Shown one piece after another: positions 1 to 64,000 of a DNA stretch of 64,000 bases. The DNA lies in NCBI GenBank assembly GCA_945868435.1, contig CAMBLG010000002.1, forward strand, positions 62,001-126,000, in the 5' to 3' direction. Source of the DNA: an uncultured Lachnospiraceae bacterium. Its GTDB lineage: Bacteria > Bacillota > Clostridia > Lachnospirales > Lachnospiraceae. The notes beneath the pieces were generated by a model. That model was not told where the DNA came from and ran no database searches. It worked only from the letters and a program-made list of their open reading frames with translations. Position 1 is the stretch's first letter. Every line of letters begins with the position of its first letter. Position numbers and translations under genes: made by a program.

Positions 1-43
1 CGGTCAGATAAACCGATATGTTATGCTTTTTACTATAATCCAT
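1..43 (-). CDS. hpt: Probable hypoxanthine phosphoribosyltransferase, N-terminal codons only
   Basis: Only the first 14 codons lie in the window (MDYSKKHNISVYLT); the rest runs off the left edge. A strong AAGGAGG sits 8 bases before the ATG. The start overlaps the last 11 bases of tilS, the usual tilS-hpt arrangement in Firmicutes, where hpt makes IMP and GMP from hypoxanthine and guanine. The identity rests mainly on this gene order, because the visible peptide has no catalytic motif. Confidence 0.55.
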   Translation of the reverse strand, partial: MDYSKKHNISVYLT

Positions 44-1583
44 TGTCAGATCCTCCTTGGTATGTAATCTCAACAATTCTGCGGGTATCTGCCGTAACCA
101 TGGCGCTTCGTCCCATACGCCCCCCGACCAGCCAGAGCACCTCACTCCCCTGCGCCAGAAGCAGTGCTTCCTTACGCTCGGCAGCCGGAAGCTTCCGGTC
201 AATAAAATAGCGTTCCAGCTTCTTGCGGTGTCCCGTCTCATCCATAATAAAGTAATCCCCGCTTTTACAGTTGCGAATCAAAAAACCATCTTTTATCTTA
301 TCATAATCAAACCATTTCGTATACATTTTCGAAGAAATTTCTGCCGGATTCCCTTCATAGGAAAAAACGCGGAGTGTGAAAAAACCCGTTTTACCCTCCA
401 GCGGAATATGACGCACGTCTCCCTGCCGCATACAACCCGCAAGCTCCGCTTCCGTAACCGCCGTCTCCCGCATCATTCCTCCGGACGCTTCCCAAGTGTT
501 GTCTGCAACGGCATCCGCATGATACATCCGCCGCAAATAGAGGGTATCATACTCCCGTCCTGCCACAACGTCATAGGGAAGACGGATTCTTTTTCCACTC
601 TGCACATCCATCAAATTCTCCACGGCCTGAATATGCACCGCCGCAATATCTTTTCTTGCTCCCGCCGTCTCCGCGATGGCACGGTGCAGCACCCGCTGTC
701 GGATTGCGGAAGGAATATCTTTCAAAACAAAAATCTGCAGACATACCTCCTTCTTCACAGGCTTCGTCTGCTCCTGCAAGTCCGCTCTATCATCTTGGCA
801 CATCTCAGTCCTTCTGCACAACGCCTTCTCATATGCCCGGTCTGTTTCACCCTCCAGGTACTCGCGAAGCTCCCTGAGTCGCTCTGCAGTCTGATTCATA
901 TGGCTTACCGCCTGCGCATTGACCGCCGTAAGCTCCGGCAGCACCTTGTGCCTGATGCGGTTGCGGCTGTAATCCAGTTCCAGATTCGTGGAATCCTGAC
1001 AATAATCCTGCCTCCATGCCGCAAGAAAGTCCTCAATTGCGCTCCTGCTCTCAGCAAGAAGCGGACGAATATACACACATCCGTCCGGATCCTCCCTCAC
1101 AGGAGCCATCCCGCACAAGCCATCCAGTCCGGTCCCCCGCACCAGTGAAAAAAGCATGGTCTCCGCATTGTCTTCCATATGATGCGCCAGCGCAACCCGC
1201 ACCCTGCCTTCTCCTTCACAAAAGCAGCCGGCCTCCTTCGCCTCATCGGCAAACGCCTCATAGCGCAGTTTCCTCGCCGCTTCCTCCTCACTCATATGAA
1301 GCGTTTTTGCCGCGGCCGGTACATCCACCTCACGCAGTGCAAAAGGAATCGACAGTCCCTCGCACAACTGCTCCACAAAAGCGGCGTCCGTCAGACTCTC
1401 CTCTCCCCGGATTCCATGCTCCACATGCACCACCCGCAGGGTAAAATGCATACGCTTGGAAAGCTCCCGAAGCACAAGACACAGGCACACCGAATCCGCC
1501 CCGCCGGACACGCCGGCCAGCACTACATCTCCCTGCCCGATCATATTCCATTGTTCCACGTAGGCTCTTACCCGTTCAACCAT
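33..1583 (-). CDS. tilS: tRNA(Ile)-lysidine synthetase TilS
   Basis: TilS attaches lysine to C34 of the CAU-anticodon isoleucine tRNA, changing it to read AUA. The PP-loop ATP site SGGADS is at residues 26-31, followed by the N-type ATPase fold and a C-terminal domain; 516 residues is within the family range. I start at the ATG at 1583 and not at an upstream TTG at 1595, because GGGAGA lies just before the ATG and the start overlaps the spoIIE stop by one base (TAATG), which suggests translational coupling. hpt follows with an 11-base overlap. Confidence 0.93.
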   Translation of the reverse strand: MVERVRAYVEQWNMIGQGDVVLAGVSGGADSVCLCLVLRELSKRMHFTLRVVHVEHGIRGEESLTDAAFVEQLCEGLSIPFALREVDVPAAAKTLHMSEEEAARKLRYEAFADEAKEAGCFCEGEGRVRVALAHHMEDNAETMLFSLVRGTGLDGLCGMAPVREDPDGCVYIRPLLAESRSAIEDFLAAWRQDYCQDSTNLELDYSRNRIRHKVLPELTAVNAQAVSHMNQTAERLRELREYLEGETDRAYEKALCRRTEMCQDDRADLQEQTKPVKKEVCLQIFVLKDIPSAIRQRVLHRAIAETAGARKDIAAVHIQAVENLMDVQSGKRIRLPYDVVAGREYDTLYLRRMYHADAVADNTWEASGGMMRETAVTEAELAGCMRQGDVRHIPLEGKTGFFTLRVFSYEGNPAEISSKMYTKWFDYDKIKDGFLIRNCKSGDYFIMDETGHRKKLERYFIDRKLPAAERKEALLLAQGSEVLWLVGGRMGRSAMVTADTRRIVEITYQGGSDNGL

Positions 1584-3460
1584 TATTTCTCCCAAATGCC
1601 GGTCACTAAAATCGTCATATCATCCATCGCATGTCCTCCGGTAAAAAGCAGAACACGCTCCATGAGTGACTTCGCCAGAACTCCGGCATTGTCCGTATTG
1701 ATATCACTGATCATCTCCGAAAGCTTTTCCTCCGGATTTTTCACATGTAGATATTCTAACACACCATCTGTCACCATTACAAGGAAATCCCCGTTCCTCA
1801 TCGTTCTTTTCAATGGCTCTACAACCTGTGATACATCTGCCCCCGCAGGCAGAGAGGTGGAGCGCATGCAGCTGGTCTCCCCCTTGGATCGCACAAAGGA
1901 TGCTGCCGCGCCGATCTTTGTCAGTTCCAGTTCTCCCGTGTACAGGTCAAGCGCTGCGAAATCCATGGTAGAAAACGAGTTGTCCTCCCCCTGCAGAACC
2001 ATGGCAGAATTCATCATGCGGATTGCCGTCTCCCGACAAAAGCCAGCCTCCATGAATTTTTCCATCAAGTCCACAACCAGATCACTCTCCTTGCTGGCGG
2101 CAGGCCCCGACCCCATTCCGTCCGACAGGCAGATGTGATAATGACCGTTCTCCAGTGCAAAAAGCGAAAAGTTGTCCCCGCTGACGGTCTGTGTATCCTT
2201 CGTCCGTCCCGCCACGCCGGACATGGCATAGAATCTGGTATCCTCATATGCCGTCACCGCCACCGATTCCTTGGTGAAAATGCTCCGTGCTTCTTTTCCC
2301 AGCCGAAGGGAAAGTCCGGTAGCTTTTTCCAGAGCCCGAATATAATTGCGGCTCGGTATTCCGCCGCCCCACTTGCTGGCTACCATTGCGGTAATAGACT
2401 TTCTATGGTGCTCGTCCTCATAGATATGCACCTGTTCTGCCACAAGCCCACGTTCCTTCGCTTCAAAACCAATCTTCGCCAATACAACCCTCGACTCCTT
2501 ATCCAGACAGCGGCGCCCTTTGCTCCACCCCTGCATCAGATCTGACATGGCATCCAACTGTCCGGCAATCACCCTCCGATTCTCCTGCAGTCTGCGGTAC
2601 CAGGCTTCGTTCAGCTCCATCCGCGAAAAAGCCCAGATTGCCTCTTCCACCATACCGGAATAACGGGGACAGTCCTCCATGTAATTTTGCACAAGGATCT
2701 CTTCCTTGGGACTGTGATCCACAACAGCCTTCAGCATGTTTCGGATTTTCTCCGAAAGCCCATTTTCCTTTCTTTCCCAGCAGATTGCGCAGCCGTCGCA
2801 GGTAGCACACAGTTTCCCTGTGATTTCCTGTTCCAGAACATCCAGATTTTCATACCCCGAAGGACTTTTTTCCCGCCCCATCGTTGCAAAAGCTACCGAC
2901 AATCCGTCCACTGCCTCCGCGAAGGCATCCATGCGGACTCGGTCGTACTGCTCCTGCACAGGGCTCTCCTCCTGTGCAGCCGTCCCTTGAACCGAGAAAC
3001 ATTTGCCCAGCTCCGAAGCCATCTGAAGCAGATAATTAAGAAGCACCGTCGCGCCAAACACCAGTAAGCCTTCACTCAGACCAAGTATCAGTTCACTTTT
3101 GTCCATTACCGTAAGCGCCATGCCGGAGCAGTTCATCGCCGCAGTCGCGAGTCCCGCAATCATCCCCGCCATCCAGCCGCTGCACCTCCTGTTGGCCCAC
3201 AGATAAAATCGCACGCCGATTCCCACGATAAAAATCAGGAACAAATATTTAACAGAACTTCCAACGGGCATGCAAAGGCCCATTCCGGTAAACAATCCTA
3301 TGTACAATAGAAGACTTCGTTTCTGTCCGAGACAGCAGACCGCATAAAAGGCCGGCACCAGAGGATAGTACCCCATTACACACAGCATGCTGCACATTCC
3401 TCCGAGAAGCGCATACACGACTTTTCCAATTGTTTCTTTCCAGTTTTGTTTCTCACTCAT
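1583..3460 (-). CDS. spoIIE: Stage II sporulation protein E, PP2C-type phosphatase
   Basis: SpoIIE dephosphorylates SpoIIAA and so releases sigma-F in the forespore. The N-terminal ~150 residues hold about five or six hydrophobic segments, then a central region and a C-terminal PP2C domain with the metal-site motif DGMGSG near residue 448 and a late VTDGV. At about 625 residues it is shorter than the 827-residue Bacillus subtilis protein, chiefly in the membrane domain. The start at 3460 follows GGAAGGAG; a further upstream in-frame start lacks a ribosome site. It lies between divIC and tilS, as in Bacillus. Confidence 0.9.
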   Translation of the reverse strand: MSEKQNWKETIGKVVYALLGGMCSMLCVMGYYPLVPAFYAVCCLGQKRSLLLYIGLFTGMGLCMPVGSSVKYLFLIFIVGIGVRFYLWANRRCSGWMAGMIAGLATAAMNCSGMALTVMDKSELILGLSEGLLVFGATVLLNYLLQMASELGKCFSVQGTAAQEESPVQEQYDRVRMDAFAEAVDGLSVAFATMGREKSPSGYENLDVLEQEITGKLCATCDGCAICWERKENGLSEKIRNMLKAVVDHSPKEEILVQNYMEDCPRYSGMVEEAIWAFSRMELNEAWYRRLQENRRVIAGQLDAMSDLMQGWSKGRRCLDKESRVVLAKIGFEAKERGLVAEQVHIYEDEHHRKSITAMVASKWGGGIPSRNYIRALEKATGLSLRLGKEARSIFTKESVAVTAYEDTRFYAMSGVAGRTKDTQTVSGDNFSLFALENGHYHICLSDGMGSGPAASKESDLVVDLMEKFMEAGFCRETAIRMMNSAMVLQGEDNSFSTMDFAALDLYTGELELTKIGAAASFVRSKGETSCMRSTSLPAGADVSQVVEPLKRTMRNGDFLVMVTDGVLEYLHVKNPEEKLSEMISDINTDNAGVLAKSLMERVLLFTGGHAMDDMTILVTGIWEK

Positions 3461-3620
3461 ATTTCTTTCACTCCTTCCAATTCGGTTTGTCCCATCCGAG
3501 GACAATACAGCGATTATACGTGGCAGTGATTGAAATACATGTCAAATTCTAGGCCCGTTTCAAAAAACTTTTCGCCAAAACTTCCTTCCAGTGCGATTCG
3601 AGGGGATTCATACAGGGCGC

Positions 3621-3652
3621 AAAAAAGAGAACCCTTCTTCAGGTTCTCTTTA
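3621..3652 (-). terminator. Rho-independent terminator after divIC
   Basis: On the minus strand AAAGAGAACC pairs with GGTTCTCTTT and is followed by a T run. It overlaps the divIC stop codon, so the yab/divIC transcript probably ends before spoIIE. Confidence 0.75.
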
Positions 3653-3949
3653 TTCGCCTTCACCCTCTTTGAAGATAATCTCATTCTCATAGGTAAGGCC
3701 GAGTTTACTTTTCGCTACATCTTCAATGTACTCCGACGAGCCCATATACTCTTCCAGTTCATCCAACTCAGCAGCACGCTCTGTCTCGTCTTCATACTGC
3801 TGCATCAGTTCCTGCTCCTTTGCGGCATAATTGTCATCCTTCTGTTTAATCCGATAAATCTGAACAGCCATGACCGCAATGAAAGCAAGCACGATGACGC
3901 AGACACCCAATGCTTTTCCGTTACGGCTTCTTCTCTTCTTCGCGCTCAT
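3650..3949 (-). CDS. divIC: DivIC/FtsL-family septum formation initiator
   Basis: A 99-residue bitopic protein: a basic N-terminus (KKRRSRNGK), one membrane span at about residues 14-32, then an extracytoplasmic coiled coil rich in E, Q and L. This is the DivIC/FtsB plan, a divisome subunit that works with FtsL and DivIB. The start at 3949 follows GAGGAAAAAGC and overlaps the yabQ 3' end by 29 bases. Position between yabQ and spoIIE matches B. subtilis divIC. Confidence 0.85.
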   Translation of the reverse strand: MSAKKRRSRNGKALGVCVIVLAFIAVMAVQIYRIKQKDDNYAAKEQELMQQYEDETERAAELDELEEYMGSSEYIEDVAKSKLGLTYENEIIFKEGEGE

Positions 3950-4340
3950 GCTTTTTCCTCGCTTCCTCGTGTCTTACTAACTTCATTGTAGCCGCTTTGT
4001 GTATTTTTTTCAATTGCTTTTTTAGAAAGCCAATGAACCGCTCGATATACCTCATCAAATGACGGCTGAAAATCCGGTAATACAATAGCGCTCCCAACAG
4101 CATTCCCAGGATCACGTAAAAGCGGATAATACCGTTGTTGAGCTTTCCCACGCGAAGGAAAAACCACCCCGCAGACACAAGCCAAAAGAAGAAATCCTCC
4201 AACGATATCCAAATAATTCCATGCGAAAACATCCGTCGAAGAACGCGAATCAGATCATACAGGACGAACATTGCCGCCCCCATCATAAGCGCTTCGCCAA
4301 GCATCGTCAGTTCCTGTCCTATTCCGGAGAAAATCTGCAC
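3921..4340 (-). CDS. yabQ: Spore cortex biosynthesis membrane protein YabQ
   Basis: A 139-residue protein with several hydrophobic segments in its first ~95 residues and a very basic C-terminal tail (KKLKKIHKAA and a lysine-rich end). YabQ is needed for spore cortex formation and sits in the outer forespore membrane. The likely start is a GTG at 4340 overlapping the yabP stop (TAGTG); an internal ATG 12 codons later is the alternative. Confidence 0.85.
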   Translation of the reverse strand: MQIFSGIGQELTMLGEALMMGAAMFVLYDLIRVLRRMFSHGIIWISLEDFFFWLVSAGWFFLRVGKLNNGIIRFYVILGMLLGALLYYRIFSRHLMRYIERFIGFLKKQLKKIHKAATMKLVRHEEARKKHEREEEKKP

Positions 4341-4621
4341 TACTTGAACAGCTTTCCGAGCATTCCGCCCTTTTTGCCAATTCCCGGCACTTCCGAATAT
4401 GTAAGTGCATCTACCTGCCCGTCAATATCCACCTCACCCTTCCCCAGGTCCAGACGGTTGACGTGAAGATCCCGCCCCTTAATGTGAAGCATTCCAAGCT
4501 CCGTCTCAAGTAGAATTTCCGACAGATCAAAGGAGAGTACATCCAGTATTCCGGTAAAATTTCCGGTCTTGCGGTTATTTAACGTCATCTTATGCTGTTT
4601 TGCGATAGTTTTCTCTTCCAT
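4340..4621 (-). CDS. yabP: Sporulation protein YabP
   Basis: A 93-residue YabP/YqfC-family protein, recognised by the N-terminal LNNRKTGNFTGILDV pattern and GMLHIKGRDLHVN. The family is sigma-E controlled in Bacillus and required for normal sporulation; the biochemical role is not known. GGGAGGGA precedes the ATG. It is coupled to yabQ by a one-base stop/start overlap. Confidence 0.88.
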   Translation of the reverse strand: MEEKTIAKQHKMTLNNRKTGNFTGILDVLSFDLSEILLETELGMLHIKGRDLHVNRLDLGKGEVDIDGQVDALTYSEVPGIGKKGGMLGKLFK

Positions 4622-4680
4622 CCCAAAGTCCCTCCCTTCTGTCTTAACTATATGCAGAGGAGGGACTTCTTATGCAGGAA

Positions 4681-4920
4681 TCAAATATACTCGAACAGAT
4701 CCTTCGCCTCTTCTTTCCTGGTCGTATCCTGAAGATCCAGAACGCGTACCTTAACCGACTTCTGCCCGAACAGGATCTCAATTTCATCTCCAACCTTCAC
4801 GTTGACCGATGCCTTCGCAGGCTTGCCGTTGACCATGACACGGCCGGCATCGCAGGCTTCGTTGGCTACTGTACGGCGTTTGATCAGGCGGGACACTTTC
4901 AAAAATTTGTCTAAGCGCAT
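4681..4920 (-). CDS. rqcP: S4-domain RNA-binding protein RqcP (YabO/Hsp15 family)
   Basis: A 79-residue protein that is almost entirely one S4 RNA-binding fold: MRLDKFLKVSRLIKRRT, then GRVMVNGKPAK. RqcP stabilises the P-site tRNA on stalled 50S subunits during RqcH-driven alanine tailing. GGAGCCTAAC precedes the ATG. It sits between hup and yabP, matching the yabO position in B. subtilis. Confidence 0.87.
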   Translation of the reverse strand: MRLDKFLKVSRLIKRRTVANEACDAGRVMVNGKPAKASVNVKVGDEIEILFGQKSVKVRVLDLQDTTRKEEAKDLFEYI

Positions 4921-4989
4921 GTTAGGCTCCTTTCTATCATTTCTTGTAATTATACAGAACTCCCCTATAAATCGTCACACTTTTCACAT

Positions 4990-5016
4990 AAAAACAGGGC
5001 GCCCAAAAGCGCCCTG
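4990..5016 (-). terminator. Terminator after hup
   Basis: On the minus strand CAGGGCGC pairs with GCGCCCTG around a short loop and runs into TTTTT, 22 bases past the hup stop codon. Confidence 0.85.
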
Positions 5017-5037
5017 CTGTAGTATGAACGAATTCAA

Positions 5038-5310
5038 TTAGTTAAGAGAATCCTTTAAAGCCTTACCAGCCTTGAACTTCGGTGCCTTAGAAGCCGGGAT
5101 CTTGATCTCCTGCTTTGTCTGTGGGTTTCTTCCAACTCTGGCAGCTCTCTCAGATACCTCGAATGTTCCAAATCCAACTAACTGGATTTTCTCACCCTTC
5201 TTTAACTCCTCAGCAACAACATCTGTAAATGCCTTTACTGCTGCCTCTGCATCCTTCTTGGAAATCTCTGCCTTCTCAGCAATTGCTGCAACTAATTCTG
5301 CTTTGTTCAT
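5038..5310 (-). CDS. hup: HU-family DNA-binding protein
   Basis: A 90-residue nucleoid protein of standard HU length. Diagnostic parts are [20 protein letters not shown], the arm [20 protein letters not shown] and the end [20 protein letters not shown]. It binds and bends DNA as a dimer. TAGGAGGAATTTTGAC precedes the ATG and a strong terminator follows, so it is probably a highly expressed single-gene unit. Confidence 0.95.
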
Positions 5311-5517
5311 GTCAAAATTCCTCCTATAGGTTCTATAATTCGATAATTCGAGTTCCTTCTCTCAAATTACTTACAAATCTATTTATACTTGTTTTCATGC
5401 TGTTTGTCAAGAAAAAATGCCATTTTTAGGCGTTTTCCAAGCCTTAAAAACAACCAAAAATCGAGAGTAAAAATCGGCAATTTGACAGATTTGCATTTTT
5501 TTACAAAATTTTGGCAT

Positions 5518-6711
5518 TTACAAGACGACACTGGTGAGCAAATCCTGCAAAATTTCCAGTTCTTCTTCTCTCTGCTCCGCCTCGGATTGACTGCTTGTCT
5601 CACTGCTTGTCTCCGATTCACCGGTCTCCGTGGTACTGATGCTCTCCTGCGTATCCTCCGTGCCCTCCTCATCCTTTAGCTGAATGACGATGGTAGCTTC
5701 CTCGGAATTCACATAGAGATTGCGCTCCCATGCATCGTAGCCATTGGCATATACCCCCAGCGAATGCGAGCCATACGGTATCTCGATGGGGTCGGTGTAA
5801 TCTACCGCCTCTCCGTCCAACACCAGAACAGCGTCTGCCACGTCCACCACAAACTGTATCTTTCCAAGCTTTGGCCCCTCGCCCTTCAACTCGTCCAGAT
5901 CCACGACAGTCGTCTCTCCCCGGGCGATCGTAACCTCCCGGTTTCCACCCCAGCCATTGTTGGCCACAATGAGATTGTAGGTTCCCTCCTCCACAGTCAG
6001 TTGCATGTCCGGTGTAATCTCCGCAAAAATCCTTGTTCCCAACTGTAGAAAGCTCCCCTCAAACAACTCTGTGTTGGCGAGCTCCAATATTCCCTGTCCG
6101 GTAGTGACCCGCACGGACAAAATTTTTTTATCAAGGCCCACGATAGACAGTGTATCCCCCTGGGCAACCACATCCAGATCTACCCGCTCATCGTCGGAGA
6201 ACACGTAGATGCTGTCATCGTATGTATAGCGGGTATCCGCGATCTCAAAGATATGGCGCTCCTCCTCAACAGAAAAACGGCTCACATTATCATAAGTCCA
6301 CACGGCATCGCTCACCCGCGCCTCCCGCAGAATGCCCTCACTGTCCACTTCGCCGATGGTAATCACTGCACCCACTGTAAAGTCCATGACCGTCGAACGA
6401 TCTCCGTACTTGTTATAGAACCGTGTTCCTGTTCCATAATAGTATCGATATTCCATGCCATTCTCATACCGGTACAAACGCAGGCTTTCCTCAATCTGAT
6501 CAATCTCCGCAATCAGGTACAGCTCCGGCTGCGCCTCATTCTCCTCCGTTGCCGCTTCCTCCTGCGTCTCAACGCCTGCATCCATGGACGTGTGAAAATA
6601 CAGGGATTCATTCCCTGTGTCCCCACCACTTCCACAGCCTGTCAAAAGTCCGAGCATCATAGTCAATAGCAGTACATATGTAATTCGTCTGTTCATCCAT
6701 TGCTTTCTCAT
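5518..6711 (-). CDS. Lipoprotein with a C-terminal PEGA-type domain
   Basis: About 397 residues. The N-terminus carries a lipoprotein signal (ITYVLLLTMMLGLLTGCGSG, lipobox cysteine about 23 residues in), so it should be anchored outside the membrane. A central beta-rich part follows, then a segment like a PEGA repeat (IEIPYGSHSLGVYANGYDAW) and a Ser/Thr/Glu-rich tail. PEGA domains are surface beta modules of unclear function. Two in-frame ATGs (6711 and 6696) are possible; AAGGG lies just before the first. It follows the cotS-like gene on the same strand with a 20-base gap. Confidence 0.7.
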   Translation of the reverse strand: MRKQWMNRRITYVLLLTMMLGLLTGCGSGGDTGNESLYFHTSMDAGVETQEEAATEENEAQPELYLIAEIDQIEESLRLYRYENGMEYRYYYGTGTRFYNKYGDRSTVMDFTVGAVITIGEVDSEGILREARVSDAVWTYDNVSRFSVEEERHIFEIADTRYTYDDSIYVFSDDERVDLDVVAQGDTLSIVGLDKKILSVRVTTGQGILELANTELFEGSFLQLGTRIFAEITPDMQLTVEEGTYNLIVANNGWGGNREVTIARGETTVVDLDELKGEGPKLGKIQFVVDVADAVLVLDGEAVDYTDPIEIPYGSHSLGVYANGYDAWERNLYVNSEEATIVIQLKDEEGTEDTQESISTTETGESETSSETSSQSEAEQREEELEILQDLLTSVVL

Positions 6712-6731
6712 ACCCTTAGTATACAGGATTC

Positions 6732-7760
6732 TCAGGTAATTGAAAACAGGTTTTCTAAAAATAACGTCCGGGCATTTTCCTGTCTCACCATATGCTCCAG
6801 CTTTTCGATATCCCGTTCGCCAACCCAAGCTTTGTGGGAATTAGCATAGTGATTGGATATCTTCCAGAACTTCTCCGGGAAAAGAAGAATAACGTAAAGC
6901 TGTTTTCGTTCTTCCCCGGAGAGCGGCCGTACCTGCCCATACTCTTCGATCAATCGCATTCCCAGTTCGCAGCTCCAGTTGTTTTTCTCCAGCATTTTGC
7001 GCAGGAACTTAGCCAGATCCGACACCGCCAGATTATAGCACATATTTTCAAAATGAATCATCCGAAAGCCTTCCGGCGTGCGAATGATATTGTGCTGGCT
7101 CACATCTCCGTGGCACAGGATCCGTCGGCAGGAATCCTTCTGACCGGCCAAAAGCTGAAGGGCTCGCCCCGCATCCTCGATGTACCGCGGATACTGCTCC
7201 TGGAATCTGCGTTCAAACGCATTCTTCGTCTTTCGCGTTTTCACATAATTCTTTACCTTAACCAGTTCCCGGTAATGGCGTTCATAGAGGTTCTGCAGAT
7301 CGTTCCTGTCACCCATCATAAAATCCGGCACCGGTATCCGGCTTTTTGCCACGGTCTCATGAAAAAGCGCCAGCTGCCGTGCCGCCTGCCGCATATCCGC
7401 CTCACGCCCTGTCTGGCATTCGCTTCCGCTTATGAGCGTTTTCAGCCAATACCTGGCGCCCGCCTCATCCTCCGCAAGAGGTTCTCCCTCCTTTGTGAAG
7501 GTAATCCGCTCAACCGGATACCCGTTTGCGTTCAACTCATCCAATATGCTCCCGAGAAAAAGCGCACGTTCCCTTGACCCCCGAAAAGGCACCAGCGTCT
7601 TCATGCCCTGATTCGTATTTACGATGTATGCGCCTCTTCCTTTTGATATCTGATTTATTTCCAAATCATACTGTTCTAATATTGCTTCCGGCTGATTATA
7701 CAAAGAACCCCTCCCATATGACTTCATTTGTATTGTATCATATGAGAGAGGTCCGCACAT
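6732..7760 (-). CDS. CotS/YsxE-family spore-coat-associated kinase-like protein
   Basis: A 342-residue protein with an aminoglycoside-phosphotransferase-like fold. The catalytic-loop equivalent reads ILCHGDVSQHNII, and the usual metal-binding IDFE is changed to IHFEN, so activity is uncertain. In Bacillus, CotS and YsxE are coat or coat-associated proteins. Two unusual starts exist; the ATG at 7760 has GGAG ten bases upstream and overlaps the end of cca by 23 bases. The link to spore coat is a family inference. Confidence 0.75.
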   Translation of the reverse strand: MCGPLSYDTIQMKSYGRGSLYNQPEAILEQYDLEINQISKGRGAYIVNTNQGMKTLVPFRGSRERALFLGSILDELNANGYPVERITFTKEGEPLAEDEAGARYWLKTLISGSECQTGREADMRQAARQLALFHETVAKSRIPVPDFMMGDRNDLQNLYERHYRELVKVKNYVKTRKTKNAFERRFQEQYPRYIEDAGRALQLLAGQKDSCRRILCHGDVSQHNIIRTPEGFRMIHFENMCYNLAVSDLAKFLRKMLEKNNWSCELGMRLIEEYGQVRPLSGEERKQLYVILLFPEKFWKISNHYANSHKAWVGERDIEKLEHMVRQENARTLFLENLFSIT

Positions 7761-9078
7761 TATGCGCAAGCTCCAACAACTTTTCCCTTGTATTCAGTTC
7801 CGGTTCGTCCAACACCTGCTCAAACAGGTAATCCAGTACTGCACCAAGCTCCTTTCCCTGATGCATACCCATTTCGATCAAATCCCGCCCATTGATGGCA
7901 AGGTCACGTTTCTTCATGCACTGGTTCTGCGCCTCGAGTTCCTCAAAAATCTCCTCAAAGTGGTCCACATACGCCAGCTTCTCTTCTCTCCGGTACATGC
8001 TCTGCCCCAGCACATCCGCCCTCTTGACCGTCATCAGATCCGGGACAAACTCCTGCCCCATCCTGCTGGCCAGCCGCCGCACATTCCGTTCCGACAGCAT
8101 TGGCCGCTCATCGTGATACCGCACCAGACGGCATACACGGTCGGTGGTATCATTATCAAATTTCAACCGGCGCAGAATCCCCCGCGCCATTCGTTCCCCC
8201 TCCTCCGGATGCCCGTAAAAATGATCCTGTCCCTTCTCGTCCGTGGAGATACATGCCGGCTTCGCCACATCATGCAGCAGCATGGTAAGTCTCAGTACCT
8301 TGTCTGCCGGCACATCTGTCAGCGTATGCAGCGTATGCTCCCCTACGGAATAAGAATGGTGCTTGTTGTTCTGCGGTGTCTGCATCATCCGGTCAAATTC
8401 CGGAAGAAACACCTTGGTAAGCCCCAACTCCCAAGCCATCCGAAGCTCGTCCGGATGATCCGACGTAAGAAGCTTGACCAGTTCCATCTGAATGCGCTCC
8501 GCACTGACCTTTGCGATTGTACCCGCCAGATCGCGAACCGCCCCCCTCGTCTTCTCCTCGATGGAAAACCCGAGCTGCGCCGCAAAGCGCACCGCCCGCA
8601 GCATCCGAAGTGCATCCTCTTCAAAACGGTCATGGGCATTTCCCACGCAACGGATGACACCATCACGAAGATCTTTTGCCCCGTCAAACGCGTCCACCAG
8701 GCCACTGTCATCATTGTACGCCATAGCGTTGATGGTAAAGTCGCGCCGTTTCAAATCCTCCAGCAGGTTATCCGTAAAGGTAACCTCCTTCGGATGACGG
8801 CTGTCCTCATATTCCCCATCAATCCGATACGTGGTCACCTCATACCCCACATGCTGGAGCATAACAGTGACGGTTCCATGCTGAATCCCCGTATCAATGG
8901 TGTGGGAAAACAGTGCCTTCACTGCCTCCGGCCGTGCGGAGGTCGTGATGTCCCAATCCTGCGGTTTCCGCCCCAAAAGGGTATCCCGCACACAGCCACC
9001 AACCGCATATGCAGCATACCCTTCCGCCTGAAGCCGGTGTATTATTTGATTCACATGTTCCGGTAATTCAATTCTCAT
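7738..9078 (-). CDS. cca: CCA tRNA nucleotidyltransferase with HD domain
   Basis: Adds or repairs the 3' CCA end of tRNAs. The class II nucleotidyltransferase signature is present (AVGGCVRDTLLGRKPQDWDI, with the GG and DxD), followed by the RRDFTINAMAY motif and a C-terminal HD domain (MLLHDVAKP). At 446 residues it is the usual HD-fused form in Clostridia. Its start overlaps the stop of the GGDEF gene upstream (ATGA). Confidence 0.92.
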   Translation of the reverse strand: MRIELPEHVNQIIHRLQAEGYAAYAVGGCVRDTLLGRKPQDWDITTSARPEAVKALFSHTIDTGIQHGTVTVMLQHVGYEVTTYRIDGEYEDSRHPKEVTFTDNLLEDLKRRDFTINAMAYNDDSGLVDAFDGAKDLRDGVIRCVGNAHDRFEEDALRMLRAVRFAAQLGFSIEEKTRGAVRDLAGTIAKVSAERIQMELVKLLTSDHPDELRMAWELGLTKVFLPEFDRMMQTPQNNKHHSYSVGEHTLHTLTDVPADKVLRLTMLLHDVAKPACISTDEKGQDHFYGHPEEGERMARGILRRLKFDNDTTDRVCRLVRYHDERPMLSERNVRRLASRMGQEFVPDLMTVKRADVLGQSMYRREEKLAYVDHFEEIFEELEAQNQCMKKRDLAINGRDLIEMGMHQGKELGAVLDYLFEQVLDEPELNTREKLLELAHNVRTSLI

Positions 9079-12000
9079 ATAAACGAATAGTGTCCCTTTG
9101 TTCCGGTTTTGACCGAATACATCCGGTCATCCGCCCTGCGGATCATCTTGTTAAAGTCCTCTTCATTCTGCACTTTGGAATCCGCAGCAATACCGATGGA
9201 ACAGGTAATCAGCCGTTTGCTGTCCATTTCCACCTCATGTCCCAGATAATTCTCAATCTGTCCCTGAAATCCGTTGGCATTGCCGATTTTCCGGTAAATT
9301 TCCTTGGCCAGCTCCTCAAGAGCTGCCTTGTCACTGGTATTTACAATGATAATGAACTCATCACCGCCATACCTGCTGACAAACCCTCTGCCTTTGGATA
9401 CCTCCACAAAAATCTGTGCCATCTCTTTTAAGATCAAATCCCCCACATCGTGTCCGTAGGTGTCATTGTAATGTTTAAAATTATCCAGATCAATGAACAT
9501 GAGTCCTGCCTCTCTCGGGCAGCCGTTTTGCTGAATCTCAAATTCCAGATTCCGCAGTGCCTCATACATTCCTGCACGGTTGTAGATTCCGGTCAATGCA
9601 TCGGTCACGGCCGCTGCCTGCAGCTTGCTGTTCATCTCACGGATTTTCTTGTTGGCCTCCAGCCGGTTGATTGCCTGTTCCAGATCCCGGAACAAAAGCC
9701 GGTAAATCGGCAGGTCATCCTCTCCCAGCATATAGCGCTCAATGGAACCATGCCAGTTGTCCTTCATCTGTACATATGTAATCAGAAGGCTGGTCATCTC
9801 TCCATTCTTAACAAACGGAATAGCCACAAAAGAACAGACATCATCCATGCCAAAGTAACTGATCACATCCTGGTGCTCCGAAAAGCTCTCCTTAATCTTC
9901 GATACGGCAAAGCCTTGGGGGTACTCCCTCATTCCCCGCTTGATCCCTTCCAGGTCCTCATCGGAAACATTCCCAAGGGCATCATTGTAGAGCACCGTCG
10001 GCTTCTGATGATGATAACGCACGTAAAGAGATCGGTCCAATCCAAAGTGATTGGAAAAGGCGTGAATCGCATTCCGAACCAGTTCCGTGATATCCCTGTT
10101 ATTAATATCGATCAGATTCTGCCAGGTAGAGATAAAGTCCATCTGCTCGCGAACCAGCTGATAGTCCCTCGCAACGGCTTCCTGCTTGATCAGTGCTTCG
10201 ATATCCTCCTCAGCGACACGGCAGTCCACCCCAACTTCTTCCACATCCATCTCTGACAGAAGTTCATCCGGCACTGAAATCGTCACTGCCTGATCCTGTC
10301 TTTCCCGGTCCTCCAGAAGTTCTTTTTCCTGCTGATACAGATCCATGCATCCCATACGGCGGAACAGCTTCATTCTGCTTTCTCGGAAAATGCGATAGGC
10401 AAAAAACTGATTGCCCTCTGCATTGCGGAGAAACTGCTCTGCCTGCTCCATGCTCTCGAAGGCCTTCTCATCCTCCCGATCCATCATGTGAAGAAGACCT
10501 TCGGAAAAGCTGTAAAGAAACATGTCATCATCACACTGAGCGTAATCGTGGATGATCTCTTTGCTGGCATTCTCCTTCTCTTTTTCTATAATATAATTCA
10601 GAAACTGTCTGCAGCTAAGCAGATATCGCTCGCAATTAAACCGATCCTTCTGCAGAATACAGGACAATGCAAGAAGTCCATACAATTTGGACAGGTTGCA
10701 CACACGGAGACTGTTCATGTGAAGGTTCGAAATTACCTTCATGGTCATCTGCAGATTTTGCTCCGCTTTGGCATACCGCTCCTGCATAATATTGTTCAGT
10801 GCGAGATTATAATATACTTCCGCAATATCCTCCGGCAATCGAAGCTCATAGAACCGCTCAATGGCACGATTGTAAAAAGCCTCCGCCCGAACATTATCTC
10901 CCATTGCACTCAGACTATAACCCATACTGCAAAGCATATGAACGTTATGCTGATTCTGATGCCCCCTCGTAAATTGATAAGTTCGTAAAATGTAATATAT
11001 GGCAATCCTGCTCATCCCATTGGTAGATGCTATCATCAGATTCTTTTGATAAGCATCATGCACCAGTTCCTCGTTGTCAAGCTCCTTAGCCAGGGCAACC
11101 CCCTTACTGAAATACGGCAATGCAGACTCGCAATCAGCGGCTTTCTCAACGGCCTCCGGGCTGTTGTCGTATGCATATATGTAAATATGCGCTAAATGAT
11201 TGCGGTAATTATATTTGACAAGCTTCTCCATAAAAGCGTTGTCAATCGGTATATCCTTGACACAGAAATAGATATTGTACCAGCCTGACATCTGCGCCTG
11301 TACCATCAGAAGCTCCGCTTTAAACACCTGGAATTCATCCCCGTGGGCCTTTGCTTCTTCCAGTGCCATGTTGGCATAGGTTTTGGCATTCTCCAGCTTT
11401 CCCTGATACATATTACAGGTTGCCAGCAAATAGGCACACTCCGAATTGATAATACGTTCCCGATTCGGCAGCTTCAGCCGCGAAATCTCTGACACAAGCT
11501 CCAGCGCCTTGGACAACTCCTCCAACAGAATGGATGTATGCGCATACAGCAGATAGATTTCCAGCTTTTGTTCATCACTGATATAGACATCTTCAAACTT
11601 GATGCCCTCTTCCACCTGCTGACAGTACATGCGAACCTGCTCAAAATCCAGCAGCTCATAGATATTCCGAATTTTGGTGATCCATTCGGTAAAGTTTTCA
11701 TTGAAGCGGGCACCCTCCGTTGCCTCAGTGCGTTTCTGTCCGCTGCTTCCGATATGATATACATTACTGTTATCTTCCAGCCGCTCCACAATTTTATCCC
11801 AGACAGCCGCAGCAGAGTCCTGTCTGAGCTGACCGGCATTCACCCCGAGCACCAGTCCGATATTGGCGGACGAATGGATCATCAGCTCGTCTACCACCTC
11901 AAGTGTACTCCTGCTGGCCCGCTGAAACCGATTCATCACCATAACCACAGGGTGAAGTTCGGAAAGCTGCTTCAGCATATTGCTAACTGCCTGCGTCATC

Positions 12001-12386
12001 CGCCTTCTCTCATACGCAGCTTCATTCAGTAGAATGCTCTCGTCACGTTTACACACTCCGGTCTTGTAGTAGCTTAATAAAACAGACTTGTGCAGTTCAT
12101 AAACGCCACACTCATCCAAAAACTCAGCAAAATCACCATTCACATAGGCACGATACATGTCACAGATGGTGTCCAAAAACGGCTCATAAGCCCCTTCCAG
12201 TACACCATATTCAAAATCATGCCAAGCAAAAAAGACGTTACCCTCATTCCTTGAATAACGCCGTATGCTCTCCATGTGTCGGATGGAGAAATCATTGCTA
12301 TAGCTCACCATAACAATGTTGTTCTCCGTCTGTCCGACACGATTGTATACCAGTTCAATTACCCCATTATAATACTTATCGATCAT
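9075..12386 (-). CDS. Large diguanylate cyclase-type protein: degenerate ATPase-like, TPR, GAF-like and GGDEF domains
   Basis: A 1103-residue soluble protein. Residues ~1-210 resemble an AAA/STAND NTPase core but show no Walker A. Residues ~260-640 are TPR-like helical repeats, ~740-900 look like a GAF sensor, and ~930-1100 form a GGDEF domain with DALTGIYNRAG and an intact YGGDEF near residue 1004. The RxxD inhibitory site before GGDEF is replaced by K and G, so feedback inhibition by c-di-GMP is probably lost. No membrane span is seen. AAGGGGAAG precedes the ATG. It sits between proS and cca and overlaps cca by four bases. An HD-GYP protein at 40990 could provide the opposite activity. Confidence 0.85.
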   Translation of the reverse strand: MIDKYYNGVIELVYNRVGQTENNIVMVSYSNDFSIRHMESIRRYSRNEGNVFFAWHDFEYGVLEGAYEPFLDTICDMYRAYVNGDFAEFLDECGVYELHKSVLLSYYKTGVCKRDESILLNEAAYERRRMTQAVSNMLKQLSELHPVVMVMNRFQRASRSTLEVVDELMIHSSANIGLVLGVNAGQLRQDSAAAVWDKIVERLEDNSNVYHIGSSGQKRTEATEGARFNENFTEWITKIRNIYELLDFEQVRMYCQQVEEGIKFEDVYISDEQKLEIYLLYAHTSILLEELSKALELVSEISRLKLPNRERIINSECAYLLATCNMYQGKLENAKTYANMALEEAKAHGDEFQVFKAELLMVQAQMSGWYNIYFCVKDIPIDNAFMEKLVKYNYRNHLAHIYIYAYDNSPEAVEKAADCESALPYFSKGVALAKELDNEELVHDAYQKNLMIASTNGMSRIAIYYILRTYQFTRGHQNQHNVHMLCSMGYSLSAMGDNVRAEAFYNRAIERFYELRLPEDIAEVYYNLALNNIMQERYAKAEQNLQMTMKVISNLHMNSLRVCNLSKLYGLLALSCILQKDRFNCERYLLSCRQFLNYIIEKEKENASKEIIHDYAQCDDDMFLYSFSEGLLHMMDREDEKAFESMEQAEQFLRNAEGNQFFAYRIFRESRMKLFRRMGCMDLYQQEKELLEDRERQDQAVTISVPDELLSEMDVEEVGVDCRVAEEDIEALIKQEAVARDYQLVREQMDFISTWQNLIDINNRDITELVRNAIHAFSNHFGLDRSLYVRYHHQKPTVLYNDALGNVSDEDLEGIKRGMREYPQGFAVSKIKESFSEHQDVISYFGMDDVCSFVAIPFVKNGEMTSLLITYVQMKDNWHGSIERYMLGEDDLPIYRLLFRDLEQAINRLEANKKIREMNSKLQAAAVTDALTGIYNRAGMYEALRNLEFEIQQNGCPREAGLMFIDLDNFKHYNDTYGHDVGDLILKEMAQIFVEVSKGRGFVSRYGGDEFIIIVNTSDKAALEELAKEIYRKIGNANGFQGQIENYLGHEVEMDSKRLITCSIGIAADSKVQNEEDFNKMIRRADDRMYSVKTGTKGHYSFI

Positions 12387-12423
12387 GTTTCTTCCCCTTG
12401 GAGCAACTACTTACGTCTCTGCT

Positions 12424-13863
12424 CTAATAAGCCTTACCCCAATACACCAGCTTGTGCGCCGGCTTTCCGCAGCAGACACAGGTCTCTGCAATCTGCTCCT
12501 GATCATTAAACGGCATGCAACGGCTTGTGACCGCCAGATCTTCTTTGATCTTGTCCTCACAGGCACGGTCTTCGCACCACATACCCCGGATAAAGCCCGG
12601 TTTATTCTCTGCAATTTCCTTCATTTCTTCATAGTTGTGCGCGTCCCAGATATGGGTATCACGATGCTTCTTTGCACGCTCGAACATCTCTGTCTGCATC
12701 GTCTCCAGAATCTCCGGAATCCTGGTCTCCAGTTCATCCAGAGATACCTCGATCTTCTCTCTCGTATCGCGGCGGACAACCACACATTTATTGGCTTCGA
12801 TATCCTTCGGTCCCAGTTCCACACGAAGCGGAATACCGCGCATCTCCTGCTCGGAGAATTTCCAGCCCGGACTCTTGTCAGAATCATCCAGCTTTGCACG
12901 GCAGACCTTGCCCAGACGCTCTCTGACCGCCTGTGCCTTTTCCATTACCCCATCCTTCTGCATCTGAATCGGGATCACCATCACCTGTGTCGGAGCTACC
13001 CGTGGTGGAAGCACCAGACCGGAGTCATCTCCATGAACCATGATAATCGCACCGATCAGGCGGGTGGTCATTCCCCAGGATGTCTGATATACATACTGAA
13101 GTTTATTATCCTTATCGGTAAACTGAATTCCGAATGCCTTGGCAAAGCCATCACCAAAATTGTGGGAGGTTCCGGACTGCAACGCCTTACCGTCATGCAT
13201 CAACGCCTCGATGGTGTAGGTTGCCTCAGCGCCCGCGAATTTCTCCTTCTCAGTCTTGCGCCCCCGGACAACCGGCATTGCCAGAAAGTCCTCACAGAAA
13301 TCGGCATACAGATTCAACATCTGGATAGTTCTCTCCTCTGCCTCCTCCGCTGTCGCATGAGCCGTGTGTCCCTCCTGCCATAAGAACTCTCTGGAGCGCA
13401 GGAATGGTCGGGTTTCCTTCTCCCAACGCACGACCGAACACCACTGGTTATACACCTTCGGGAGATCCCGGTAGGACTGAATCAGATTCTTGTAAAAATC
13501 ACAGAATAACGTCTCAGAAGTCGGTCTGACGCAGAGCCGCTCCTGCAGTTCGTTCAATCCGCCATGTGTGACCCAGGCAACCTCCGGTGCAAATCCCTCT
13601 ACATGATCCTTCTCCTTCTCAAGCAGGCTCTCCGGAATGAACATAGGCATGTACACATTCTCAACTCCGGTCTCTTTAAACCGACGATCCAACTCCTTCT
13701 GAATATTCTCCCAGATGGCATATCCATCCGGTTTGATGATCATGCATCCCTTCACAGAGGAATAATCAATGAGTTCTGCCTTGATCACTACATCCGTGTA
13801 CCATTGCGCAAAATCCTCCTCCATGGAGGTGATTGCTTCCACAAGCTTCTTTTCCTTCGCCAT
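12424..13863 (-). CDS. proS: Prolyl-tRNA synthetase, short archaeal/eukaryal-like type
   Basis: A 479-residue class IIa synthetase charging tRNA(Pro). Motif 2 is in [20 protein letters not shown], with EGHTAHAT after it. The bacterial editing insertion is absent, and the C-terminus has the zinc-type cysteines (MWCEDRAC and CVCC) of the ProS type 3 form. The gene diverges from azlC. I see no T-box leader in the 210 bases upstream. Confidence 0.93.
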
Positions 13864-14075
13864 TGCTGCTCTCCTTCTATCTCTGTCTTTTCCTTCTCAT
13901 AAATATACCATAATTTACGAAACTTTTCTAACCTATAGTATAGCCATAAGAGTGTTGGGTTGTCAAGATTTAGCACCTTGGTGTATAATCCAGGTAACAT
14001 TTGTTTTACCATGTCAGCACGAGCAGTAACTATCAATATACAAAACGATCGAAAATACGTAAATGGAGAACGACA

Positions 14076-14777
14076 ATGAATCATTTTAAACGAGGACTTC
14101 GCGCCGGTATCCCCATTGGCCTGGGATATCTGTCCGTGTCCTTCACCTTTGGGATTATGGCCGTTTCCTACGGATTATACTGGTGGCAGGCAGTCCTGAT
14201 ATCCATGACTACTGTCACGTCCGCAGGTCAGTTTGCCGGTATCGGCGTTATGCTTCATCCCGGCCAATACATACAAATGCTCATCTCCCAGGTGACCATC
14301 AATATTCGATATGCCTTTATGTCCATATCCCTGTCCCAGAAGACCGACTCCCGATTTCGGGGAATCTCCCGCTGGGTCCTCGGCTTTATGATGACAGATG
14401 AAATTTTTGCCGTTGCAAGCCAGGAGTCTACTGTCAGTCGGAGTTTTTTTGCCGGGCTGACTGTGCTTCCCTACCTGGGCTGGTCTCTCGGAACACTGGC
14501 CGGTGCGCTGCTGGGGAATATTCTGCCGGACCGGATCATGAGCGCCTTAAGCGTTGCGATCTATGGCATGTTCATCGCCATCGTAGTTCCGGAACTGAAG
14601 CAATCCCGGCCTGTAGTGCTGGTAGTAGTGATTGCTCTGGCGCTGAGCTGCGCCTTTTCCTATATTCCGCTGTTGGCTCAGGTGTCCAGCGGTATTGCCA
14701 TCACCGTCTGCGCTGTATTGGCAGCCGCCATCGGCGCATGGCTATTCCCTGTGAAGGAGGATGAGACTCATGGATAA
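14076..14777 (+). CDS. azlC: AzlC-family branched-chain amino acid exporter subunit
   Basis: A 233-residue integral membrane protein with the AzlC opening FKRGLRAGIPIGLGYLSVSF and many hydrophobic spans. With the small subunit AzlD it exports branched-chain amino acids or analogues. The start at 14076 has GGAGAACGACA before it; an upstream in-frame start at 14001 lacks a ribosome site. A TATAAT about 90 bases upstream may be the promoter. Confidence 0.88.
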   Translation: MNHFKRGLRAGIPIGLGYLSVSFTFGIMAVSYGLYWWQAVLISMTTVTSAGQFAGIGVMLHPGQYIQMLISQVTINIRYAFMSISLSQKTDSRFRGISRWVLGFMMTDEIFAVASQESTVSRSFFAGLTVLPYLGWSLGTLAGALLGNILPDRIMSALSVAIYGMFIAIVVPELKQSRPVVLVVVIALALSCAFSYIPLLAQVSSGIAITVCAVLAAAIGAWLFPVKEDETHG

Positions 14778-15084
14778 TCTGCAATTTTTTCTCTATCTGC
14801 TTCTTTTGGCCGGATCAACCTATCTGATCCGGGTCATTCCATTTGTTGCGATCAAAGACAAGCTGCACAACCGGTTCATCCTGTCTTTTCTGTATTACAT
14901 TCCATATGCGGTTCTGACGGTCATGACGATTCCCGCCATCTTCTACGCCACCAAAAGTCCGCTGTCCGCTTTGGCCGGACTGATTGTGGCAATCGTCTTC
15001 GCCCTTCGGAAAAAGAGTCTGACGGTCGTTGCCGTTGCCGCCTGCGCCACAGTTTTCGTGACGGAATGCTTTCTTCCTATATAA
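14770..15084 (+). CDS. azlD: AzlD-family small exporter subunit
   Basis: A 104-residue protein with three or four hydrophobic segments and the family-typical TYLIRVIPF. It overlaps azlC by eight bases. GGAGG lies nine bases before the ATG at 14770, which favours that codon over the ATG at 14761. The 3' end overlaps the convergent pseudouridine synthase gene by eight bases. Confidence 0.86.
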   Translation: MDNLQFFLYLLLLAGSTYLIRVIPFVAIKDKLHNRFILSFLYYIPYAVLTVMTIPAIFYATKSPLSALAGLIVAIVFALRKKSLTVVAVAACATVFVTECFLPI

Positions 15085-15778
15085 GCGAATCTGAAAATGT
15101 ATCAAATGCCTGGTTATGGGGATGGATGGAAAAGTCCATCTCCTTTTTGGTTTCCGGGTGCACAAACTGAAGCCGGTAAGAGCAAAGCGCAAGCTGCGAG
15201 CCGTCACGGCTTCCGTACTTTGCATCCCCCACAAGCGGGCAGCCATGATGGGCCAGTTGCAACCGAATCTGGTGGTGGCGGCCGGTGTGAAGTGTCACAT
15301 CAAAGCATACCCGGCTTCCATCCGTTCCGATTACGCGATAGTCCAGCACCGCCTTTTTTGCCTGAGGCGTTCCCTTCGGGACAATGTGTGAAACGTTCTG
15401 CTTTTTGTCAAAGAAGATATAATCCGTCACGGTTCCGTACTCCTGGATAGATCCCAATGCTGTGCCTTCGAAGGCTGCCATATCGTCCGCCCTCATAACT
15501 CCCACGGCATAATAATGTTTCCCAATGCTGCGATTCTGCACCTGCCTGGACAGTTCCGCTGCGGCATCCGGAGTCTTGGCAAACACCATCACCCCCTCCA
15601 CCGGCTGATCCAGTCGATGCACCAGTCCGATATAGGGCTCTTCGCCTTTTTCCGCACGGAAATTCCGCAGCAGACTCACCATATCCTGTTGCCCGAGGCG
15701 CCTGGTCTCTGTCGCAACACCTGCCGGCTTATGGCAGACGAGAATCTGTTGATCTTCATATAATATTTCCAAATGCAT
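15077..15778 (-). CDS. RluA-family RNA pseudouridine synthase
   Basis: A 233-residue pseudouridine synthase core without an S4 domain. The catalytic motif is HRLDQPVEGVMVFAKT, with aspartate as nucleophile, and motif III is TGRHHQIRLQLAHHGCPLVG. The exact target (23S rRNA or tRNA) cannot be set from sequence. GGGAGACAATAAC precedes the ATG; the transporter gene lies immediately downstream. Confidence 0.88.
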   Translation of the reverse strand: MHLEILYEDQQILVCHKPAGVATETRRLGQQDMVSLLRNFRAEKGEEPYIGLVHRLDQPVEGVMVFAKTPDAAAELSRQVQNRSIGKHYYAVGVMRADDMAAFEGTALGSIQEYGTVTDYIFFDKKQNVSHIVPKGTPQAKKAVLDYRVIGTDGSRVCFDVTLHTGRHHQIRLQLAHHGCPLVGDAKYGSRDGSQLALCSYRLQFVHPETKKEMDFSIHPHNQAFDTFSDSLI

Positions 15779-15779
15779 G

Positions 15780-16931
15780 TTATTGTCTCCCTATGTGATA
15801 TATCAGGAAATGAACTGCCAGCATCGCTGCGAGAAACACCAGGTTCGCCGCGGTAAATCGAATTAGATAGCGGCCCTGCAGTCCTTTGTCCTCCTGCGCA
15901 ATGTACTTAAAGCTGATAAGACTTGCCATGGATGCGATGAGAGTTCCAAGTCCACCGAGGTTCACCCCCACCAAAAGCAGGTCATACCGATCCGTAAACC
16001 CGGACAGCAGAAGCGCCGCCGGAACATTGCTCATAACCTGGCTTGCCACCACAGCGGTCAGCATCTCCCGCCCCTCGATGACAGTAGTCAGAAAGCTGCG
16101 AAACGCCTCCAACCGCCCCATATTTCCGATAAACACAAAAAATCCCACAAAGGTTCCAAGTAAAGAATAGTCCACCTGTTTCAACACTTTTCGGTCCGTT
16201 ACCAACATCAAAAGCAGCACCAGTGCCAACGGCACCGCATAGTGCAACACATGCGCCACCGCCAGCAGGCAGACAAGAAAAAGCGCCAGATGCATAAGAA
16301 GACGCCGCACATCCGTAACCCTCGCCGGCTTCGGCAAATGAATGGTAATCGGCGCCGTCTCTCTTTTTCCCAGAACAGACAAAGCAATCCATACGAGCAG
16401 AAGGAAAAGTGCAGCCAGACTATAGGGAAGCATCAGACGCACAAACTCCGCGAATCCCATGTCCGCCAGACCATAAAGATACAGATTCTGCGGATTTCCA
16501 ATGGGTGTCAGCATACTGCCAAGGTTCGCTGCCACGGTCTGCATCACCACAACAGGCAACAGCCACCTGCGCTTTTTCTCCTCCCCCAATTGCCCCAACA
16601 CAATAATTGTCAGCGGGACAAAGGTGATGAGCGCCACGTCATTGGTGATAGCCATACTTAAGAAAAAGCACAGAAGAACCAGAATCAGGATCACCTGCCA
16701 CATCCCCTTCACATGAAGCAGAAGCTTCTGGGAAAACCAGTCGAACACTCCGATTTCTTTCATCCCCGCCACCACTGCCATCAGACAGAACAGAATGGCC
16801 AATGTCCGGAAATCAATATAGTCCACATAACCGGCATCCGGATGTATCCAGAACATGGATACAAAGGCCAGGAGCAGGGCGATGCACAACACAGGTTCCT
16901 TTTTTATATATCCCTTTATCTTTTGTATCAT
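15780..16931 (-). CDS. ArsB/NhaD/DASS-type ion transporter
   Basis: A 383-residue membrane protein with about ten to twelve hydrophobic segments. Family features are MAITNDVALITFVPLT and ANLGSMLTPIGNPQNLYLY, the helical-hairpin signatures of the ion transporter superfamily that includes SLC13 carriers, ArsB and NhaD. The substrate cannot be told. AAAGGAGGAGCAT precedes the ATG at 16931; a longer reading to 17018 has no ribosome site. Confidence 0.82.
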   Translation of the reverse strand: MIQKIKGYIKKEPVLCIALLLAFVSMFWIHPDAGYVDYIDFRTLAILFCLMAVVAGMKEIGVFDWFSQKLLLHVKGMWQVILILVLLCFFLSMAITNDVALITFVPLTIIVLGQLGEEKKRRWLLPVVVMQTVAANLGSMLTPIGNPQNLYLYGLADMGFAEFVRLMLPYSLAALFLLLVWIALSVLGKRETAPITIHLPKPARVTDVRRLLMHLALFLVCLLAVAHVLHYAVPLALVLLLMLVTDRKVLKQVDYSLLGTFVGFFVFIGNMGRLEAFRSFLTTVIEGREMLTAVVASQVMSNVPAALLLSGFTDRYDLLLVGVNLGGLGTLIASMASLISFKYIAQEDKGLQGRYLIRFTAANLVFLAAMLAVHFLIYHIGRQ

Positions 16932-17059
16932 ATGCTCCTCCTTTCTCTTCCCCAGCAAATTGCTTCTTACGCTGTCAAATACATGCTTCTCTGGTAACGG
17001 TTCAGCCCCCTTCCGCATGCATACACAAAACCGTGCGTTTCACGAACTTCCTCTAACAT

Positions 17060-17108
17060 AAAAATACCACCGGGCACACATCTTTGCAACAATTGTGTAC
17101 CCAGTGGT
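17060..17108 (-). terminator. Terminator after pflA
   Basis: On the minus strand a long stem (ACCACTGGGTACACA with TGTGTGCCCGGTGGT) is followed by ATTTTTA, 47 bases past the pflA stop. Confidence 0.75.
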
Positions 17109-17154
17109 TTCTATATATTTTTGATGCATTATGCCTTTTGTACAACGGCCGGCA

Positions 17155-17889
17155 CTATCGAGCTCCAAGAAGCGCCTGCGCGCGTTCCACCTGCTCTGCC
17201 GTGGGCGGTTCCACTCCTTCCAATTGGTATGGAATTCCCAACTCCTTCCACTTGAACACGCCCAGGGTGTGGTACGGAAGAACCTCCACCCGCTCCACGG
17301 TCTGTAGCGTGTCTATGAAAGACCGAAGCCGCTTCAGCTGCTCCTCATCATCAGTGATTCCCGGAACCAGCACATGACGAATCCACATAGCTTTGCCGTG
17401 ATCTGACAGATACCCTGCCATATCAAGAATGTTGGCATTGTCCTGTCCGGTCAATGATTTGTGTCCCTCCGGATCCATATGCTTGATGTCCAACATGAAC
17501 AGGTCCGTGTATTCCATCAGCCGATTGAACTGCGAGAAGAAGGGTTCCTCCCGGGTAAACGGATTGCCGGAGGTATCCAGACAGGTATGCACGCCCTTTT
17601 CCCTGGCCAACCGGAACAACTCTGTGACAAACTCAATCTGGAGAAGGGCTTCCCCGCCGCTGACGGTGATGCCCCCGTTATCTCTCCAGTAGGTTTTGTA
17701 ACGCAGCGCCTTCTGCAGGATTTCCTCAGGCGTCTTAAGATTATCACCGCCTTTGGCCCAGGTGTCCGGGTTATGGCAGTATTTACAACGCATATTGCAG
17801 CCCTTCAAAAATACGATATAGCGCACGCCCGGCCCGTCTGCGGAGCCAAAGCTTTCCACGGAATGTATGTTTCCAAGTATTTCGCCCAT
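17155..17889 (-). CDS. pflA: Pyruvate formate-lyase activating enzyme
   Basis: A 244-residue radical SAM enzyme that installs the glycyl radical on PflB. The CxxxCxxC cluster motif is at residues 31-38 (CNMRCKYC), and GGITVSGGEALLQ follows. Length and order match single-cluster PFL activases. TAGGAGAATCGC precedes the ATG. It lies 51 bases after pflB on the same strand, ends in a strong terminator, and is probably co-transcribed with pflB. Confidence 0.95.
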   Translation of the reverse strand: MGEILGNIHSVESFGSADGPGVRYIVFLKGCNMRCKYCHNPDTWAKGGDNLKTPEEILQKALRYKTYWRDNGGITVSGGEALLQIEFVTELFRLAREKGVHTCLDTSGNPFTREEPFFSQFNRLMEYTDLFMLDIKHMDPEGHKSLTGQDNANILDMAGYLSDHGKAMWIRHVLVPGITDDEEQLKRLRSFIDTLQTVERVEVLPYHTLGVFKWKELGIPYQLEGVEPPTAEQVERAQALLGAR

Positions 17890-17940
17890 GCGATTCTCCT
17901 ATCTCCTGCCGTGGCTTTTAAGCTGCGCCAATGATCCGTT

Positions 17941-20193
17941 TTACATACGGTCGTGGCAGGTTCTTGCGATTACATCCATCTGCTGCTCTCTTGTCAGGTC
18001 GATGAATTTTACTGCGTAACCGGATACACGGATGGTGAAGTTTGCGTACTCCTCCTTCTCCGGATGCTCCATCGCATCAATCAGTTTTTCCTTGCCGAAT
18101 ACATTTACATTCAGATGATGCGCTCCCTGATCGAAGTAGCCGTCCATTACCTGTACCAGATTGCCGATGCGCTCCTCCTTCTCGTTTCCAAGTGCTCCCG
18201 GATTGATGGTCTGGGTATTGGAAATACCGTCCAGAGCCCACTCGTACGGCAGCTTGGTCAGCGAATTCAAGGATGCCAAAAGACCGTTCTGTTCTGCACC
18301 GTAGCTTGGGTTTGCTCCCGGCGAAAGCGGCTCCCCTGCTTTACGTCCATCCGGCATAGATCCGGTTGCCTTACCATATACCACATTGGAGGTGATGGTG
18401 AGGATGGAGGTTGTCGGAATGGATCTGCGGTAGGTGTGGTGTCTCTTGATCTTATCCATGAAGGTTCCCAGCAGCCATACACCGATCTCATCCGCACGGT
18501 CATCATCGTTACCGTATCTCGGGAAATCGCCCTCAATCTCATAATCCTGTGCAATGCCATTCTCATCACGGATGACCTTTACCTTTGCATACTTGATTGC
18601 GGAAAGGGAATCGATTACGTGTGAGAAGCCTGCAATACCGGTGGCGAAGGTTCTCTCCAGGTTGGTGTCCATCAGAGCCAGCTCTGCAGCCTCATAGTAG
18701 TACTTGTCATGCATGTACTGAATCAGGTTCAGCGTATTTACATACAGGTCTGCCAGCCACTCCATCATATCATCATAGCGCTCCATTACCTCGTCATAAT
18801 CCAGGTACTCGGAGGTAATCGGACGATACTTCGGACCTACCTGCTCACCGGTCTTCTCGTCAATACCGCCGTTGATTGCGTAAAGCAGGCATTTTGCAAG
18901 GTTTGCGCGAGCTCCGAAGAACTGCATCTCCTTACCTGTCTGTGTTGCGGATACACAACAGCAGATCGCGTAATCATCGCCCCATACCGGCTTCATGGCA
19001 TCATCGTTCTCATACTGTACAGAGCTTGTGTCGATGGAGATCTTCGCAGCGTATCTCTTGAAGTTCTCCGGCAGTCTGGATGAATAGAATACCGTAAGAT
19101 TCGGCTCCGGAGCCGGTCCCATGTTCTCCAGTGTATGCAGGAAACGGTAATCGGTCTTGGTTACCATAGAGCGACCGTCTACGCCGGTTCCGGCCACATC
19201 CAGAGTTGCCCATACCGGGTCACCGGAGAACAGCTGATTGTAGGAAGGAATACGGGCAAATTTTACCATACGAAGCTTCATGGTAAAGTGGTCTACCAGC
19301 TCCTGTACTTCCTCCTCTGTGATGATTCCCTTCTTCAAATCTCTCTCAAAGTAAATGTCAAGGAAGGTGGATACACGTCCTACAGACATTGCGGCACCGT
19401 TCTGGGTCTTGATGGCTGCCAGATATCCAAAGTACAGCCACTGGATGGCTTCCCTTGCGTTTACCGCCGGTCTTGAGATGTCATAACCGTAAATCTTGGC
19501 CATCTCCTTCATACCCTCTAACGCGCGGATCTGCTCAGCAATCTCCTCGCGAAGACGGATGACCTCACCCTTCATGCTTCCGCTGCCGCATTTTGCCTTG
19601 TCCTTCTTCTTCTCCTCAATGAGGAAATCAATTCCGTACAATGCAATTCTGCGGTAGTCACCTACGATACGTCCACGACCGTAAGTATCCGGAAGACCGG
19701 TCATAATCTTATTATGGCGCGCCTTGATCATCTCCGGTGTATATGCATCAAAAACAGCTGCATTATGTGTCTTGTGATACTTGGTGAAAATCTCCTTGAG
19801 CTGCGGATCAACCTCATAGCCGTAGGTCTCACACGCCTGTACCGCCATCTTGATTCCACCGTATGGCATAAATGCACGCTTCAGCGGCTTATCGGTCTGT
19901 AAGCCCACAACCTTCTCCAGATCCTTCAAAGACTCGTCGATATATCCAGGACCGTATGAAGTCAGACCGGATACCACCTTGGTCTCCATATCCAGTACGC
20001 CGCCCTTGGCTCTCTCTTCCTTCTGCAGCTTCTGCAATGCATCCCACAGCTTATTGGTTGCCTCTGTCGGGCCTGCAAGGAACTCCTCGTTTCCGTCGTA
20101 TGGGGTGTAATTGTCCTGAATGAACTGGCGGACATTAATCTCTTCCTTCCAGAGACGTCCTTCAAATCCATCCCATTCCTTCATCTCTACCAT
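17941..20193 (-). CDS. pflB: Formate acetyltransferase (pyruvate formate-lyase)
   Basis: Converts pyruvate and CoA to acetyl-CoA and formate under anaerobic conditions. The 750-residue protein has the two active-site cysteines in [11 protein letters not shown] near residue 409 and the glycyl-radical motif RVSGYAVKF near residue 725. GAGGAGGATTCATC precedes the ATG. Upstream on the same strand are a promoter with an overlapping palindrome at 20238-20293 and a ZTP riboswitch at 20405-20526. pflA follows. Confidence 0.97.
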
Positions 20194-20237
20194 GATGAAT
20201 CCTCCTCTTCTATAAATGAATAAATAATATGGTTGTT

Positions 20238-20293
20238 GTTAGTTAGTGTTTTCTAACTAACGTAAGTATAATCTATCCGTCCTGGTTTTGCAA
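20238..20293 (-). promoter_or_regulatory. pflB-proximal promoter with palindromic operator
   Basis: On the minus strand TTGCAA (20293-20288), a 17-base spacer and TATACT (20270-20265) form a sigma-A type promoter. Just downstream, at 20238-20261, lies a perfect inverted repeat GTTAGTTAG-N6-CTAACTAAC over the expected start of transcription, a typical repressor position. The palindrome does not match the Rex consensus. This promoter is downstream of the riboswitch terminator, so it would drive pflB independently of ZTP. Confidence 0.6.
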
Positions 20294-20404
20294 TCCCTAA
20301 CAGTATATGTATTTCATTTGATACAATTCATGATCGGGCGGGCCATTAAGTCAGAATCCATATCCTGCAAGCAGGAATGGTTTTTGACTTTTGGCCCTTG
20401 TATC

Positions 20405-20526
20405 AAGAAAAGCCGACAGTCCGGGCAGATCACCCAGACGGTCGGCTCTTATTCGTTATACTTCACGTGGTCAATTCCACATTACTGGCGATGCGCTGCA
20501 TCACCATCTCCGTCAGTTATATAACA
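20405..20526 (-). promoter_or_regulatory. ZTP riboswitch (pfl motif) with intrinsic terminator
   Basis: Read on the minus strand, three conserved blocks of the ZTP/ZMP aptamer appear in order: CTGACGG (20516-20510), CCACGTGAAGTAT (20470-20458) and GCCGACCGTCTGGGT (20446-20432). The last block also forms the 5' side of a terminator whose other arm CCCGGACTGTCGGC runs into TTTTCTT at 20405. ZTP binding should therefore stop terminator formation. The controlled gene is presumably pflB, 212 bases on. The aptamer was recognised from remembered consensus, not by a covariance search. Confidence 0.85.
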
Positions 20527-20609
20527 TGGTTATTGTAGCAAATTCATTTGCAGTTGGCAAGGGAATTCTAATTTTTCAGAAATCAGTTAAAAGGAACTAC
20601 GCACAAAGT

Positions 20610-20703
20610 AAAAAAGACAGCTACGATCGCTGCCTTTTTAGGAGAAGGTATTTTTACTATGGGGTATAGCAAAAACTATATATAATGTATTGGGGGGTTT
20701 TTA
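20610..20703 (-). ncRNA. Candidate small RNA, copy 1 of a duplicated locus
   Basis: Minus-strand unit of about 94 nt. An extended -10 (TGCTAT overlapping TATAAT at 20714-20709) sets the likely start near 20703. The RNA would carry CCCCCC, a hairpin CUAU-ACCCC-AUAG with flanking U5/A5 pairing, then CCUUCUCCU, and end in a terminator (AAAAAGGCAGC with GCUGUCUUUUUU). A second copy lies exactly 6912 bases away at 27522-27615. In the terminator stem the copies differ by a G-U for A-U change that keeps pairing, while the loop differs freely. C-rich loops suit pairing to ribosome binding sites, but expression is not shown. Confidence 0.55.
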
Positions 20704-20762
20704 CAGGTATTATAATAGCATGTCCCAGCAGATAAGTGTGCACAAACTTCACAATTTTTCAC

Positions 20763-20771
20763 TTGTCGACA
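20763..20771. promoter_or_regulatory. Palindromic Spo0A-box-like site upstream of small RNA copy 1
   Basis: TTGTCGACA is one base from the core of a Spo0A box (TTGTCGAA) and is palindromic, so it reads almost equally well on both strands. It is about 50 bases upstream of the small-RNA -10 and is conserved in copy 2 at 27675-27683. Binding by Spo0A is an inference. Confidence 0.35.
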
Positions 20772-20895
20772 TGTACAAATTATACAGTACTAAAGTCACA
20801 ATTTACGAAAATGCAATAAAATAATGCACAATCGCGCAACCGTTTTCTCTGTTTTGTTTGTACAATAGCCGGTAAGATTCATTTTCACCATTGCC

Positions 20896-21252
20896 TCACA
20901 TGCGCCCCATCTGCTCGAATGTTGTGCGTTCCCACTGGTATCGGGACAAGTCTACGCGGCCATTCTCACATGGAATTCCATCGGCCTCCAGCAGTTCAAT
21001 CTGACGGTTTCCGCCTCCGAAGGCAAATGCAGGCGACACTTCTCCCAGACGGTTGACAACGCGGTAGCAGGGAATATGTTCCGGGTCCGGGTTGACATGC
21101 AGCGCATAGCCCACCACTCTGGACCAGCGCCGGTTTCCCGCCAGCGCCGCTACCTGCCCATAAGTTGCCACCTTGCCCCGGGGGATCTGCTTCACGATAT
21201 CATAGATTTGTTCGAAGCTGTTGCGCTCCCTTTCGCTTGCGTTCTCTCCCAT
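20896..21252 (-). CDS. Short MGMT-family DNA alkyltransferase-like protein
   Basis: A 118-residue protein consisting only of the DNA-binding/alkyl-acceptor domain of O6-methylguanine methyltransferases (PRGKVATYGQVAALAG). The acceptor motif PCHR reads PCYR, with cysteine at residue 62 kept and histidine replaced by tyrosine. Alkyltransferase-like proteins lack the cysteine, so this is an intermediate type and may be slow or non-catalytic. GGGAG precedes the ATG. It lies between a 192-bp inverted-repeat element and small RNA copy 1. Confidence 0.8.
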   Translation of the reverse strand: MGENASERERNSFEQIYDIVKQIPRGKVATYGQVAALAGNRRWSRVVGYALHVNPDPEHIPCYRVVNRLGEVSPAFAFGGGNRQIELLEADGIPCENGRVDLSRYQWERTTFEQMGRM

Positions 21253-21288
21253 TCCCGTTCTCCCTTTTTGCTTTCCCCAATGTATCGG

Positions 21289-21480
21289 AACTATTCAGAA
21301 CCCATCCTCATACATTCGCAAAACCGCACGACGAGTCGTGCTTTCTCGCTGCTGCGCAGCTAATTTTGCTCATATATGGGGCGGTGACTCTATTCGAGCC
21401 ACCTTACGAATTCGATAACAGCTTCTTACATGCAAGCATGACGATTCTGATTATCGAATTCTAAGGGGTTCTGAATAGTT
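21289..21480. mobile_element. 192-bp miniature inverted-repeat element next to thiC
   Basis: Perfect 15-bp terminal inverted repeats AACTATTCAGAACCC and GGGTTCTGAATAGTT bound an AT-rich core without a credible gene. A shorter relative with the same ends and the same inner segment (GCATGACGATTCTGATTATC) is at 63087-63158. The right end supplies the TTA that serves as the thiC stop codon. No transposase is present, so any movement would be in trans. Confidence 0.75.
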
Positions 21481-22783
21481 ACAGGATATCGATATATTCC
21501 CCATTCAGCGCCTTGTTCATACTTCTCACGGCACAGAACTTGCCACACATAGAGCAGCTGTCCTCCTGCTCCGGTGCCCGGTCATCACGGATACTCTTTG
21601 CGGTTTCCGGGTCGATGGCACACTCCCACTGCTTCTCCCAGTCAAAGGTACGTCTGGCGTCAGCCATGGCATCGTCAATATCCCGTGCGTGCGGAACCTT
21701 CTTGGCAATGTCTGCCGCATGAGCCGCAATCCGGGAGGCAATGATTCCCTGTTTTACATCCTCCACATTCGGCAGTGCAAGATGCTCGGCAGGTGTGACA
21801 TAGCAAAGGAATGCTGCGCCTGCGGAGGCTGCTATGGCCCCGCCGATGGCCGAAGTGATGTGGTCGTAGCCCGGAGCAATATCCGTCACAAGCGGTCCCA
21901 GTACATAGAACGGTGCTCCCATGCAAATGGTCTGCTGCAGCTTCATGTTGGCTTCGATCTGATCCATCGGCATATGTCCCGGTCCCTCCACCATAACCTG
22001 AACATCCTTTGCCCATGCACGCTTGGTCAGCTCGCCAAGGCGGACCAGCTCCTCGATCTGACACACATCACTTGCGTCCGCAAGGCAGCCCGGACGACAG
22101 GCATCTCCAAGGGAAATGGTCACATCATATTCCCGACAGATGTCAAGAATCTCATCAAAATACTCGTAGAACGGATTTTCCTCGCCGGTCATGCTCATCC
22201 ATGCAAAGACAAGAGAACCGCCGCGGGATACAATATTCATCTTTCTTTTGTGCTGCTTAATCTGCTCAATGGTTTTTCTTGTGATGCCGCAGTGAAGCGT
22301 TACGAAATCCACACCGTCCTGGGCATGCAGACGTACAACATCGATAAAATCTTTAGCGGTGAGAGTTGCCAGGTCTCTCTGGTAGTGGATCACACTGTCG
22401 TAGACCGGAACCGTGCCGATCATAGCCGGGCATTCGCTGGTGAGTTTTTGGCGAAACGGCTGGGTATTCCCGTGTGAGGAAAGATCCATAATTGCCTCAG
22501 CCCCCATATCCACGGCTGCCATCACCTTCTGCATTTCAATGTCATAATCCTTGCAATCCCTGGATACACCAAGGTTGACATTGATCTTGGTGCGGAGCAT
22601 GGAACCGACACCGTTGGGATCGATACAGGTGTGCAGTTTATTGGCACAAATGGCAACCTGGCCTTTTGCAACCAAATCTCTAATCTCTTCTTCTGTGCGG
22701 TACTCCTTTGCCGCAACTGCTTTCATTTCCGGAGTAATGATGCCGCGTCTTGCAGCATCCATCTGTGTTGTATAATTTCTCAT
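21479..22783 (-). CDS. thiC: Phosphomethylpyrimidine synthase ThiC
   Basis: Converts aminoimidazole ribotide to HMP phosphate in thiamine synthesis, using a radical SAM mechanism. The C-terminal cluster motif CSMCGKFC is present, as is [15 protein letters not shown]. At 434 residues it is the shorter form without the N-terminal extension seen in enterobacteria. AAAGGATAAAAGA precedes the ATG. Its stop codon lies in the end of the adjacent inverted-repeat element. It is the last gene of the TPP-riboswitch operon. Confidence 0.96.
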
Positions 22784-22817
22784 TCTTTTATCCTTTCTCT
22801 TGGAACATCATCCTGTG

Positions 22818-23639
22818 TCAGGGTTGTATAAAAATGTGTGCTTCCTCACCAAAGCGGCTCTTCAGATCAAACGCATGGTTCATGGGGCCTGCGCCTTTTC
22901 CCAGATCCAGCATGGCAGAAAGCGCACCGGAAATGTATTCCTTCGCTCGCATGACTGACTCCGCAAGATCAAAGCCTTTGGCAAGGTTCGACGCAATAGC
23001 GCTGGAGAGCGTACACCCCGTACCATGGGTGTTTGGATTGTCAATCCGCCGGCCCTCAAACCACCGGTATTCTCCACCTGCATACAGCAGGTCGTTGGCA
23101 TCACTGACGCTGTGGCCGCCTTTGACCAGAACGGCACAGCCGTAGGCATCACCAATCCGTCCGGCGGCCTTAAGCATATCCGTTTCATCCCGAATGACCA
23201 TATCCGAAAGAATCTCCGCCTCCGGGATGTTGGGCGTTGCAAGAGTGGCGATTGGAAGCAGCTCCTGCTTTAATGTTTCCACCGCTTCATTCTTCATCAA
23301 TGCAGAACCGCTTGTGGCCACCATGACGGGATCCACCACAATATTCTTTGCTCCGTAATGCCGAAGCCTCTCGGCAATCACAGCGATCAGCTCTGCGGAA
23401 GAAACCATTCCAATCTTTACCGCATCGGGATAGATATCTGTAAACACCGCATCAATCTGCTGCTTTAGGAATTCCGGAGAAGACTCTAAAATTCCCATGA
23501 CACCGGTGGTATTTTGGGCTGTCAGTGCCGTAACCGCACTCATGGCATAGACCCCGTTCATGGTCATGGTCTTGATATCCGCCTGAATACCGGCGCCTCC
23601 GCAGGAATCGCTTCCCGCAATTGTAAGTGCCGTTCTCAT
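22818..23639 (-). CDS. thiD: HMP/HMP-P kinase ThiD
   Basis: Phosphorylates HMP and HMP-P to HMP-PP. A 273-residue ribokinase-fold protein beginning ALTIAGSDSCGGAGIQADIK, with the anion-hole motif NTHGTGCTLSSAIAS near the C-terminus. It starts within the thiE stop region (overlap of four bases, GGAAGC upstream), consistent with operon coupling. Confidence 0.95.
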   Translation of the reverse strand: MRTALTIAGSDSCGGAGIQADIKTMTMNGVYAMSAVTALTAQNTTGVMGILESSPEFLKQQIDAVFTDIYPDAVKIGMVSSAELIAVIAERLRHYGAKNIVVDPVMVATSGSALMKNEAVETLKQELLPIATLATPNIPEAEILSDMVIRDETDMLKAAGRIGDAYGCAVLVKGGHSVSDANDLLYAGGEYRWFEGRRIDNPNTHGTGCTLSSAIASNLAKGFDLAESVMRAKEYISGALSAMLDLGKGAGPMNHAFDLKSRFGEEAHIFIQP

Positions 23640-24277
23640 GCTTCCACCATCGCTTTCACTTTTCTTTTCAATTCGGCGGCCGCCTTCTGTATGTCCTGCG
23701 CCGCAAAAATCGCCGATACAACGGCAACACCCGCCATGCCGCCCCCCTTGATTTCCGATACATTGTCCCCTGTGATGCCGCCGATGGCAACTGCAGGGAT
23801 GGCAACAGACCCACAGATTTCTCTTAAGTCCTGTGGTGTAATGCGAATCGCGTTTTTCTTGGTGGGTGACGGAAATACCGCTCCAACACCGAGGTAGTCT
23901 GCACCGGCGGCCTCTGCCGCTTTTGCCTGCTCTGTCGTCTTTGCGGTGGCACCGATGATAAAATCGTCGCCTGCCCTCCTTCGAATCTCGCTGACGGGCG
24001 CGTCCTCAATTCCCACATGAACCCCATCCGCACCGCTTTTTAACGCTGCATCCACGTTGTCATTAATGATCAGCGGAACCTCATAGCGATGACAGAGTTC
24101 CTTTATTTGAATGGCCTCTGCCACCAGTTCATCCTCGGAAAGCTGTTTCTCCCGAAGCTGAACCATGGTCACACCACCCTTTAAGGCCTCTTCAATCTGC
24201 TCGTACAGGCTCTGCTGCCCTGTCCAACTGCGGTCTGTCACCGCATAGAGCAACAGTCTGTCTTTCTCCAATCTCAT
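23636..24277 (-). CDS. thiE: Thiamine-phosphate synthase ThiE
   Basis: Couples HMP-PP and the thiazole phosphate to give thiamine phosphate. The 213-residue TIM barrel shows MVQLREK, IINDNVDAALKSGADGVHVG, the product-site segment GVGAVFPSPTK and AIGGITGDN. The ATG at 24277 has GGAGGAAAAATGAG before it; a longer reading to 24316 overlaps the upstream gene more and has no ribosome site. Confidence 0.94.
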   Translation of the reverse strand: MRLEKDRLLLYAVTDRSWTGQQSLYEQIEEALKGGVTMVQLREKQLSEDELVAEAIQIKELCHRYEVPLIINDNVDAALKSGADGVHVGIEDAPVSEIRRRAGDDFIIGATAKTTEQAKAAEAAGADYLGVGAVFPSPTKKNAIRITPQDLREICGSVAIPAVAIGGITGDNVSEIKGGGMAGVAVVSAIFAAQDIQKAAAELKRKVKAMVEA

Positions 24278-24278
24278 C

Positions 24279-24887
24279 TCATTTTTCCTCCAATGCAAAA
24301 AAATACGCCTGCACATCCACGCACACCATTGCAGAACTCATAACGCATGCCCCGGCAGCTCCGCTTTTTCGCACATCCGCAATGTTGTCCGGGCTGATGC
24401 CCCCGATGGCGTACACGGGAATCGATACGTTCCCGCATACCTCCTTCAAAAAGCCTAATCCCCGGCCGGGCAACCCGTTCTTGCAATCGGTGTCAAACAC
24501 ATGCCCCGCAGTGACGTAGGTACAGCCCAACGCCTCCGCTTCCATGGCATCCTCCGGCGAGTGGCAGGAGGCTCCCAGCACGGAAAATCGCTCGCGTTCC
24601 TCCTCTGAAAGCTCTCGAAGTATCCGTAAAGGCAGATGCAACGCCTTACACCCCAGCTCTGCCGCAACCCCCGCATAGCTGTGAAGAATGCAGGGTGTTC
24701 CGTGTTCCTGACAGATTGCAAGCGCCTTTTCCGCCAACCTTTTGTACTCCTCCCGCGTCAGGTCCTTTTCCCGAAGGACGATTCCTGCCGGCCTGGCCTT
24801 GGCGATTCCTTCAAGCCGCACGAAAAAATCCTCCTTACAAAGCCTCCGGTTGGTTATGCACAAAATATCAGACATACACGTAATCAT
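24279..24887 (-). CDS. ThiE/TenI-like protein (second thiamine-phosphate-synthase-type barrel)
   Basis: A 202-residue TIM barrel related to ThiE but lacking its full active site: VQLREK becomes IVLREKDL, the IINDN region becomes CILHSYAGVA, and AIGGISPDN is kept. TenI-type proteins aromatise the thiazole carboxylate made by ThiG. The position between thiH and thiE suits that role. The start overlaps thiH by 20 bases. It may instead be a second, weak ThiE. Confidence 0.78.
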   Translation of the reverse strand: MITCMSDILCITNRRLCKEDFFVRLEGIAKARPAGIVLREKDLTREEYKRLAEKALAICQEHGTPCILHSYAGVAAELGCKALHLPLRILRELSEEERERFSVLGASCHSPEDAMEAEALGCTYVTAGHVFDTDCKNGLPGRGLGFLKEVCGNVSIPVYAIGGISPDNIADVRKSGAAGACVMSSAMVCVDVQAYFFALEEK

Positions 24888-26121
24888 TCAGAACGGGCTG
24901 CAAGCCTTCCCCGGCAATATCCTGGTACATCTTATCCAGACTGCGGTTGTCGTTAATTTCGAACTGCTCGTCCCCCTGCTCGCCCTCCTGCTCCTTTCCG
25001 GTGTACTTGCTTTCGTGATCCCCGATCCCGGTGGACACCCCTGCGGATACTTTCGTGGCGGCGATTTTGACAATGCCGTTGCGGAAAGCGGCACTCTCGC
25101 GGGAGGATACCGTTATGCCGACAAAGGGCAGGAAAATGCGGTATGCACACAGAATCTGGCAGAGTTGCTTCTCATGAACATCCAACGGATTGATCTTGTC
25201 ATTGTTGATGATTGGGCGAAGTCTCGGACAGGACAATGCCATCTCTGCATACGGGTATTTACGCTGCAGGTAATATACGTGCAGAGCGCTGGCCAGGGCA
25301 TCCTTTCGGAAATCCGAAAGCCCCAGCAGGGCGGAAAAGGCGACACCTCGCATGCCTCCCATCAGGGCTCGTTCCTGCGCGTCAAACCGGTACGGCCATA
25401 CCCGTTTATGCCCCATCAGATGAAGGGTCTCATATTTGTCCGTGTCGTAGGTCTCCTGAAACACGGTGACATAGTCCGCGCCGCACTCGTGAAGATAGCG
25501 GTACTCGTCTACATTGACCGGATAGATTTCCAGTCCTACCATACGAAAATACTTTCTCGCCAGCTTACAGGCCTCCCCTATGTAATCCACATCACTCTGG
25601 GCGCGGCTCTCGCCGGTGAGAATCAGGATCTCCTCCATCCCGCTGTCAGCAATCACCTTCATCTCGTGTTCAATCTGCTCCATAGTCAGCTTCATCCGCT
25701 GAATATGGTTGTAGCAGTTAAAGCCACAGTAGACGCAGTAATTCTCGCAATAATTGGCAATGTAAAGCGGCGTGAACAGATAAACGGTATTGCCGAAGTG
25801 CTTGCTGGTTTCCAACCTTGCCCGCTGCGCCATCTCCTCCAGAAAAGGCTCTGCGGCGGGAGAGAGCAACGCCTTAAAATCCTCGATAGTACAGGTCTCA
25901 TGCTCCAATGCTGCCTTTACATCTTTGGCGGTGTACTTGTTGTAATCGTAGGAATTCATCTGCTCCATGACATTGGCACATACATCGGACTGAATCCGTT
26001 CCATGCCGGGCAGGTATTCCATGTGATTTTTCCGTGACGAAGGGTCTGTTTCAAGCGCATGCTTTTTGGCAAGGGCTTCCGGCGGCAGTAGCTCGGAATC
26101 CACAAAAAATTGATTTTCCAT
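24868..26121 (-). CDS. thiH: 2-iminoacetate synthase ThiH
   Basis: A radical SAM enzyme that cleaves tyrosine to dehydroglycine for thiazole formation. The cluster motif CENYCVYCGF lies near residue 130, and the C-terminal domain is of the biotin/thiamine-synthesis-associated type. Length 417. AAGGAGGCGAAGG precedes the ATG. Use of ThiH instead of glycine oxidase ThiO fits an anaerobe. Confidence 0.94.
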   Translation of the reverse strand: MENQFFVDSELLPPEALAKKHALETDPSSRKNHMEYLPGMERIQSDVCANVMEQMNSYDYNKYTAKDVKAALEHETCTIEDFKALLSPAAEPFLEEMAQRARLETSKHFGNTVYLFTPLYIANYCENYCVYCGFNCYNHIQRMKLTMEQIEHEMKVIADSGMEEILILTGESRAQSDVDYIGEACKLARKYFRMVGLEIYPVNVDEYRYLHECGADYVTVFQETYDTDKYETLHLMGHKRVWPYRFDAQERALMGGMRGVAFSALLGLSDFRKDALASALHVYYLQRKYPYAEMALSCPRLRPIINNDKINPLDVHEKQLCQILCAYRIFLPFVGITVSSRESAAFRNGIVKIAATKVSAGVSTGIGDHESKYTGKEQEGEQGDEQFEINDNRSLDKMYQDIAGEGLQPVLNDYVYV

Positions 26122-26132
26122 CCTTCGCCTCC

Positions 26133-26903
26133 TTAATCCCGCAGGAACCCGGTCAGCGGATCGGATGCGGAGGCTCCACGGGTGAGAACTCTGCCCAGGC
26201 CTGCTAGGTAGGCCTTGCGTCCGGCTTCAATTGCGCTGCGGAATGCGGATGCCATCATCGGAAGATCTCCGGCGGTTGCAAGCGCGGTGTTGGCCATGAT
26301 TGCCGCCGCTCCCATCTCCATGGCCTCACAGGCCTGGGATGGTCTGCCGATTCCCGCGTCCACAATGATCGGCAGGTCAATCTCATCAATCAGGATCTGG
26401 ATGAAATCTTTCGTTGCCAGTCCTTTGTTGGAACCGATGGGGGAGGCAAGCGGCATCACCGCTGCCGCTCCCGCATTTACCAGATCTCGGGCAGCATTCA
26501 GATCCGGATACATATATGGCATTACGACAAAGCCCTCGTTTGCAAGGATTTCCGTTGCCTTGATGGTCTCCTGGTTATCCGGCAGCAGATACTTGGAATC
26601 CCGCATGATCTCGATTTTTACAAAGCTGCCACAACCGAGTTCCCTTGCCAGTCGCGCAATGCGAACAGCTTCTTGTGCATTTCTTGCACCACTTGTGTTT
26701 GGAAGGAGGGTAACTCCTTCCGGGATAAAATCCAGAATGTTCTCCTGGTCTTTGGTGTTGGCACGGCGAACTGAGAGGGTGATGATCTCTGCCCCCGCAT
26801 CCTTGACTGCCGCCTCGATCAGGCTCATGGAATATTTTCCTGATCCGAGGATAAAGCGGGACTCAAATTCATGTCCGCCAATCATAAGTTTGTCATCGTT
26901 CAT
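26133..26903 (-). CDS. thiG: Thiazole synthase ThiG
   Basis: Builds the thiazole phosphate from deoxyxylulose phosphate, dehydroglycine and ThiS-thiocarboxylate. The 256-residue barrel starts with [13 protein letters not shown] and contains [19 protein letters not shown] and NTALA. AGAAGGAACAACAA precedes the ATG. It follows thiS after a 98-base gap in which I see no gene. Confidence 0.95.
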
Positions 26904-27001
26904 TTGTTGTTCCTTCTTTCTTCCTGAACTTTATGTACGATGTGAGAGGCCAAAGGCATTTTGCCCCTCTCTTGATGCACGATAATTTGTTTCCATACAT
27001 C

Positions 27002-27196
27002 TCAGCCACCACCCATGAAGCTGATGATCTCCACAACGTCACCGTCCCGCAGAATAGTTTCGCTGTACTGCTCCCTGGGAAGGATCTCCTCGTTGCGCTC
27101 CACAACGATCCGCTTCGAATCGTAATTGGCAGTTTCCAAATACTGATCAACCGTCATGCCCGCAGCAGCTTCGGTTTTCCCATTGATCTTCACCAT
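27002..27196 (-). CDS. thiS: Sulfur carrier protein ThiS
   Basis: A 64-residue ubiquitin-like protein ending in GGG, whose C-terminus is adenylated and thiocarboxylated to supply thiazole sulfur. The fold is recognisable from MVKINGKTEAAAGMTVDQYL and the end DVVEIISFMGGG. GAGGAGG sits eight bases before the ATG at 27196. First gene after the TPP riboswitch. No thiF adenylyltransferase is in this window. Confidence 0.92.
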   Translation of the reverse strand: MVKINGKTEAAAGMTVDQYLETANYDSKRIVVERNEEILPREQYSETILRDGDVVEIISFMGGG

Positions 27197-27221
27197 GTGC
27201 ATTACCTCCTCGTTCCTGAAC

Positions 27222-27258
27222 AAAAATACGGGAAGCTGCCAATTCAGGTAGCTTCCCG
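27222..27258 (-). terminator. TPP-riboswitch expression-platform terminator
   Basis: On the minus strand GGGAAGCTACC pairs with GGCAGCTTCCC and runs into ATTTTT, between the TPP aptamer and thiS. Confidence 0.85.
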
Positions 27259-27277
27259 TTATAAACACTTTACTCAG

Positions 27278-27358
27278 GCATCCCTCCGTTGGCATTATCC
27301 AAATCAGGTTATCGGTCGAAGGTCTCACCTTCCTCTCAGCCTGTCTCACAAGCTCCCG
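27278..27358 (-). promoter_or_regulatory. TPP riboswitch (THI element)
   Basis: Minus-strand aptamer with the THI-box signatures ACGGGAGCTTG, CTGAGAGGAAGG, ACCGATAACCTGATTTGG and ATAATGCCAACGGAGGGA in canonical order. With the terminator after it, it should switch off thiS-thiG-thiH-tenI-thiE-thiD-thiC when thiamine pyrophosphate is abundant. The bases from 27363 to 27521 upstream hold no gene I can support; GCGATACGAAAG-like sequence occurs twice there. Confidence 0.95.
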
Positions 27359-27521
27359 TCTGTTCAATTTTTCCTAGTCATTATATCCTGTTTCCCCACG
27401 AATTGCAAGGGGAGAGTTTGGCGTACGATACGAAAGTAAATCTTTGTAAACCTTAGGTGTGCGATACGAAAGCTGAGGTGCACATTTTAAAGCACAGCAC
27501 GCAAGGGTATTGCTGCAACGT

Positions 27522-27615
27522 AAAAAAGACAGCAACGAACGCTGTCTTTTTAGGAGAAGGTATTTTTACTATGGGGTATAGCAAAAACTATATATAATGT
27601 ATTGGGGGGTTTTTA
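27522..27615 (-). ncRNA. Candidate small RNA, copy 2 of the duplicated locus
   Basis: Nearly identical to the minus-strand unit at 20610-20703. The extended -10 is at 27626-27621 and the terminator stem (AAAAAGACAGC with GCTGTCTTTTTT) is perfect. The C-rich hairpin loop and CCTTCTCCT are unchanged. Similarity continues upstream to about 27720, including TTGTCGACA at 27675-27683, and then stops. It begins about 130 bases past the stop codon of the M15 peptidase gene, on the same strand. Confidence 0.55.
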
Positions 27616-27743
27616 CAGGTATTATAATAGCATGTCCCAGCAGATAAGTGTGCACAAACTTCACAATTTTTCACTTGTCGACATGTACAAATTGTACAGT
27701 ACCAAAGTCACAGTTTGCAAAAATCCGGTGGAAAAATGCACAA

Positions 27744-28622
27744 TTACTGTGCCGTTTTTTCAAAATGTTGATAATCCTTACTGTTCTTCCAGTCACCACC
27801 CCAGGTAAATCCGTGAGCAATAAAAAGCTGATAACACAGATCCTCCCGGTCAATCTTATACGCAAAGTCCTGACTCCGGTCCGCATACGCATCCGCCCCC
27901 ACCGGCGAAACCTGCGTCTTCCCACTTCGAGCAGTCACATATGGATTGTAGAACGGGTTAATGTCGATTGCCAGTCCATAGGAGTGATTCGACAGTCGGT
28001 CTGTCCCCGCAATCAGGCGATAATTGAAGCATGACGTATTATTGTCTGCCATGGATGCCTCATCATCTCCGCCGTACTCATCCACAAGACGGATTTTCTC
28101 AATGGGATACTGATGCTCATACAGCTCCTCAAAAATCTCCACCAGATCCTGCGCAATCGCCTGATTGCAGATCAGCTCTCCCTCCTGCACCTCCCCGTTG
28201 AAATCATAGTGCAGTACATGGACGTAGGCCAGCTCCTCATAACTGATCTGCGCCTTCTCCCCGTCCTTCGGGTAGGAAATGCCGCAGATTCTGGCTTTCA
28301 CATCCTCCGACAGTGATTCCCGGTAAAAAGCGTTCACCGGTACACCCGCCGTCTCTGTCGCATTTTCCCCTGAATTTTCGGTGTCCGGGCTTATCATCTG
28401 CTCAGTGGACGCCTCGTGTTCCACTCCATCGTCGGCCACATCCACCGGACTGATATAGGACTCGGACTCCACATATGTTGTCTCATATGTCGCTGTATCG
28501 TCCGCCCCGCTTCCATTCTCTGCCGAATTTCTTCTCCACAGAAACACTGCCGCAATAAGCGCCACTGCTGTCAACAGAATTATCCCCGCAAAAACCGGGC
28601 GTTGTCTTCCGCTTTTTTTCAT
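27744..28622 (-). CDS. Membrane-anchored M15-family D-Ala-D-Ala carboxypeptidase-like protein
   Basis: A 292-residue protein with one N-terminal membrane span (residues ~10-29), a Glu/Thr/Ser-rich linker, and a C-terminal M15-type metallopeptidase domain. Zinc-site segments are SNHSYGLAIDINP and WGGDWKNSKDYQHFE. Related enzymes trim peptidoglycan stem peptides outside the cell. AAAAAGGGGAATCAGAA precedes the ATG. Confidence 0.85.
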   Translation of the reverse strand: MKKSGRQRPVFAGIILLTAVALIAAVFLWRRNSAENGSGADDTATYETTYVESESYISPVDVADDGVEHEASTEQMISPDTENSGENATETAGVPVNAFYRESLSEDVKARICGISYPKDGEKAQISYEELAYVHVLHYDFNGEVQEGELICNQAIAQDLVEIFEELYEHQYPIEKIRLVDEYGGDDEASMADNNTSCFNYRLIAGTDRLSNHSYGLAIDINPFYNPYVTARSGKTQVSPVGADAYADRSQDFAYKIDREDLCYQLFIAHGFTWGGDWKNSKDYQHFEKTAQ

Positions 28623-28794
28623 TTCTGATTCCCCTTTTTATACTCATGTCCATGCATCATTTCCCTTCGATCACTTTTAACATTGGACCATGTAGCGCCT
28701 GCCTTCGAGAAATGGACCAACGCTGGTGCTGTATCTTCGTATTTCCCTTGTGCATATCCTGTTTCGCCGGAAAGTTGGCACATTTCTTATTATC

Positions 28795-29772
28795 TCAAAG
28801 AGTTGCTGCAATTACCCGCTCCACGTTGCCAAAGGCGATTTTGTCGATCAGATCATCACTGTACCCTTTGCGGTGCAGCGCGTCAAACAACAGGTGCAAA
28901 TATGTGCAGTCAGCAATTTCAAAGGTTCCGCTGATTCCGTCAAAATCTGTTCCAATTCCGATGCAGTCCTCTCCGCCGGTCTGCCTCATATGCTCGATAT
29001 GTCCACACAGCGCCTCCACCGTTGTATGCCGGTCCATCCGATTGCGGTTGACAAAGGTCGGTTCCAGATTTATTCCGCACACACCGCCTTTTTCCGCAAG
29101 AATGCGGATCATATCATCCGTCAGGTTCCGGGTTGCCGCACACAGACTCCGACAGTTGGAATGGGACGCCACAAAGGGCTTTTTGCTGATTTTCGCTACA
29201 TCGTAGAATCCTCCGTCAGAAAGGTGGGACACATCCACCAGAATCCCCAGTTCATTCATATACTCTACCGCCTCTTTTCCAAACTCGGTCAGCCCCTGCG
29301 CCATCTGTCCGGGCTCTGCGGAATGGCTAGTTCCAAAGCAGTTGGGATCATTCCATGTGAGGGTAATCAGACGGACTCCCATATCGTAAAACCTCTGAAT
29401 GTTCTCCAGCTTCCCCTGTGCCACTGCTCCGTTCTCCATCGTAAGAAACGCCGACAGCTTTCCCTCTCTTTGATTCTTTCTGTAATCCGCTATGGATCTG
29501 GCCGCCGCAATGACATCTTTGTGCTGCTCCAGCGTATTCACATACACGCCATACAGCTTCATCAGAAGCTCTTCCTGCGCCGCCGGTTCTGCTGCATCAA
29601 ACCACCCCGGCTCGTTTCGCTGTGGCACAAACATGGCTAAAAACTGCGCCCCGGCTCCCGCGGCCAGAAGCCGCCTGACATCCACCATGGTATTCTCCAG
29701 TTCAAATATGGTATCCTTTTGCTGCATCAGCGCCTGCGAAAGCGTGTCGCAGTGCATATCTATATATCGCAT
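28795..29772 (-). CDS. M19-family membrane dipeptidase-like metallohydrolase
   Basis: A 325-residue amidohydrolase-fold protein. The renal dipeptidase markers are YIDMHCDTLSQAL (HxD metal ligands at the N-terminus), LVDVSHLSDGGFYDV, PFVASHSNCR and GIGTDFDG. It is expected to cleave dipeptides, including D-amino-acid types. AGGAGGCCAGTAT precedes the ATG. No signal peptide is seen, so it is probably cytoplasmic. Confidence 0.9.
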   Translation of the reverse strand: MRYIDMHCDTLSQALMQQKDTIFELENTMVDVRRLLAAGAGAQFLAMFVPQRNEPGWFDAAEPAAQEELLMKLYGVYVNTLEQHKDVIAAARSIADYRKNQREGKLSAFLTMENGAVAQGKLENIQRFYDMGVRLITLTWNDPNCFGTSHSAEPGQMAQGLTEFGKEAVEYMNELGILVDVSHLSDGGFYDVAKISKKPFVASHSNCRSLCAATRNLTDDMIRILAEKGGVCGINLEPTFVNRNRMDRHTTVEALCGHIEHMRQTGGEDCIGIGTDFDGISGTFEIADCTYLHLLFDALHRKGYSDDLIDKIAFGNVERVIAATL

Positions 29773-29809
29773 ATACTGGCCTCCTGTGGGAATTCATTTC
29801 TCGTGCTTG

Positions 29810-29905
29810 TATATTATATCATGTGCTTCGCACATGATATGCCTTCGGCTGATACCTATGCGCATTCGCGCTTGATATAATTCGCTACGCTCATTATATC
29901 ATATG
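29810..29905. repeat. Cluster of short palindromes upstream of the dipeptidase gene
   Basis: Two inverted repeats lie close together: ATATCATGTGC-TTC-GCACATGATAT, and GATATAAT with ATTATATC around a CG-rich loop. No T tract follows, so they do not look like terminators. They may be remnants of repetitive extragenic elements. Confidence 0.45.
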
Positions 29906-29940
29906 TAATCGAATCCTCCTATGATTTCATTTTCTGCCTT

Positions 29941-30244
29941 CGCGGGTCTCCCAGTCCATTTTCGTTTCAGAGACCCGCGCTGGCTTCTTGATCCGGCTTT
30001 TTCTTCTTGTTTCTTCTAATTCGCTCTGCTTACTCGGGTCTCTCAGAGCATTTTCGTCCCCAAGGCCCACGATTGCTTCTTGATCTGGCTTTTTCTTCTT
30101 GTTTTTTCTAATTCGCTCTGCTTACTCGGGTCTCTCAGAGCATTTTTACTTCCTAGACCCACGATGGCCCCTCGATTCGGCTTTTTCTTCTTTCTTTTTT
30201 CACTCTCTCGGGTCTCTCAGAACATTTTTGCTTCCTAGACCCAC
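29941..30244. repeat. GGGTCT/AGACCC hairpin array A (four units)
   Basis: Four units, each a stem of GGGTCT with AGACCC around a loop like CTCAGAACATTTTTGCTTCCT, start at 29944, 30036, 30128 and 30210, so they are spaced 92, 92 and 82 bases. The linkers between them are also similar (CTTCTTGATC, GGCTTTTTCTTCTT, ATTCGCTCTGCTTACT). The first unit has a 10-bp perfect stem (CGCGGGTCTC). The second has lost part of its right arm. A six-unit array of the same family is at 36338-36813. Confidence 0.85.
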
Positions 30245-30284
30245 GCTGACTTTTTGCTCCAGCTTTCTTACAAGGTAGGAACGA

Positions 30285-30321
30285 AAATGGGCATCATAAC
30301 TCCTGACTATGATGCCCATTT
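30285..30321 (-). terminator. Terminator-like hairpin between the MFS gene and array A
   Basis: A 14-bp perfect stem, AAATGGGCATCATA with TATGATGCCCATTT, located 81 bases past the MFS stop. The same stem core, AAATGGGCA with TGCCCATTT, sits in the same place beside array B. Confidence 0.7.
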
Positions 30322-30401
30322 CAAGCAGGCAACAAACTAACCTGCTCCATCTTTCAGTTGTTATATTCACGAAACAAATAAACCTATTTTCCCAATAGCT
30401 A

Positions 30402-31688
30402 TTATACCGCAGACTCCGCTTCACCCTCTGCCACCGTTGCCTTCTCCTCGTTCAAGGTCTTGCTGAACATAATTGCAATGGTAACAAACACCGCGGCCAC
30501 ACCCGCAACGACAAACACCTTTGCCGTGCTGACATAGGCAACCAAACCGCTCACTATAAAGGATGTAACCGGCATTGCCGCCATCCCCAGCGCACAGGTA
30601 ATACTTCCGACTCTGGCGAGATACTCTTCCTTCACGCGCTTGACGATAAACACATTTCCAAAGGCGCTTGCCATTCCCGCCGCCATTCCAAGCACCAAAT
30701 CAATCACAACGGTGAATCCGTACATAAAAACTTTGCTTTTGTACAGCGGCATGCAGGCTGGCACAGTTATGTAATATGCAGCGATTGCCAATGCGCACAA
30801 CACCATAATCAGTTTTGGACTTAATTTCTTGCTTACCATAGGATAAATAAATGAGCCAAGCAGCATTCCCAGCGTCAGGGTTATACCAATGACAGACAGG
30901 ATTTCTGCGCCTCCGCCCAGAATCTCACTTGCCAACGGAGCCTGAAGGCTGTTCAGCGGAACCAGCGCCGCATTGAGGAACACTACAATTCCCAACAGGA
31001 AGAGGACAATCTTATCCTTTTTCACATAGGAAAAACCGTTACCAAGTGTCTGCAAATATTCCTTTCCGTCAAACTTGACCTTCTGCAGGTTCTGCTCTCT
31101 CGTATTTACGAACAGAATCACAAAGGCAGACAGGATAAAAGTCGCCATGTCCACATAGATCGCACCTGCGGTTCCAATCACCGCAATAATGCTTGCCGCA
31201 GCCGCCAGGCCTACAAGCTCTACAATAGAGCAAAGCGTAGACATCAAGGACATTCCATATTCGTAGTATTCCTTATCCAGAATCTTCGGTGTCAGAGCTG
31301 TATTCGCAGGCGTGCGGAACGCCTCTGCCGTTGAGATGGCAATCGTGACCACCAGAAGCATCCACGGTTGCAAAAATCCAAGCAGATAGCCGGTGGCCGT
31401 AAATGCAACACACAACGCGCGGATTAGATCCGTCACAATCATAATCGTCTTCTTTTTCCGTCCCTCAACCCAGGCACCTGCCAAAGGTGTTATAATCACA
31501 GACGGGACCCTGTTTGCGCCAAAAATAATCGCAGACCATGCCGCATTTCCGGTCAGTTCATACACGATCCACGTAAATGCAATGGCATCAATGGAATCGC
31601 CGAAGCGGTTGATCAGCGCTGCAAAAATCATTTTCAGGTATTCCTTCTGACGAAACACGTCCTTGTAACCAATTTTCTTTTCTTCCAT
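30402..31688 (-). CDS. Major facilitator superfamily transporter
   Basis: A 428-residue membrane protein with about twelve hydrophobic segments. It has an MFS-type loop 2-3 (GAWVEGRKKKTIMIVTDLIR) and the NRFGDSIDAIAFTWIVYELT opening typical of the MFS_3 exporter group. The substrate is unknown. AAAGGACATCAAA precedes the ATG. It follows the lipoprotein gene on the same strand by 67 bases. Confidence 0.85.
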   Translation of the reverse strand: MEEKKIGYKDVFRQKEYLKMIFAALINRFGDSIDAIAFTWIVYELTGNAAWSAIIFGANRVPSVIITPLAGAWVEGRKKKTIMIVTDLIRALCVAFTATGYLLGFLQPWMLLVVTIAISTAEAFRTPANTALTPKILDKEYYEYGMSLMSTLCSIVELVGLAAAASIIAVIGTAGAIYVDMATFILSAFVILFVNTREQNLQKVKFDGKEYLQTLGNGFSYVKKDKIVLFLLGIVVFLNAALVPLNSLQAPLASEILGGGAEILSVIGITLTLGMLLGSFIYPMVSKKLSPKLIMVLCALAIAAYYITVPACMPLYKSKVFMYGFTVVIDLVLGMAAGMASAFGNVFIVKRVKEEYLARVGSITCALGMAAMPVTSFIVSGLVAYVSTAKVFVVAGVAAVFVTIAIMFSKTLNEEKATVAEGEAESAV

Positions 31689-31755
31689 TTTGATGTCCTT
31701 TCTTTTGATTTGGATTCCATCCTTTTCATCTATAACATTCCCTTTTATTTGTCTG

Positions 31756-32541
31756 TTAATTTCCTTCTACGCCTATACATTCTATATTTTCAGTAGTCAG
31801 ATTTACAAAGGGCAGTTCCAGTTCTTTTGCGCCATCCATATAGGTATCCCACCATTGTTCATAAGCAGAATCATCGATGGGTGCCGGCTCTAAATAATCA
31901 GTCTCATCTTCATTCTCACCCACCCGCTTCTCTTCAACATAATATATGAGCCCATTTCCATCCGCATCCACTGCTTCCGGGAAATCTTCATTCTCATAAT
32001 TCGTCGGTGCAAAGTTCCCATCCCACGCATCGACGAATGCCACAATCACATAGCTGTCTGTTTCCGGCTCGTAAGCGTACAATTGATATGGCCAAAATCG
32101 TCCCGCAACTCCCTGATTATGAGAAATTCCTGCATAAATCATGCCATTATCATAGAACTTCAAATTGGGAAATTCCGCATACTGTTCCTGAATCTCTCCC
32201 TTCTCAAAGCTATAATCATAAACAATTTCAATACTATCCGCGACGGCATTCGTCTCATAAATAAGAATCAACTCATCCCGACCATCGTGATCTATATCAT
32301 AAATTGCAAATTGATTTTCTTCGATATTGCCGAAATCATCATCCAACGAAACCTTTCCTCTGCCCCAAAGTTCCCCTTTCTCATGCAGGTCGTGTAGAAC
32401 CTTTCGATATTCCTCATACATTTTTGCCGAATCCGACTCCACATGCTTCAAAGTAGCAGTGCTACTGCAACCACACAGCAAACATGCCAGTAACACCAAT
32501 ATACCATTTTCTCTCATGGACAACTTCACTCCATTATCCAT
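31756..32541 (-). CDS. Lipoprotein with an acidic DxDxDG motif, function unknown
   Basis: A 261-residue protein with a lipoprotein signal (ILVLLACLLCGCSS) and an acidic extracellular part containing DIDHDGRDELILIYE, a calcium-type loop found in many secreted Firmicutes proteins. Not recognised beyond that. The ATG at 32541 has GGAAGG five bases upstream; a second ATG at 32517 is possible. A decayed copy missing the middle is at 36113-36319. Confidence 0.7.
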   Translation of the reverse strand: MDNGVKLSMRENGILVLLACLLCGCSSTATLKHVESDSAKMYEEYRKVLHDLHEKGELWGRGKVSLDDDFGNIEENQFAIYDIDHDGRDELILIYETNAVADSIEIVYDYSFEKGEIQEQYAEFPNLKFYDNGMIYAGISHNQGVAGRFWPYQLYAYEPETDSYVIVAFVDAWDGNFAPTNYENEDFPEAVDADGNGLIYYVEEKRVGENEDETDYLEPAPIDDSAYEQWWDTYMDGAKELELPFVNLTTENIECIGVEGN

Positions 32542-32594
32542 TCTTGCCTTCCACCTTTCATATTATCTAAAATCATCTCCCCAAAAAGAGTTAT

Positions 32595-32631
32595 CCTATA
32601 CTATTCACGGCAATGCCGTGAACAATATAGG
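32595..32631. repeat. Long perfect palindrome upstream of the lipoprotein gene
   Basis: TTCACGGCA and TGCCGTGAA face each other across one base, and CCTATA/TATAGG forms a second pair outside them. It lies 54 bases upstream of the lipoprotein start and could be an operator or an attenuator hairpin. No T tract follows on either strand. Confidence 0.5.
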
Positions 32632-32794
32632 TTTAATGAAAGTGCACATAAAATATCCCAATATCAACATTTGATTGTAGAATTCGTTCTCTGCACGAAC
32701 TATACTTTGTTTTAATTCAAGGTAACAAACAAGTCTAATTTCAATATTATCTATTCATAATAATAACACTTTTTCTATCTACACACTACAAATA

Positions 32795-33606
32795 TTAAAA
32801 TGCATTTAATGCCTCGTATATCTGCTTTGAGAAATTTCGACGTTCTTCATAATTTTTCTTTGCTGGTCTTTCAATATAATCGAGGAACATATCTGACACA
32901 TCTTTATATGATGTTTTCGCAAGAACCTTTTTCCAATCAGATATTCTAGTTGAAGTTACTTCTTTTCTAATAGTTGCTAATTGTGCATTTACATCCGATA
33001 CATCCAACCCCATTTCTGTAGCTGTATCCTTTAGCGTTTTTTTCACAGACGCAACTGTCCATTGCTCTAATCCGTATCCAACTTGATCATCCACCTTGAA
33101 TTGATATCCACTATTATGATCCCCTGGGTACTTCCCATCTTGTGCATTATCCGATGCAAATTTTGATTCATTATACAAATTACCACAAATTCCCGCCGCT
33201 TGATTTGTGGTACAACCTAATCCAACTCTCAAAAAGCCCATGTTCTTGCAAAATTCTGTTTTTCCGTAGCATCTAAATTTAATTTAGAAGATGATGTCAA
33301 ATTAGTAAATTTTGAGCTTACGACTACATTACTTTTCATTGTGCTGGCAGCATCCAACTTACTTTGCGTAGAGCTATTCATAATACCGTTCGCCGTCAAG
33401 CCATATACTGTTTGAAAATTTGTTATGGCTTTTTTACACATATCTGACGTCAAATTACCGTCCATTGGGCCATTATAAAATCCCAATCCGGATAGTGCTG
33501 ATTGAATTTGTTGATTGTTAGATAAAGTTTTTACAGAAGCTCCTTCAACACTTACTACTGCATCTGCATTAACATTTGTTTTCTCATAAATAACCCCCTC
33601 TTCCAT
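32795..33606 (-). pseudogene. Peptidoglycan-binding plus lysozyme-like protein, split by a frameshift
   Basis: Two overlapping reading frames form one domain series. Residues ~28-75 of the first are a PG_binding_1 domain (QQIQSALSGLGFYNGPMDG, NGIMNSSTQSKLD). The second is a phage-tail-lysozyme-like domain (AAGICGNLYNESKF, VGYGLEQWTV). They join near 33235, where TGGGCTTTTTGAGAG has five Ts; six Ts would read continuously as NFARTWAFLRVGLG. No signal peptide is seen. The 5' end lacks a clear ribosome site, so the true start may also be lost. It is a recent pseudogene, a phase-variable gene or a sequencing error. Confidence 0.7.
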
Positions 33607-33617
33607 CTTATTATTAT

Positions 33618-33722
33618 CTATTTTTTAGATGTATCTTCTCCATTACTATTTACCCCCACTATATTTAGTACTTCTCTTCTACTCTGAACTGTTAATCCCT
33701 CATTAACTACTTTTACGTTCAT
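33618..33722 (-). CDS. Possible 34-residue small protein
   Basis: A short frame (MNVKVVNEGLTVQSRREVLN...) that begins with GAGG about 14 bases before the ATG and ends 12 bases upstream of the lysozyme-like gene, on the same strand. No recognised motif. It may be a real small gene or the severed 5' end of the neighbour. Confidence 0.3.
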   Translation of the reverse strand: MNVKVVNEGLTVQSRREVLNIVGVNSNGEDTSKK

Positions 33723-33870
33723 CTTTTCACGTTTCTTTCCTCAATCTAATCACATTCAACAGCAAATCGAATTACAAATTGGTAATTAAGACTTCCTCTT
33801 TAAGTGCATATCATATATATGTAAGTTTAAAATTATTTTACAAACATATCTGCGTAAAGAGAATATAAGT

Positions 33871-33916
33871 AAATGGAAACTTTTTTGTTTCCATTTATGT
33901 TAAACCGGCGTATAAT
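33871..33916 (+). promoter_or_regulatory. Promoter and palindromic operator of the two-HTH regulator gene
   Basis: The inverted repeat AAATGGAAA-N8-TTTCCATTT (33871-33896), followed by ATGTTAA, overlaps a promoter: TTTCCA (33888-33893), a 17-base spacer and TATAAT (33911-33916). Nearly the same sequence, one base shorter, occurs at 36078-36109 upstream of the convergent peptide gene and nowhere else that I noticed. The position over the -35 suggests binding of a repressor or autoregulator. Confidence 0.75.
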
Positions 33917-33950
33917 GAACATAAATATATTGTTACAAAGGAGAGCAAAC

Positions 33951-35858
33951 ATGAGTGTACGAAGTGCAGGGAAAACAATTCGCGAAGCCAGAATAAAAGC
34001 CGGTCTGTCACAGGAGAAATTGTCCGACGGCATCTGTTCCCTGCAGTCGCTCTCCCGTATTGAAAGCGAGTCGGCCGGAGTCAGCCCTTCGACTTTTCAG
34101 GCATTGATGGCCCGCGCCGGTGCTCCATGTGAAGTCTTCCCTGTCTTTGAAAACTGGAAAGATTTTGACTGCTTCTTTCACTTGAAACACGCTCGTTTTC
34201 ACTTGAATTCATGGCAGCTGGATACCGCCTATGAAGAGCTTAATCAGCTTGAAGCCAAAGAATGGAATCAAAATCGTTTCTACTATCAGGAGTGGCTCCT
34301 ACTTCACAGTATGCTGCAATTTCGCTCTGGTCAATGCAGTCATGCACAGAACTACGACACCTTACTGACTGCTCTGCATATATCAAGACCGACCATTGAT
34401 TTGTCAGACTTCCGCCATCTCCTATTATCCATCAACGAAATTGAATTGCTGATTTACGCTGCACAGGAATTGTTATACCTAAATCATCCGGATGAATGCC
34501 TCTCTATCTGCTCGCAGCTTCAGACTTACTTAAGCAACACGGAAATTGCCTTTTTGGAAAAAGATCATCTACTGGCAGAGCTTGCCGTCGTGTACTGTAA
34601 ATACTTAATTGCAAATAAAGAATACTCTGCCGCCAATCAACTGGCAGATACACACCGGCACCAAATGGTGTTAAACGGAGACGATACCTCTCTGCTAGAG
34701 CTCACCTTTCTAACCGGAGTCTCCTCCTATTATCTCGGAGATCCAGAAGCCGCTCTACTCCATTTTAAAGACGTATTTTATTCTGCCCATGCAATTCACA
34801 GTCCATATGCCACCATTAGCCGGAACTATGCCTGCACGAACTTAAATCTGGAGCTTCCCTCCAATCTGCTTGAGGTTCCGGATATCCCTTTGTGCTATTT
34901 TGAAACAAAAAAAATCACAGACATCTCTGCTTTCACAGATGGTGTCTATGACTATAATGCTTCCACTATTATTACAATTGGCAGTCTGATTCAGAAATTT
35001 CGTTTAGACAATAATGTCTCCCAGCAAATGCTTTGTCAGGGATTATGCAGTAAGTCAAAGCTCTCGAAAATCGAGAACGGAACATTGCAACCGGATGTGG
35101 CATTAGCTGAAGCCCTCTTGCAGCGCCTCGGCTTTTCTGAACGTGAATTCGTGTTTTGGGGCGATGCCAAGGAAGCAAAATTTCATGAACTAAAGTTTCG
35201 ATTAATGCATGATATATACTTATCTGCAGATGATAAGGCAGCATATATCGCTCAACTAAAGAAATTGATTACTCCAAAAGACACTCTTTATTACCAATTT
35301 TATCTTATCCAAGATGCAATACAATGCAAGACACCTAAGGATAAACTGCAAAAACTTCAAATGGCACTTGCTTGCACACTCCCCCATTTTAATATTGGGG
35401 AAATTGGGAACTTTCGGCTTTCTTGGGCAGAATTATCAATTTTAAACGGCATCGCTCACAGTTGCATATTATCAGGTGATTACCTTAAAACCATTAATTA
35501 CTGTAAGCATATACTTATATATCAGAAAGTTGCGAATCCTGATATAATATTTCAGTCTCACGCGTTTTCAATAACTCTGCGCACATTAGCTAGGAGTTTA
35601 TACCTGCAAGAACACCATAAAGAGCTTATTGACACTTTTTTAAGTTTTGATATAACTAGTCTAAACTATAACCTTCGAAATTGTGGTGAACTATTTTTTT
35701 TCTATGCACAATCGCTATGTGAATGTTCACAGTTCGATTGTGTTGACCTTTATGCAAAATATTCTTGTGCCGCCTATGATATAAGCGAGTTAAGTCCAAA
35801 TAGAACTATTTTAATCGAAAGTTTACAAACTGAAAATAACTTTCAAATCGAATACTAA
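33951..35858 (+). CDS. RRNPP-like transcription regulator with two HTH plus helical-repeat halves
   Basis: A 635-residue protein. Residues ~1-60 form an XRE-type HTH (IREARIKAGLSQEKLSDGIC, SLSRIESESAG), followed by ~270 residues of TPR-like helices. A second HTH of the same kind is at ~340-400 (IQKFRLDNNVSQQMLCQGLC, SKLSKIENGTLQP), followed by ~230 residues of further helices. The two HTHs share a G(I/L)CS...LS(K/R)IE pattern, so the protein looks like an internal duplication of an Rgg/PlcR-type unit. AAAGGAGAGCAAAC precedes the ATG at 33951. It converges on a 49-codon secreted peptide gene, the stop codons overlapping, and shares an operator with it. Peptide sensing is an inference from domain plan and context. 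Confidence 0.82.
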   Translation: MSVRSAGKTIREARIKAGLSQEKLSDGICSLQSLSRIESESAGVSPSTFQALMARAGAPCEVFPVFENWKDFDCFFHLKHARFHLNSWQLDTAYEELNQLEAKEWNQNRFYYQEWLLLHSMLQFRSGQCSHAQNYDTLLTALHISRPTIDLSDFRHLLLSINEIELLIYAAQELLYLNHPDECLSICSQLQTYLSNTEIAFLEKDHLLAELAVVYCKYLIANKEYSAANQLADTHRHQMVLNGDDTSLLELTFLTGVSSYYLGDPEAALLHFKDVFYSAHAIHSPYATISRNYACTNLNLELPSNLLEVPDIPLCYFETKKITDISAFTDGVYDYNASTIITIGSLIQKFRLDNNVSQQMLCQGLCSKSKLSKIENGTLQPDVALAEALLQRLGFSEREFVFWGDAKEAKFHELKFRLMHDIYLSADDKAAYIAQLKKLITPKDTLYYQFYLIQDAIQCKTPKDKLQKLQMALACTLPHFNIGEIGNFRLSWAELSILNGIAHSCILSGDYLKTINYCKHILIYQKVANPDIIFQSHAFSITLRTLARSLYLQEHHKELIDTFLSFDITSLNYNLRNCGELFFFYAQSLCECSQFDCVDLYAKYSCAAYDISELSPNRTILIESLQTENNFQIEY

Positions 35859-36004
35859 TTCATAAATCCTTGATCAATTGCAACGTCTGAATATGGTGCC
35901 ACTCCTGCATCAGAGGCACCATGCCCCATCCATCCAAACAAAAGACATGCTGCCATAACCATTGCTACTGCTTTTTTCATTTTAGTTAATAAATTCTTTT
36001 TCAT
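35855..36004 (-). CDS. Small secreted peptide, candidate pheromone precursor
   Basis: A 49-residue gene with a strong AAAGGAGAGAACATATT before the ATG. The N-terminus is a signal peptide: basic MKKNLLTKMKK, hydrophobic AVAMVMAACLLFGWMG, then HGASDA with possible signal-peptidase sites. The remainder is short, ending APYSDVAIDQGFMN. The only cysteine is within the hydrophobic core, so a lipoprotein is less likely. Its stop codon overlaps that of the convergent regulator gene, and the same palindrome found at the regulator promoter lies 74 bases upstream. Precursors of RRNPP pheromones have this size and plan. Export and processing are inferred. Confidence 0.72.
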   Translation of the reverse strand: MKKNLLTKMKKAVAMVMAACLLFGWMGHGASDAGVAPYSDVAIDQGFMN

Positions 36005-36077
36005 AATATGTTCTCTCCTTTGTATTTTTGATTACAGATGATATCTTACCGAATCATGTACAAAAAAGGAATGTCAT

Positions 36078-36109
36078 AAATGGAAATTTTTTGTTTCCAT
36101 TTATGTTAA
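36078..36109 (-). promoter_or_regulatory. Palindromic operator upstream of the peptide gene
   Basis: AAATGGAAA-N7-TTTCCATTT followed by ATGTTAA, the same as the site at 33871-33903 except for one missing base in the spacer. Relative to the gene it controls, it is in the opposite orientation. Between it and the ATG a possible TTGTAC -35 is visible but no good -10. Confidence 0.7.
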
Positions 36110-36112
36110 TAC

Positions 36113-36319
36113 TCTACGCACCAATACATTCTATGTTTCGGTAATCAGCTTTACAAAGGGAAGTTCCAACTCTTTCACGCCATCCAAGGAAACCTTTCCT
36201 CTGCTCCATAGTTCTCCATTATCATGCAGATCTTTGAGTTCTTTTCGATACTCCGTATAAATTTTTGCCCCTCCGGTTCTACATGCCTCTCAGCAACATT
36301 ACTGCCACATCCACAAACC
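36113..36319 (-). pseudogene. Decayed copy of the 31756-32541 lipoprotein gene
   Basis: Two segments match the intact gene at the DNA level. 36113-36183 matches the coding 3' end (for example TTTACAAAGGG and the CGCCATCCA junction), and 36184-36319 matches the 5' part (GAAACCTTTCCTCTGC, ATCATGCAG, CTTTTCGATA). About 500 bases between are missing, and the break falls at CATCCA, which is present at both edges of the missing part in the intact gene. The signal-peptide region is gone; hairpin array B begins just there. Confidence 0.8.
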
Positions 36320-36337
36320 TCCTGTTCCTTTCTCCCT

Positions 36338-36813
36338 CGGGTCTCTCAGTCCATTTTTGCTCCACAGACCCACGATCTGCTTTTTTCTTTTCACTTTTCC
36401 CAATTTTCTCTGCTTACTTGGGTCTCTCAGCGCATTTCTGCTCCCAAGACCCACGCTAGTTCCTTCATCTGCTCTTTCTGCTCTGGTTCCCGTTTCCATT
36501 CCTGCTTCCCTCGGGTCTCACAGATTATTTTTGCTTCCTAGACCCACGCTGGCCCCTTGATCCGGCTTTTTCTTCTTATCACTTTCGCTCCCTCGGGTCT
36601 CTCAGAACATTTTTGTTTCCTAGACCCACGCCGACCCCCTGAACTGCTTTTTTCTTTTCATTTTTCCAATTTTCTCTGCTCACTTGGGTCTCTCAGCACA
36701 TTTCTGCTCCCAAGACCCACGCTAGTTCCTTCATCTGCTCTTTCTGCTCTGGTTCCCGTTTCCATTCCTGCTTTCCTCGGGTCTCTCAGCACATTTCTGC
36801 TCCATAAACCCAC
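36338..36813. repeat. GGGTCT/AGACCC hairpin array B (six units)
   Basis: Units begin at 36339, 36420, 36513, 36595, 36686 and 36779. Each has GGGTCT, a loop like CTCAGCACATTTCTGCTCCC, and AGACCC; the last unit has AAACCC. There is a higher-order repeat: units 1-3 and 4-6 are copies offset by 256-266 bases, with long stretches identical (for example CTAGTTCCTTCATCTGCTCT). So the array grew by duplicating a block of three. It shares linkers and hairpins with array A. Confidence 0.85.
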
Positions 36814-36905
36814 GCCGGCTTCTTAATTCAGATAAAGTCCTTTGCCGGCTTCTGGTGTCCAACCGGCTTCCTCCTAACCTTTGATTTCTACTTCCTCACT
36901 ACGAA

Positions 36906-36947
36906 AAATGGGCACCACAGCTCTTCATCCCGCTCTGGTGCCCATTT
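36906..36947 (-). terminator. Terminator-like hairpin beside array B
   Basis: AAATGGGCACCA pairs with TGGTGCCCATTT, and on the minus strand the stem runs into TTTTTCG. It sits between the response regulator gene and array B, just as its relative sits between the MFS gene and array A. Confidence 0.75.
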
Positions 36948-37020
36948 CATATATAATTCTTTCTAATTTGCTTTTACACACGCATAATTCCGCATTGAAG
37001 CTTAAAGTGGCATTCCTTGG

Positions 37021-37086
37021 CAATCAGACAATCTGGGGCGTAATCTCTTAATTCGCTATAACTTGAATCGGTATCCCACGCCCCAG
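37021..37086 (-). repeat. Duplicated 3' end of the response regulator gene
   Basis: This 66-bp segment matches 37133-37198 with a constant offset of 112 bases. Read on the minus strand it would still encode WGVGYRFKL and a stop, as in the intact gene. It is a tandem duplication remnant, or what is left of a second regulator gene. Confidence 0.7.
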
Positions 37087-37167
37087 CCACAGAATCGCTT
37101 GACGATTCTGCGCGCGTATGCGCATCCCCTGGAAATCAGACAATCTGGGGCGTAATTCTGCAATGCA

Positions 37168-37857
37168 TTATAATTTGAAGCGGTATCCCACGCCCCAGAT
37201 TGTCTCAATATACTGCGGCTTATTGGTGTTCATCTCGATTTTTTCGCGAATCTTCTTGATGTGTACAGTGACCGTGGCGATATCGCCGATGGACTCCATA
37301 TCCCAGATTTCGCGGAACAATTCTTCCTTGGTGAATACGTGATTGGGATTCTCCGCAAGAAAGGTCAGAAGGTCAAACTCCTTGGTGGTGAACTGCTTCT
37401 CCTCGCCGTTCACCCATACGCGGCGCGCGGTCTTGTCGATGCGGATACCGCGAATCTCCACGATATCGTTCTCCACGATGTTGCTTCCGATCAGGCGCTC
37501 GTACCGGGCAAGGTGTGCCTTAACGCGCGCTACCAGCTCACTTGGGGAAAATGGCTTAGTCACATAGTCATCTGCGCCCAGTCCCAGCCCCCGGATCTTA
37601 TCAATGTCATCCTTCTTGGCAGAAACCATAAGGATTGGCGTATTCTTGTGTTCCCGAATCTGGCGGCAGATTTCAAAGCCATCCACCTCCGGCAGCATCA
37701 GGTCAAGAATAAACAGATCAAAGTCCTCGGACAATGCCCGGTTCAAACCGCTCTTGCCATCGTTCTCAATCTCCACCTCAAAACCGGAAAGCTCCAGATA
37801 ATCCTTCTCCAGATCCGCGATTGCCACCTCATCCTCAACAATCAATATTCTACTCAT
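37168..37857 (-). CDS. OmpR/PhoB-family response regulator
   Basis: A 229-residue regulator: receiver domain with the acidic pair ED at residues 8-9, phospho-acceptor D52 in LFILDLMLPEVDG and K near 105, then a winged-helix DNA-binding domain (FTKEELFREIWDM, TIWGVGYRF). It overlaps the kinase gene by eight bases. The stop codon lies in the loop of a 15-bp inverted repeat (GACAATCTGGGGCGT at 37139 with its complement at 37190-37204). The regulon is unknown. Confidence 0.93.
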   Translation of the reverse strand: MSRILIVEDEVAIADLEKDYLELSGFEVEIENDGKSGLNRALSEDFDLFILDLMLPEVDGFEICRQIREHKNTPILMVSAKKDDIDKIRGLGLGADDYVTKPFSPSELVARVKAHLARYERLIGSNIVENDIVEIRGIRIDKTARRVWVNGEEKQFTTKEFDLLTFLAENPNHVFTKEELFREIWDMESIGDIATVTVHIKKIREKIEMNTNKPQYIETIWGVGYRFKL

Positions 37858-39337
37858 TGGTTACCTCCTGATATTTGCGAATTACAAAGTACATGATCGT
37901 ACCGGCGTCCTCCTTGCTGGTCGCCCAAATCTTACCGCCGTGATCCTCCACAATCTTCTTGACAATGGACAGCCCGATTCCACTGCCACCGGTGGCAGAA
38001 TTGCGGGATGCATCCGTCCGGTAAAACCGGTCAAATATATAGGGCAGATCCTTCTGGGCGATACCGCGGCCATTATCCTCCAGTTCCACCTGAATGAAGT
38101 CTCCCACATCCTTGATGCGGATCTGGATGAAGCCCTGCTGCTTGTTCATATATTTGACGGAATTGCCTATGATATTGTTTACCACGCGCCGAAGCTGTTC
38201 CGGGTCCGCGATGATCACAATATCCGGCGACGCATAATTATAGTATGACAATCCGATGCCTTTCGATTCAAGATCAAGGCCGATTTCCTCCACACAATCG
38301 TTGAAATATTCCGCCACATTGATCTTGGCAAAATTGTACGGAATGCGGTTCGTGTCAATCTTGGAATACAGCGTCAGCTCGTTGATCAGCGTGTCCATCT
38401 CATTGGCTTTATTATAAATTGTGCGGACGTATTTGTCCACCTTCTCCGGCGTATTCGCCACACCATCGATAATACCCTCCGCATAACCCTTCACCGCTGT
38501 AATCGGAGTTTTTAAGTCGTGGGCAATATTGCTGATCAGTGCCTTGTTTTCCCGTTCGTTGTTCAGCTTCTCCTCCGTATTGTCCTTCAGACGCTGACGC
38601 ATCTCCTCAAAGGTGACGCACAGTTCACCGATCTCGTCCTCACCTCCGACCTCTATCTCAAAATCCAGATTGCCCTCCTTGATATTCTCCGCAGCAGCCT
38701 GAAGCTTTTTGAGCGGAGTGATCATGCTGCGGTAAATCCAGACAATCATCATAAGTCCAGTGACCAGGAGAATGAGAAAAATCGCCATAATCACCTGAAC
38801 CACCATAGTTTTGATTTCCGGCACGGAGCCATCCATGGAGGTGACAATGAACACGCTCTCCTGCTCACCCACCTCAGATACGTAATCAATCTGCTTCACC
38901 AAAATCTGTGCGTCGCTGTCCGTATAAATTCCGGTACCTGTGTCCGGATCCGTTGTTCCATACTCCGGCAGTGCCTGTAGAACCGCCTCGTTGTTCTCGG
39001 CGCCATTGTACACGATTTCATTGTCCTTCCGCACAACCAGATAGGAAGACTTCTGCTTCAGCTCCTCGTTTTTTTCGTTCAGATACGCCTCCCCGGTCAA
39101 AAGCGCCGGGTTGCTTTGCGCCATACGCTTAATTTCCTCAAAATCGTTGGCCGTATAGCGGCTTAAAATCTGTACGGAATTCATGATACTATACGCGTCC
39201 GCGTTACGGATTCCATAGGTCTGCTCAATCACCTGTACCTGGAAATTGCAAAAAGCGATGGTCACCATTCCCGCCAACAACAATGGGAAAAATATGATAA
39301 TGCAAAAGGATATGATCAGTTTTGTTTTTATCTTCAT
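37850..39337 (-). CDS. Membrane sensor histidine kinase
   Basis: A 495-residue kinase. Two membrane spans bracket an extracytoplasmic sensor of ~150 residues, then a HAMP segment, HisKA (NIAHDLKTPITAVKGY, histidine near residue 273) and HATPase (DNGRGIAQKDLPYIFDRF, GGSGIGLSIVKKIVEDHGG). AGGGGGTGCCCT precedes the ATG at 39337; an upstream in-frame start at 39364 is less likely. It is coupled to the response regulator gene. Confidence 0.92.
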   Translation of the reverse strand: MKIKTKLIISFCIIIFFPLLLAGMVTIAFCNFQVQVIEQTYGIRNADAYSIMNSVQILSRYTANDFEEIKRMAQSNPALLTGEAYLNEKNEELKQKSSYLVVRKDNEIVYNGAENNEAVLQALPEYGTTDPDTGTGIYTDSDAQILVKQIDYVSEVGEQESVFIVTSMDGSVPEIKTMVVQVIMAIFLILLVTGLMMIVWIYRSMITPLKKLQAAAENIKEGNLDFEIEVGGEDEIGELCVTFEEMRQRLKDNTEEKLNNERENKALISNIAHDLKTPITAVKGYAEGIIDGVANTPEKVDKYVRTIYNKANEMDTLINELTLYSKIDTNRIPYNFAKINVAEYFNDCVEEIGLDLESKGIGLSYYNYASPDIVIIADPEQLRRVVNNIIGNSVKYMNKQQGFIQIRIKDVGDFIQVELEDNGRGIAQKDLPYIFDRFYRTDASRNSATGGSGIGLSIVKKIVEDHGGKIWATSKEDAGTIMYFVIRKYQEVTNE

Positions 39338-39373
39338 AGGGCACCCCCTGACACGTAAACACAATCAATTGCG

Positions 39374-39402
39374 AAAAGGCACAGAGCCGAAAGCCCTGTG
39401 CC
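39374..39402 (-). terminator. Terminator after metK
   Basis: On the minus strand GGCACAG pairs with CTGTGCC around a TTTCGG-containing loop and runs into TTTTCG, just past the metK stop. Confidence 0.75.
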
Positions 39403-39425
39403 AAATATTCCAGCCTGCGCCGGAA

Positions 39426-40607
39426 TTAGAGATACTTCTTCAGTTCCGCAGCCCGATCGGTTGCCTCCCATGGAAGATCCAGATCCGTTCTTCCGAAATG
39501 TCCGTAAGCGGCAGTTCCGCGATAGATCGGTCTTCTTAAGTCAAGCATCTTGATAATACCGGCCGGACGAAGATCAAAGTTCTCACGAACGATCTCCACC
39601 AGTTTCTCATCGGAAAGCTTACCTGTGCCAAAGGTATCCACCATGACAGAAGTCGGCTGTGCCACACCAATGGCGTAAGACAACTGGATCTCACACTTGT
39701 CCGCCAATCCTGCTGCAACGATATTCTTCGCAACGTAACGGGCTGCATATGCAGCAGAACGGTCTACCTTGGTGCAGTCCTTACCGGAAAATGCGCCGCC
39801 GCCGTGGCGTGCATATCCGCCATAGGTATCCACGATGATCTTGCGGCCTGTCAGTCCTGCATCTCCGTGTGGTCCACCGATAACGAAACGTCCGGTCGGA
39901 TTGATAAAGAACTTGGTCTTATCATCCACCAGTTCCTTTGGAAGAACCGGCTCAAATACATATTTCTTAATGTCAGCATGAATCTGCTCCTGTGTCACAT
40001 CCTCGTCATGCTGGGTAGACAGAACCACTGCTTCCAGCCGCTTTGGCTTACCTGCCTCATCATACTCGACAGATACCTGGGTCTTTCCGTCCGGACGAAG
40101 ATAAGAAAGTGTGCCGTCCTTGCGCACCTTGGTAAGCTGCAGTGCCAGCTTATGTGCCAAGGCAATCGGGTATGGCATCAGCTCTTCGGTCTCGTTGGTC
40201 GCATAACCAAACATCATACCCTGATCCCCGGCACCGGTATCCAAATCATCGGTCAGAGAGCCGGCCTTCGCTTCCAAAGCCTTGTCCACTCCCATGGCGA
40301 TGTCAGCAGACTGCTGATCCAGTGCTACCATAACCGCACAGGTATTGCCGTCAAAACCGGTCTTGGCATCATTGTATCCAATCTCGTTGACCGTCTTGCG
40401 CACGATAGCCGGAATATCCAGCTGCGCCTTGGTCGTAATCTCTCCTGTTACAAGAACAAATCCGGTGCAGCTTGCAGTCTCACATGCCACACGACTCATC
40501 GGATCCTGTTCCATACATGCATCCAGAATCGCATCCGAGATGGCATCACACATCTTATCCGGATGACCTTCGGTTACAGACTCTGAGGTAAATAATAATT
40601 TCTCCAT
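39426..40607 (-). CDS. metK: S-adenosylmethionine synthetase
   Basis: Makes SAM from methionine and ATP. The 393-residue protein begins [20 protein letters not shown] and has [12 protein letters not shown] and [18 protein letters not shown]. The ATG at 40607 was chosen over an upstream in-frame start at 40685 because the family begins here. A SAM-I riboswitch and terminator lie upstream. Confidence 0.97.
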
Positions 40608-40636
40608 GTGTTCCTTCCTTTCTCTGTGGTTTAAGG

Positions 40637-40668
40637 GCAAAAAAATATCCGCTTGTGTAAGCGGACTC
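40637..40668 (-). terminator. SAM-riboswitch terminator
   Basis: TCCGCTT pairs with AAGCGGA on the minus strand and is followed by ATTTTTTTG, between the aptamer and metK. Confidence 0.85.
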
Positions 40669-40686
40669 AATCTCAAGATAATCAAA

Positions 40687-40855
40687 TCCTCTTATTGTTC
40701 GAACCGCCATTACTGGCTTCCTTTTCGCTCAGGCTGGCACCTTCCGACCGCATCAGCATCCAACTGACACTACACCTCTGTTCCCAAAAACATGAAATCG
40801 GGGTTGCCGTGACTTCACAGATCCTTTGTATCTCCATCACTCTGAATAAGAGAAA
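40687..40855 (-). promoter_or_regulatory. SAM-I riboswitch (S box)
   Basis: Minus-strand leader with P1 arms CTCTTATT and AATAAGAG, and the S-box blocks GATGGAGATACAAAGGATC, GAAGTCACGGCAACC, GGAAGGTGCCAGCC and GAGCGAAAAGG in order. SAM binding should favour the terminator at 40637-40668 and lower metK transcription. Confidence 0.9.
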
Positions 40856-40929
40856 AGCTACAATATTCAATTTGAAATCTCTATACGATACCATACGCTA
40901 ATTTTTCACTGCTGTCAACCCCGTATTTA

Positions 40930-40958
40930 TTGACAATTTACGCATTTATATTTATACT
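40930..40958 (+). promoter_or_regulatory. Sigma-A promoter of the HD-GYP gene
   Basis: TTGACA (40930-40935), a 17-base spacer and TATACT (40953-40958), 31 bases before the ATG at 40990. Confidence 0.8.
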
Positions 40959-40989
40959 TTTTTTAGTTGTATTTTTTCGGAGGATAAAG

Positions 40990-42147
40990 ATGCGAAAGTT
41001 AGAGCCTAAACAAATAGAGATTGGAATGATTGCGGCCGAACCGATCCTGACTCCTTTGGGACAGGAACTGGCCCCGAAGGGGACCGAGATCACGCGCCAG
41101 CTTATCAACCGCATGAAACTGTATCGTGTCGAATATGCAGTTGTGGAAGGAGATGCCCCGGAGACGCCCGCTCCGCAGATGCCGACACAAGAGGCTATTC
41201 CGGAACCCGAACCTGCTCCGGCACCCAAGCCGAAGGTTCCGAAGACCCACGCCGAGGAAAGCAAGACGCATTCTCAGAAGGTTGCCGCGTCCTCCGAGTT
41301 CCGCACCTTCCAGCTTACCTATTTTCAGGCAATCGAGCAGATGAAGACAACCTTCACTGCCGCCATCGAGCACAACAAGCCCATCGATACCGAGATGCTT
41401 CTCGCCTCAGTATCGGATCTGTTCATGTCTCGCAATACTATTGTGGAGCTGTTCGACATGCTCTACAACATGCGGACGGTTTCAGATGCCGTATATGCGC
41501 ACTGTCTAAATGTGGCATTGATCTCTCGCATGATCGGACGATGGCTCAAGCTTGAAACCCATGATCTGAATATCCTGACACTGGCAGGACTGATGCATGA
41601 TATCGGAAAGCTCAAAATTCCGGAGGAAGTTCTGAACAAACCGGGAGCGCTTACCGATGAAGAATTCGCTATGATTAAGCAACACCCCAAACTGGGGTAT
41701 GACATACTGAAAAACCAGAACGGTCTGGATTCCCGCATCAAGAAAACGGCGCTTATGCACCACGAGCGCTGTGATGGCAGCGGATATCCCACAGGACTTA
41801 CGGAAGATTTCATTGACAACTTCGCCATGATCGTGGCGATTGCCGATGTATATGATGCCATGACCGCATCCCGTGCGTACCGCGCACCACTGTGTCCGTT
41901 TCAGGTCATCAGCAACTTTGAGAAGGATGGTTTTCAAAAATACTATACGCGCTACATTCTGACCTTCCTAAAGCAGATTGCTGCCACCTACCAAAGCAAC
42001 CGCGTTATGCTGAGCGACGGACGGGGCTGCAAGATCGTAATGCTGAATCAGAATGCGCTTTCCCGGCCAATCGTGCAGTTCGATGACAATACCTGTCTCG
42101 ACCTGTCCACCGCAAGTAAAGATTTGTACATCAAGGCAGTGCTGTAG
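40990..42147 (+). CDS. HD-GYP domain protein, probable c-di-GMP phosphodiesterase
   Basis: A 385-residue soluble protein. Residues 1-50 resemble the short N-terminal domain often paired with HD-GYP (MRKLEPKQIEIGMIAAEPIL), then comes a Pro/Ala/Glu-rich linker, then a full HD-GYP domain with LMHDIGKLKIPEEVLNKPG near 200 and HHERCDGSGYP near 256. All expected metal ligands appear present. GGAGGATAAAG precedes the ATG. Together with the GGDEF protein at 9075 it points to c-di-GMP signalling. Confidence 0.9.
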   Translation: MRKLEPKQIEIGMIAAEPILTPLGQELAPKGTEITRQLINRMKLYRVEYAVVEGDAPETPAPQMPTQEAIPEPEPAPAPKPKVPKTHAEESKTHSQKVAASSEFRTFQLTYFQAIEQMKTTFTAAIEHNKPIDTEMLLASVSDLFMSRNTIVELFDMLYNMRTVSDAVYAHCLNVALISRMIGRWLKLETHDLNILTLAGLMHDIGKLKIPEEVLNKPGALTDEEFAMIKQHPKLGYDILKNQNGLDSRIKKTALMHHERCDGSGYPTGLTEDFIDNFAMIVAIADVYDAMTASRAYRAPLCPFQVISNFEKDGFQKYYTRYILTFLKQIAATYQSNRVMLSDGRGCKIVMLNQNALSRPIVQFDDNTCLDLSTASKDLYIKAVL

Positions 42148-42151
42148 GCGC

Positions 42152-42199
42152 TGCCTTTGTCGTATAGGAGACAAATTTTCCTATACGACAAAAAAGGCA
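42152..42199. terminator. Bidirectional hairpin between the HD-GYP gene and murA
   Basis: TTTGTCGTATAGG pairs with CCTATACGACAAA, flanked by TGCC and GGCA. It sits between convergent genes, so it may end both transcripts. Confidence 0.6.
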
Positions 42200-42265
42200 C
42201 AGAATACATCTGCACCTTTTGAACGGATCTACTTTCATCCAATCGATTCTGATTTTCTATTTGCA

Positions 42266-43558
42266 CTAGGAAACCTTCAGAATAAACTTCTGCAACTCCT
42301 TTTCATCCGTCACTTTCTGGATCTGTCCACCAATACCCCTGAGTTTTCCATCGAAGTCCTCATATCCACGCTCAATATAATAGATATCATCCACAATAGT
42401 GATACCCTCTGCTGCCAGTCCTGCGATTACAAGTGCTGCCCCTGCCCGCAAATCCGGTGCGTTGACTCTGGCTCCGGTATATTTTGACACACCGCTGATA
42501 ATCGCGATATTGCTCTCCACCTTGATGTCCGCTCCCATACGGGTCAACTCATCCACATACTTAAAACGATTCTCAAAAATGCTCTCCGTCACAGTGCTTG
42601 TGCCATCTGCAATACCCAGAAGTACCGCCATCTGCGGCTGCATATCCGTCGGAAAGCCCGGATACGGAAGCGTTGTAACCTGCGTATGCTGCAGCTTGCC
42701 TGTGGAGATAATGCGCACTGCGTCATCAAACTCCTCCACCTTACATCCGGCCTCCAACAGCTTTGCTGTGGTTGCCTCCAAATGCTTCGGAATGACATTC
42801 TTTACCAGCACGTCGCCACCTGCTGCACCCACAGCAAACATGAACGTTCCGGCCTCAATCTGATCCGGAATAACAGAGTACTCTGTCTTGTGAAGCTTCT
42901 CCACACCGACAATTCGGATGACGTCGGTTCCTGCGCCACGAATGTTGGCGCCCATACTGTTGAGGAAGTTAGCCACGTCCACGACATGAGGCTCTTTGGC
43001 TGCGTTCTCAATAACGGTCTTGCCATCTGCCATGGCCGCAGCCATCATGATATTGATGGTTGCACCCACGGATACCTTATCCAGATAGATATGTGTACCC
43101 AGCAATCTCTCGGCCTCAGCTACAACAAGTCCATGCGCAATATCCACATTGGCTCCCATCGCGCGGAACCCTTTGATATGAAGATCTATCGGACGGCTTC
43201 CGATGTCACAGCCTCCCGGCAACGCAACTTCCGCCTTCTTGTACTTGCCAAGAAGCGCCCCCAGAAGATAATAAGATGCGCGGATTCTGCGGATAAATTC
43301 ATTATCCACACTGACATTCTGTATAAAGGAACCATTAATCTTCACTTTGTGCGCGTTCACACGCTCCACTCTGGCTCCAATCTCCTCAATGGCCTGCAAC
43401 AGGACATTGATATCTCTGACATTTGGTAAATTCTCTATTGTAACGGTCTCATCCGTCATAATTGCGGCTGCAAGAATTGCCAGCGCAGCATTCTTGGCTC
43501 CACCAATCTCAACCTCGCCATTAAGCGGATTTCCACCCTTGATCACGTACTGTTCCAT
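42266..43558 (-). CDS. murA: UDP-N-acetylglucosamine 1-carboxyvinyltransferase
   Basis: First committed step of peptidoglycan synthesis. The 430-residue protein begins YVIKGGNPLNGEVEIGGAKN and has the PEP-binding cysteine in ALPGGCDIGSRPIDLH near residue 115, so it should be fosfomycin-sensitive at that residue. Late motif PGFPTDMQPQMAVL is present. Confidence 0.94.
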   Translation of the reverse strand: MEQYVIKGGNPLNGEVEIGGAKNAALAILAAAIMTDETVTIENLPNVRDINVLLQAIEEIGARVERVNAHKVKINGSFIQNVSVDNEFIRRIRASYYLLGALLGKYKKAEVALPGGCDIGSRPIDLHIKGFRAMGANVDIAHGLVVAEAERLLGTHIYLDKVSVGATINIMMAAAMADGKTVIENAAKEPHVVDVANFLNSMGANIRGAGTDVIRIVGVEKLHKTEYSVIPDQIEAGTFMFAVGAAGGDVLVKNVIPKHLEATTAKLLEAGCKVEEFDDAVRIISTGKLQHTQVTTLPYPGFPTDMQPQMAVLLGIADGTSTVTESIFENRFKYVDELTRMGADIKVESNIAIISGVSKYTGARVNAPDLRAGAALVIAGLAAEGITIVDDIYYIERGYEDFDGKLRGIGGQIQKVTDEKELQKFILKVS

Positions 43559-43605
43559 ATCTCACCTCATACTGAATACTGAAACCAGACTAAAGATAGT
43601 ATATT

Positions 43606-44136
43606 TTATTCAACGTATTCGTGATTGTTATTCTTTGAGCTAAGTTTCCTGACAATTTCTGAAACTGTCTGCTCCACATCCAGTCCCTCTTCGGAAATGG
43701 ACAAATCTGCATACTTTTCATACAGCGGTGTGCGTTCCAGATATAGGTCATGCAAATTCTGCCCTTCCCTTAAGACTACACCTCTGCCCTGTATGTCTGC
43801 AAGTCTTTTTTCCAATTCTGCATATGGAACTTTCAGGTAAATGACAGTTCCAATGCTTTTTAAGTGCTCCATGGCCTCTCGGCCATAGACCACGCTGCCC
43901 CCGGTGGCGATAATGGATCGTTCCGCCTGAATGGAGGCGTTTACGCGGTTCTCCACCTGAACAAAGCCATCCACGCCCACATCTGCAATAATTTCATGCA
44001 AAAGACGCTTCTCCTGCTGCTGAATCAGCAGATCCGCATCGATGAACTGATAGCCCATCACCTTAGCAAGGATAACGCCGACGGTGCTCTTACCCACCCC
44101 CGGCATTCCTATTAACACAATATTATCTTTATGCAT
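43606..44136 (-). CDS. aroK: Shikimate kinase
   Basis: A 176-residue P-loop kinase of chorismate synthesis. Walker A is GMPGVGKST at residues 10-18, the shikimate site begins FIDADLLIQ, and ATGGSVVYG and a lid with RGVVLREGQ follow. Its start overlaps the stop of the foldase-like gene by one base (TAATG). Confidence 0.9.
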   Translation of the reverse strand: MHKDNIVLIGMPGVGKSTVGVILAKVMGYQFIDADLLIQQQEKRLLHEIIADVGVDGFVQVENRVNASIQAERSIIATGGSVVYGREAMEHLKSIGTVIYLKVPYAELEKRLADIQGRGVVLREGQNLHDLYLERTPLYEKYADLSISEEGLDVEQTVSEIVRKLSSKNNNHEYVE

Positions 44137-45227
44137 TATTCTGCGCTCTCAGTCACATCCGCAGGCGCTTCCTCATCAGCCGTGCCTGCATTCTCTGTCT
44201 CTTCAACCGCATTCGGATCGGTTGTCGTCAGAGAATTCTCAAACTGGATTTCCGCAAAAAGCTCCATATCCGGCTCCCAACCATCATCGGCCTGCCATCC
44301 CTCAAGCGTCTCTTTGTAGTATTCGTTCTGACGCTCTGTAATAATGCTCTGACGATTGTCCTCCGTCGCCTCTGCATCGGTATCATTGTCCACACGGACA
44401 AAGTAATAGCCGTCATCCATCTCGATCATGCCTGAGGTCTCCCCCTCCTGCATTCCCTTCAGGGCAGTAATCACCGCATCGTCCTCTGCCTCTTCTGTAT
44501 CGTCAGCAGACTCATAGGTTGCATAAGTCTGTGCGCTCGTCTCAAGCTCGTGAGCCTCTGCCACACTCTCCAGCGTTGCCCCCTCTTCCGCAAGCTCGGA
44601 AGCGATCTGCTCTGCCAGCTCCTTCTTTGCAGCCAACTCTTCTTCTGTCAGCTCCTCACTTCCGGATGATGTGCTTACCACCAGGCGCGTATATCCACGC
44701 ATATTTGCCTCTTCATCTGACACATTGACATCCGCTTCTGCCTTAATTGCATCCTCCACCTTAGCACGGATCGTGTAAAGTGTAAGGAATTCCTCTACGA
44801 TCTCCTGGGTTGCACCAAGCTCATCAATGGCCTCCTTGGAATTGCCGGTCATGAATGATGTGGCAGTCTCTGTAATGGCGGCCTTCTCATCATCTGTAAG
44901 CGAAACACCATAATCACCCATATGCGCCTGAAGCGTGTACATCTCGTGCAGATCTTCCAGTGCAGACTCCTTTACGGAATCCTGCATATTCGTCCCTGAA
45001 CCATAGGGATCCATCGTCCAGACATCATCACTGCCAAGATACATCTTGTAGATATCCTCATAGGTTGCCTGCTGCAGACGGCAGTAAAAATTGACCATGC
45101 CCAAAGAAACCTGGGTATCACCTGCCGTAGCAATTGTTGCGCTCTTATCTATTCCACCGCATCCGGTCAAAGCGGACACGCAAAGTACTCCTGCTAATAG
45201 TAATGCTATGATTCTTTTCGCTCTCAT
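44136..45227 (-). CDS. Lipoprotein foldase, SurA/PrsA-like
   Basis: A 363-residue lipoprotein (signal IIALLLAGVLCVSALTGCGG) with a SurA-type N-terminal helical region and a region resembling a parvulin peptidyl-prolyl isomerase domain (MQEGETSGMIEMDDGYYFVR). The C-terminal tail is Glu/Ala-rich and disordered. A PrsA-like role in folding exported proteins is inferred; the isomerase part is weakly conserved. TAGGAGGAAAT precedes the ATG at 45227. Confidence 0.75.
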   Translation of the reverse strand: MRAKRIIALLLAGVLCVSALTGCGGIDKSATIATAGDTQVSLGMVNFYCRLQQATYEDIYKMYLGSDDVWTMDPYGSGTNMQDSVKESALEDLHEMYTLQAHMGDYGVSLTDDEKAAITETATSFMTGNSKEAIDELGATQEIVEEFLTLYTIRAKVEDAIKAEADVNVSDEEANMRGYTRLVVSTSSGSEELTEEELAAKKELAEQIASELAEEGATLESVAEAHELETSAQTYATYESADDTEEAEDDAVITALKGMQEGETSGMIEMDDGYYFVRVDNDTDAEATEDNRQSIITERQNEYYKETLEGWQADDGWEPDMELFAEIQFENSLTTTDPNAVEETENAGTADEEAPADVTESAE

Positions 45228-45334
45228 ATTTCCTCCTAATGTCTGTGCATACGCGCACATTTGCTCATATATTATAGTGCTTTTTCGTTCTGCTGGCAAG
45301 AATTAAGTTGATTTTCGTGCATTTCTTCTGTATT

Positions 45335-48300
45335 TCACTCACAATCTGCCGCCTTTTCCCCACATAATAACAAAGACATGTCCTCCAGCAGCTGTTCCAG
45401 TACTTCCATTACGTCTCTGTTTTTCTCGCGGGAATTCGAATTAAGAGTATAACAAAAATATGGATTTTGTGTGTCCGGCACGAATCGCAATGCCGGTGCA
45501 TTGCGGCCGATCAATTCCGGAATCTTTGTCGGGTCCACCTTTGCCCGCTCGTACATAGTAAGCTTGAGTTCGTTCTCATGCTGCACAATTTCCCGTATAT
45601 ACACACGGTGGGCCATCCCCTTCATGCGGGCGATGGCAAGAAGATTCTGCACCGACTTCGGCGGCTCTCCGAACCGGTCGATGAGCTCCTCCAGCATCTC
45701 CTCAGATTCCTCCTGATTCTCGATGCCAGCAATTCGCTTGTATATATCCAGCTTCTGAAATTCGTTGGCAATATAGCTCGTCGGAATGAAAGCGTCCGTG
45801 CGCACATCCACAGAGGTGTCAAAGTGTTCCTCCACAGCGTCACCCTTGGCCTCACGCACTGCCTCATGAAGCATTTTGCAATACAGGTCATATCCCACGG
45901 CCTCCATGTGTCCGCTCTGCTCTGCCCCCAGCAAATTGCCGGCACCGCGGATTTCCAGATCCCGCATGGCAATCTTAAAGCCGCTTCCCAGATCCGAATA
46001 CTCCTTGATGGCGGCAAGGCGCTTCTCCGCCACTTCCTTCAGCAGCTTATTTCGGCGATACATCAAAAAGGCGTATGCAGTCCGGTTGGAACGTCCCACA
46101 CGGCCTCTCAGCTGATAGAGCTGAGACAGTCCCATGTTGTCCGCATCGTGAATGATCATGGTATTGACATTGGAAATATCAAGTCCTGTTTCGATAATTG
46201 TAGTAGACACCAGGACATCAATATCTCCGTTGATGAAGCGGTACATAATGTCCTCCAGCTGCGTCTCCCTCATCTGCCCATGGGCAAAGGCCACATTAGC
46301 TTCCGGCACCAACGCCTGAATCTTTGTGGTAATCTCATCAATATCTTTTACCTTATTATAGACATAGTACACCTGTCCGTCTCTTGCAAGCTCTCTGGAA
46401 ATTGCCTCCCGCACCAGCTCCTCGTTATACTCCATCACATAGGTCTGAATCGGCACACGATCCATAGGCGGCTCCTCCAGCACGCTCATATCCCGGATTC
46501 CGATAAGACTCATATGCAAAGTCCTCGGAATTGGCGTCGCCGTCAGAGTCAGCACATCCACGTTCGTCTTGAGTTGCTTGATCTTCTCCTTGTGGGTTAC
46601 GCCAAAGCGCTGCTCCTCGTCCACCACAAGAAGTCCCAGATCCTTGAAACTCACATCCTTGGACAAGATGCGGTGAGTTCCGATTACAATGTCCACCTGA
46701 CCCTTTTTCAAGTCCTCGATGGTATGTTTCTGTTCTGCCGCAGAGCGAAAACGACATAACAGATCCACCCGCACGGGAAAATCCTTCATCCTCTGGGAAA
46801 AGGTGTTGTATATCTGCTGCGCAAGGATCGTGGTCGGAGCCAGATATGCCACCTGTTTATTCTCCTGCACTGCCTTGAAGGCCGCGCGGATTGCGATCTC
46901 CGTCTTTCCGTAACCCACGTCGCCACAGATCAGGCGATCCATGATCTTGCTGCTCTCCATATCCTTCTTTGTCGCTTCAATGGCAAGCACCTGATCCTCC
47001 GTCTCCTCAAAGGGAAACAGTTCCTCAAACTCCCGCTGCCACACGGTATCCGGACCGTACACATATCCGTCCTGTTTCTCTCTTGCCGCGTACAGTTTTA
47101 CCAGATCCTGGGCGATTTCCTTAACCGCTCCACGCACCCTGGTCTTGGTTCTCGCCCATTCCTGCCCGCCAAGCTTATTGAGTTTGGGTTTTCTGGCATC
47201 CTTGCTGGCGTACTTCTGAATCAATTCCAATTGGGTCGCAAGGATATAGAGGTTAGATCCTCCCGCATACTCGATCTTGATATAATCCTTGACTTTTTTG
47301 TCGACCTCAATCTTTTCTATGCCCTTGTACACTCCAAGTCCGTGATTCTCGTGCACAACATAATCGCCCACCGCCAGATCGGTGAAGCTCTGTATCTTCT
47401 CGCCCTCATAAGTTCTATGGCGCTTCTTTTTCTTCTTCTCACCCCCGAAGATATCCGTCTCCGTGATGACTGCAAACTGCAGGATCGGATATTCGTAGCC
47501 CCGATGCACTTTCCCATAGCATACCATCACCTGCCCCGGCAGCAGCTCATGGTCGTAATCCTCCGTGTAAAAGCAGTTTAAGCCCTCATGTAAGATATCA
47601 TCCGCAAGGCGCGCCGCACGACTTTTCGAACCGGACAGAAGGATGATCTTATACCCGTTTTTCCTGTAATGCTTCAGGTCCTTGATCAACAATTCAAAGC
47701 TATTGTTGTATGCACTGACGCTTTTGACGTGAACACCGAAGGCTCCGTTTAAGGTGAGGCCACAGGTCTTGTTGTCCAACGCCGACACCGCCACACAGGA
47801 ATAGCGCGAAATCCGTGCCATAATCTCCTTAAAGCCGAACAGTTCCCGCATCTGACCGGGCAGAATATAGCCCTTTTCCAGACGCTGCTCCATACTCTGG
47901 GCGTACTCCAGTTCCGTCTGTTTTCCCCGCTCCGTGCTTCTTGTGAGCTCATCAAAAAAGAGATAGGTGTCCTCCGGCGCAAAATAATCCAAAAGCCCCA
48001 CCCTCTCCGCGCAAAAATAGGACAGATAGGCATCCATGCCCGCGGTGATGGACAACTCGCCCCATTCTTCCGCCAGCTCCTGTGCCATGGACAGTGCACG
48101 GTGTGCCTCCTCCGTCTTCATATCTTTTCTGAGCTTATCCGAAAAGGTCTTGGCCTCAGCGAGGAGTGCTTCGATTCCCGCCGCCTTTTGCGCCTCGTCC
48201 AATACCAGCTCGCAGGCCGGATAGATGACCAGCTCCTCCAAATTGTCAATGGATTTCTGGCTCTCCGTGTCAAAGGAGCGGATGGTGTCCACTTCATCGC

Positions 48301-48898
48301 CCCACATCTCAATGCGGACCGGATTGTCCTCCGTCAACGGAAACACGTCGAGAATCCCGCCTCTTACAGCAAACTGTCCGATATTTTCCACCTGATATTC
48401 CTTCTCATACCCCATACGTACAAGGTCCGCCGTCAGTTCCTCCAGATTCACCGTGTCTCCCGGTGCGATCCGCCGGATACTGCTCCACATCTGATCCGCC
48501 GGCGCCATAGTGTTCATCAGGGCATCGTACGTCGTGATCAGCGTCACGCTCTCTTTCTCACGAATTGCCTTTAAGGCCGTAATCCGCTCCGCCGTCAGCA
48601 GATTCCCCCGGATGTCCGACTGATAGAACAGCACGTCCTTCGCCGGATAATACACAACGGATGGGTCGAAAAAGCGATAGTCCTCGTAGAGTTCTTTGGC
48701 TTTCTGCTCATGAAAGGTGACGATGATCCGATTCTTTCTGTTATTTCCAAGGGTGTATATCATATGTGGCTTCTGCGCGTCAATGCAGCCGGTAATCGTG
48801 ACCAGCCCTTTGCCCATCTGCATGGCACGCATGATATCCTCGTATTCACTGAGTTGGTGTAGCGAATCGGTAAACGCTCTCAATGGTATTCCCTCCAT
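45335..48898 (-). CDS. mfd: Transcription-repair coupling factor Mfd
   Basis: An 1187-residue SF2 translocase that removes stalled RNA polymerase and recruits UvrA. The N-terminal UvrB-like module, RNA-polymerase-binding region ([19 protein letters not shown]), Walker A ([19 protein letters not shown] near 660), VVDEEQRFG, and C-terminal TRCF domain are all present. The start overlaps the pth stop by one base. Confidence 0.96.
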
Positions 48899-49476
48899 TA
48901 CTTCCCTGTCTTTTTGGAGTTGTAGTCATTCATCGCCTTGTCCACATCTCCCTGCACCATCAGCTCTGCTGCTGCTATGGCATCCCCTATGGCATTCTCC
49001 ACCAATGCACGGTCTTCTTTATCAAAACGCCCCAGCACATAATCGGCCAGGTCCCAATCCTTGGGCTTTTCCCCCACGCCGACCTTGATGCGCATGAAGT
49101 TCTGGGTTCCCATGCAGGCAATGATACTCTTGACTCCGTTATGGCCTCCGGCGCTTCCTTTCTTGCGAATCCGGATATTGCCCGGCGCAAGACTGATGTC
49201 ATCAAATATGACCAGCATCTCCTCCTCCGGATCCAGCTTGTAAAAGTTGACAATCTCCGCGATGCTCTCGCCGCTTAGATTCATATAAGTCTGCGGTTTG
49301 GCCAGAATCACCTTCATTCCGCCGATCACTCCACTTCCACATACTGCTTTATGCTTTTTGTCCTTTAACGGAATATGGTATCGGTCGGCCAGTGCATCCA
49401 CCACATCAAAACCAATATTATGCCGTGTTCCTTCGTATCTCTTTTCCGGATTTCCAAGACCTGCGATTAAAAACAT
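48898..49476 (-). CDS. pth: Peptidyl-tRNA hydrolase
   Basis: Releases tRNA from dropped peptidyl-tRNA. The 192-residue protein begins MFLIAGLGNPEKRYEGTRHN, with the catalytic histidine of RHNIGFDVVD, and contains KPQTYMNLSGES and GSAGGHNGVKSI. It precedes mfd, a common pairing. The start is separated from the foldback element by 66 bases. Confidence 0.95.
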   Translation of the reverse strand: MFLIAGLGNPEKRYEGTRHNIGFDVVDALADRYHIPLKDKKHKAVCGSGVIGGMKVILAKPQTYMNLSGESIAEIVNFYKLDPEEEMLVIFDDISLAPGNIRIRKKGSAGGHNGVKSIIACMGTQNFMRIKVGVGEKPKDWDLADYVLGRFDKEDRALVENAIGDAIAAAELMVQGDVDKAMNDYNSKKTGK

Positions 49477-49542
49477 AGTATCTCCTCTCCTTACGCTCTG
49501 CTATCCGTCCATTATAATCGCATTTGCCCGTGGTCGCAAGTG

Positions 49543-50184
49543 TCTTTCCGGTCGTTGGCGAATCCGTTCCGCAGAATTTAATTAATTACGTTTTTGCACG
49601 CTTGCTCACGAATCCTTCTAACGATTTCAGACAGAATTGCTGAAGGTGTTAGCGGCACGCATTTTTCTGAACTTTTGTGTCCGAAATTCGTATCGACAAT
49701 TTCCCGCCGATTGTCCGCCCAAGTGAGAAGGCTAACCCGTTCCTCGAATTTGCCTAAATGGGCGCCTTCACAAAGTTGATATGAGCCGCCTTGGGCAAAA
49801 CTCGCTTCGAGTACAACGAGATATCGCCACACTGTGTTGCTCAAACAGTTGCCCTGCGGCGGCACATTTTGTTCATGCGCCCATGTAAGGCAAATGCGAA
49901 TCACTCTAAGCCGTTCTCACTTGGGCGAACAATCCGGCGGAAATTGCTTGAGACCTGTAACGCCCCGGTAACGGAGCATTACCTATGCACTTGCCCATAC
50001 GCGTTAGCGTAATCTGCATGGCAAGTGCTCCTTTTCTCGGCGGACACGAATCATCGGAAAAGAAAAATGCGCGCTGCAACACCTTCGTGATTCTGGATGC
50101 ATGAGTAGAAGGATTGTGAGCAAGCCGCAAAACAAATATAAATAAACTAATTCTGCGGAACGGATTCGCCAACGCCCGGAAAGA
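49543..50184. mobile_element. 642-bp foldback element with long inverted arms
   Basis: The ends are 36-bp near-perfect inverted repeats: TCTTTCCGGTCGTTGGCGAA, then TCCGTTCCGCAGAATT on the left, and the complement at 50149-50184. Similarity between the arms continues inwards for about 200 bases (TTGCTCACGAATCCTTCTA against TTGCTCACAATCCTTCTA, and CCGCCCAAGTGAGAA against TCGCCCAAGTGAGAA). The right arm holds an extra segment with its own hairpin GCACTTGCCCAT / ATGGCAAGTGC (49987-50028). No transposase or convincing gene is inside. It fits a MITE-like foldback or a structured RNA. Confidence 0.75.
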
Positions 50185-50194
50185 GCGCTAAGAC

Positions 50195-50224
50195 AAAAGG
50201 GACCGCGGATTTCTCCGCGGCCCT
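50195..50224 (-). terminator. Terminator after spoVG
   Basis: On the minus strand GGGCCGCGG pairs with CCGCGGTCCC and is followed by TTTTG, just past the spoVG stop. Confidence 0.8.
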
Positions 50225-50231
50225 TACCCTC

Positions 50232-50495
50232 TTATTCTTCTGTCAGTGCTTCCTCATACTTCTGTAAGATAAGTCGTTGAATATTCTCGCGTGTTCCCGA
50301 GTTGATCGGATGCGCGATATCCCGATACTCACCATCACTGGCTTTCCGGCTCGGCATTGCGATAAACAATCCCTTTTCCCCCTCAATCACTTTGATATCA
50401 TGTACGACAAATTCGTCGTCGATGGTAATCGATACGACCGCCTTCATCTTACCTTCCTTATCTACCTTGCGGATTCTGACATCTGTAATCTGCAT
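50232..50495 (-). CDS. spoVG: SpoVG-family RNA/DNA-binding regulator
   Basis: An 87-residue protein starting [20 protein letters not shown] and containing [20 protein letters not shown], the SpoVG signature. SpoVG binds nucleic acid and affects septation and sporulation. AAAGGGGGATTGCAAA precedes the ATG at 50495; longer readings to 50579 lack a ribosome site. It follows glgD by 37 bases. Confidence 0.92.
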
Positions 50496-50532
50496 TTTGC
50501 AATCCCCCTTTACCTTATGTCCCTTCCAGCTC

Positions 50533-51651
50533 TTACAGCATGTAACGCTCATTGTTCTCGGATACAACGAGAATTCCATTTTCTCCGCAGTAATACGTGT
50601 TCGCTTTCAGTGTACCACGGCTCTCCACAATACAATTCTCCACATGTGTGTTATCCCCAATATAAGCATCATTCAATATGATGGAGTTCTTGATCACACA
50701 GTTCTTACCAATAAAAACTTTCTTGAACAGTACGGAATTCTCCACCCTGCCGTTGATGATACATCCGCTGGAAATCAAGCTGTTGCTGATATCGGAACCA
50801 CTGTTGTACTTCGCCGGCGGAAGATCGTCCACCTTGGAGTAGATCTTCGGCTCCTGCCTGAAAAAGTATTCCCGAACCTCCGGCTTTAAGAAGTCCATAT
50901 TCGTCCGGAAATAATCTTCGGTGCTTGCAATATTGCTCCAGTAATCCCGCACCTTGAAGCCGTAAATCCGCTTGATGTTGCGGTAGCGGATCAGCACGTC
51001 CGCAACGAAATCAAACCGGTTCTCCTCCGCCGCTTTCTCCAGCATCTCGATCAACTGGCGTCTGCGGATCACATAAACGCCGGTAGAGATGGTGTTGGAC
51101 TGTGCCACAAGCGGCTTCTCCTCAAAATCCGTAATCCGCGAATCCTCGTTCATACGCACCACACCAAAGCGGCTCACATCCGCATCCGGTGCCAGCTCCT
51201 TGCAGGCTACCGTAATGTCCGCCTTCTTCTCAATGTGGTAATCAAGCAGCTCGTTGTAATCCATCTTGTAGACGCAATCGCCACTGGATATGATCACATA
51301 CGGCTCATGCCGCTTTTTCAAAAAATCGATATTCTGGTACATGGCATCGGCCGTTCCACGATACCAGTCACTGTTGTCAGCGGTCACAGTCGGTGTGAAC
51401 AGATACAATCCGCCCTGCTTACGTCCGAAATCCCACCACTTGGATGAGCTCAAATGCTCGTTTAAGGACCGGGCGTTATACTGTGTCAGCACTGCCACGG
51501 TCTGCACATGCGAATTGCTCATGTTGCTCAGTGCAAAGTCAATGCAGCGGAAGCTTCCGCCCACCGGCATTGCCGGAATCGCACGCTTTCTTGATAATTC
51601 CTTCATCCGGTTGTTATTGCCACCGGCCAAAATAATACCTACTGCCTTCAT
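50533..51651 (-). CDS. glgD: Glucose-1-phosphate adenylyltransferase subunit GlgD
   Basis: A 372-residue nucleotidyltransferase-like subunit with an N-terminal GlgC fold ([16 protein letters not shown]) and a C-terminal left-handed beta-helix. GlgD modulates GlgC in Firmicutes glycogen synthesis and has poor catalytic residues of its own. It overlaps the glgC stop by four bases. Confidence 0.92.
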
Positions 51652-52922
51652 TTTCCGTCACCTGCCTTAATGATTACTTCGCCGCCAGCCAGCACTCCGT
51701 CCGGATAATCTTCCGGCGCGGTTGTCCCGGAGATTGCCGTGTTCTTGCCGATCTTCACATCCGGCGGAATCACAGACTTCTCGCCGATGGTTACCAGTCC
51801 AAAGGAATAGATACTGGCATTGAGTTTGTTCGGCGCTTCCTCGCCGATGCCAAGAACCGCATTATTACCAATCCGGCAATCCTCTGCGATGATGGATTTG
51901 TCGATTGTAACATTGTCCCCGATATAAGTATCTTTCATGATGATAGAATCGCGGACTACACTTCCTTTACCAATATGTACATTCGGTCCGATTACAGACC
52001 CCGTAACGTCTCCGTATATCTCAGATGCCTCGCCGATAATACACCGCTCAACGTGTCCCTCCGGCGCAATATACTGAGGCTCAATGGTGTCACTCTTGGT
52101 ATAGATCTTCCAGTATTCCTCATACAGATTGAATTCCGGAATCAGGTCGATCAACTCCATGTTGGCCTCCCAATAGGAGCCCAGGGTTCCTACATCCTTC
52201 CAGTATCCGTTGAACTCATATGCAAAAAGGCGCATGTTGTTCTCAAAGCAATACGGTATGATGTGCTTACCAAAATCACAGCTCTGCTGATCCTTCAATT
52301 CAATCAGCGCTTCCTTAAGTACCTTCCATGAGAAAATATAGATTCCCATAGAAGCCAGATTGCTTCTCGGCTCCTTCGGCTTCTCCTCAAAATCCATAAT
52401 CTTCTTATTCTTGTCCGCAATCACAATGCCAAAACGGCTGGCCTCCTCCATCGGAACCGGCATGGTAGCAATCGTAACGTCAGCCTTGTTTGCCTTGTGG
52501 AAGTCCAGCATCACCTCGTAATCCATCTTGTAGATGTGATCACCTGACAGAATCAGCACATATTCCGGATTGTAGTTTTCCATGTAGCGAAGGTTCTGGT
52601 AAATAGCATTGGCCGTACCGGTATACCATTCACTGTTGCCACTTCTCTCGTATGGTGGAAGCACCGTAACACCTCCGTTGTTGCGATCCAGATCCCACGG
52701 AATACCGATTCCGATATGCGTGTTCAACCGCAGGGGCTGATACTGTGTCAATACACCAACCGTGTCAATGCCGGAATTGATGCAGTTGCTCAACGGGAAA
52801 TCGATAATTCGATACTTACCGCCAAACGAAACCGCCGGCTTCGCCACATCCGCCGTCAGAACTCCAAGTCTGCTGCCTTGACCGCCTGCCAAAAGCATAG
52901 CTATCATTTCTTTCTTAATCAC
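51648..52922 (-). CDS. glgC: Glucose-1-phosphate adenylyltransferase GlgC
   Basis: Makes ADP-glucose for glycogen. The 424-residue protein has [17 protein letters not shown] at the N-terminus, [10 protein letters not shown], and a C-terminal hexapeptide beta-helix. It starts with GTG at 52922, with GAGGAGTGATAAC before it. It pairs with glgD, as usual in Clostridia. Confidence 0.95.
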
Positions 52923-53170
52923 GTTATCACTCCTCGTCTGTTCTTATTTGTTTTCCCTCTTACCGAAAATCTGCCAAGCATCCGTTGGCAAAAATCCCCT
53001 CTTAGATGTCATTTATTATACCACAGCCCTTCTCGTCATACAACAGATTCCACAAATTCCTTTCCCATTCTTGCCATTTTTTGGCATAATGCACAATAGT
53101 TTTCCAGGTGCGTCATCATTATCAACGTGGTATAATATTCTATATACTATATTAGAGGCAGGTAAGTTTT

Positions 53171-54550
53171 ATGTATAAATTAAATTTTAATCAGCCGATT
53201 CACGTTCATTTTATCGGAATCGGCGGTATCAGTATGAGCGGATTGGCAGAGATTCTGCTGGAACAGGGCTTTACCATTTCCGGCTCTGACGCCAAGGAGT
53301 CTGCACTGACTACAAGCCTTGCATCCGCAGGCGCCACCATTTTTTACGGTCAGAAGGCGTCCAACATCATTCCGGGGATTGATCTGGTGGTGTACACCGC
53401 AGCAATTCACGAGGATAACGAGGAGTTCCAGGCTGCCAGGTCCAATGGTATCCCGATGCTCTCCCGGGCTGAGCTCTTAGGGCAGATCATGGACAATTAC
53501 ACCCGCTCCGTCGCCGTAGCCGGCACACATGGCAAGACAACCACCACCTCCATGATCAGCCAGATCCTTCTGGAAGCCAAGGCGGACCCAACCATTACGG
53601 TAGGCGGTATTCTTCCGGCCATTCACGGCAATCTTCGCGTCGGTTCCTCCGATGTGTTTATTTCCGAGGCATGTGAATATACCAACAGCTTTCTGCATTT
53701 CAATCCCCGTTACAGTGTCATTCTGAATGTGGAAGCAGAGCATTTGGACTTTTTTAAGGACTTAGATGATATTCGTCATTCTTTCCACCGGTTTGCAGGC
53801 AACACACTTGCCTCCGGTGCCACCATCATAAACGGCGAGATTGACAACTGGCAGGCGCTTGTAGAGGGACAGTCCCAGCAGATCATCACCTACGGCTTTG
53901 ACTCATCCAACGACTTTTACGCCACAGATGTAAGCTATGATGAGAAGGGCTGCGCCGTGTTTACCGCTATGCAGGGAGCTTTAGCTATTGCACAGATTCA
54001 TCTTTCCGTTCCGGGGCGGCACAACGCCAGCAATGCAATGGCTGCCATTGCCCTTGCGGTCACCATGGGGATCGATACCGAAGCAATTGTTCGCGGATTA
54101 TCCGCCTTCGGTGGCGCAGACCGCCGTTTCCAGTACAAGGGCTGTGTGGATGGCGTGACTGTCATTGATGACTATGCGCACCATCCAACCGAGATCCGGG
54201 CCACTCTGACTGCTGCGGAAAACTATCCGCACAAGCGTCTTGTTCTGGTTTTCCAGCCCCATACATATTCCCGCACCAAGGCATTTCTGAAGGACTTCGC
54301 AGAAGTGCTGTCCCTGGCGGATGTCATTGTCCTGGCTGATATCTACGCAGCCAGAGAGCAGAACACTTATGGAATCAGCTCCAAGGATATTCTTGCCCTC
54401 TTAAAGGAGAAGGGAAAAGAGGCTTACTACTTCCCTTCCTTTGAAGAGATCGAAAAATTTTTATTAAAAAAATGTATGAACGGCGACCTGTTGATAACTA
54501 TGGGAGCCGGAAACGTTGTAGAAATCGGAGAAGCCATTCTTGGGCGCTAG
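53171..54550 (+). CDS. murC: UDP-N-acetylmuramate--L-alanine ligase
   Basis: Adds L-alanine to UDP-MurNAc. The 459-residue Mur ligase has IHVHFIGIGGISMSGLAEIL at the N-terminus, the ATP loop GTHGKTTTTSM, and DDYAHHPTEI. AGAGG precedes the ATG, and a TATAAT at 53131-53136 probably drives it. A terminator overlapping DnaA boxes follows. Confidence 0.96.
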   Translation: MYKLNFNQPIHVHFIGIGGISMSGLAEILLEQGFTISGSDAKESALTTSLASAGATIFYGQKASNIIPGIDLVVYTAAIHEDNEEFQAARSNGIPMLSRAELLGQIMDNYTRSVAVAGTHGKTTTTSMISQILLEAKADPTITVGGILPAIHGNLRVGSSDVFISEACEYTNSFLHFNPRYSVILNVEAEHLDFFKDLDDIRHSFHRFAGNTLASGATIINGEIDNWQALVEGQSQQIITYGFDSSNDFYATDVSYDEKGCAVFTAMQGALAIAQIHLSVPGRHNASNAMAAIALAVTMGIDTEAIVRGLSAFGGADRRFQYKGCVDGVTVIDDYAHHPTEIRATLTAAENYPHKRLVLVFQPHTYSRTKAFLKDFAEVLSLADVIVLADIYAAREQNTYGISSKDILALLKEKGKEAYYFPSFEEIEKFLLKKCMNGDLLITMGAGNVVEIGEAILGR

Positions 54551-54551
54551 G

Positions 54552-54569
54552 TTATCCACATTATCCACA
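54552..54569 (+). promoter_or_regulatory. Tandem DnaA boxes, first pair
   Basis: Two perfect DnaA boxes TTATCCACA abut each other (54552-54560 and 54561-54569), immediately after the murC stop codon. The second shares bases with the murC terminator stem. Confidence 0.8.
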
Positions 54570-54612
54570 CTGTGATGTTGATTTTTATCAATTTTCCAGT
54601 GTGGATTTTTTG
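54563..54612 (+). terminator. Terminator after murC
   Basis: TCCACACTG pairs with CAGTGTGGA around an AT-rich loop and runs into TTTTTT on the plus strand. Confidence 0.8.
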
Positions 54613-54704
54613 TCGCATTTTCTCCTTTGATGCCGATACACGCATGCCCGTATTTCTGCCCCTTTCGAGATTTTCTTAAATTTTGTATTGATTTTTGACC
54701 TGTG

Positions 54705-54722
54705 TTATCCACGTTATCCACA
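54705..54722 (+). promoter_or_regulatory. Tandem DnaA boxes, second pair
   Basis: TTATCCACG and TTATCCACA abut in the same orientation, 135 bases after the first pair and about 80 bases before an extended -10 (TGCTATAAT, 54799-54807) that probably starts the DnaD-like transcript. This suggests DnaA control of replication-loader genes. Confidence 0.75.
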
Positions 54723-54877
54723 TTTTTTGAAAAGGGTGCAAAACCTTGGTATTACTGGATTTACCGCAGTTTTTTATCTTCCATTTCTAAGGTGATTGTG
54801 CTATAATCTCAGATGCACTACAAGGAAGGGATCACTGTTCTGTAACGATACGGAACAGATGTGAAGGATTGACTACT

Positions 54878-56005
54878 ATGGTTGAGATTCAGTTACACAG
54901 CGAGAGGCTTTGCACCGACACACTCGTCTCAAACAAATTTATCGATGATTATATGCCACAGGCCAATGGAGAATTTGTGAAAATTTACCTGTACCTATTG
55001 CGCTGTATGCATTCGCAAACTGCCCGCTGTACGATTACATCCATTGCAGACAGATTCAACCACACAGAGACAGATGTCATCCGGGCCTTAACCTACTGGG
55101 AGAAACAGGGACTTCTTTCCTTAGAATATAATGCAGGCAGGAAGATTACAGACATTCGCCTGCTGGCATTGCCGAATGCACCGACAGACGCAGCCTCCGG
55201 TGAGAGTTCTTCTTCCGACAGCAATGGCGTACCGGCCCAGGCAGCTTTATCGCCATCCGGCCTGGCATGTGCATCGGCCGAAGCCTCTGTACCTGCATCT
55301 CCTGTCCCTGCTACGGTTCCCGTCAAACGGGATTATACACTGGACGAGATCAGCGCTTTCCGCAAGGATCCTGATATTTCAGAGCTGTTTTTCGTCGTCG
55401 AGACCTATATGAAGCGGCCTCTTACACAGAATGACGTGAGTACGGTTTTATACTGGCACGAAGAGCTGCACTTTTCTACAGAATTGATTGTTTACCTATT
55501 AGAGTACTGCATCAGCAAAGGACATTCCAGCATGCGTTATCTGGACAAGGTTGCTCTAAGCTGGCATGAGAAGGGTATACACACCGTAGAACAGGCAAAG
55601 GAGGATGCCGCCATTCACAGTCAGGCCTATTATGGAGTGATGAAGGCCTTTGGAATAACCGGCCGCAGCCTGGTAGAATCCGAGACTTCCTATATTAAGA
55701 AGTGGACACAGGAATACGGCTTTGACCTCCCTCTGATTCGGGAAGCCTGCAGCCGCACCATGACAGCCATCCATCAGCCAAGCTTTGAATACACCGATTC
55801 CATTTTGACCAGTTGGCACAAGAATCAGGTACATACCCTGGCGGATGTTCAAAAACTGGATGCCGCATACAGCCAGACACGGAAGGTAACCGTCAAGACC
55901 GAGGACGCCCCCGTGAAGAAAAATGCGTTTAATAATTTCAATCAGCGCAGCTACGACTATGACAAGCTGGAGGAGTTGCTTCTTACGACTTCTCTCCACG
56001 GCTAG
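54878..56005 (+). CDS. DnaD/DnaB-family replication initiation protein
   Basis: A 375-residue protein. The N-terminal ~85 residues form a winged-helix-like domain (FIDDYMPQANGEFVKIYLYL, ADRFNHTETDVIRALTYWE). A Ser/Ala/Pro-rich linker follows, then one or two DnaD-like C-terminal domains (VVETYMKRPLTQNDVSTVLY, KALGI-like repeats). In Firmicutes such proteins remodel oriC DNA and recruit the helicase loader. The ATG at 54878 has AAGGA nine bases before it, better than the TTG at 54869. The DnaI-like gene follows. Confidence 0.85.
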   Translation: MVEIQLHSERLCTDTLVSNKFIDDYMPQANGEFVKIYLYLLRCMHSQTARCTITSIADRFNHTETDVIRALTYWEKQGLLSLEYNAGRKITDIRLLALPNAPTDAASGESSSSDSNGVPAQAALSPSGLACASAEASVPASPVPATVPVKRDYTLDEISAFRKDPDISELFFVVETYMKRPLTQNDVSTVLYWHEELHFSTELIVYLLEYCISKGHSSMRYLDKVALSWHEKGIHTVEQAKEDAAIHSQAYYGVMKAFGITGRSLVESETSYIKKWTQEYGFDLPLIREACSRTMTAIHQPSFEYTDSILTSWHKNQVHTLADVQKLDAAYSQTRKVTVKTEDAPVKKNAFNNFNQRSYDYDKLEELLLTTSLHG

Positions 56006-56035
56006 AAATATTTCGGCCAGATCAGGAGATACTAT

Positions 56036-57022
56036 ATGGCACTTACCAATGCACAATATGACGAGATTATGCGCAGCTATGACGCACGACAATTAAACAA
56101 CCGACGTGCTACAGATGCGCGCCGCCAATCTGTATATGCAGAGATCCCCCGCCTCAGGGAGATCGACGAAGCAGTTGCTTCCTGCTCCGTTCGCAGGGCC
56201 AGACTCCTTCTGGATGGCGATTCCGATGCGCTTTCTTCTTTAAGGGACGAGCTTGCCACTCTGGGGTTTGAACGTGAACAGCTCCTTTGGGGTCACGGAT
56301 ATCCGAAGAATTATCTGGATCCCATCTACACCTGTCCGGACTGTAAGGACACCGGCTATATCGACGGCAGTAAATGCCACTGTTTCAAGCAGGCCATTAT
56401 CAACACCATCTATGCCCAGTCCAACATACAATCCGTTTTAGAGAGGGAGAGCTTTGACGCTTTTTCCTACGAGTACTATTCGGACCAGGATATCAATCCG
56501 ACCACCGGCCTCTCCGCTTTGGCAACAGTTCAGAATGCGGTAAAGGAGTGCCACAATTTTATTGACCATTTTGATGAAAAGCCAAAAAATCTGCTTTTTT
56601 ACGGCGATACCGGCGTAGGCAAGACCTTTCTGTCGAATTGTGTCGCCAAGGAAATCCTCGATCAGGGACGTTCCGTAATCTACTTTACAGCTTTTCAATT
56701 ATTTGATATATTAAGCAAAGGCGTATTCGAAAAGGACGCTGATGCTATCGCTGCCAATCAGAATATTTTCGACAGCGATCTTCTGGTAATTGATGATTTG
56801 GGAACGGAGATGTCCAACACCTTTACGGTGTCCCAGCTCTTTCTCTGTGTGAATGAGCGTATTCTCCGCGGTAAATCCACCATCATCTCTACAAATTTAA
56901 GCATCGGTCAGTTGACAGAGCGTTATTCTGAGCGGACCTTCTCCAGAATTATGGACAACTACTCGCTCATCAAGCTCTTCACGAATGACATCCGCTTGCA
57001 AAAGCGGCAAAGATACATTTAA
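56036..57022 (+). CDS. DnaI/DnaC-like helicase-loader ATPase
   Basis: A 328-residue protein: helical N-terminus, a zinc-type CPDCKDTGYIDGSKCHC near residues 100-117, and an AAA+ core with Walker A FYGDTGVGKTFLSN near 190, Walker B LLVIDDLGTE and STNLSI. This is the Firmicutes DnaI plan. AGGAGATACTAT precedes the ATG. It follows the DnaD-like gene by 30 bases, so the two are probably one operon with prs. Confidence 0.88.
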   Translation: MALTNAQYDEIMRSYDARQLNNRRATDARRQSVYAEIPRLREIDEAVASCSVRRARLLLDGDSDALSSLRDELATLGFEREQLLWGHGYPKNYLDPIYTCPDCKDTGYIDGSKCHCFKQAIINTIYAQSNIQSVLERESFDAFSYEYYSDQDINPTTGLSALATVQNAVKECHNFIDHFDEKPKNLLFYGDTGVGKTFLSNCVAKEILDQGRSVIYFTAFQLFDILSKGVFEKDADAIAANQNIFDSDLLVIDDLGTEMSNTFTVSQLFLCVNERILRGKSTIISTNLSIGQLTERYSERTFSRIMDNYSLIKLFTNDIRLQKRQRYI

Positions 57023-57040
57023 TTAACGGAGGACAATCTA

Positions 57041-58228
57041 ATGCCAAACGATGAAAGAATCCTGGAAACTATCCCATGCGGTACACTCGGGTTGATCCCG
57101 ACGGCCAGCTGCACAGAGCTCGGTCGCAAGGTCAATGATTATCTTGCTACCTGGAGAGAGCACCGTGAGCACGAGCATCAGGACGATGTTGCTTTTAAGG
57201 ACTATGCCAGAGAAAGCTATATTATTGAGCCGTATATTCCGAGATTCGGTTCCGGAGAAGCCAAATGTGTGATCAATCAGTCTGTAAGAGGTTACGACCT
57301 GTTCATTATGGTTGATGTAACAAACTACAGCCTGACCTACTCCCTTTGCGGACAGACCAATCATATGTCTCCGGATGATCACTTTGCAGATCTGAAGCGT
57401 GTCATCGCAGCTGTCGGCGGCAAAGCAAGAAGAATTACTGTGATTCTTCCATTTCTGTATGAAAGCCGTCAGCACAGAAGAACCGCAAGAGAGTCTCTGG
57501 ATTGCCCACTGGCTCTTCAGGAGCTCTACAACATGGGCATTGACAACATCATTACGTTTGACGCACATGATCCTCGCGTTGTGAACGCCATTCCTCTGAA
57601 CGGCTTCGAGAACGTCATGCCTTCTTACCAGTTCATCAAAGGCATTCTGAAGAATGTAAAGGATCTGACCATCGATGCCGATCACTTGATGATCATCAGC
57701 CCGGATGAGGGTGCAACCAACCGTGCCATCTATCTGGCTAACGTTCTCGGTGTGGACATGGGTATGTTCTACAAGAGACGTGATTACAGCAAGATCGTAG
57801 ACGGCCGCAACCCAATCGTTGCCCATGAGTTCCTGGGCTCCAATGTGGAGGGCAAGGATGTGTTTATCATCGACGATATGATCTCCTCCGGCGAGAGCAT
57901 GATTGATACCGCACGAGAGTTAAAGAAGCGCAAGGCGAACCGCATTTTCGTGGTATCTACCTTCGGTCTGTTTACCAACGGACTCGCTGCTTTTGACAAA
58001 GCCTATGAAGAGGGTCTGATCTACCGCGTGGTTACTACAAACCTGATCTATCAGACACCGGAGCTTCTCTCCCGCGAGTACTACATCAGCTGCGATATGA
58101 GCAAGTACATTGCGTATATTATCGACACCTTAAACCACGATTGTTCAATCAGCGATCTGCTCAGTCCTTATGACCGCATTAAGAACTATGTGAAGAAGTA
58201 TAACGAGGAGCAGAAGGCAAACCGATAA
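57041..58228 (+). CDS. prs: Ribose-phosphate pyrophosphokinase (long form)
   Basis: Makes PRPP from ribose 5-phosphate and ATP. The PRPP-binding loop DVFIIDDMISSGESMIDTAR is near residues 271-290, and FDAHDPRV and SPDEGATNRA are also seen. At 395 residues it is about 75 longer than the classical enzyme, with an N-terminal extension rich in H and E. GGAGGACAATCTA precedes the ATG. Confidence 0.9.
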   Translation: MPNDERILETIPCGTLGLIPTASCTELGRKVNDYLATWREHREHEHQDDVAFKDYARESYIIEPYIPRFGSGEAKCVINQSVRGYDLFIMVDVTNYSLTYSLCGQTNHMSPDDHFADLKRVIAAVGGKARRITVILPFLYESRQHRRTARESLDCPLALQELYNMGIDNIITFDAHDPRVVNAIPLNGFENVMPSYQFIKGILKNVKDLTIDADHLMIISPDEGATNRAIYLANVLGVDMGMFYKRRDYSKIVDGRNPIVAHEFLGSNVEGKDVFIIDDMISSGESMIDTARELKKRKANRIFVVSTFGLFTNGLAAFDKAYEEGLIYRVVTTNLIYQTPELLSREYYISCDMSKYIAYIIDTLNHDCSISDLLSPYDRIKNYVKKYNEEQKANR

Positions 58229-58290
58229 AAAGCAGTTAACAGGCTGTTTCACACATATACGCAAATATCAGAAAACATTGCTATGTATAT

Positions 58291-58335
58291 AACAAAGGCG
58301 ATACCCCATATAAATCATGGAGCATCGCCTTTGTT
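58291..58335. terminator. Terminator between prs and the HD hydrolase gene
   Basis: AACAAAGGCGAT pairs with ATCGCCTTTGTT, a 12-bp stem between convergent genes. Either strand could use it. Confidence 0.7.
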
Positions 58336-58396
58336 AATGTTTACGTAAGACCCAATTCATCCGAATATGTTAGTTCCAACATAGTACTCATATTTC

Positions 58397-59002
58397 TCAT
58401 TCATTTGATACGTCGTCGCGAATTCGCCCTGCTTTCACATTGGGCTCAATCATATGCTCTCTCGCATATTCCCACAGTTCCCGTGAGCCTTCCGCAGTAT
58501 GTGCATTTCGTCCCAACACCTGACTCAGCTTCACCCCGTGTTCAAGCCAGGATTTGCCTTCTGTAGCCGCGTTAAGCATCAGAGGCTGTAAACAGTCCAT
58601 GGTGCGGGCAAACTTGGCTTCTGGCGTCTTCTGGGCCTCGAATTCGAGCCACAGTTCATGAAGCTTTCTGCCCTGATCTTCCGGCAGAAGACCGTAGATC
58701 CTTTCTGCAGCCTTTGCCTCTCGGATTGCCTGGGTCTTCTTCCCCTCCTCATCGTAAGCGTAAGTGTCTCCCGCATCGATCTCGACGAGGTCATGAATCA
58801 GAAGCATGGTAATCGTCTTTAATACGTCAATCTCCTCATTGGCGTATTCACTCAGCAATATGGTCATGATTGCCATATGCCAGGCATGCTCCGCATCGTT
58901 CTCCTTGCGCTCGCCATTGGCCAGATAGGTCTGTCGTCCAATGAGCTTTTCCTTATCAATTTCCCGCAGGAAGTCGAACTGCTTGTCTAATCGCTCTGCC
59001 AT
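58397..59002 (-). CDS. HD-domain hydrolase, YfbR-like
   Basis: A 201-residue HD-superfamily protein. The metal motif is visible as NDAEHAWHMA (H), LLIHDLVEIDAGDTY (HD) and a late D. It resembles YfbR-type 5'-deoxynucleotidases; the substrate is not set. AAAGGGGCAATC precedes the ATG at 59002. Confidence 0.82.
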   Translation of the reverse strand: MAERLDKQFDFLREIDKEKLIGRQTYLANGERKENDAEHAWHMAIMTILLSEYANEEIDVLKTITMLLIHDLVEIDAGDTYAYDEEGKKTQAIREAKAAERIYGLLPEDQGRKLHELWLEFEAQKTPEAKFARTMDCLQPLMLNAATEGKSWLEHGVKLSQVLGRNAHTAEGSRELWEYAREHMIEPNVKAGRIRDDVSNE

Positions 59003-59028
59003 GATTGCCCCTTTCTCTTGGTACACAA

Positions 59029-59481
59029 CTATTTCTCCAACTCCTCAATAATGGAAGTACAATGTGGGCAACGTGTCGCCTTGATATCAATCTCGCTGAT
59101 ACAGTAGGGACATTTCTTGGTTGTAGGTGCCGCCTCTTCCTCTTCTTCTTTCTTCAAGGAATTCAGTTTCTCAGTAAGCTTGTTAATTCCTTTTAACAAC
59201 AGAAAAATCACAAGCGCCGTAATCAGAAAATTGATGACTGCCGTGATAAAATTGCCGTAGGTCAATAGTGGTGCGTTTTCTCCGCTTCCCAGCTTCACGG
59301 TCAGATACGAGAAATCCGTACCTCCAAATATGGCGAGAATGGGTGTAAGGATGTCTGCATTCAAGGATGTCACGATAGCTGTGAACGCCCCACCGACAAT
59401 GACACCGACTGCCATATCCATCACGTTTCCGCGCAGGATAAACTTCTTAAACTCTTCTAAAAATTTGCTTTTCTTCTTCAT
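59029..59481 (-). CDS. mscL: Large-conductance mechanosensitive channel with C-terminal zinc ribbon
   Basis: Residues 1-110 are MscL: FKKFILRGNVMDMAVGVIVGGAF as the first transmembrane segment, the periplasmic loop, and a second span with FLITALVIFLLL. An acidic linker (KKEEEEEAAPTT) joins a zinc ribbon with cysteines at 124, 127, 138 and 141 (CPYC ... CPHC). MscL opens under membrane tension in hypo-osmotic shock. The ribbon replaces the usual helical bundle end. Confidence 0.9.
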   Translation of the reverse strand: MKKKSKFLEEFKKFILRGNVMDMAVGVIVGGAFTAIVTSLNADILTPILAIFGGTDFSYLTVKLGSGENAPLLTYGNFITAVINFLITALVIFLLLKGINKLTEKLNSLKKEEEEEAAPTTKKCPYCISEIDIKATRCPHCTSIIEELEK

Positions 59482-59495
59482 GTTTTTCCACCTTT

Positions 59496-61190
59496 CTATC
59501 CAATCAGTACACGTTTCCCTTCAAAAGCAAAACCATATTTTCTAATATGCTCCGCCGCTATCCCTCTGGCAAGCAATGCGGCGTCATATTGCTTTTCCTC
59601 TATCTGCGCATGCGCTGCACGGACAGTATCCTCCAATGTCCCCTCTTCGTTCAAATCATGCACTTTAAATTCCAAAATAAAGGCATCGTCCTTTGCCACA
59701 TCCTTCGGCTCGATCATCACATCATATCTGCCAAACCCGCTCTCGCCATTTGACGTGACCATGTACCGCCCCGCAAGCTCCACCAACAAACCAAGTACAA
59801 ACCCATGATAAAAACGCTCCGGTTCCTGCTTCGATGGATTTTTTCCGGTATCAAAGCAGCTAAACGTCTTCAACGCCACCTGATTCATGTAAGCGTTCAT
59901 TTCCTTAAGATTTCCGGCAAGCAGCGCCTTTACAAAACCATTGTAGTCGGATTCCGCATCTGAAAACCAATCACTCACCATCCCCCGAAACATTAGATTA
60001 ATCTCCTGATTTGTAATCGCCAGTTCATATCTCGGCTGTATTCCCACCGGAACGTCCTGATAGCTTTCGCGCGAAACCACCTTGAGATAGCCACTTGACA
60101 GCAACAGGCTCCATATCGCCTTCTCACTTCCGTTCAGTCGGTCAAACACGATCTGCTCATCAATTACCGATCGAATGTGTTGTCCCCTGAGTAGACACTC
60201 AAACTGTTTCTTGATATCACCATTTCCCTCCTGCAGCAGTTTGCTGATCAGACTGTTACTGCTGGTATTTGCCCAATAGGGGGCAATCTCTCCCGTATCC
60301 AGAAAATTCAAAATCGACCACGGATTATAAATATCTCTGTGCTTTCCGAAGATAAAGCCGTCATACCAACTCTTAATCTCCTCCTTGCGGTCATGATACC
60401 CATACTCCTCCAAGGCGGCAAACACCTCTTCCTCTGTAAATCCAAACGCCACTGCATATTCATCGGAGGTGGTTGTAACAACCTTGAGATTATTCAAATC
60501 GGAAAATATGGATTCCTTACTAATCCTTGTAATTCCGGTCATCACAGCACGCTCCAGGTACGGGTTAGTCTTAAATGTAGAGTTAAACAGGCTCCTTGTA
60601 AAAACCGCCAGTTTCTCCCAATAACCATATACATACGCTTCTTCCATGGGTGTGTCATATTCGTCTAAAAGGATAATAACCTTTTTACCATAATAGCGAT
60701 ACAAAAAATCCGACAACTGATACAGCGCCAATGGAGCATCCTCTTCGCTCATCCCAGCCCTCATTCGGTCAAAATAATCCTTTTCTGCCTCTGAAAGATA
60801 GTTACTCTCACGCAAAAAGGCGTATTTCTCATACTGCTTCATCAAAAGCTGGCGAATCCGGTAGCTGGTTGTTTTAAAGTCCGTCTCCTTCACATTGGCA
60901 AAGGAAAGAAAGATCACCGGGTACGTTCCCTGCAAAACGCGGTATTTCTCATCCTCCCAGATAGATAGTCCCTCAAACAATTCCCCGCGCCCCGCATACT
61001 CCACAGAAAAGAACGCTTCCAGCATACTCATATTCAGTGTTTTTCCAAACCGCCGCGGTCTGGTGATGAGTGTCACGCTGTCTCCGCTTTCCAGCCACTC
61101 CCGAATAAAATCTGTTTTATCAATATAAAAATAACCATCTTGAATCAGCTTCTCAAAATTCTGTATTCCGATTGCAACTGTTTTGCCCAT
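59496..61190 (-). CDS. AAA-ATPase-like protein with a PD-(D/E)XK nuclease-like domain
   Basis: A 564-residue protein of a lineage-expanded family. The N-terminus has FYIDKTDFIREWLE and a P-loop-like TRPRRFGKT (residues 43-51), then VIILLDEYDTPMEEAYVYGY. The C-terminus resembles a restriction-endonuclease fold (VMIEPKDVAKDDAFILEFKV, DAALLARGI). Role unknown; paralogues are often many per genome. Its DNA is more AT-rich than neighbouring genes. A possible link to mobile DNA is only inference. Confidence 0.75.
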   Translation of the reverse strand: MGKTVAIGIQNFEKLIQDGYFYIDKTDFIREWLESGDSVTLITRPRRFGKTLNMSMLEAFFSVEYAGRGELFEGLSIWEDEKYRVLQGTYPVIFLSFANVKETDFKTTSYRIRQLLMKQYEKYAFLRESNYLSEAEKDYFDRMRAGMSEEDAPLALYQLSDFLYRYYGKKVIILLDEYDTPMEEAYVYGYWEKLAVFTRSLFNSTFKTNPYLERAVMTGITRISKESIFSDLNNLKVVTTTSDEYAVAFGFTEEEVFAALEEYGYHDRKEEIKSWYDGFIFGKHRDIYNPWSILNFLDTGEIAPYWANTSSNSLISKLLQEGNGDIKKQFECLLRGQHIRSVIDEQIVFDRLNGSEKAIWSLLLSSGYLKVVSRESYQDVPVGIQPRYELAITNQEINLMFRGMVSDWFSDAESDYNGFVKALLAGNLKEMNAYMNQVALKTFSCFDTGKNPSKQEPERFYHGFVLGLLVELAGRYMVTSNGESGFGRYDVMIEPKDVAKDDAFILEFKVHDLNEEGTLEDTVRAAHAQIEEKQYDAALLARGIAAEHIRKYGFAFEGKRVLIG

Positions 61191-61300
61191 AAAACGCCTC
61201 CACTGCGCAAAAATCCGTCATACCAATGAATTAACATTAGTATAGCGGATTCTTAATCAAATTACAATTCGCAATATAACTTTACATTTACTGTTTGGAC

Positions 61301-61336
61301 AAAAAAGCTGCCAGACCGATATGTCTGACAGCTTTT
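61301..61336 (-). terminator. Terminator after rplQ
   Basis: On the minus strand AAAAGCTGTCAGAC pairs with GTCTGGCAGCTTTTTT, ending the rpsK-rpsD-rpoA-rplQ transcript. Confidence 0.9.
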
Positions 61337-61352
61337 GCTGCATCGTGATAAA

Positions 61353-61877
61353 TTATACAAGCTCCAGAAGAACCTCAAGAGCGCCGTCACCCTTACGCTG
61401 ACCAATCTTAACGATTCTTGTGTAACCACCGTTACGGTCTACGTACTTAGGAGCGATCTCATCGAATAACTTAGCAACCAGATCAACTTCCTTTGTGCCC
61501 TTCTTGGTTCCGTCTGTAGTCTTTACAGAGTAGAGAACCTTGAGCATCTCTCTTCTTGCATGAAGACGGGAAGGAAGATCCTTCTTGATTGTCTTCTCAA
61601 CTTCGTCGTATACGGTAACCTTCTTACCATCAACAACTTCCTTTACTCTCTTGCCGTCCTTGTCCTTGCGGGCAACCTTAGCAGTAACAGTAACCTCTTC
61701 GAAGTTGTCTTTCTCTCTTACAGCCATTGCAATGAGACCTTCTGCAATCTTCTTAACTTCCTTTGCCTTAGCCTCAGTTGTAACGATCTTGCCGTTTGCG
61801 ATGAGAGCTGTTACCTGACCTCTTAATAATGCCTTTCTCTGGCTAGAGGTTCTGCTTAACTTACGATACTTTGCCAT
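61353..61877 (-). CDS. rplQ: 50S ribosomal protein L17
   Basis: [20 protein letters not shown] is the L17 start, and the end is [18 protein letters not shown]. At 174 residues it is longer than the usual ~120, because a lysine-rich segment ([19 protein letters not shown]) is inserted in the middle. GGAGGAAAAAACA precedes the ATG at 61877. Confidence 0.95.
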
Positions 61878-61895
61878 TGTTTTTTCCTCCATTTG

Positions 61896-62079
61896 TGGGG
61901 TATCCTGCCATACTCTTTGGATTTACTGGCCGAACCCATTTTTCATTCCACTTCATGTTCTCTGACGCTGTCACACTCATCGGGTTTACTGACACCGCCA
62001 CCAAGGAGCAAATCACATTTGCGTATGCCTTCGGCATAGCGATTTGCGTAGGCAATGATTCCACTACGTGAAATCATTA
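61896..62079 (-). other. 184-bp spacer between rpoA and rplQ with two small hairpins
   Basis: Longer than is usual between these genes. It contains ATGCCTTCGGCAT and an imperfect palindrome AATGATTcCACTACGTGaAATCATT. A 67-codon frame beginning with GTG overlaps the rplQ start but lacks a ribosome site. I see no gene that can be supported. Confidence 0.4.
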
Positions 62080-63039
62080 CTATTCCTCTCCCTGATTTAA
62101 CTGTAATCCCAATTCCTTAAGCTTTGCTAACACTTCTTCCAAAGACTTACGTCCCAGATTACGAACCTTCATCATATCCTCAGGAGTACGGTTGATCAAC
62201 TCAGCAACTGTGTTGATTCCAGCTCTCTTCAGACAGTTATATGAACGAACAGACAGCTCAAGTTCATCGATATTCATCTCAAGAACCTTCTCCTGTGCAT
62301 CGTTCTCCTTCTCAACCATAACCTCAGCCTGCTGAGCGGCATCGGACAGATCAATAAACAGATTCAAGTGCTCGCTAAGCACCTTGGCAGCAAGGCTGAC
62401 AGCCTCGTCTGGCTCTAAGGTTCCATTGGTATATACATCCAATGTAAGCTTATCGAAATCGGTAACCTGGCCGACACGAGTATTCTCTACGGTCAGATTT
62501 ACACGATCGACTGGAGTGTAGATGGAATCAACAGCGATCACACCGATTGGTGTGTCGTCAGACTTGTTCTTGTCTGCGCTGATATATCCTCTACCCTTCG
62601 TGATAGTGAGCTCCATATATAACTTGCAATCAGCACCGCCGTTCAGGTGTGCGATTACGAGTTCCGGATTCATAATCTCGATATCCGAATCAACCTGGAT
62701 ATCTGCAGCTGTAACAACGCCTTCACCTTCGAATTCAATGTAAGCAACTTTTGGTTCATTTGTAGAACTGTTGTTACGGATTGCAAGATTCTTGATGTTC
62801 ATGATAATCTCAGTCACATCTTCCTTAACTCCCGGAATGGAACTGAACTCATGCAGAACACCGTCAATCTTAACCTGACTAACAGCTGCTCCCGGAAGAG
62901 AAGAAAGCATAATTCTTCTCAGGGAGTTACCAAGTGTTGTTCCGTATCCTCTCTCCAGAGGCTCTACAACAAACTTACCAAATGTTTTGTCTTCTGAAAT
63001 TTCAGCAATCTCAATTTTCGGTTTTTCAAAATCGAACAC
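62080..63039 (-). CDS. rpoA: DNA-directed RNA polymerase alpha subunit
   Basis: A 319-residue alpha subunit: N-terminal dimerisation domain ([20 protein letters not shown]) and C-terminal domain ([19 protein letters not shown]). It starts with GTG at 63039, with AAGGAGGGACTTTGTA before it. Order rpsK-rpsD-rpoA-rplQ is standard. Confidence 0.97.
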
Positions 63040-63086
63040 TACAAAGTCCCTCCTTCTCGGGTATTGTCTGGCATTATCTATTTCGT

Positions 63087-63158
63087 AACTATTCAGACCC
63101 CCTCCTCATACAAGCATGACGATTCTGATTATCTAATTCTAATGGGTTCTGAATAGTT
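63087..63158. mobile_element. 72-bp miniature inverted-repeat element between rpsD and rpoA
   Basis: Ends AACTATTCAGACCC and GGGTTCTGAATAGTT match the 21289-21480 element, and the inside keeps GCATGACGATTCTGATTATC. It is an internally deleted derivative. It lies in the untranslated gap of a ribosomal operon and would be transcribed, folding as a hairpin. Confidence 0.75.
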
Positions 63159-63172
63159 ACCTATTTCCTATT

Positions 63173-63766
63173 TTACTTAGAATATAACTCGACAATAAGC
63201 ATCTCGTTTACAGGAACATCGATCTGCTCACGTGAAGGTAACTCCTTAACGGTTCCCTGCAGCTTCTCTGCGTCAACATCTAACCACTCTGGAACAAGTC
63301 TTCCACCAGCAACCTCAACGATATCCTTCATGCGCTGGATGCTCTTCTTGCTCTCCTTAACTTCGATAACGTCACCAGCCTTTACCAGATAAGAAGGAAT
63401 GTTAACAACCTTACCGTTTACAGTAATAAACTTGTGATCTACGATCTGTCTTGCTTCCTTTCTTGTTCTTGCGAAACCAAGACGGAATACTACGTTATCA
63501 AGTCTTGACTCAAGCATAGTCATCAGGTTTGGACCGGTTAAGCCCTTCATTCTATCAGCCTTCTCATAATAATTACGGAAAGGCTTCTCAAGTACACCAT
63601 AGATGAACTTTGCCTTCTGCTTCTCACGAAGCTGAAGTCCGTACTCTGAAACCTTCTTGTTGGATCTTGTAAGGTTTCTCTTAGACTTCTTATCATATCC
63701 TAAATAGCTTGGCTCTAAACCAAGGGATCTACATCTTTTCAGTACAGGTACTTTACTAACTGCCAT
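63173..63766 (-). CDS. rpsD: 30S ribosomal protein S4
   Basis: A 197-residue S4 ([20 protein letters not shown] start; S4 RNA-binding domain [20 protein letters not shown] near residue 90). AGGAGGTATCGATTAAG precedes the ATG. Confidence 0.97.
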
Positions 63767-63785
63767 CTTAATCGATACCTCCTAA

Positions 63786-64000
63786 TTAAACTCTTCTACG
63801 CTTTGGTGGACGGCATCCGTTGTGTGGAACCGGAGTCACGTCTCTGATGGAAGTAACCTCAAGACCGCAAGCGGAAAGGGCACGGATAGCTGCCTCTCTT
63901 CCTGAACCTGGTCCCTTTACGAATACGTCAACTGTCTTCAAACCATGAATTAAAGCTGCCTTTGTAGCAGTTTCTGCCGCCATCTGTGCAGCATATGGAG
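63786..64000 (-). CDS. rpsK: 30S ribosomal protein S11, C-terminal part
   Basis: About 71 residues of the C-terminus are visible ([20 protein letters not shown] to [12 protein letters not shown]), with [13 protein letters not shown]. The start lies past the right edge. It is followed by rpsD after 19 bases. Confidence 0.95.

Follow-up and report, generated by a model that had tools for sequence, protein, structure and literature searches.

Several described systems resemble the locus reported here in part. In PlcR/PapR of the Bacillus cereus group, an HTH + TPR receptor is coupled to a short exported peptide encoded by papR, which lies downstream of plcR in the same direction, and the PlcR box has the sequence TATGNAAN4TTNCATA. 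In the agr and ComQXPA loci, a contiguous hypervariable stretch encodes both the signal and the sensor and defines communication groups. TprA of pneumococcus is a single-unit receptor. Convergent arrangements have been described as well: the peptide genes of Rgg group III in streptococci overlap the regulator end in convergent orientation, according to the relevant part of PMC13361665, and tprA2 and phrA2 are placed on opposite strands, with lantibiotic genes nearby, in the passage on this locus in PMC5436883. The SHPs are listed as exported by PptAB rather than Sec in a section of PMC10075063, and Rgg/SHP systems are described, in the excerpts considered, as controlling radical-SAM RiPPs too. 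In one survey, the RRNPPA receptors came from several genera, all but one within Bacilli, as given in the part of PMC9765709 used here. RRNPP_detector, as its rules are stated in the same section of PMC10075063, looks by default for receptors of 250-500 aa with an adjacent propeptide of 10-100 aa at −60 to +400 bp, so that 600-aa tandem receptors of Clostridia would fall outside that search.

Here we analyse a window of 64,000 nucleotides from an uncultured Lachnospiraceae bacterium (GCA_945868435.1, contig CAMBLG010000002.1), in which a two-gene cassette, a receptor gene and a convergent gene for a putatively secreted peptide, had been noticed from the sequence; this observation is confirmed. 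The locus very probably represents an RRNPP-type peptide quorum-sensing switch with pherotypes, in which the receptor would bind the peptide; the RRNPP-like fold, a conserved convergent partner, a shared predicted operator, and tails that vary with the last receptor domain all support the peptide-signalling switch originally proposed.

The cassette shares with PlcR/PapR the HTH + TPR receptor, for which PlcR is the best fold match, the neighbouring short peptide, predicted to be exported, and a palindromic box with ATGNAA-like half sites. However, two units are fused in one chain here, the peptide gene is convergent and overlapping rather than in the same direction (convergent in 10 close loci, window included), the half sites are similar to those of the PlcR box but the palindrome centre is 5-6 bp wider, and the bacterial class is another. 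Rgg/SHP group III has the convergent, overlapping peptide gene (the overlap is 4 nt here) and, in the excerpts considered, the link to radical-SAM RiPP control, but its receptors are single-unit as opposed to two units per chain, and the export of SHPs through PptAB, not Sec, as described in those excerpts, is a further difference. TprA/PhrA likewise sets a regulator opposite a Phr-like peptide with lantibiotic genes nearby, but TprA represses, and the parts of PMC5436883 considered here describe no exchange of its sensor domain. The agr and ComQXPA pherotype loci resemble the present one in that adjoining variable signal and sensor set communication groups, although they employ membrane histidine kinases, modified peptides and other protein families. 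Because Rgg group III is already convergent and overlapping (PMC13361665, same part), the arrangement alone is not new; in a literature search covering titles, abstract starts and some passages, we found no description of a fused tandem receptor or of a sensor domain and a pheromone tail exchanged as a block, and no paper joining RRNPP and Lachnospiraceae.

The tandem receptor and its convergent peptide gene

The receptor gene (33951..35858, + strand) encodes a 635-aa fused tandem of two PlcR-like HTH-TPR units. At about 300 aa for each of the two fused units, the chain exceeds the RRNPP_detector length range, which is a search rule and not a mechanism. The start at 33951 has a ribosome site and yields the length of most close relatives; an alternative ORF start at 33873 falls within a palindrome at 33871-33896. 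The N-terminal HTH of the HTH_3 type that characterizes RRNPP receptors occurs twice in the chain, at residues 10-53 (33978..34109, +; Pfam HTH_3) and 344-399 (34980..35147, +; Pfam HTH_31), two stretches that are matched by each of the two families (HTH_3 3.3e-15, HTH_31 1.1e-12). A hypervariable C-terminal TPR sensor domain follows from residue ~409-418 (35177..35855, +). Whereas the HTH families were hit strongly, the TPR HMMs barely matched (TPR_12, E 0.07), and the TPR fold therefore rests on the structure model (AF2, pLDDT 92.7), which places a predicted TPR superhelix C-terminal to the HTH. With this qualification, the HTH plus TPR-like plan of RRNPP sensors that was originally proposed holds. 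Fold matches of the model include PlcR, Rap, NprR, ComR and Rgg, with other TPR proteins scoring close behind; PlcR was the top fold match of a regulator unit, the sole RRNPP sequence match, and the only related regulator found among PDB sequences.

The pheromone precursor gene converges on the receptor gene (35855..36004, − strand; 49 codons, product MKKNLLTKMKKAVAMVMAACLLFGWMGHGASDAGVAPYSDVAIDQGFMN) and is preceded by the strong ribosome site AAAGGAGAG. As the original prediction held, the two stop codons overlap, sharing the 4 nt CTAA; a 49-aa peptide at −4 nt from the regulator is within the RRNPP_detector propeptide range. Residues 1-37 form a conserved leader (35894..36004, −) that is signal-peptide-like by simple hydropathy and charge rules, and the variable pheromone tail YSDVAIDQGFMN with the stop codon occupies 35855..35893 (−).

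The co-occurrence of the two genes extends to relatives. All 10 close loci with sequence beyond the regulator end contain a small convergent ORF whose product starts with charged residues, continues with a hydrophobic stretch and finishes in a short tail (the window, L002-L006, L017, L113, L114 and L115; L007/L157 was left out because a contig end cuts the regulator). It overlaps the regulator end by 4-6 nt in nine of these loci and lies 86 nt apart in L017; eight passed an automatic filter, and in L002 and L115, which failed it, the gene was recognised by eye. An automatic screen for small, hydrophobic, RBS-preceded convergent ORFs, applied to 80 distinct regulators and 138 unrelated genes of the same loci, detected such an ORF at 41/80 regulators compared to 3/138 control genes, or 31/80 compared to 0/138 when limited to −10..+30 nt of the stop; by receptor form, the counts were 29/42 tandem and 12/38 single-unit regulators, and the other three orientations gave seven instances in total. 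Regulators without an adjacent peptide gene, which had been named as the observation that would speak against the pairing, thus occur in the wider family, at 39/80 by this filter (two of them close loci where the gene was found by eye), and at none of the 10 close loci. A search of 31 genomes with one relative's peptide gave no match, and a peptide-profile search of a protein collection found 122 relatives.

Apparent exchange of the sensor domain and the peptide tail

Two other receptors share 99-100% identity with that of the window over residues 1-400, but 37-56% over the last TPR domain. By 40-residue blocks, identity to P0002 is 98-100% up to residue 440 and 49-58% beyond, and identity to P0003 is 98-100% up to residue 400 and 26-62% beyond. 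Among the 7140 pairs formed by 120 receptors, 167 are at least 88% identical over residues 1-400. Ninety-six of these 167 pairs (not independent, since they share members from 56 receptors) are at most 65% identical over residues 430-635, and at least two sensor classes occur in 14 of the 15 backbone clusters with at least two members; both counts are inflated because the collection was clustered at 90% identity, with the first 500 residues as search words, so that listed receptors of one backbone must differ elsewhere. The fitted identity break falls at residues 400-419, just past the second HTH, in 89 of the 96 pairs. The reverse pattern, an alike sensor with an unlike backbone at matched thresholds, was found in none of the 7140 pairs, and this absence is not inflated by the clustering. 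In 11 pairs, the sensor domain is at least 8 points more alike than the backbone (e.g. 93% vs 82%), a pattern that exchange would also give.

The GC content of the window gene drops from 45% to 33% at codon 409; because the C part is GC-poorer in all 10 close loci, this break may be a property of the domain. Of five backbone groups, named after the identities had been seen, quick sensor-domain trees of 32 of the 120 receptors rejected two as clades (AU p 1.6e-6 and 3.4e-5) and did not reject two others (p 0.31 and 0.11); the window's own group makes up one side of a branch whose support is 28. Exchange of the sensor between lineages is supported for some backbone groups, and we infer it for the window's group.

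Among 120 listed peptides, one leader type is common to 86, as counted by a text pattern that overlooked a few others, with 56 distinct tails. The endings of the main tail classes are EVVNNDIQRTN, EVVIENEITN, EVVIENEM, ETVIDGVQWIA, VDMVEGVITKG and VDVIIGSDTKN. Because the search favours shared leaders, the constancy of the leader is partly ascertained; the apparent replacement of the tail behind a near-identical leader is not an ascertainment effect. Three tails occur behind the window's leader, YSDVAIDQGFMN, YCNVATEVDKSN (P0205) and CFEVEITDKICSQ... (P0181); the window type comprises three tails and three sensor classes. When 12 long peptides were compared to 121 receptors, P0181 fitted, as an antisense reading over 64 nt, the end of a single receptor, P0002; P0169 and P0056 gave a second link of 33 nt, the other 10 peptides had no antisense-compatible receptor among the 121, and a tail-shuffle control (three shuffles of each peptide, run on one quarter of the receptors) linked none. 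Given the 64-nt fit, P0002 and P0181 are most likely neighbours, a pair that would combine the window's backbone and leader with two different variable parts. P0205 is paired with P0003 by elimination only. The expectation that the tail varies in step with the receptor is accordingly borne out by one firmly linked alternative pair and by the class counts, not by a large paired set. In the P0181 pherotype, the peptide frame extends ~20 codons beyond the usual stop, antisense within the receptor gene.

Because the genes lie tail-to-tail, the two specificity parts adjoin in a block of ~717 bp with 32.9% GC (35177-35893).

Predicted operators and promoters

The nearly identical palindromes that were reported to lie outside both genes are there, and they are the only two exact occurrences of ATGGAAA-N4..12-TTTCCAT in the 2.57 Mb assembly (84% complete). 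The putative operator upstream of the regulator (33871..33896), AAATGGAAAC-TTTTTT-GTTTCCATTT, also faces the divergent lysozyme-like gene; that upstream of the pheromone gene (36078..36102) is shorter by one base and has one mismatch. Within three mismatches, the palindrome recurs at the cassettes of G006, G020, G061, G003, G026, G217 and G108, the last two belonging to other genera. It is degenerate at the G023 cassette, stands solely before the M16 operon in G351, and is absent from L017; in G108, the window's regulator-side 26-mer is present, on the other strand, at both cassette ends. Both window palindromes were flagged as terminator-like on the minus strand, a reading that we rejected, the core being common across genera and several copies having no immediate T-run.

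A −10-like box is located 31-34 nt beyond the operator arm at 17/17 gene-facing sites, regulator-facing ones excluded, a spacing that was noticed first and tested afterwards; other 4-nt windows contain at most 5 boxes, and 2000 shuffles averaged 3.8 and never exceeded 10. The 17 include a G061 site with four mismatches and leave out two weaker operator matches, in G023 (four mismatches, with a pheromone-facing −10 TATAAT at 33 nt) and in G045 (no −10 box at 31-34 nt). In the window, these boxes are TAAGAT for the pheromone gene (36043..36048, −; 33 nt from the arm) and TAAAAT on the divergent side (33835..33840, −; 34 nt). Such fixed spacing is the arrangement expected of an activator operator. 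On the regulator side, a promoter-like TTTCCA-17-TATAAT (33888..33916, +) has the right arm of the palindrome as its −35 box; it is one of three sites with 10/12 matches among 11 promoter-like sites in the scan, against 7.5 expected. The palindrome over this −35 box would allow autoregulation, as if the bound receptor limited its own expression; a second box, TATATT, 33 nt from the operator on the same side, would allow activation instead. A box at 18-20 nt is present at three of six regulator-facing sites.

A shared-motif test on the two upstream regions was clear in 3 of the 34 pairs scored (L001, L114 and L119; a 35th was too short), and four more (L109, L005, L098 and L061) were slightly above all 20 shuffles; the remaining 27, including the close loci L003, L004, L006, L017 and L113, were not above shuffles. 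With the test mostly null, the case for an operator is drawn from the core sequence and extends no further than the close subfamily.

The two operators of a locus share non-palindromic flanks in direct orientation, over 7 nt in the window, 20 nt in L145 (6235 / 8520) and 9 nt in L155 (721 / 2945), a feature that two convergent promoters would not be expected to show. In L146 (G010) and L150 (G047), genomes in which no receptor was found, operators stand alone, with ACATTACAT/ATGTAATGT outer arms and a −10-like box at the right distance, and two G108 copies (L141 4934-4959, L144 5071-5096) lie between convergent 3' ends without a suitably spaced −10 box.

Candidate target genes

The window's left operator faces, on its other side, a gene for a peptidoglycan-binding and phage-lysozyme-type protein (32795..33606, −; Pfam), a candidate target in two reading frames. 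These frames overlap, reflecting either a frameshifted gene or an assembly error at the place where the operator would drive it. A second candidate target is a putative MFS exporter (30402..31688, −), 43-64% identical to the cassette-adjoining MFS genes of five relatives, for which we do not claim operon membership with 32795..33606. Imperfect copies of a GGGTCTCTCAG-type repeat flank the cassette region at 29927-30278 and 36299-36826.

In relatives, the operator also precedes radical-SAM peptide, export and wall-hydrolase genes, and the cassette is therefore not the fully self-contained unit that it was originally taken for. In G108, one operator lies between the regulator and a divergent operon comprising an M16 peptidase, a 199-aa protein, two small precursor-like ORFs, a radical-SAM maturase, and MFS and ABC exporters, and another stands before a second MFS gene; G108 has five further operators, apparently copies of each other, and in three of them the −10 spacing is the same. 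The operator of G351 precedes the same kind of M16/radical-SAM operon, and in G217 one faces a radical-SAM + ABC pair. Of the 11 loci compared, 3 adjoin intact radical-SAM genes and a fourth adjoins a fragment; these calls are above the Pfam Radical_SAM cut-off and below the cut-offs of curated RiPP maturase families. An operator-preceded gene of G108 (L143 3-3623, −) encodes a secreted protein with peptidoglycan-binding, Rv2525c-like hydrolase and RHS-repeat parts, some of which recur at the operator copies L140 and L142. The common theme of the targets may be competition with other bacteria.

A model of the proposed switch and alternative explanations

Under the model that we propose, the signal sequence would direct export of the 49-residue precursor, and trimming would leave a short pheromone from its C-terminus; after re-import, this pheromone would bind to the C-terminal TPR domain of the receptor. 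The single receptor chain, containing both HTHs, would act as a pseudo-dimer on the 25-26 bp palindrome. The bound receptor would then activate the pheromone gene, closing a positive feedback loop, and neighbouring competition genes, which in relatives would include the radical-SAM peptide operon, the M16 peptidase, exporters and wall-hydrolase-like proteins.

The part that sets signal recognition seems to be swapped between related strains, and this would determine which of them can communicate. Because the sensor domain and the tail adjoin in the DNA, a single recombination event could exchange the two at once, giving rise to a new pherotype. On balance, we lean towards a modular pherotype cassette as a whole, in which the ~0.7 kb 35177-35893 block, encoding the last TPR domain and the tail on opposite strands, would be replaced between strains by recombination within the flanking second-HTH and leader sequences, and one receptor unit would keep the DNA-binding frame while the other senses. 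If so, these Lachnospiraceae would have private communication channels, open-ended in number, through which competition genes are controlled. The locus is a candidate system in this family for which an operator and a regulon of antibacterial-type and export genes are predicted, along with natural allele series of receptor and ligand. It opens to experiment the evolution of signal specificity where a single recombining block carries both ligand and sensor, and points to peptides that might switch competition genes in gut bacteria.

The small gene could instead encode an effector, either a secreted bacteriocin or a type-I-toxin-like membrane peptide, with the regulator as a repressor or immunity sensor and antisense control by the overlapping transcripts. 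We consider this unlikely: the short hydrophobic peptide, its convergence with an overlapping gene, the export, lysozyme-like and RiPP-type genes nearby, and a consensus scan that detected no terminator between both genes are compatible with an effector, but the TPR fold of the receptor, the fact that precisely this domain changes along with the peptide tail, the constant leader followed by a variable tail, and the operator before a separate radical-SAM operon with precursor-like small ORFs of its own argue for a signal.

It is very unlikely that the palindromes are integration or excision sites, that is, direct repeats at the ends of a mobile cassette, rather than operators. The flanks of the two sites do match each other in direct orientation (7 nt in the window, 10+10 nt in G108, 9 nt in G217), some genomes contain solitary sites but no detected receptor, and the 11-6-11 geometry resembles Xer sites; however, the distance to the −10-like box is constant at all 17 gene-facing sites, sites occur upstream of M16 and MFS genes, the cassette consists of two genes only with no integrase, G061 has no direct-repeat flank and G006 is ambiguous, and none of the matches in plasmid and phage records covers 80% of the receptor. 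Least probable of all is that the sharp identity break reflects chimeric metagenome assemblies instead of real allele exchange. Most receptor sequences do come from metagenome catalogues, without DNA context, but the same domain boundary recurs in 14 of 15 backbone clusters (partly expected from the 90% clustering), the entries represent many sequences (P0001, P0002 and P0003 have 62, 11 and 16 members, respectively), P0002 sits on a contig of 209,795 nt, two of the five backbone groups are rejected as clades in the quick trees of 32 receptors (AU p 1.6e-6, 3.4e-5), and P0181 changes in step with P0002.

Distribution and more distant relatives

Among viral contigs, none of 40 pattern stretches was a relative, and plasmids (1 record) and phages (4 records) gave partial matches only, none covering 80% of the receptor. 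Regulator matches at E 1e-10 were found in 15/62 genomes of the genus, with close homologues in seven (own included), and a profile search at E 1e-12 found matches in 44/397 genomes sampled from the family and 6/391 sampled from the class (own included in both); a contig scan with the single protein gave one locus. A Roseburia inulinivorans strain (P0155) is an example of a commensal with the cassette. In single-unit and distant tandem systems, unlike the close family, very long perfect palindromes with arms of 20-33 bp occur upstream of the peptide gene (L008, L015, L016, L073, L093, L100 and L117). In L068, L072, L073 and L081, pairs of single-unit receptor genes overlap by 19-28 nt, an unfused version of the tandem receptor, and in three of these four pairs a convergent peptide gene comes next.
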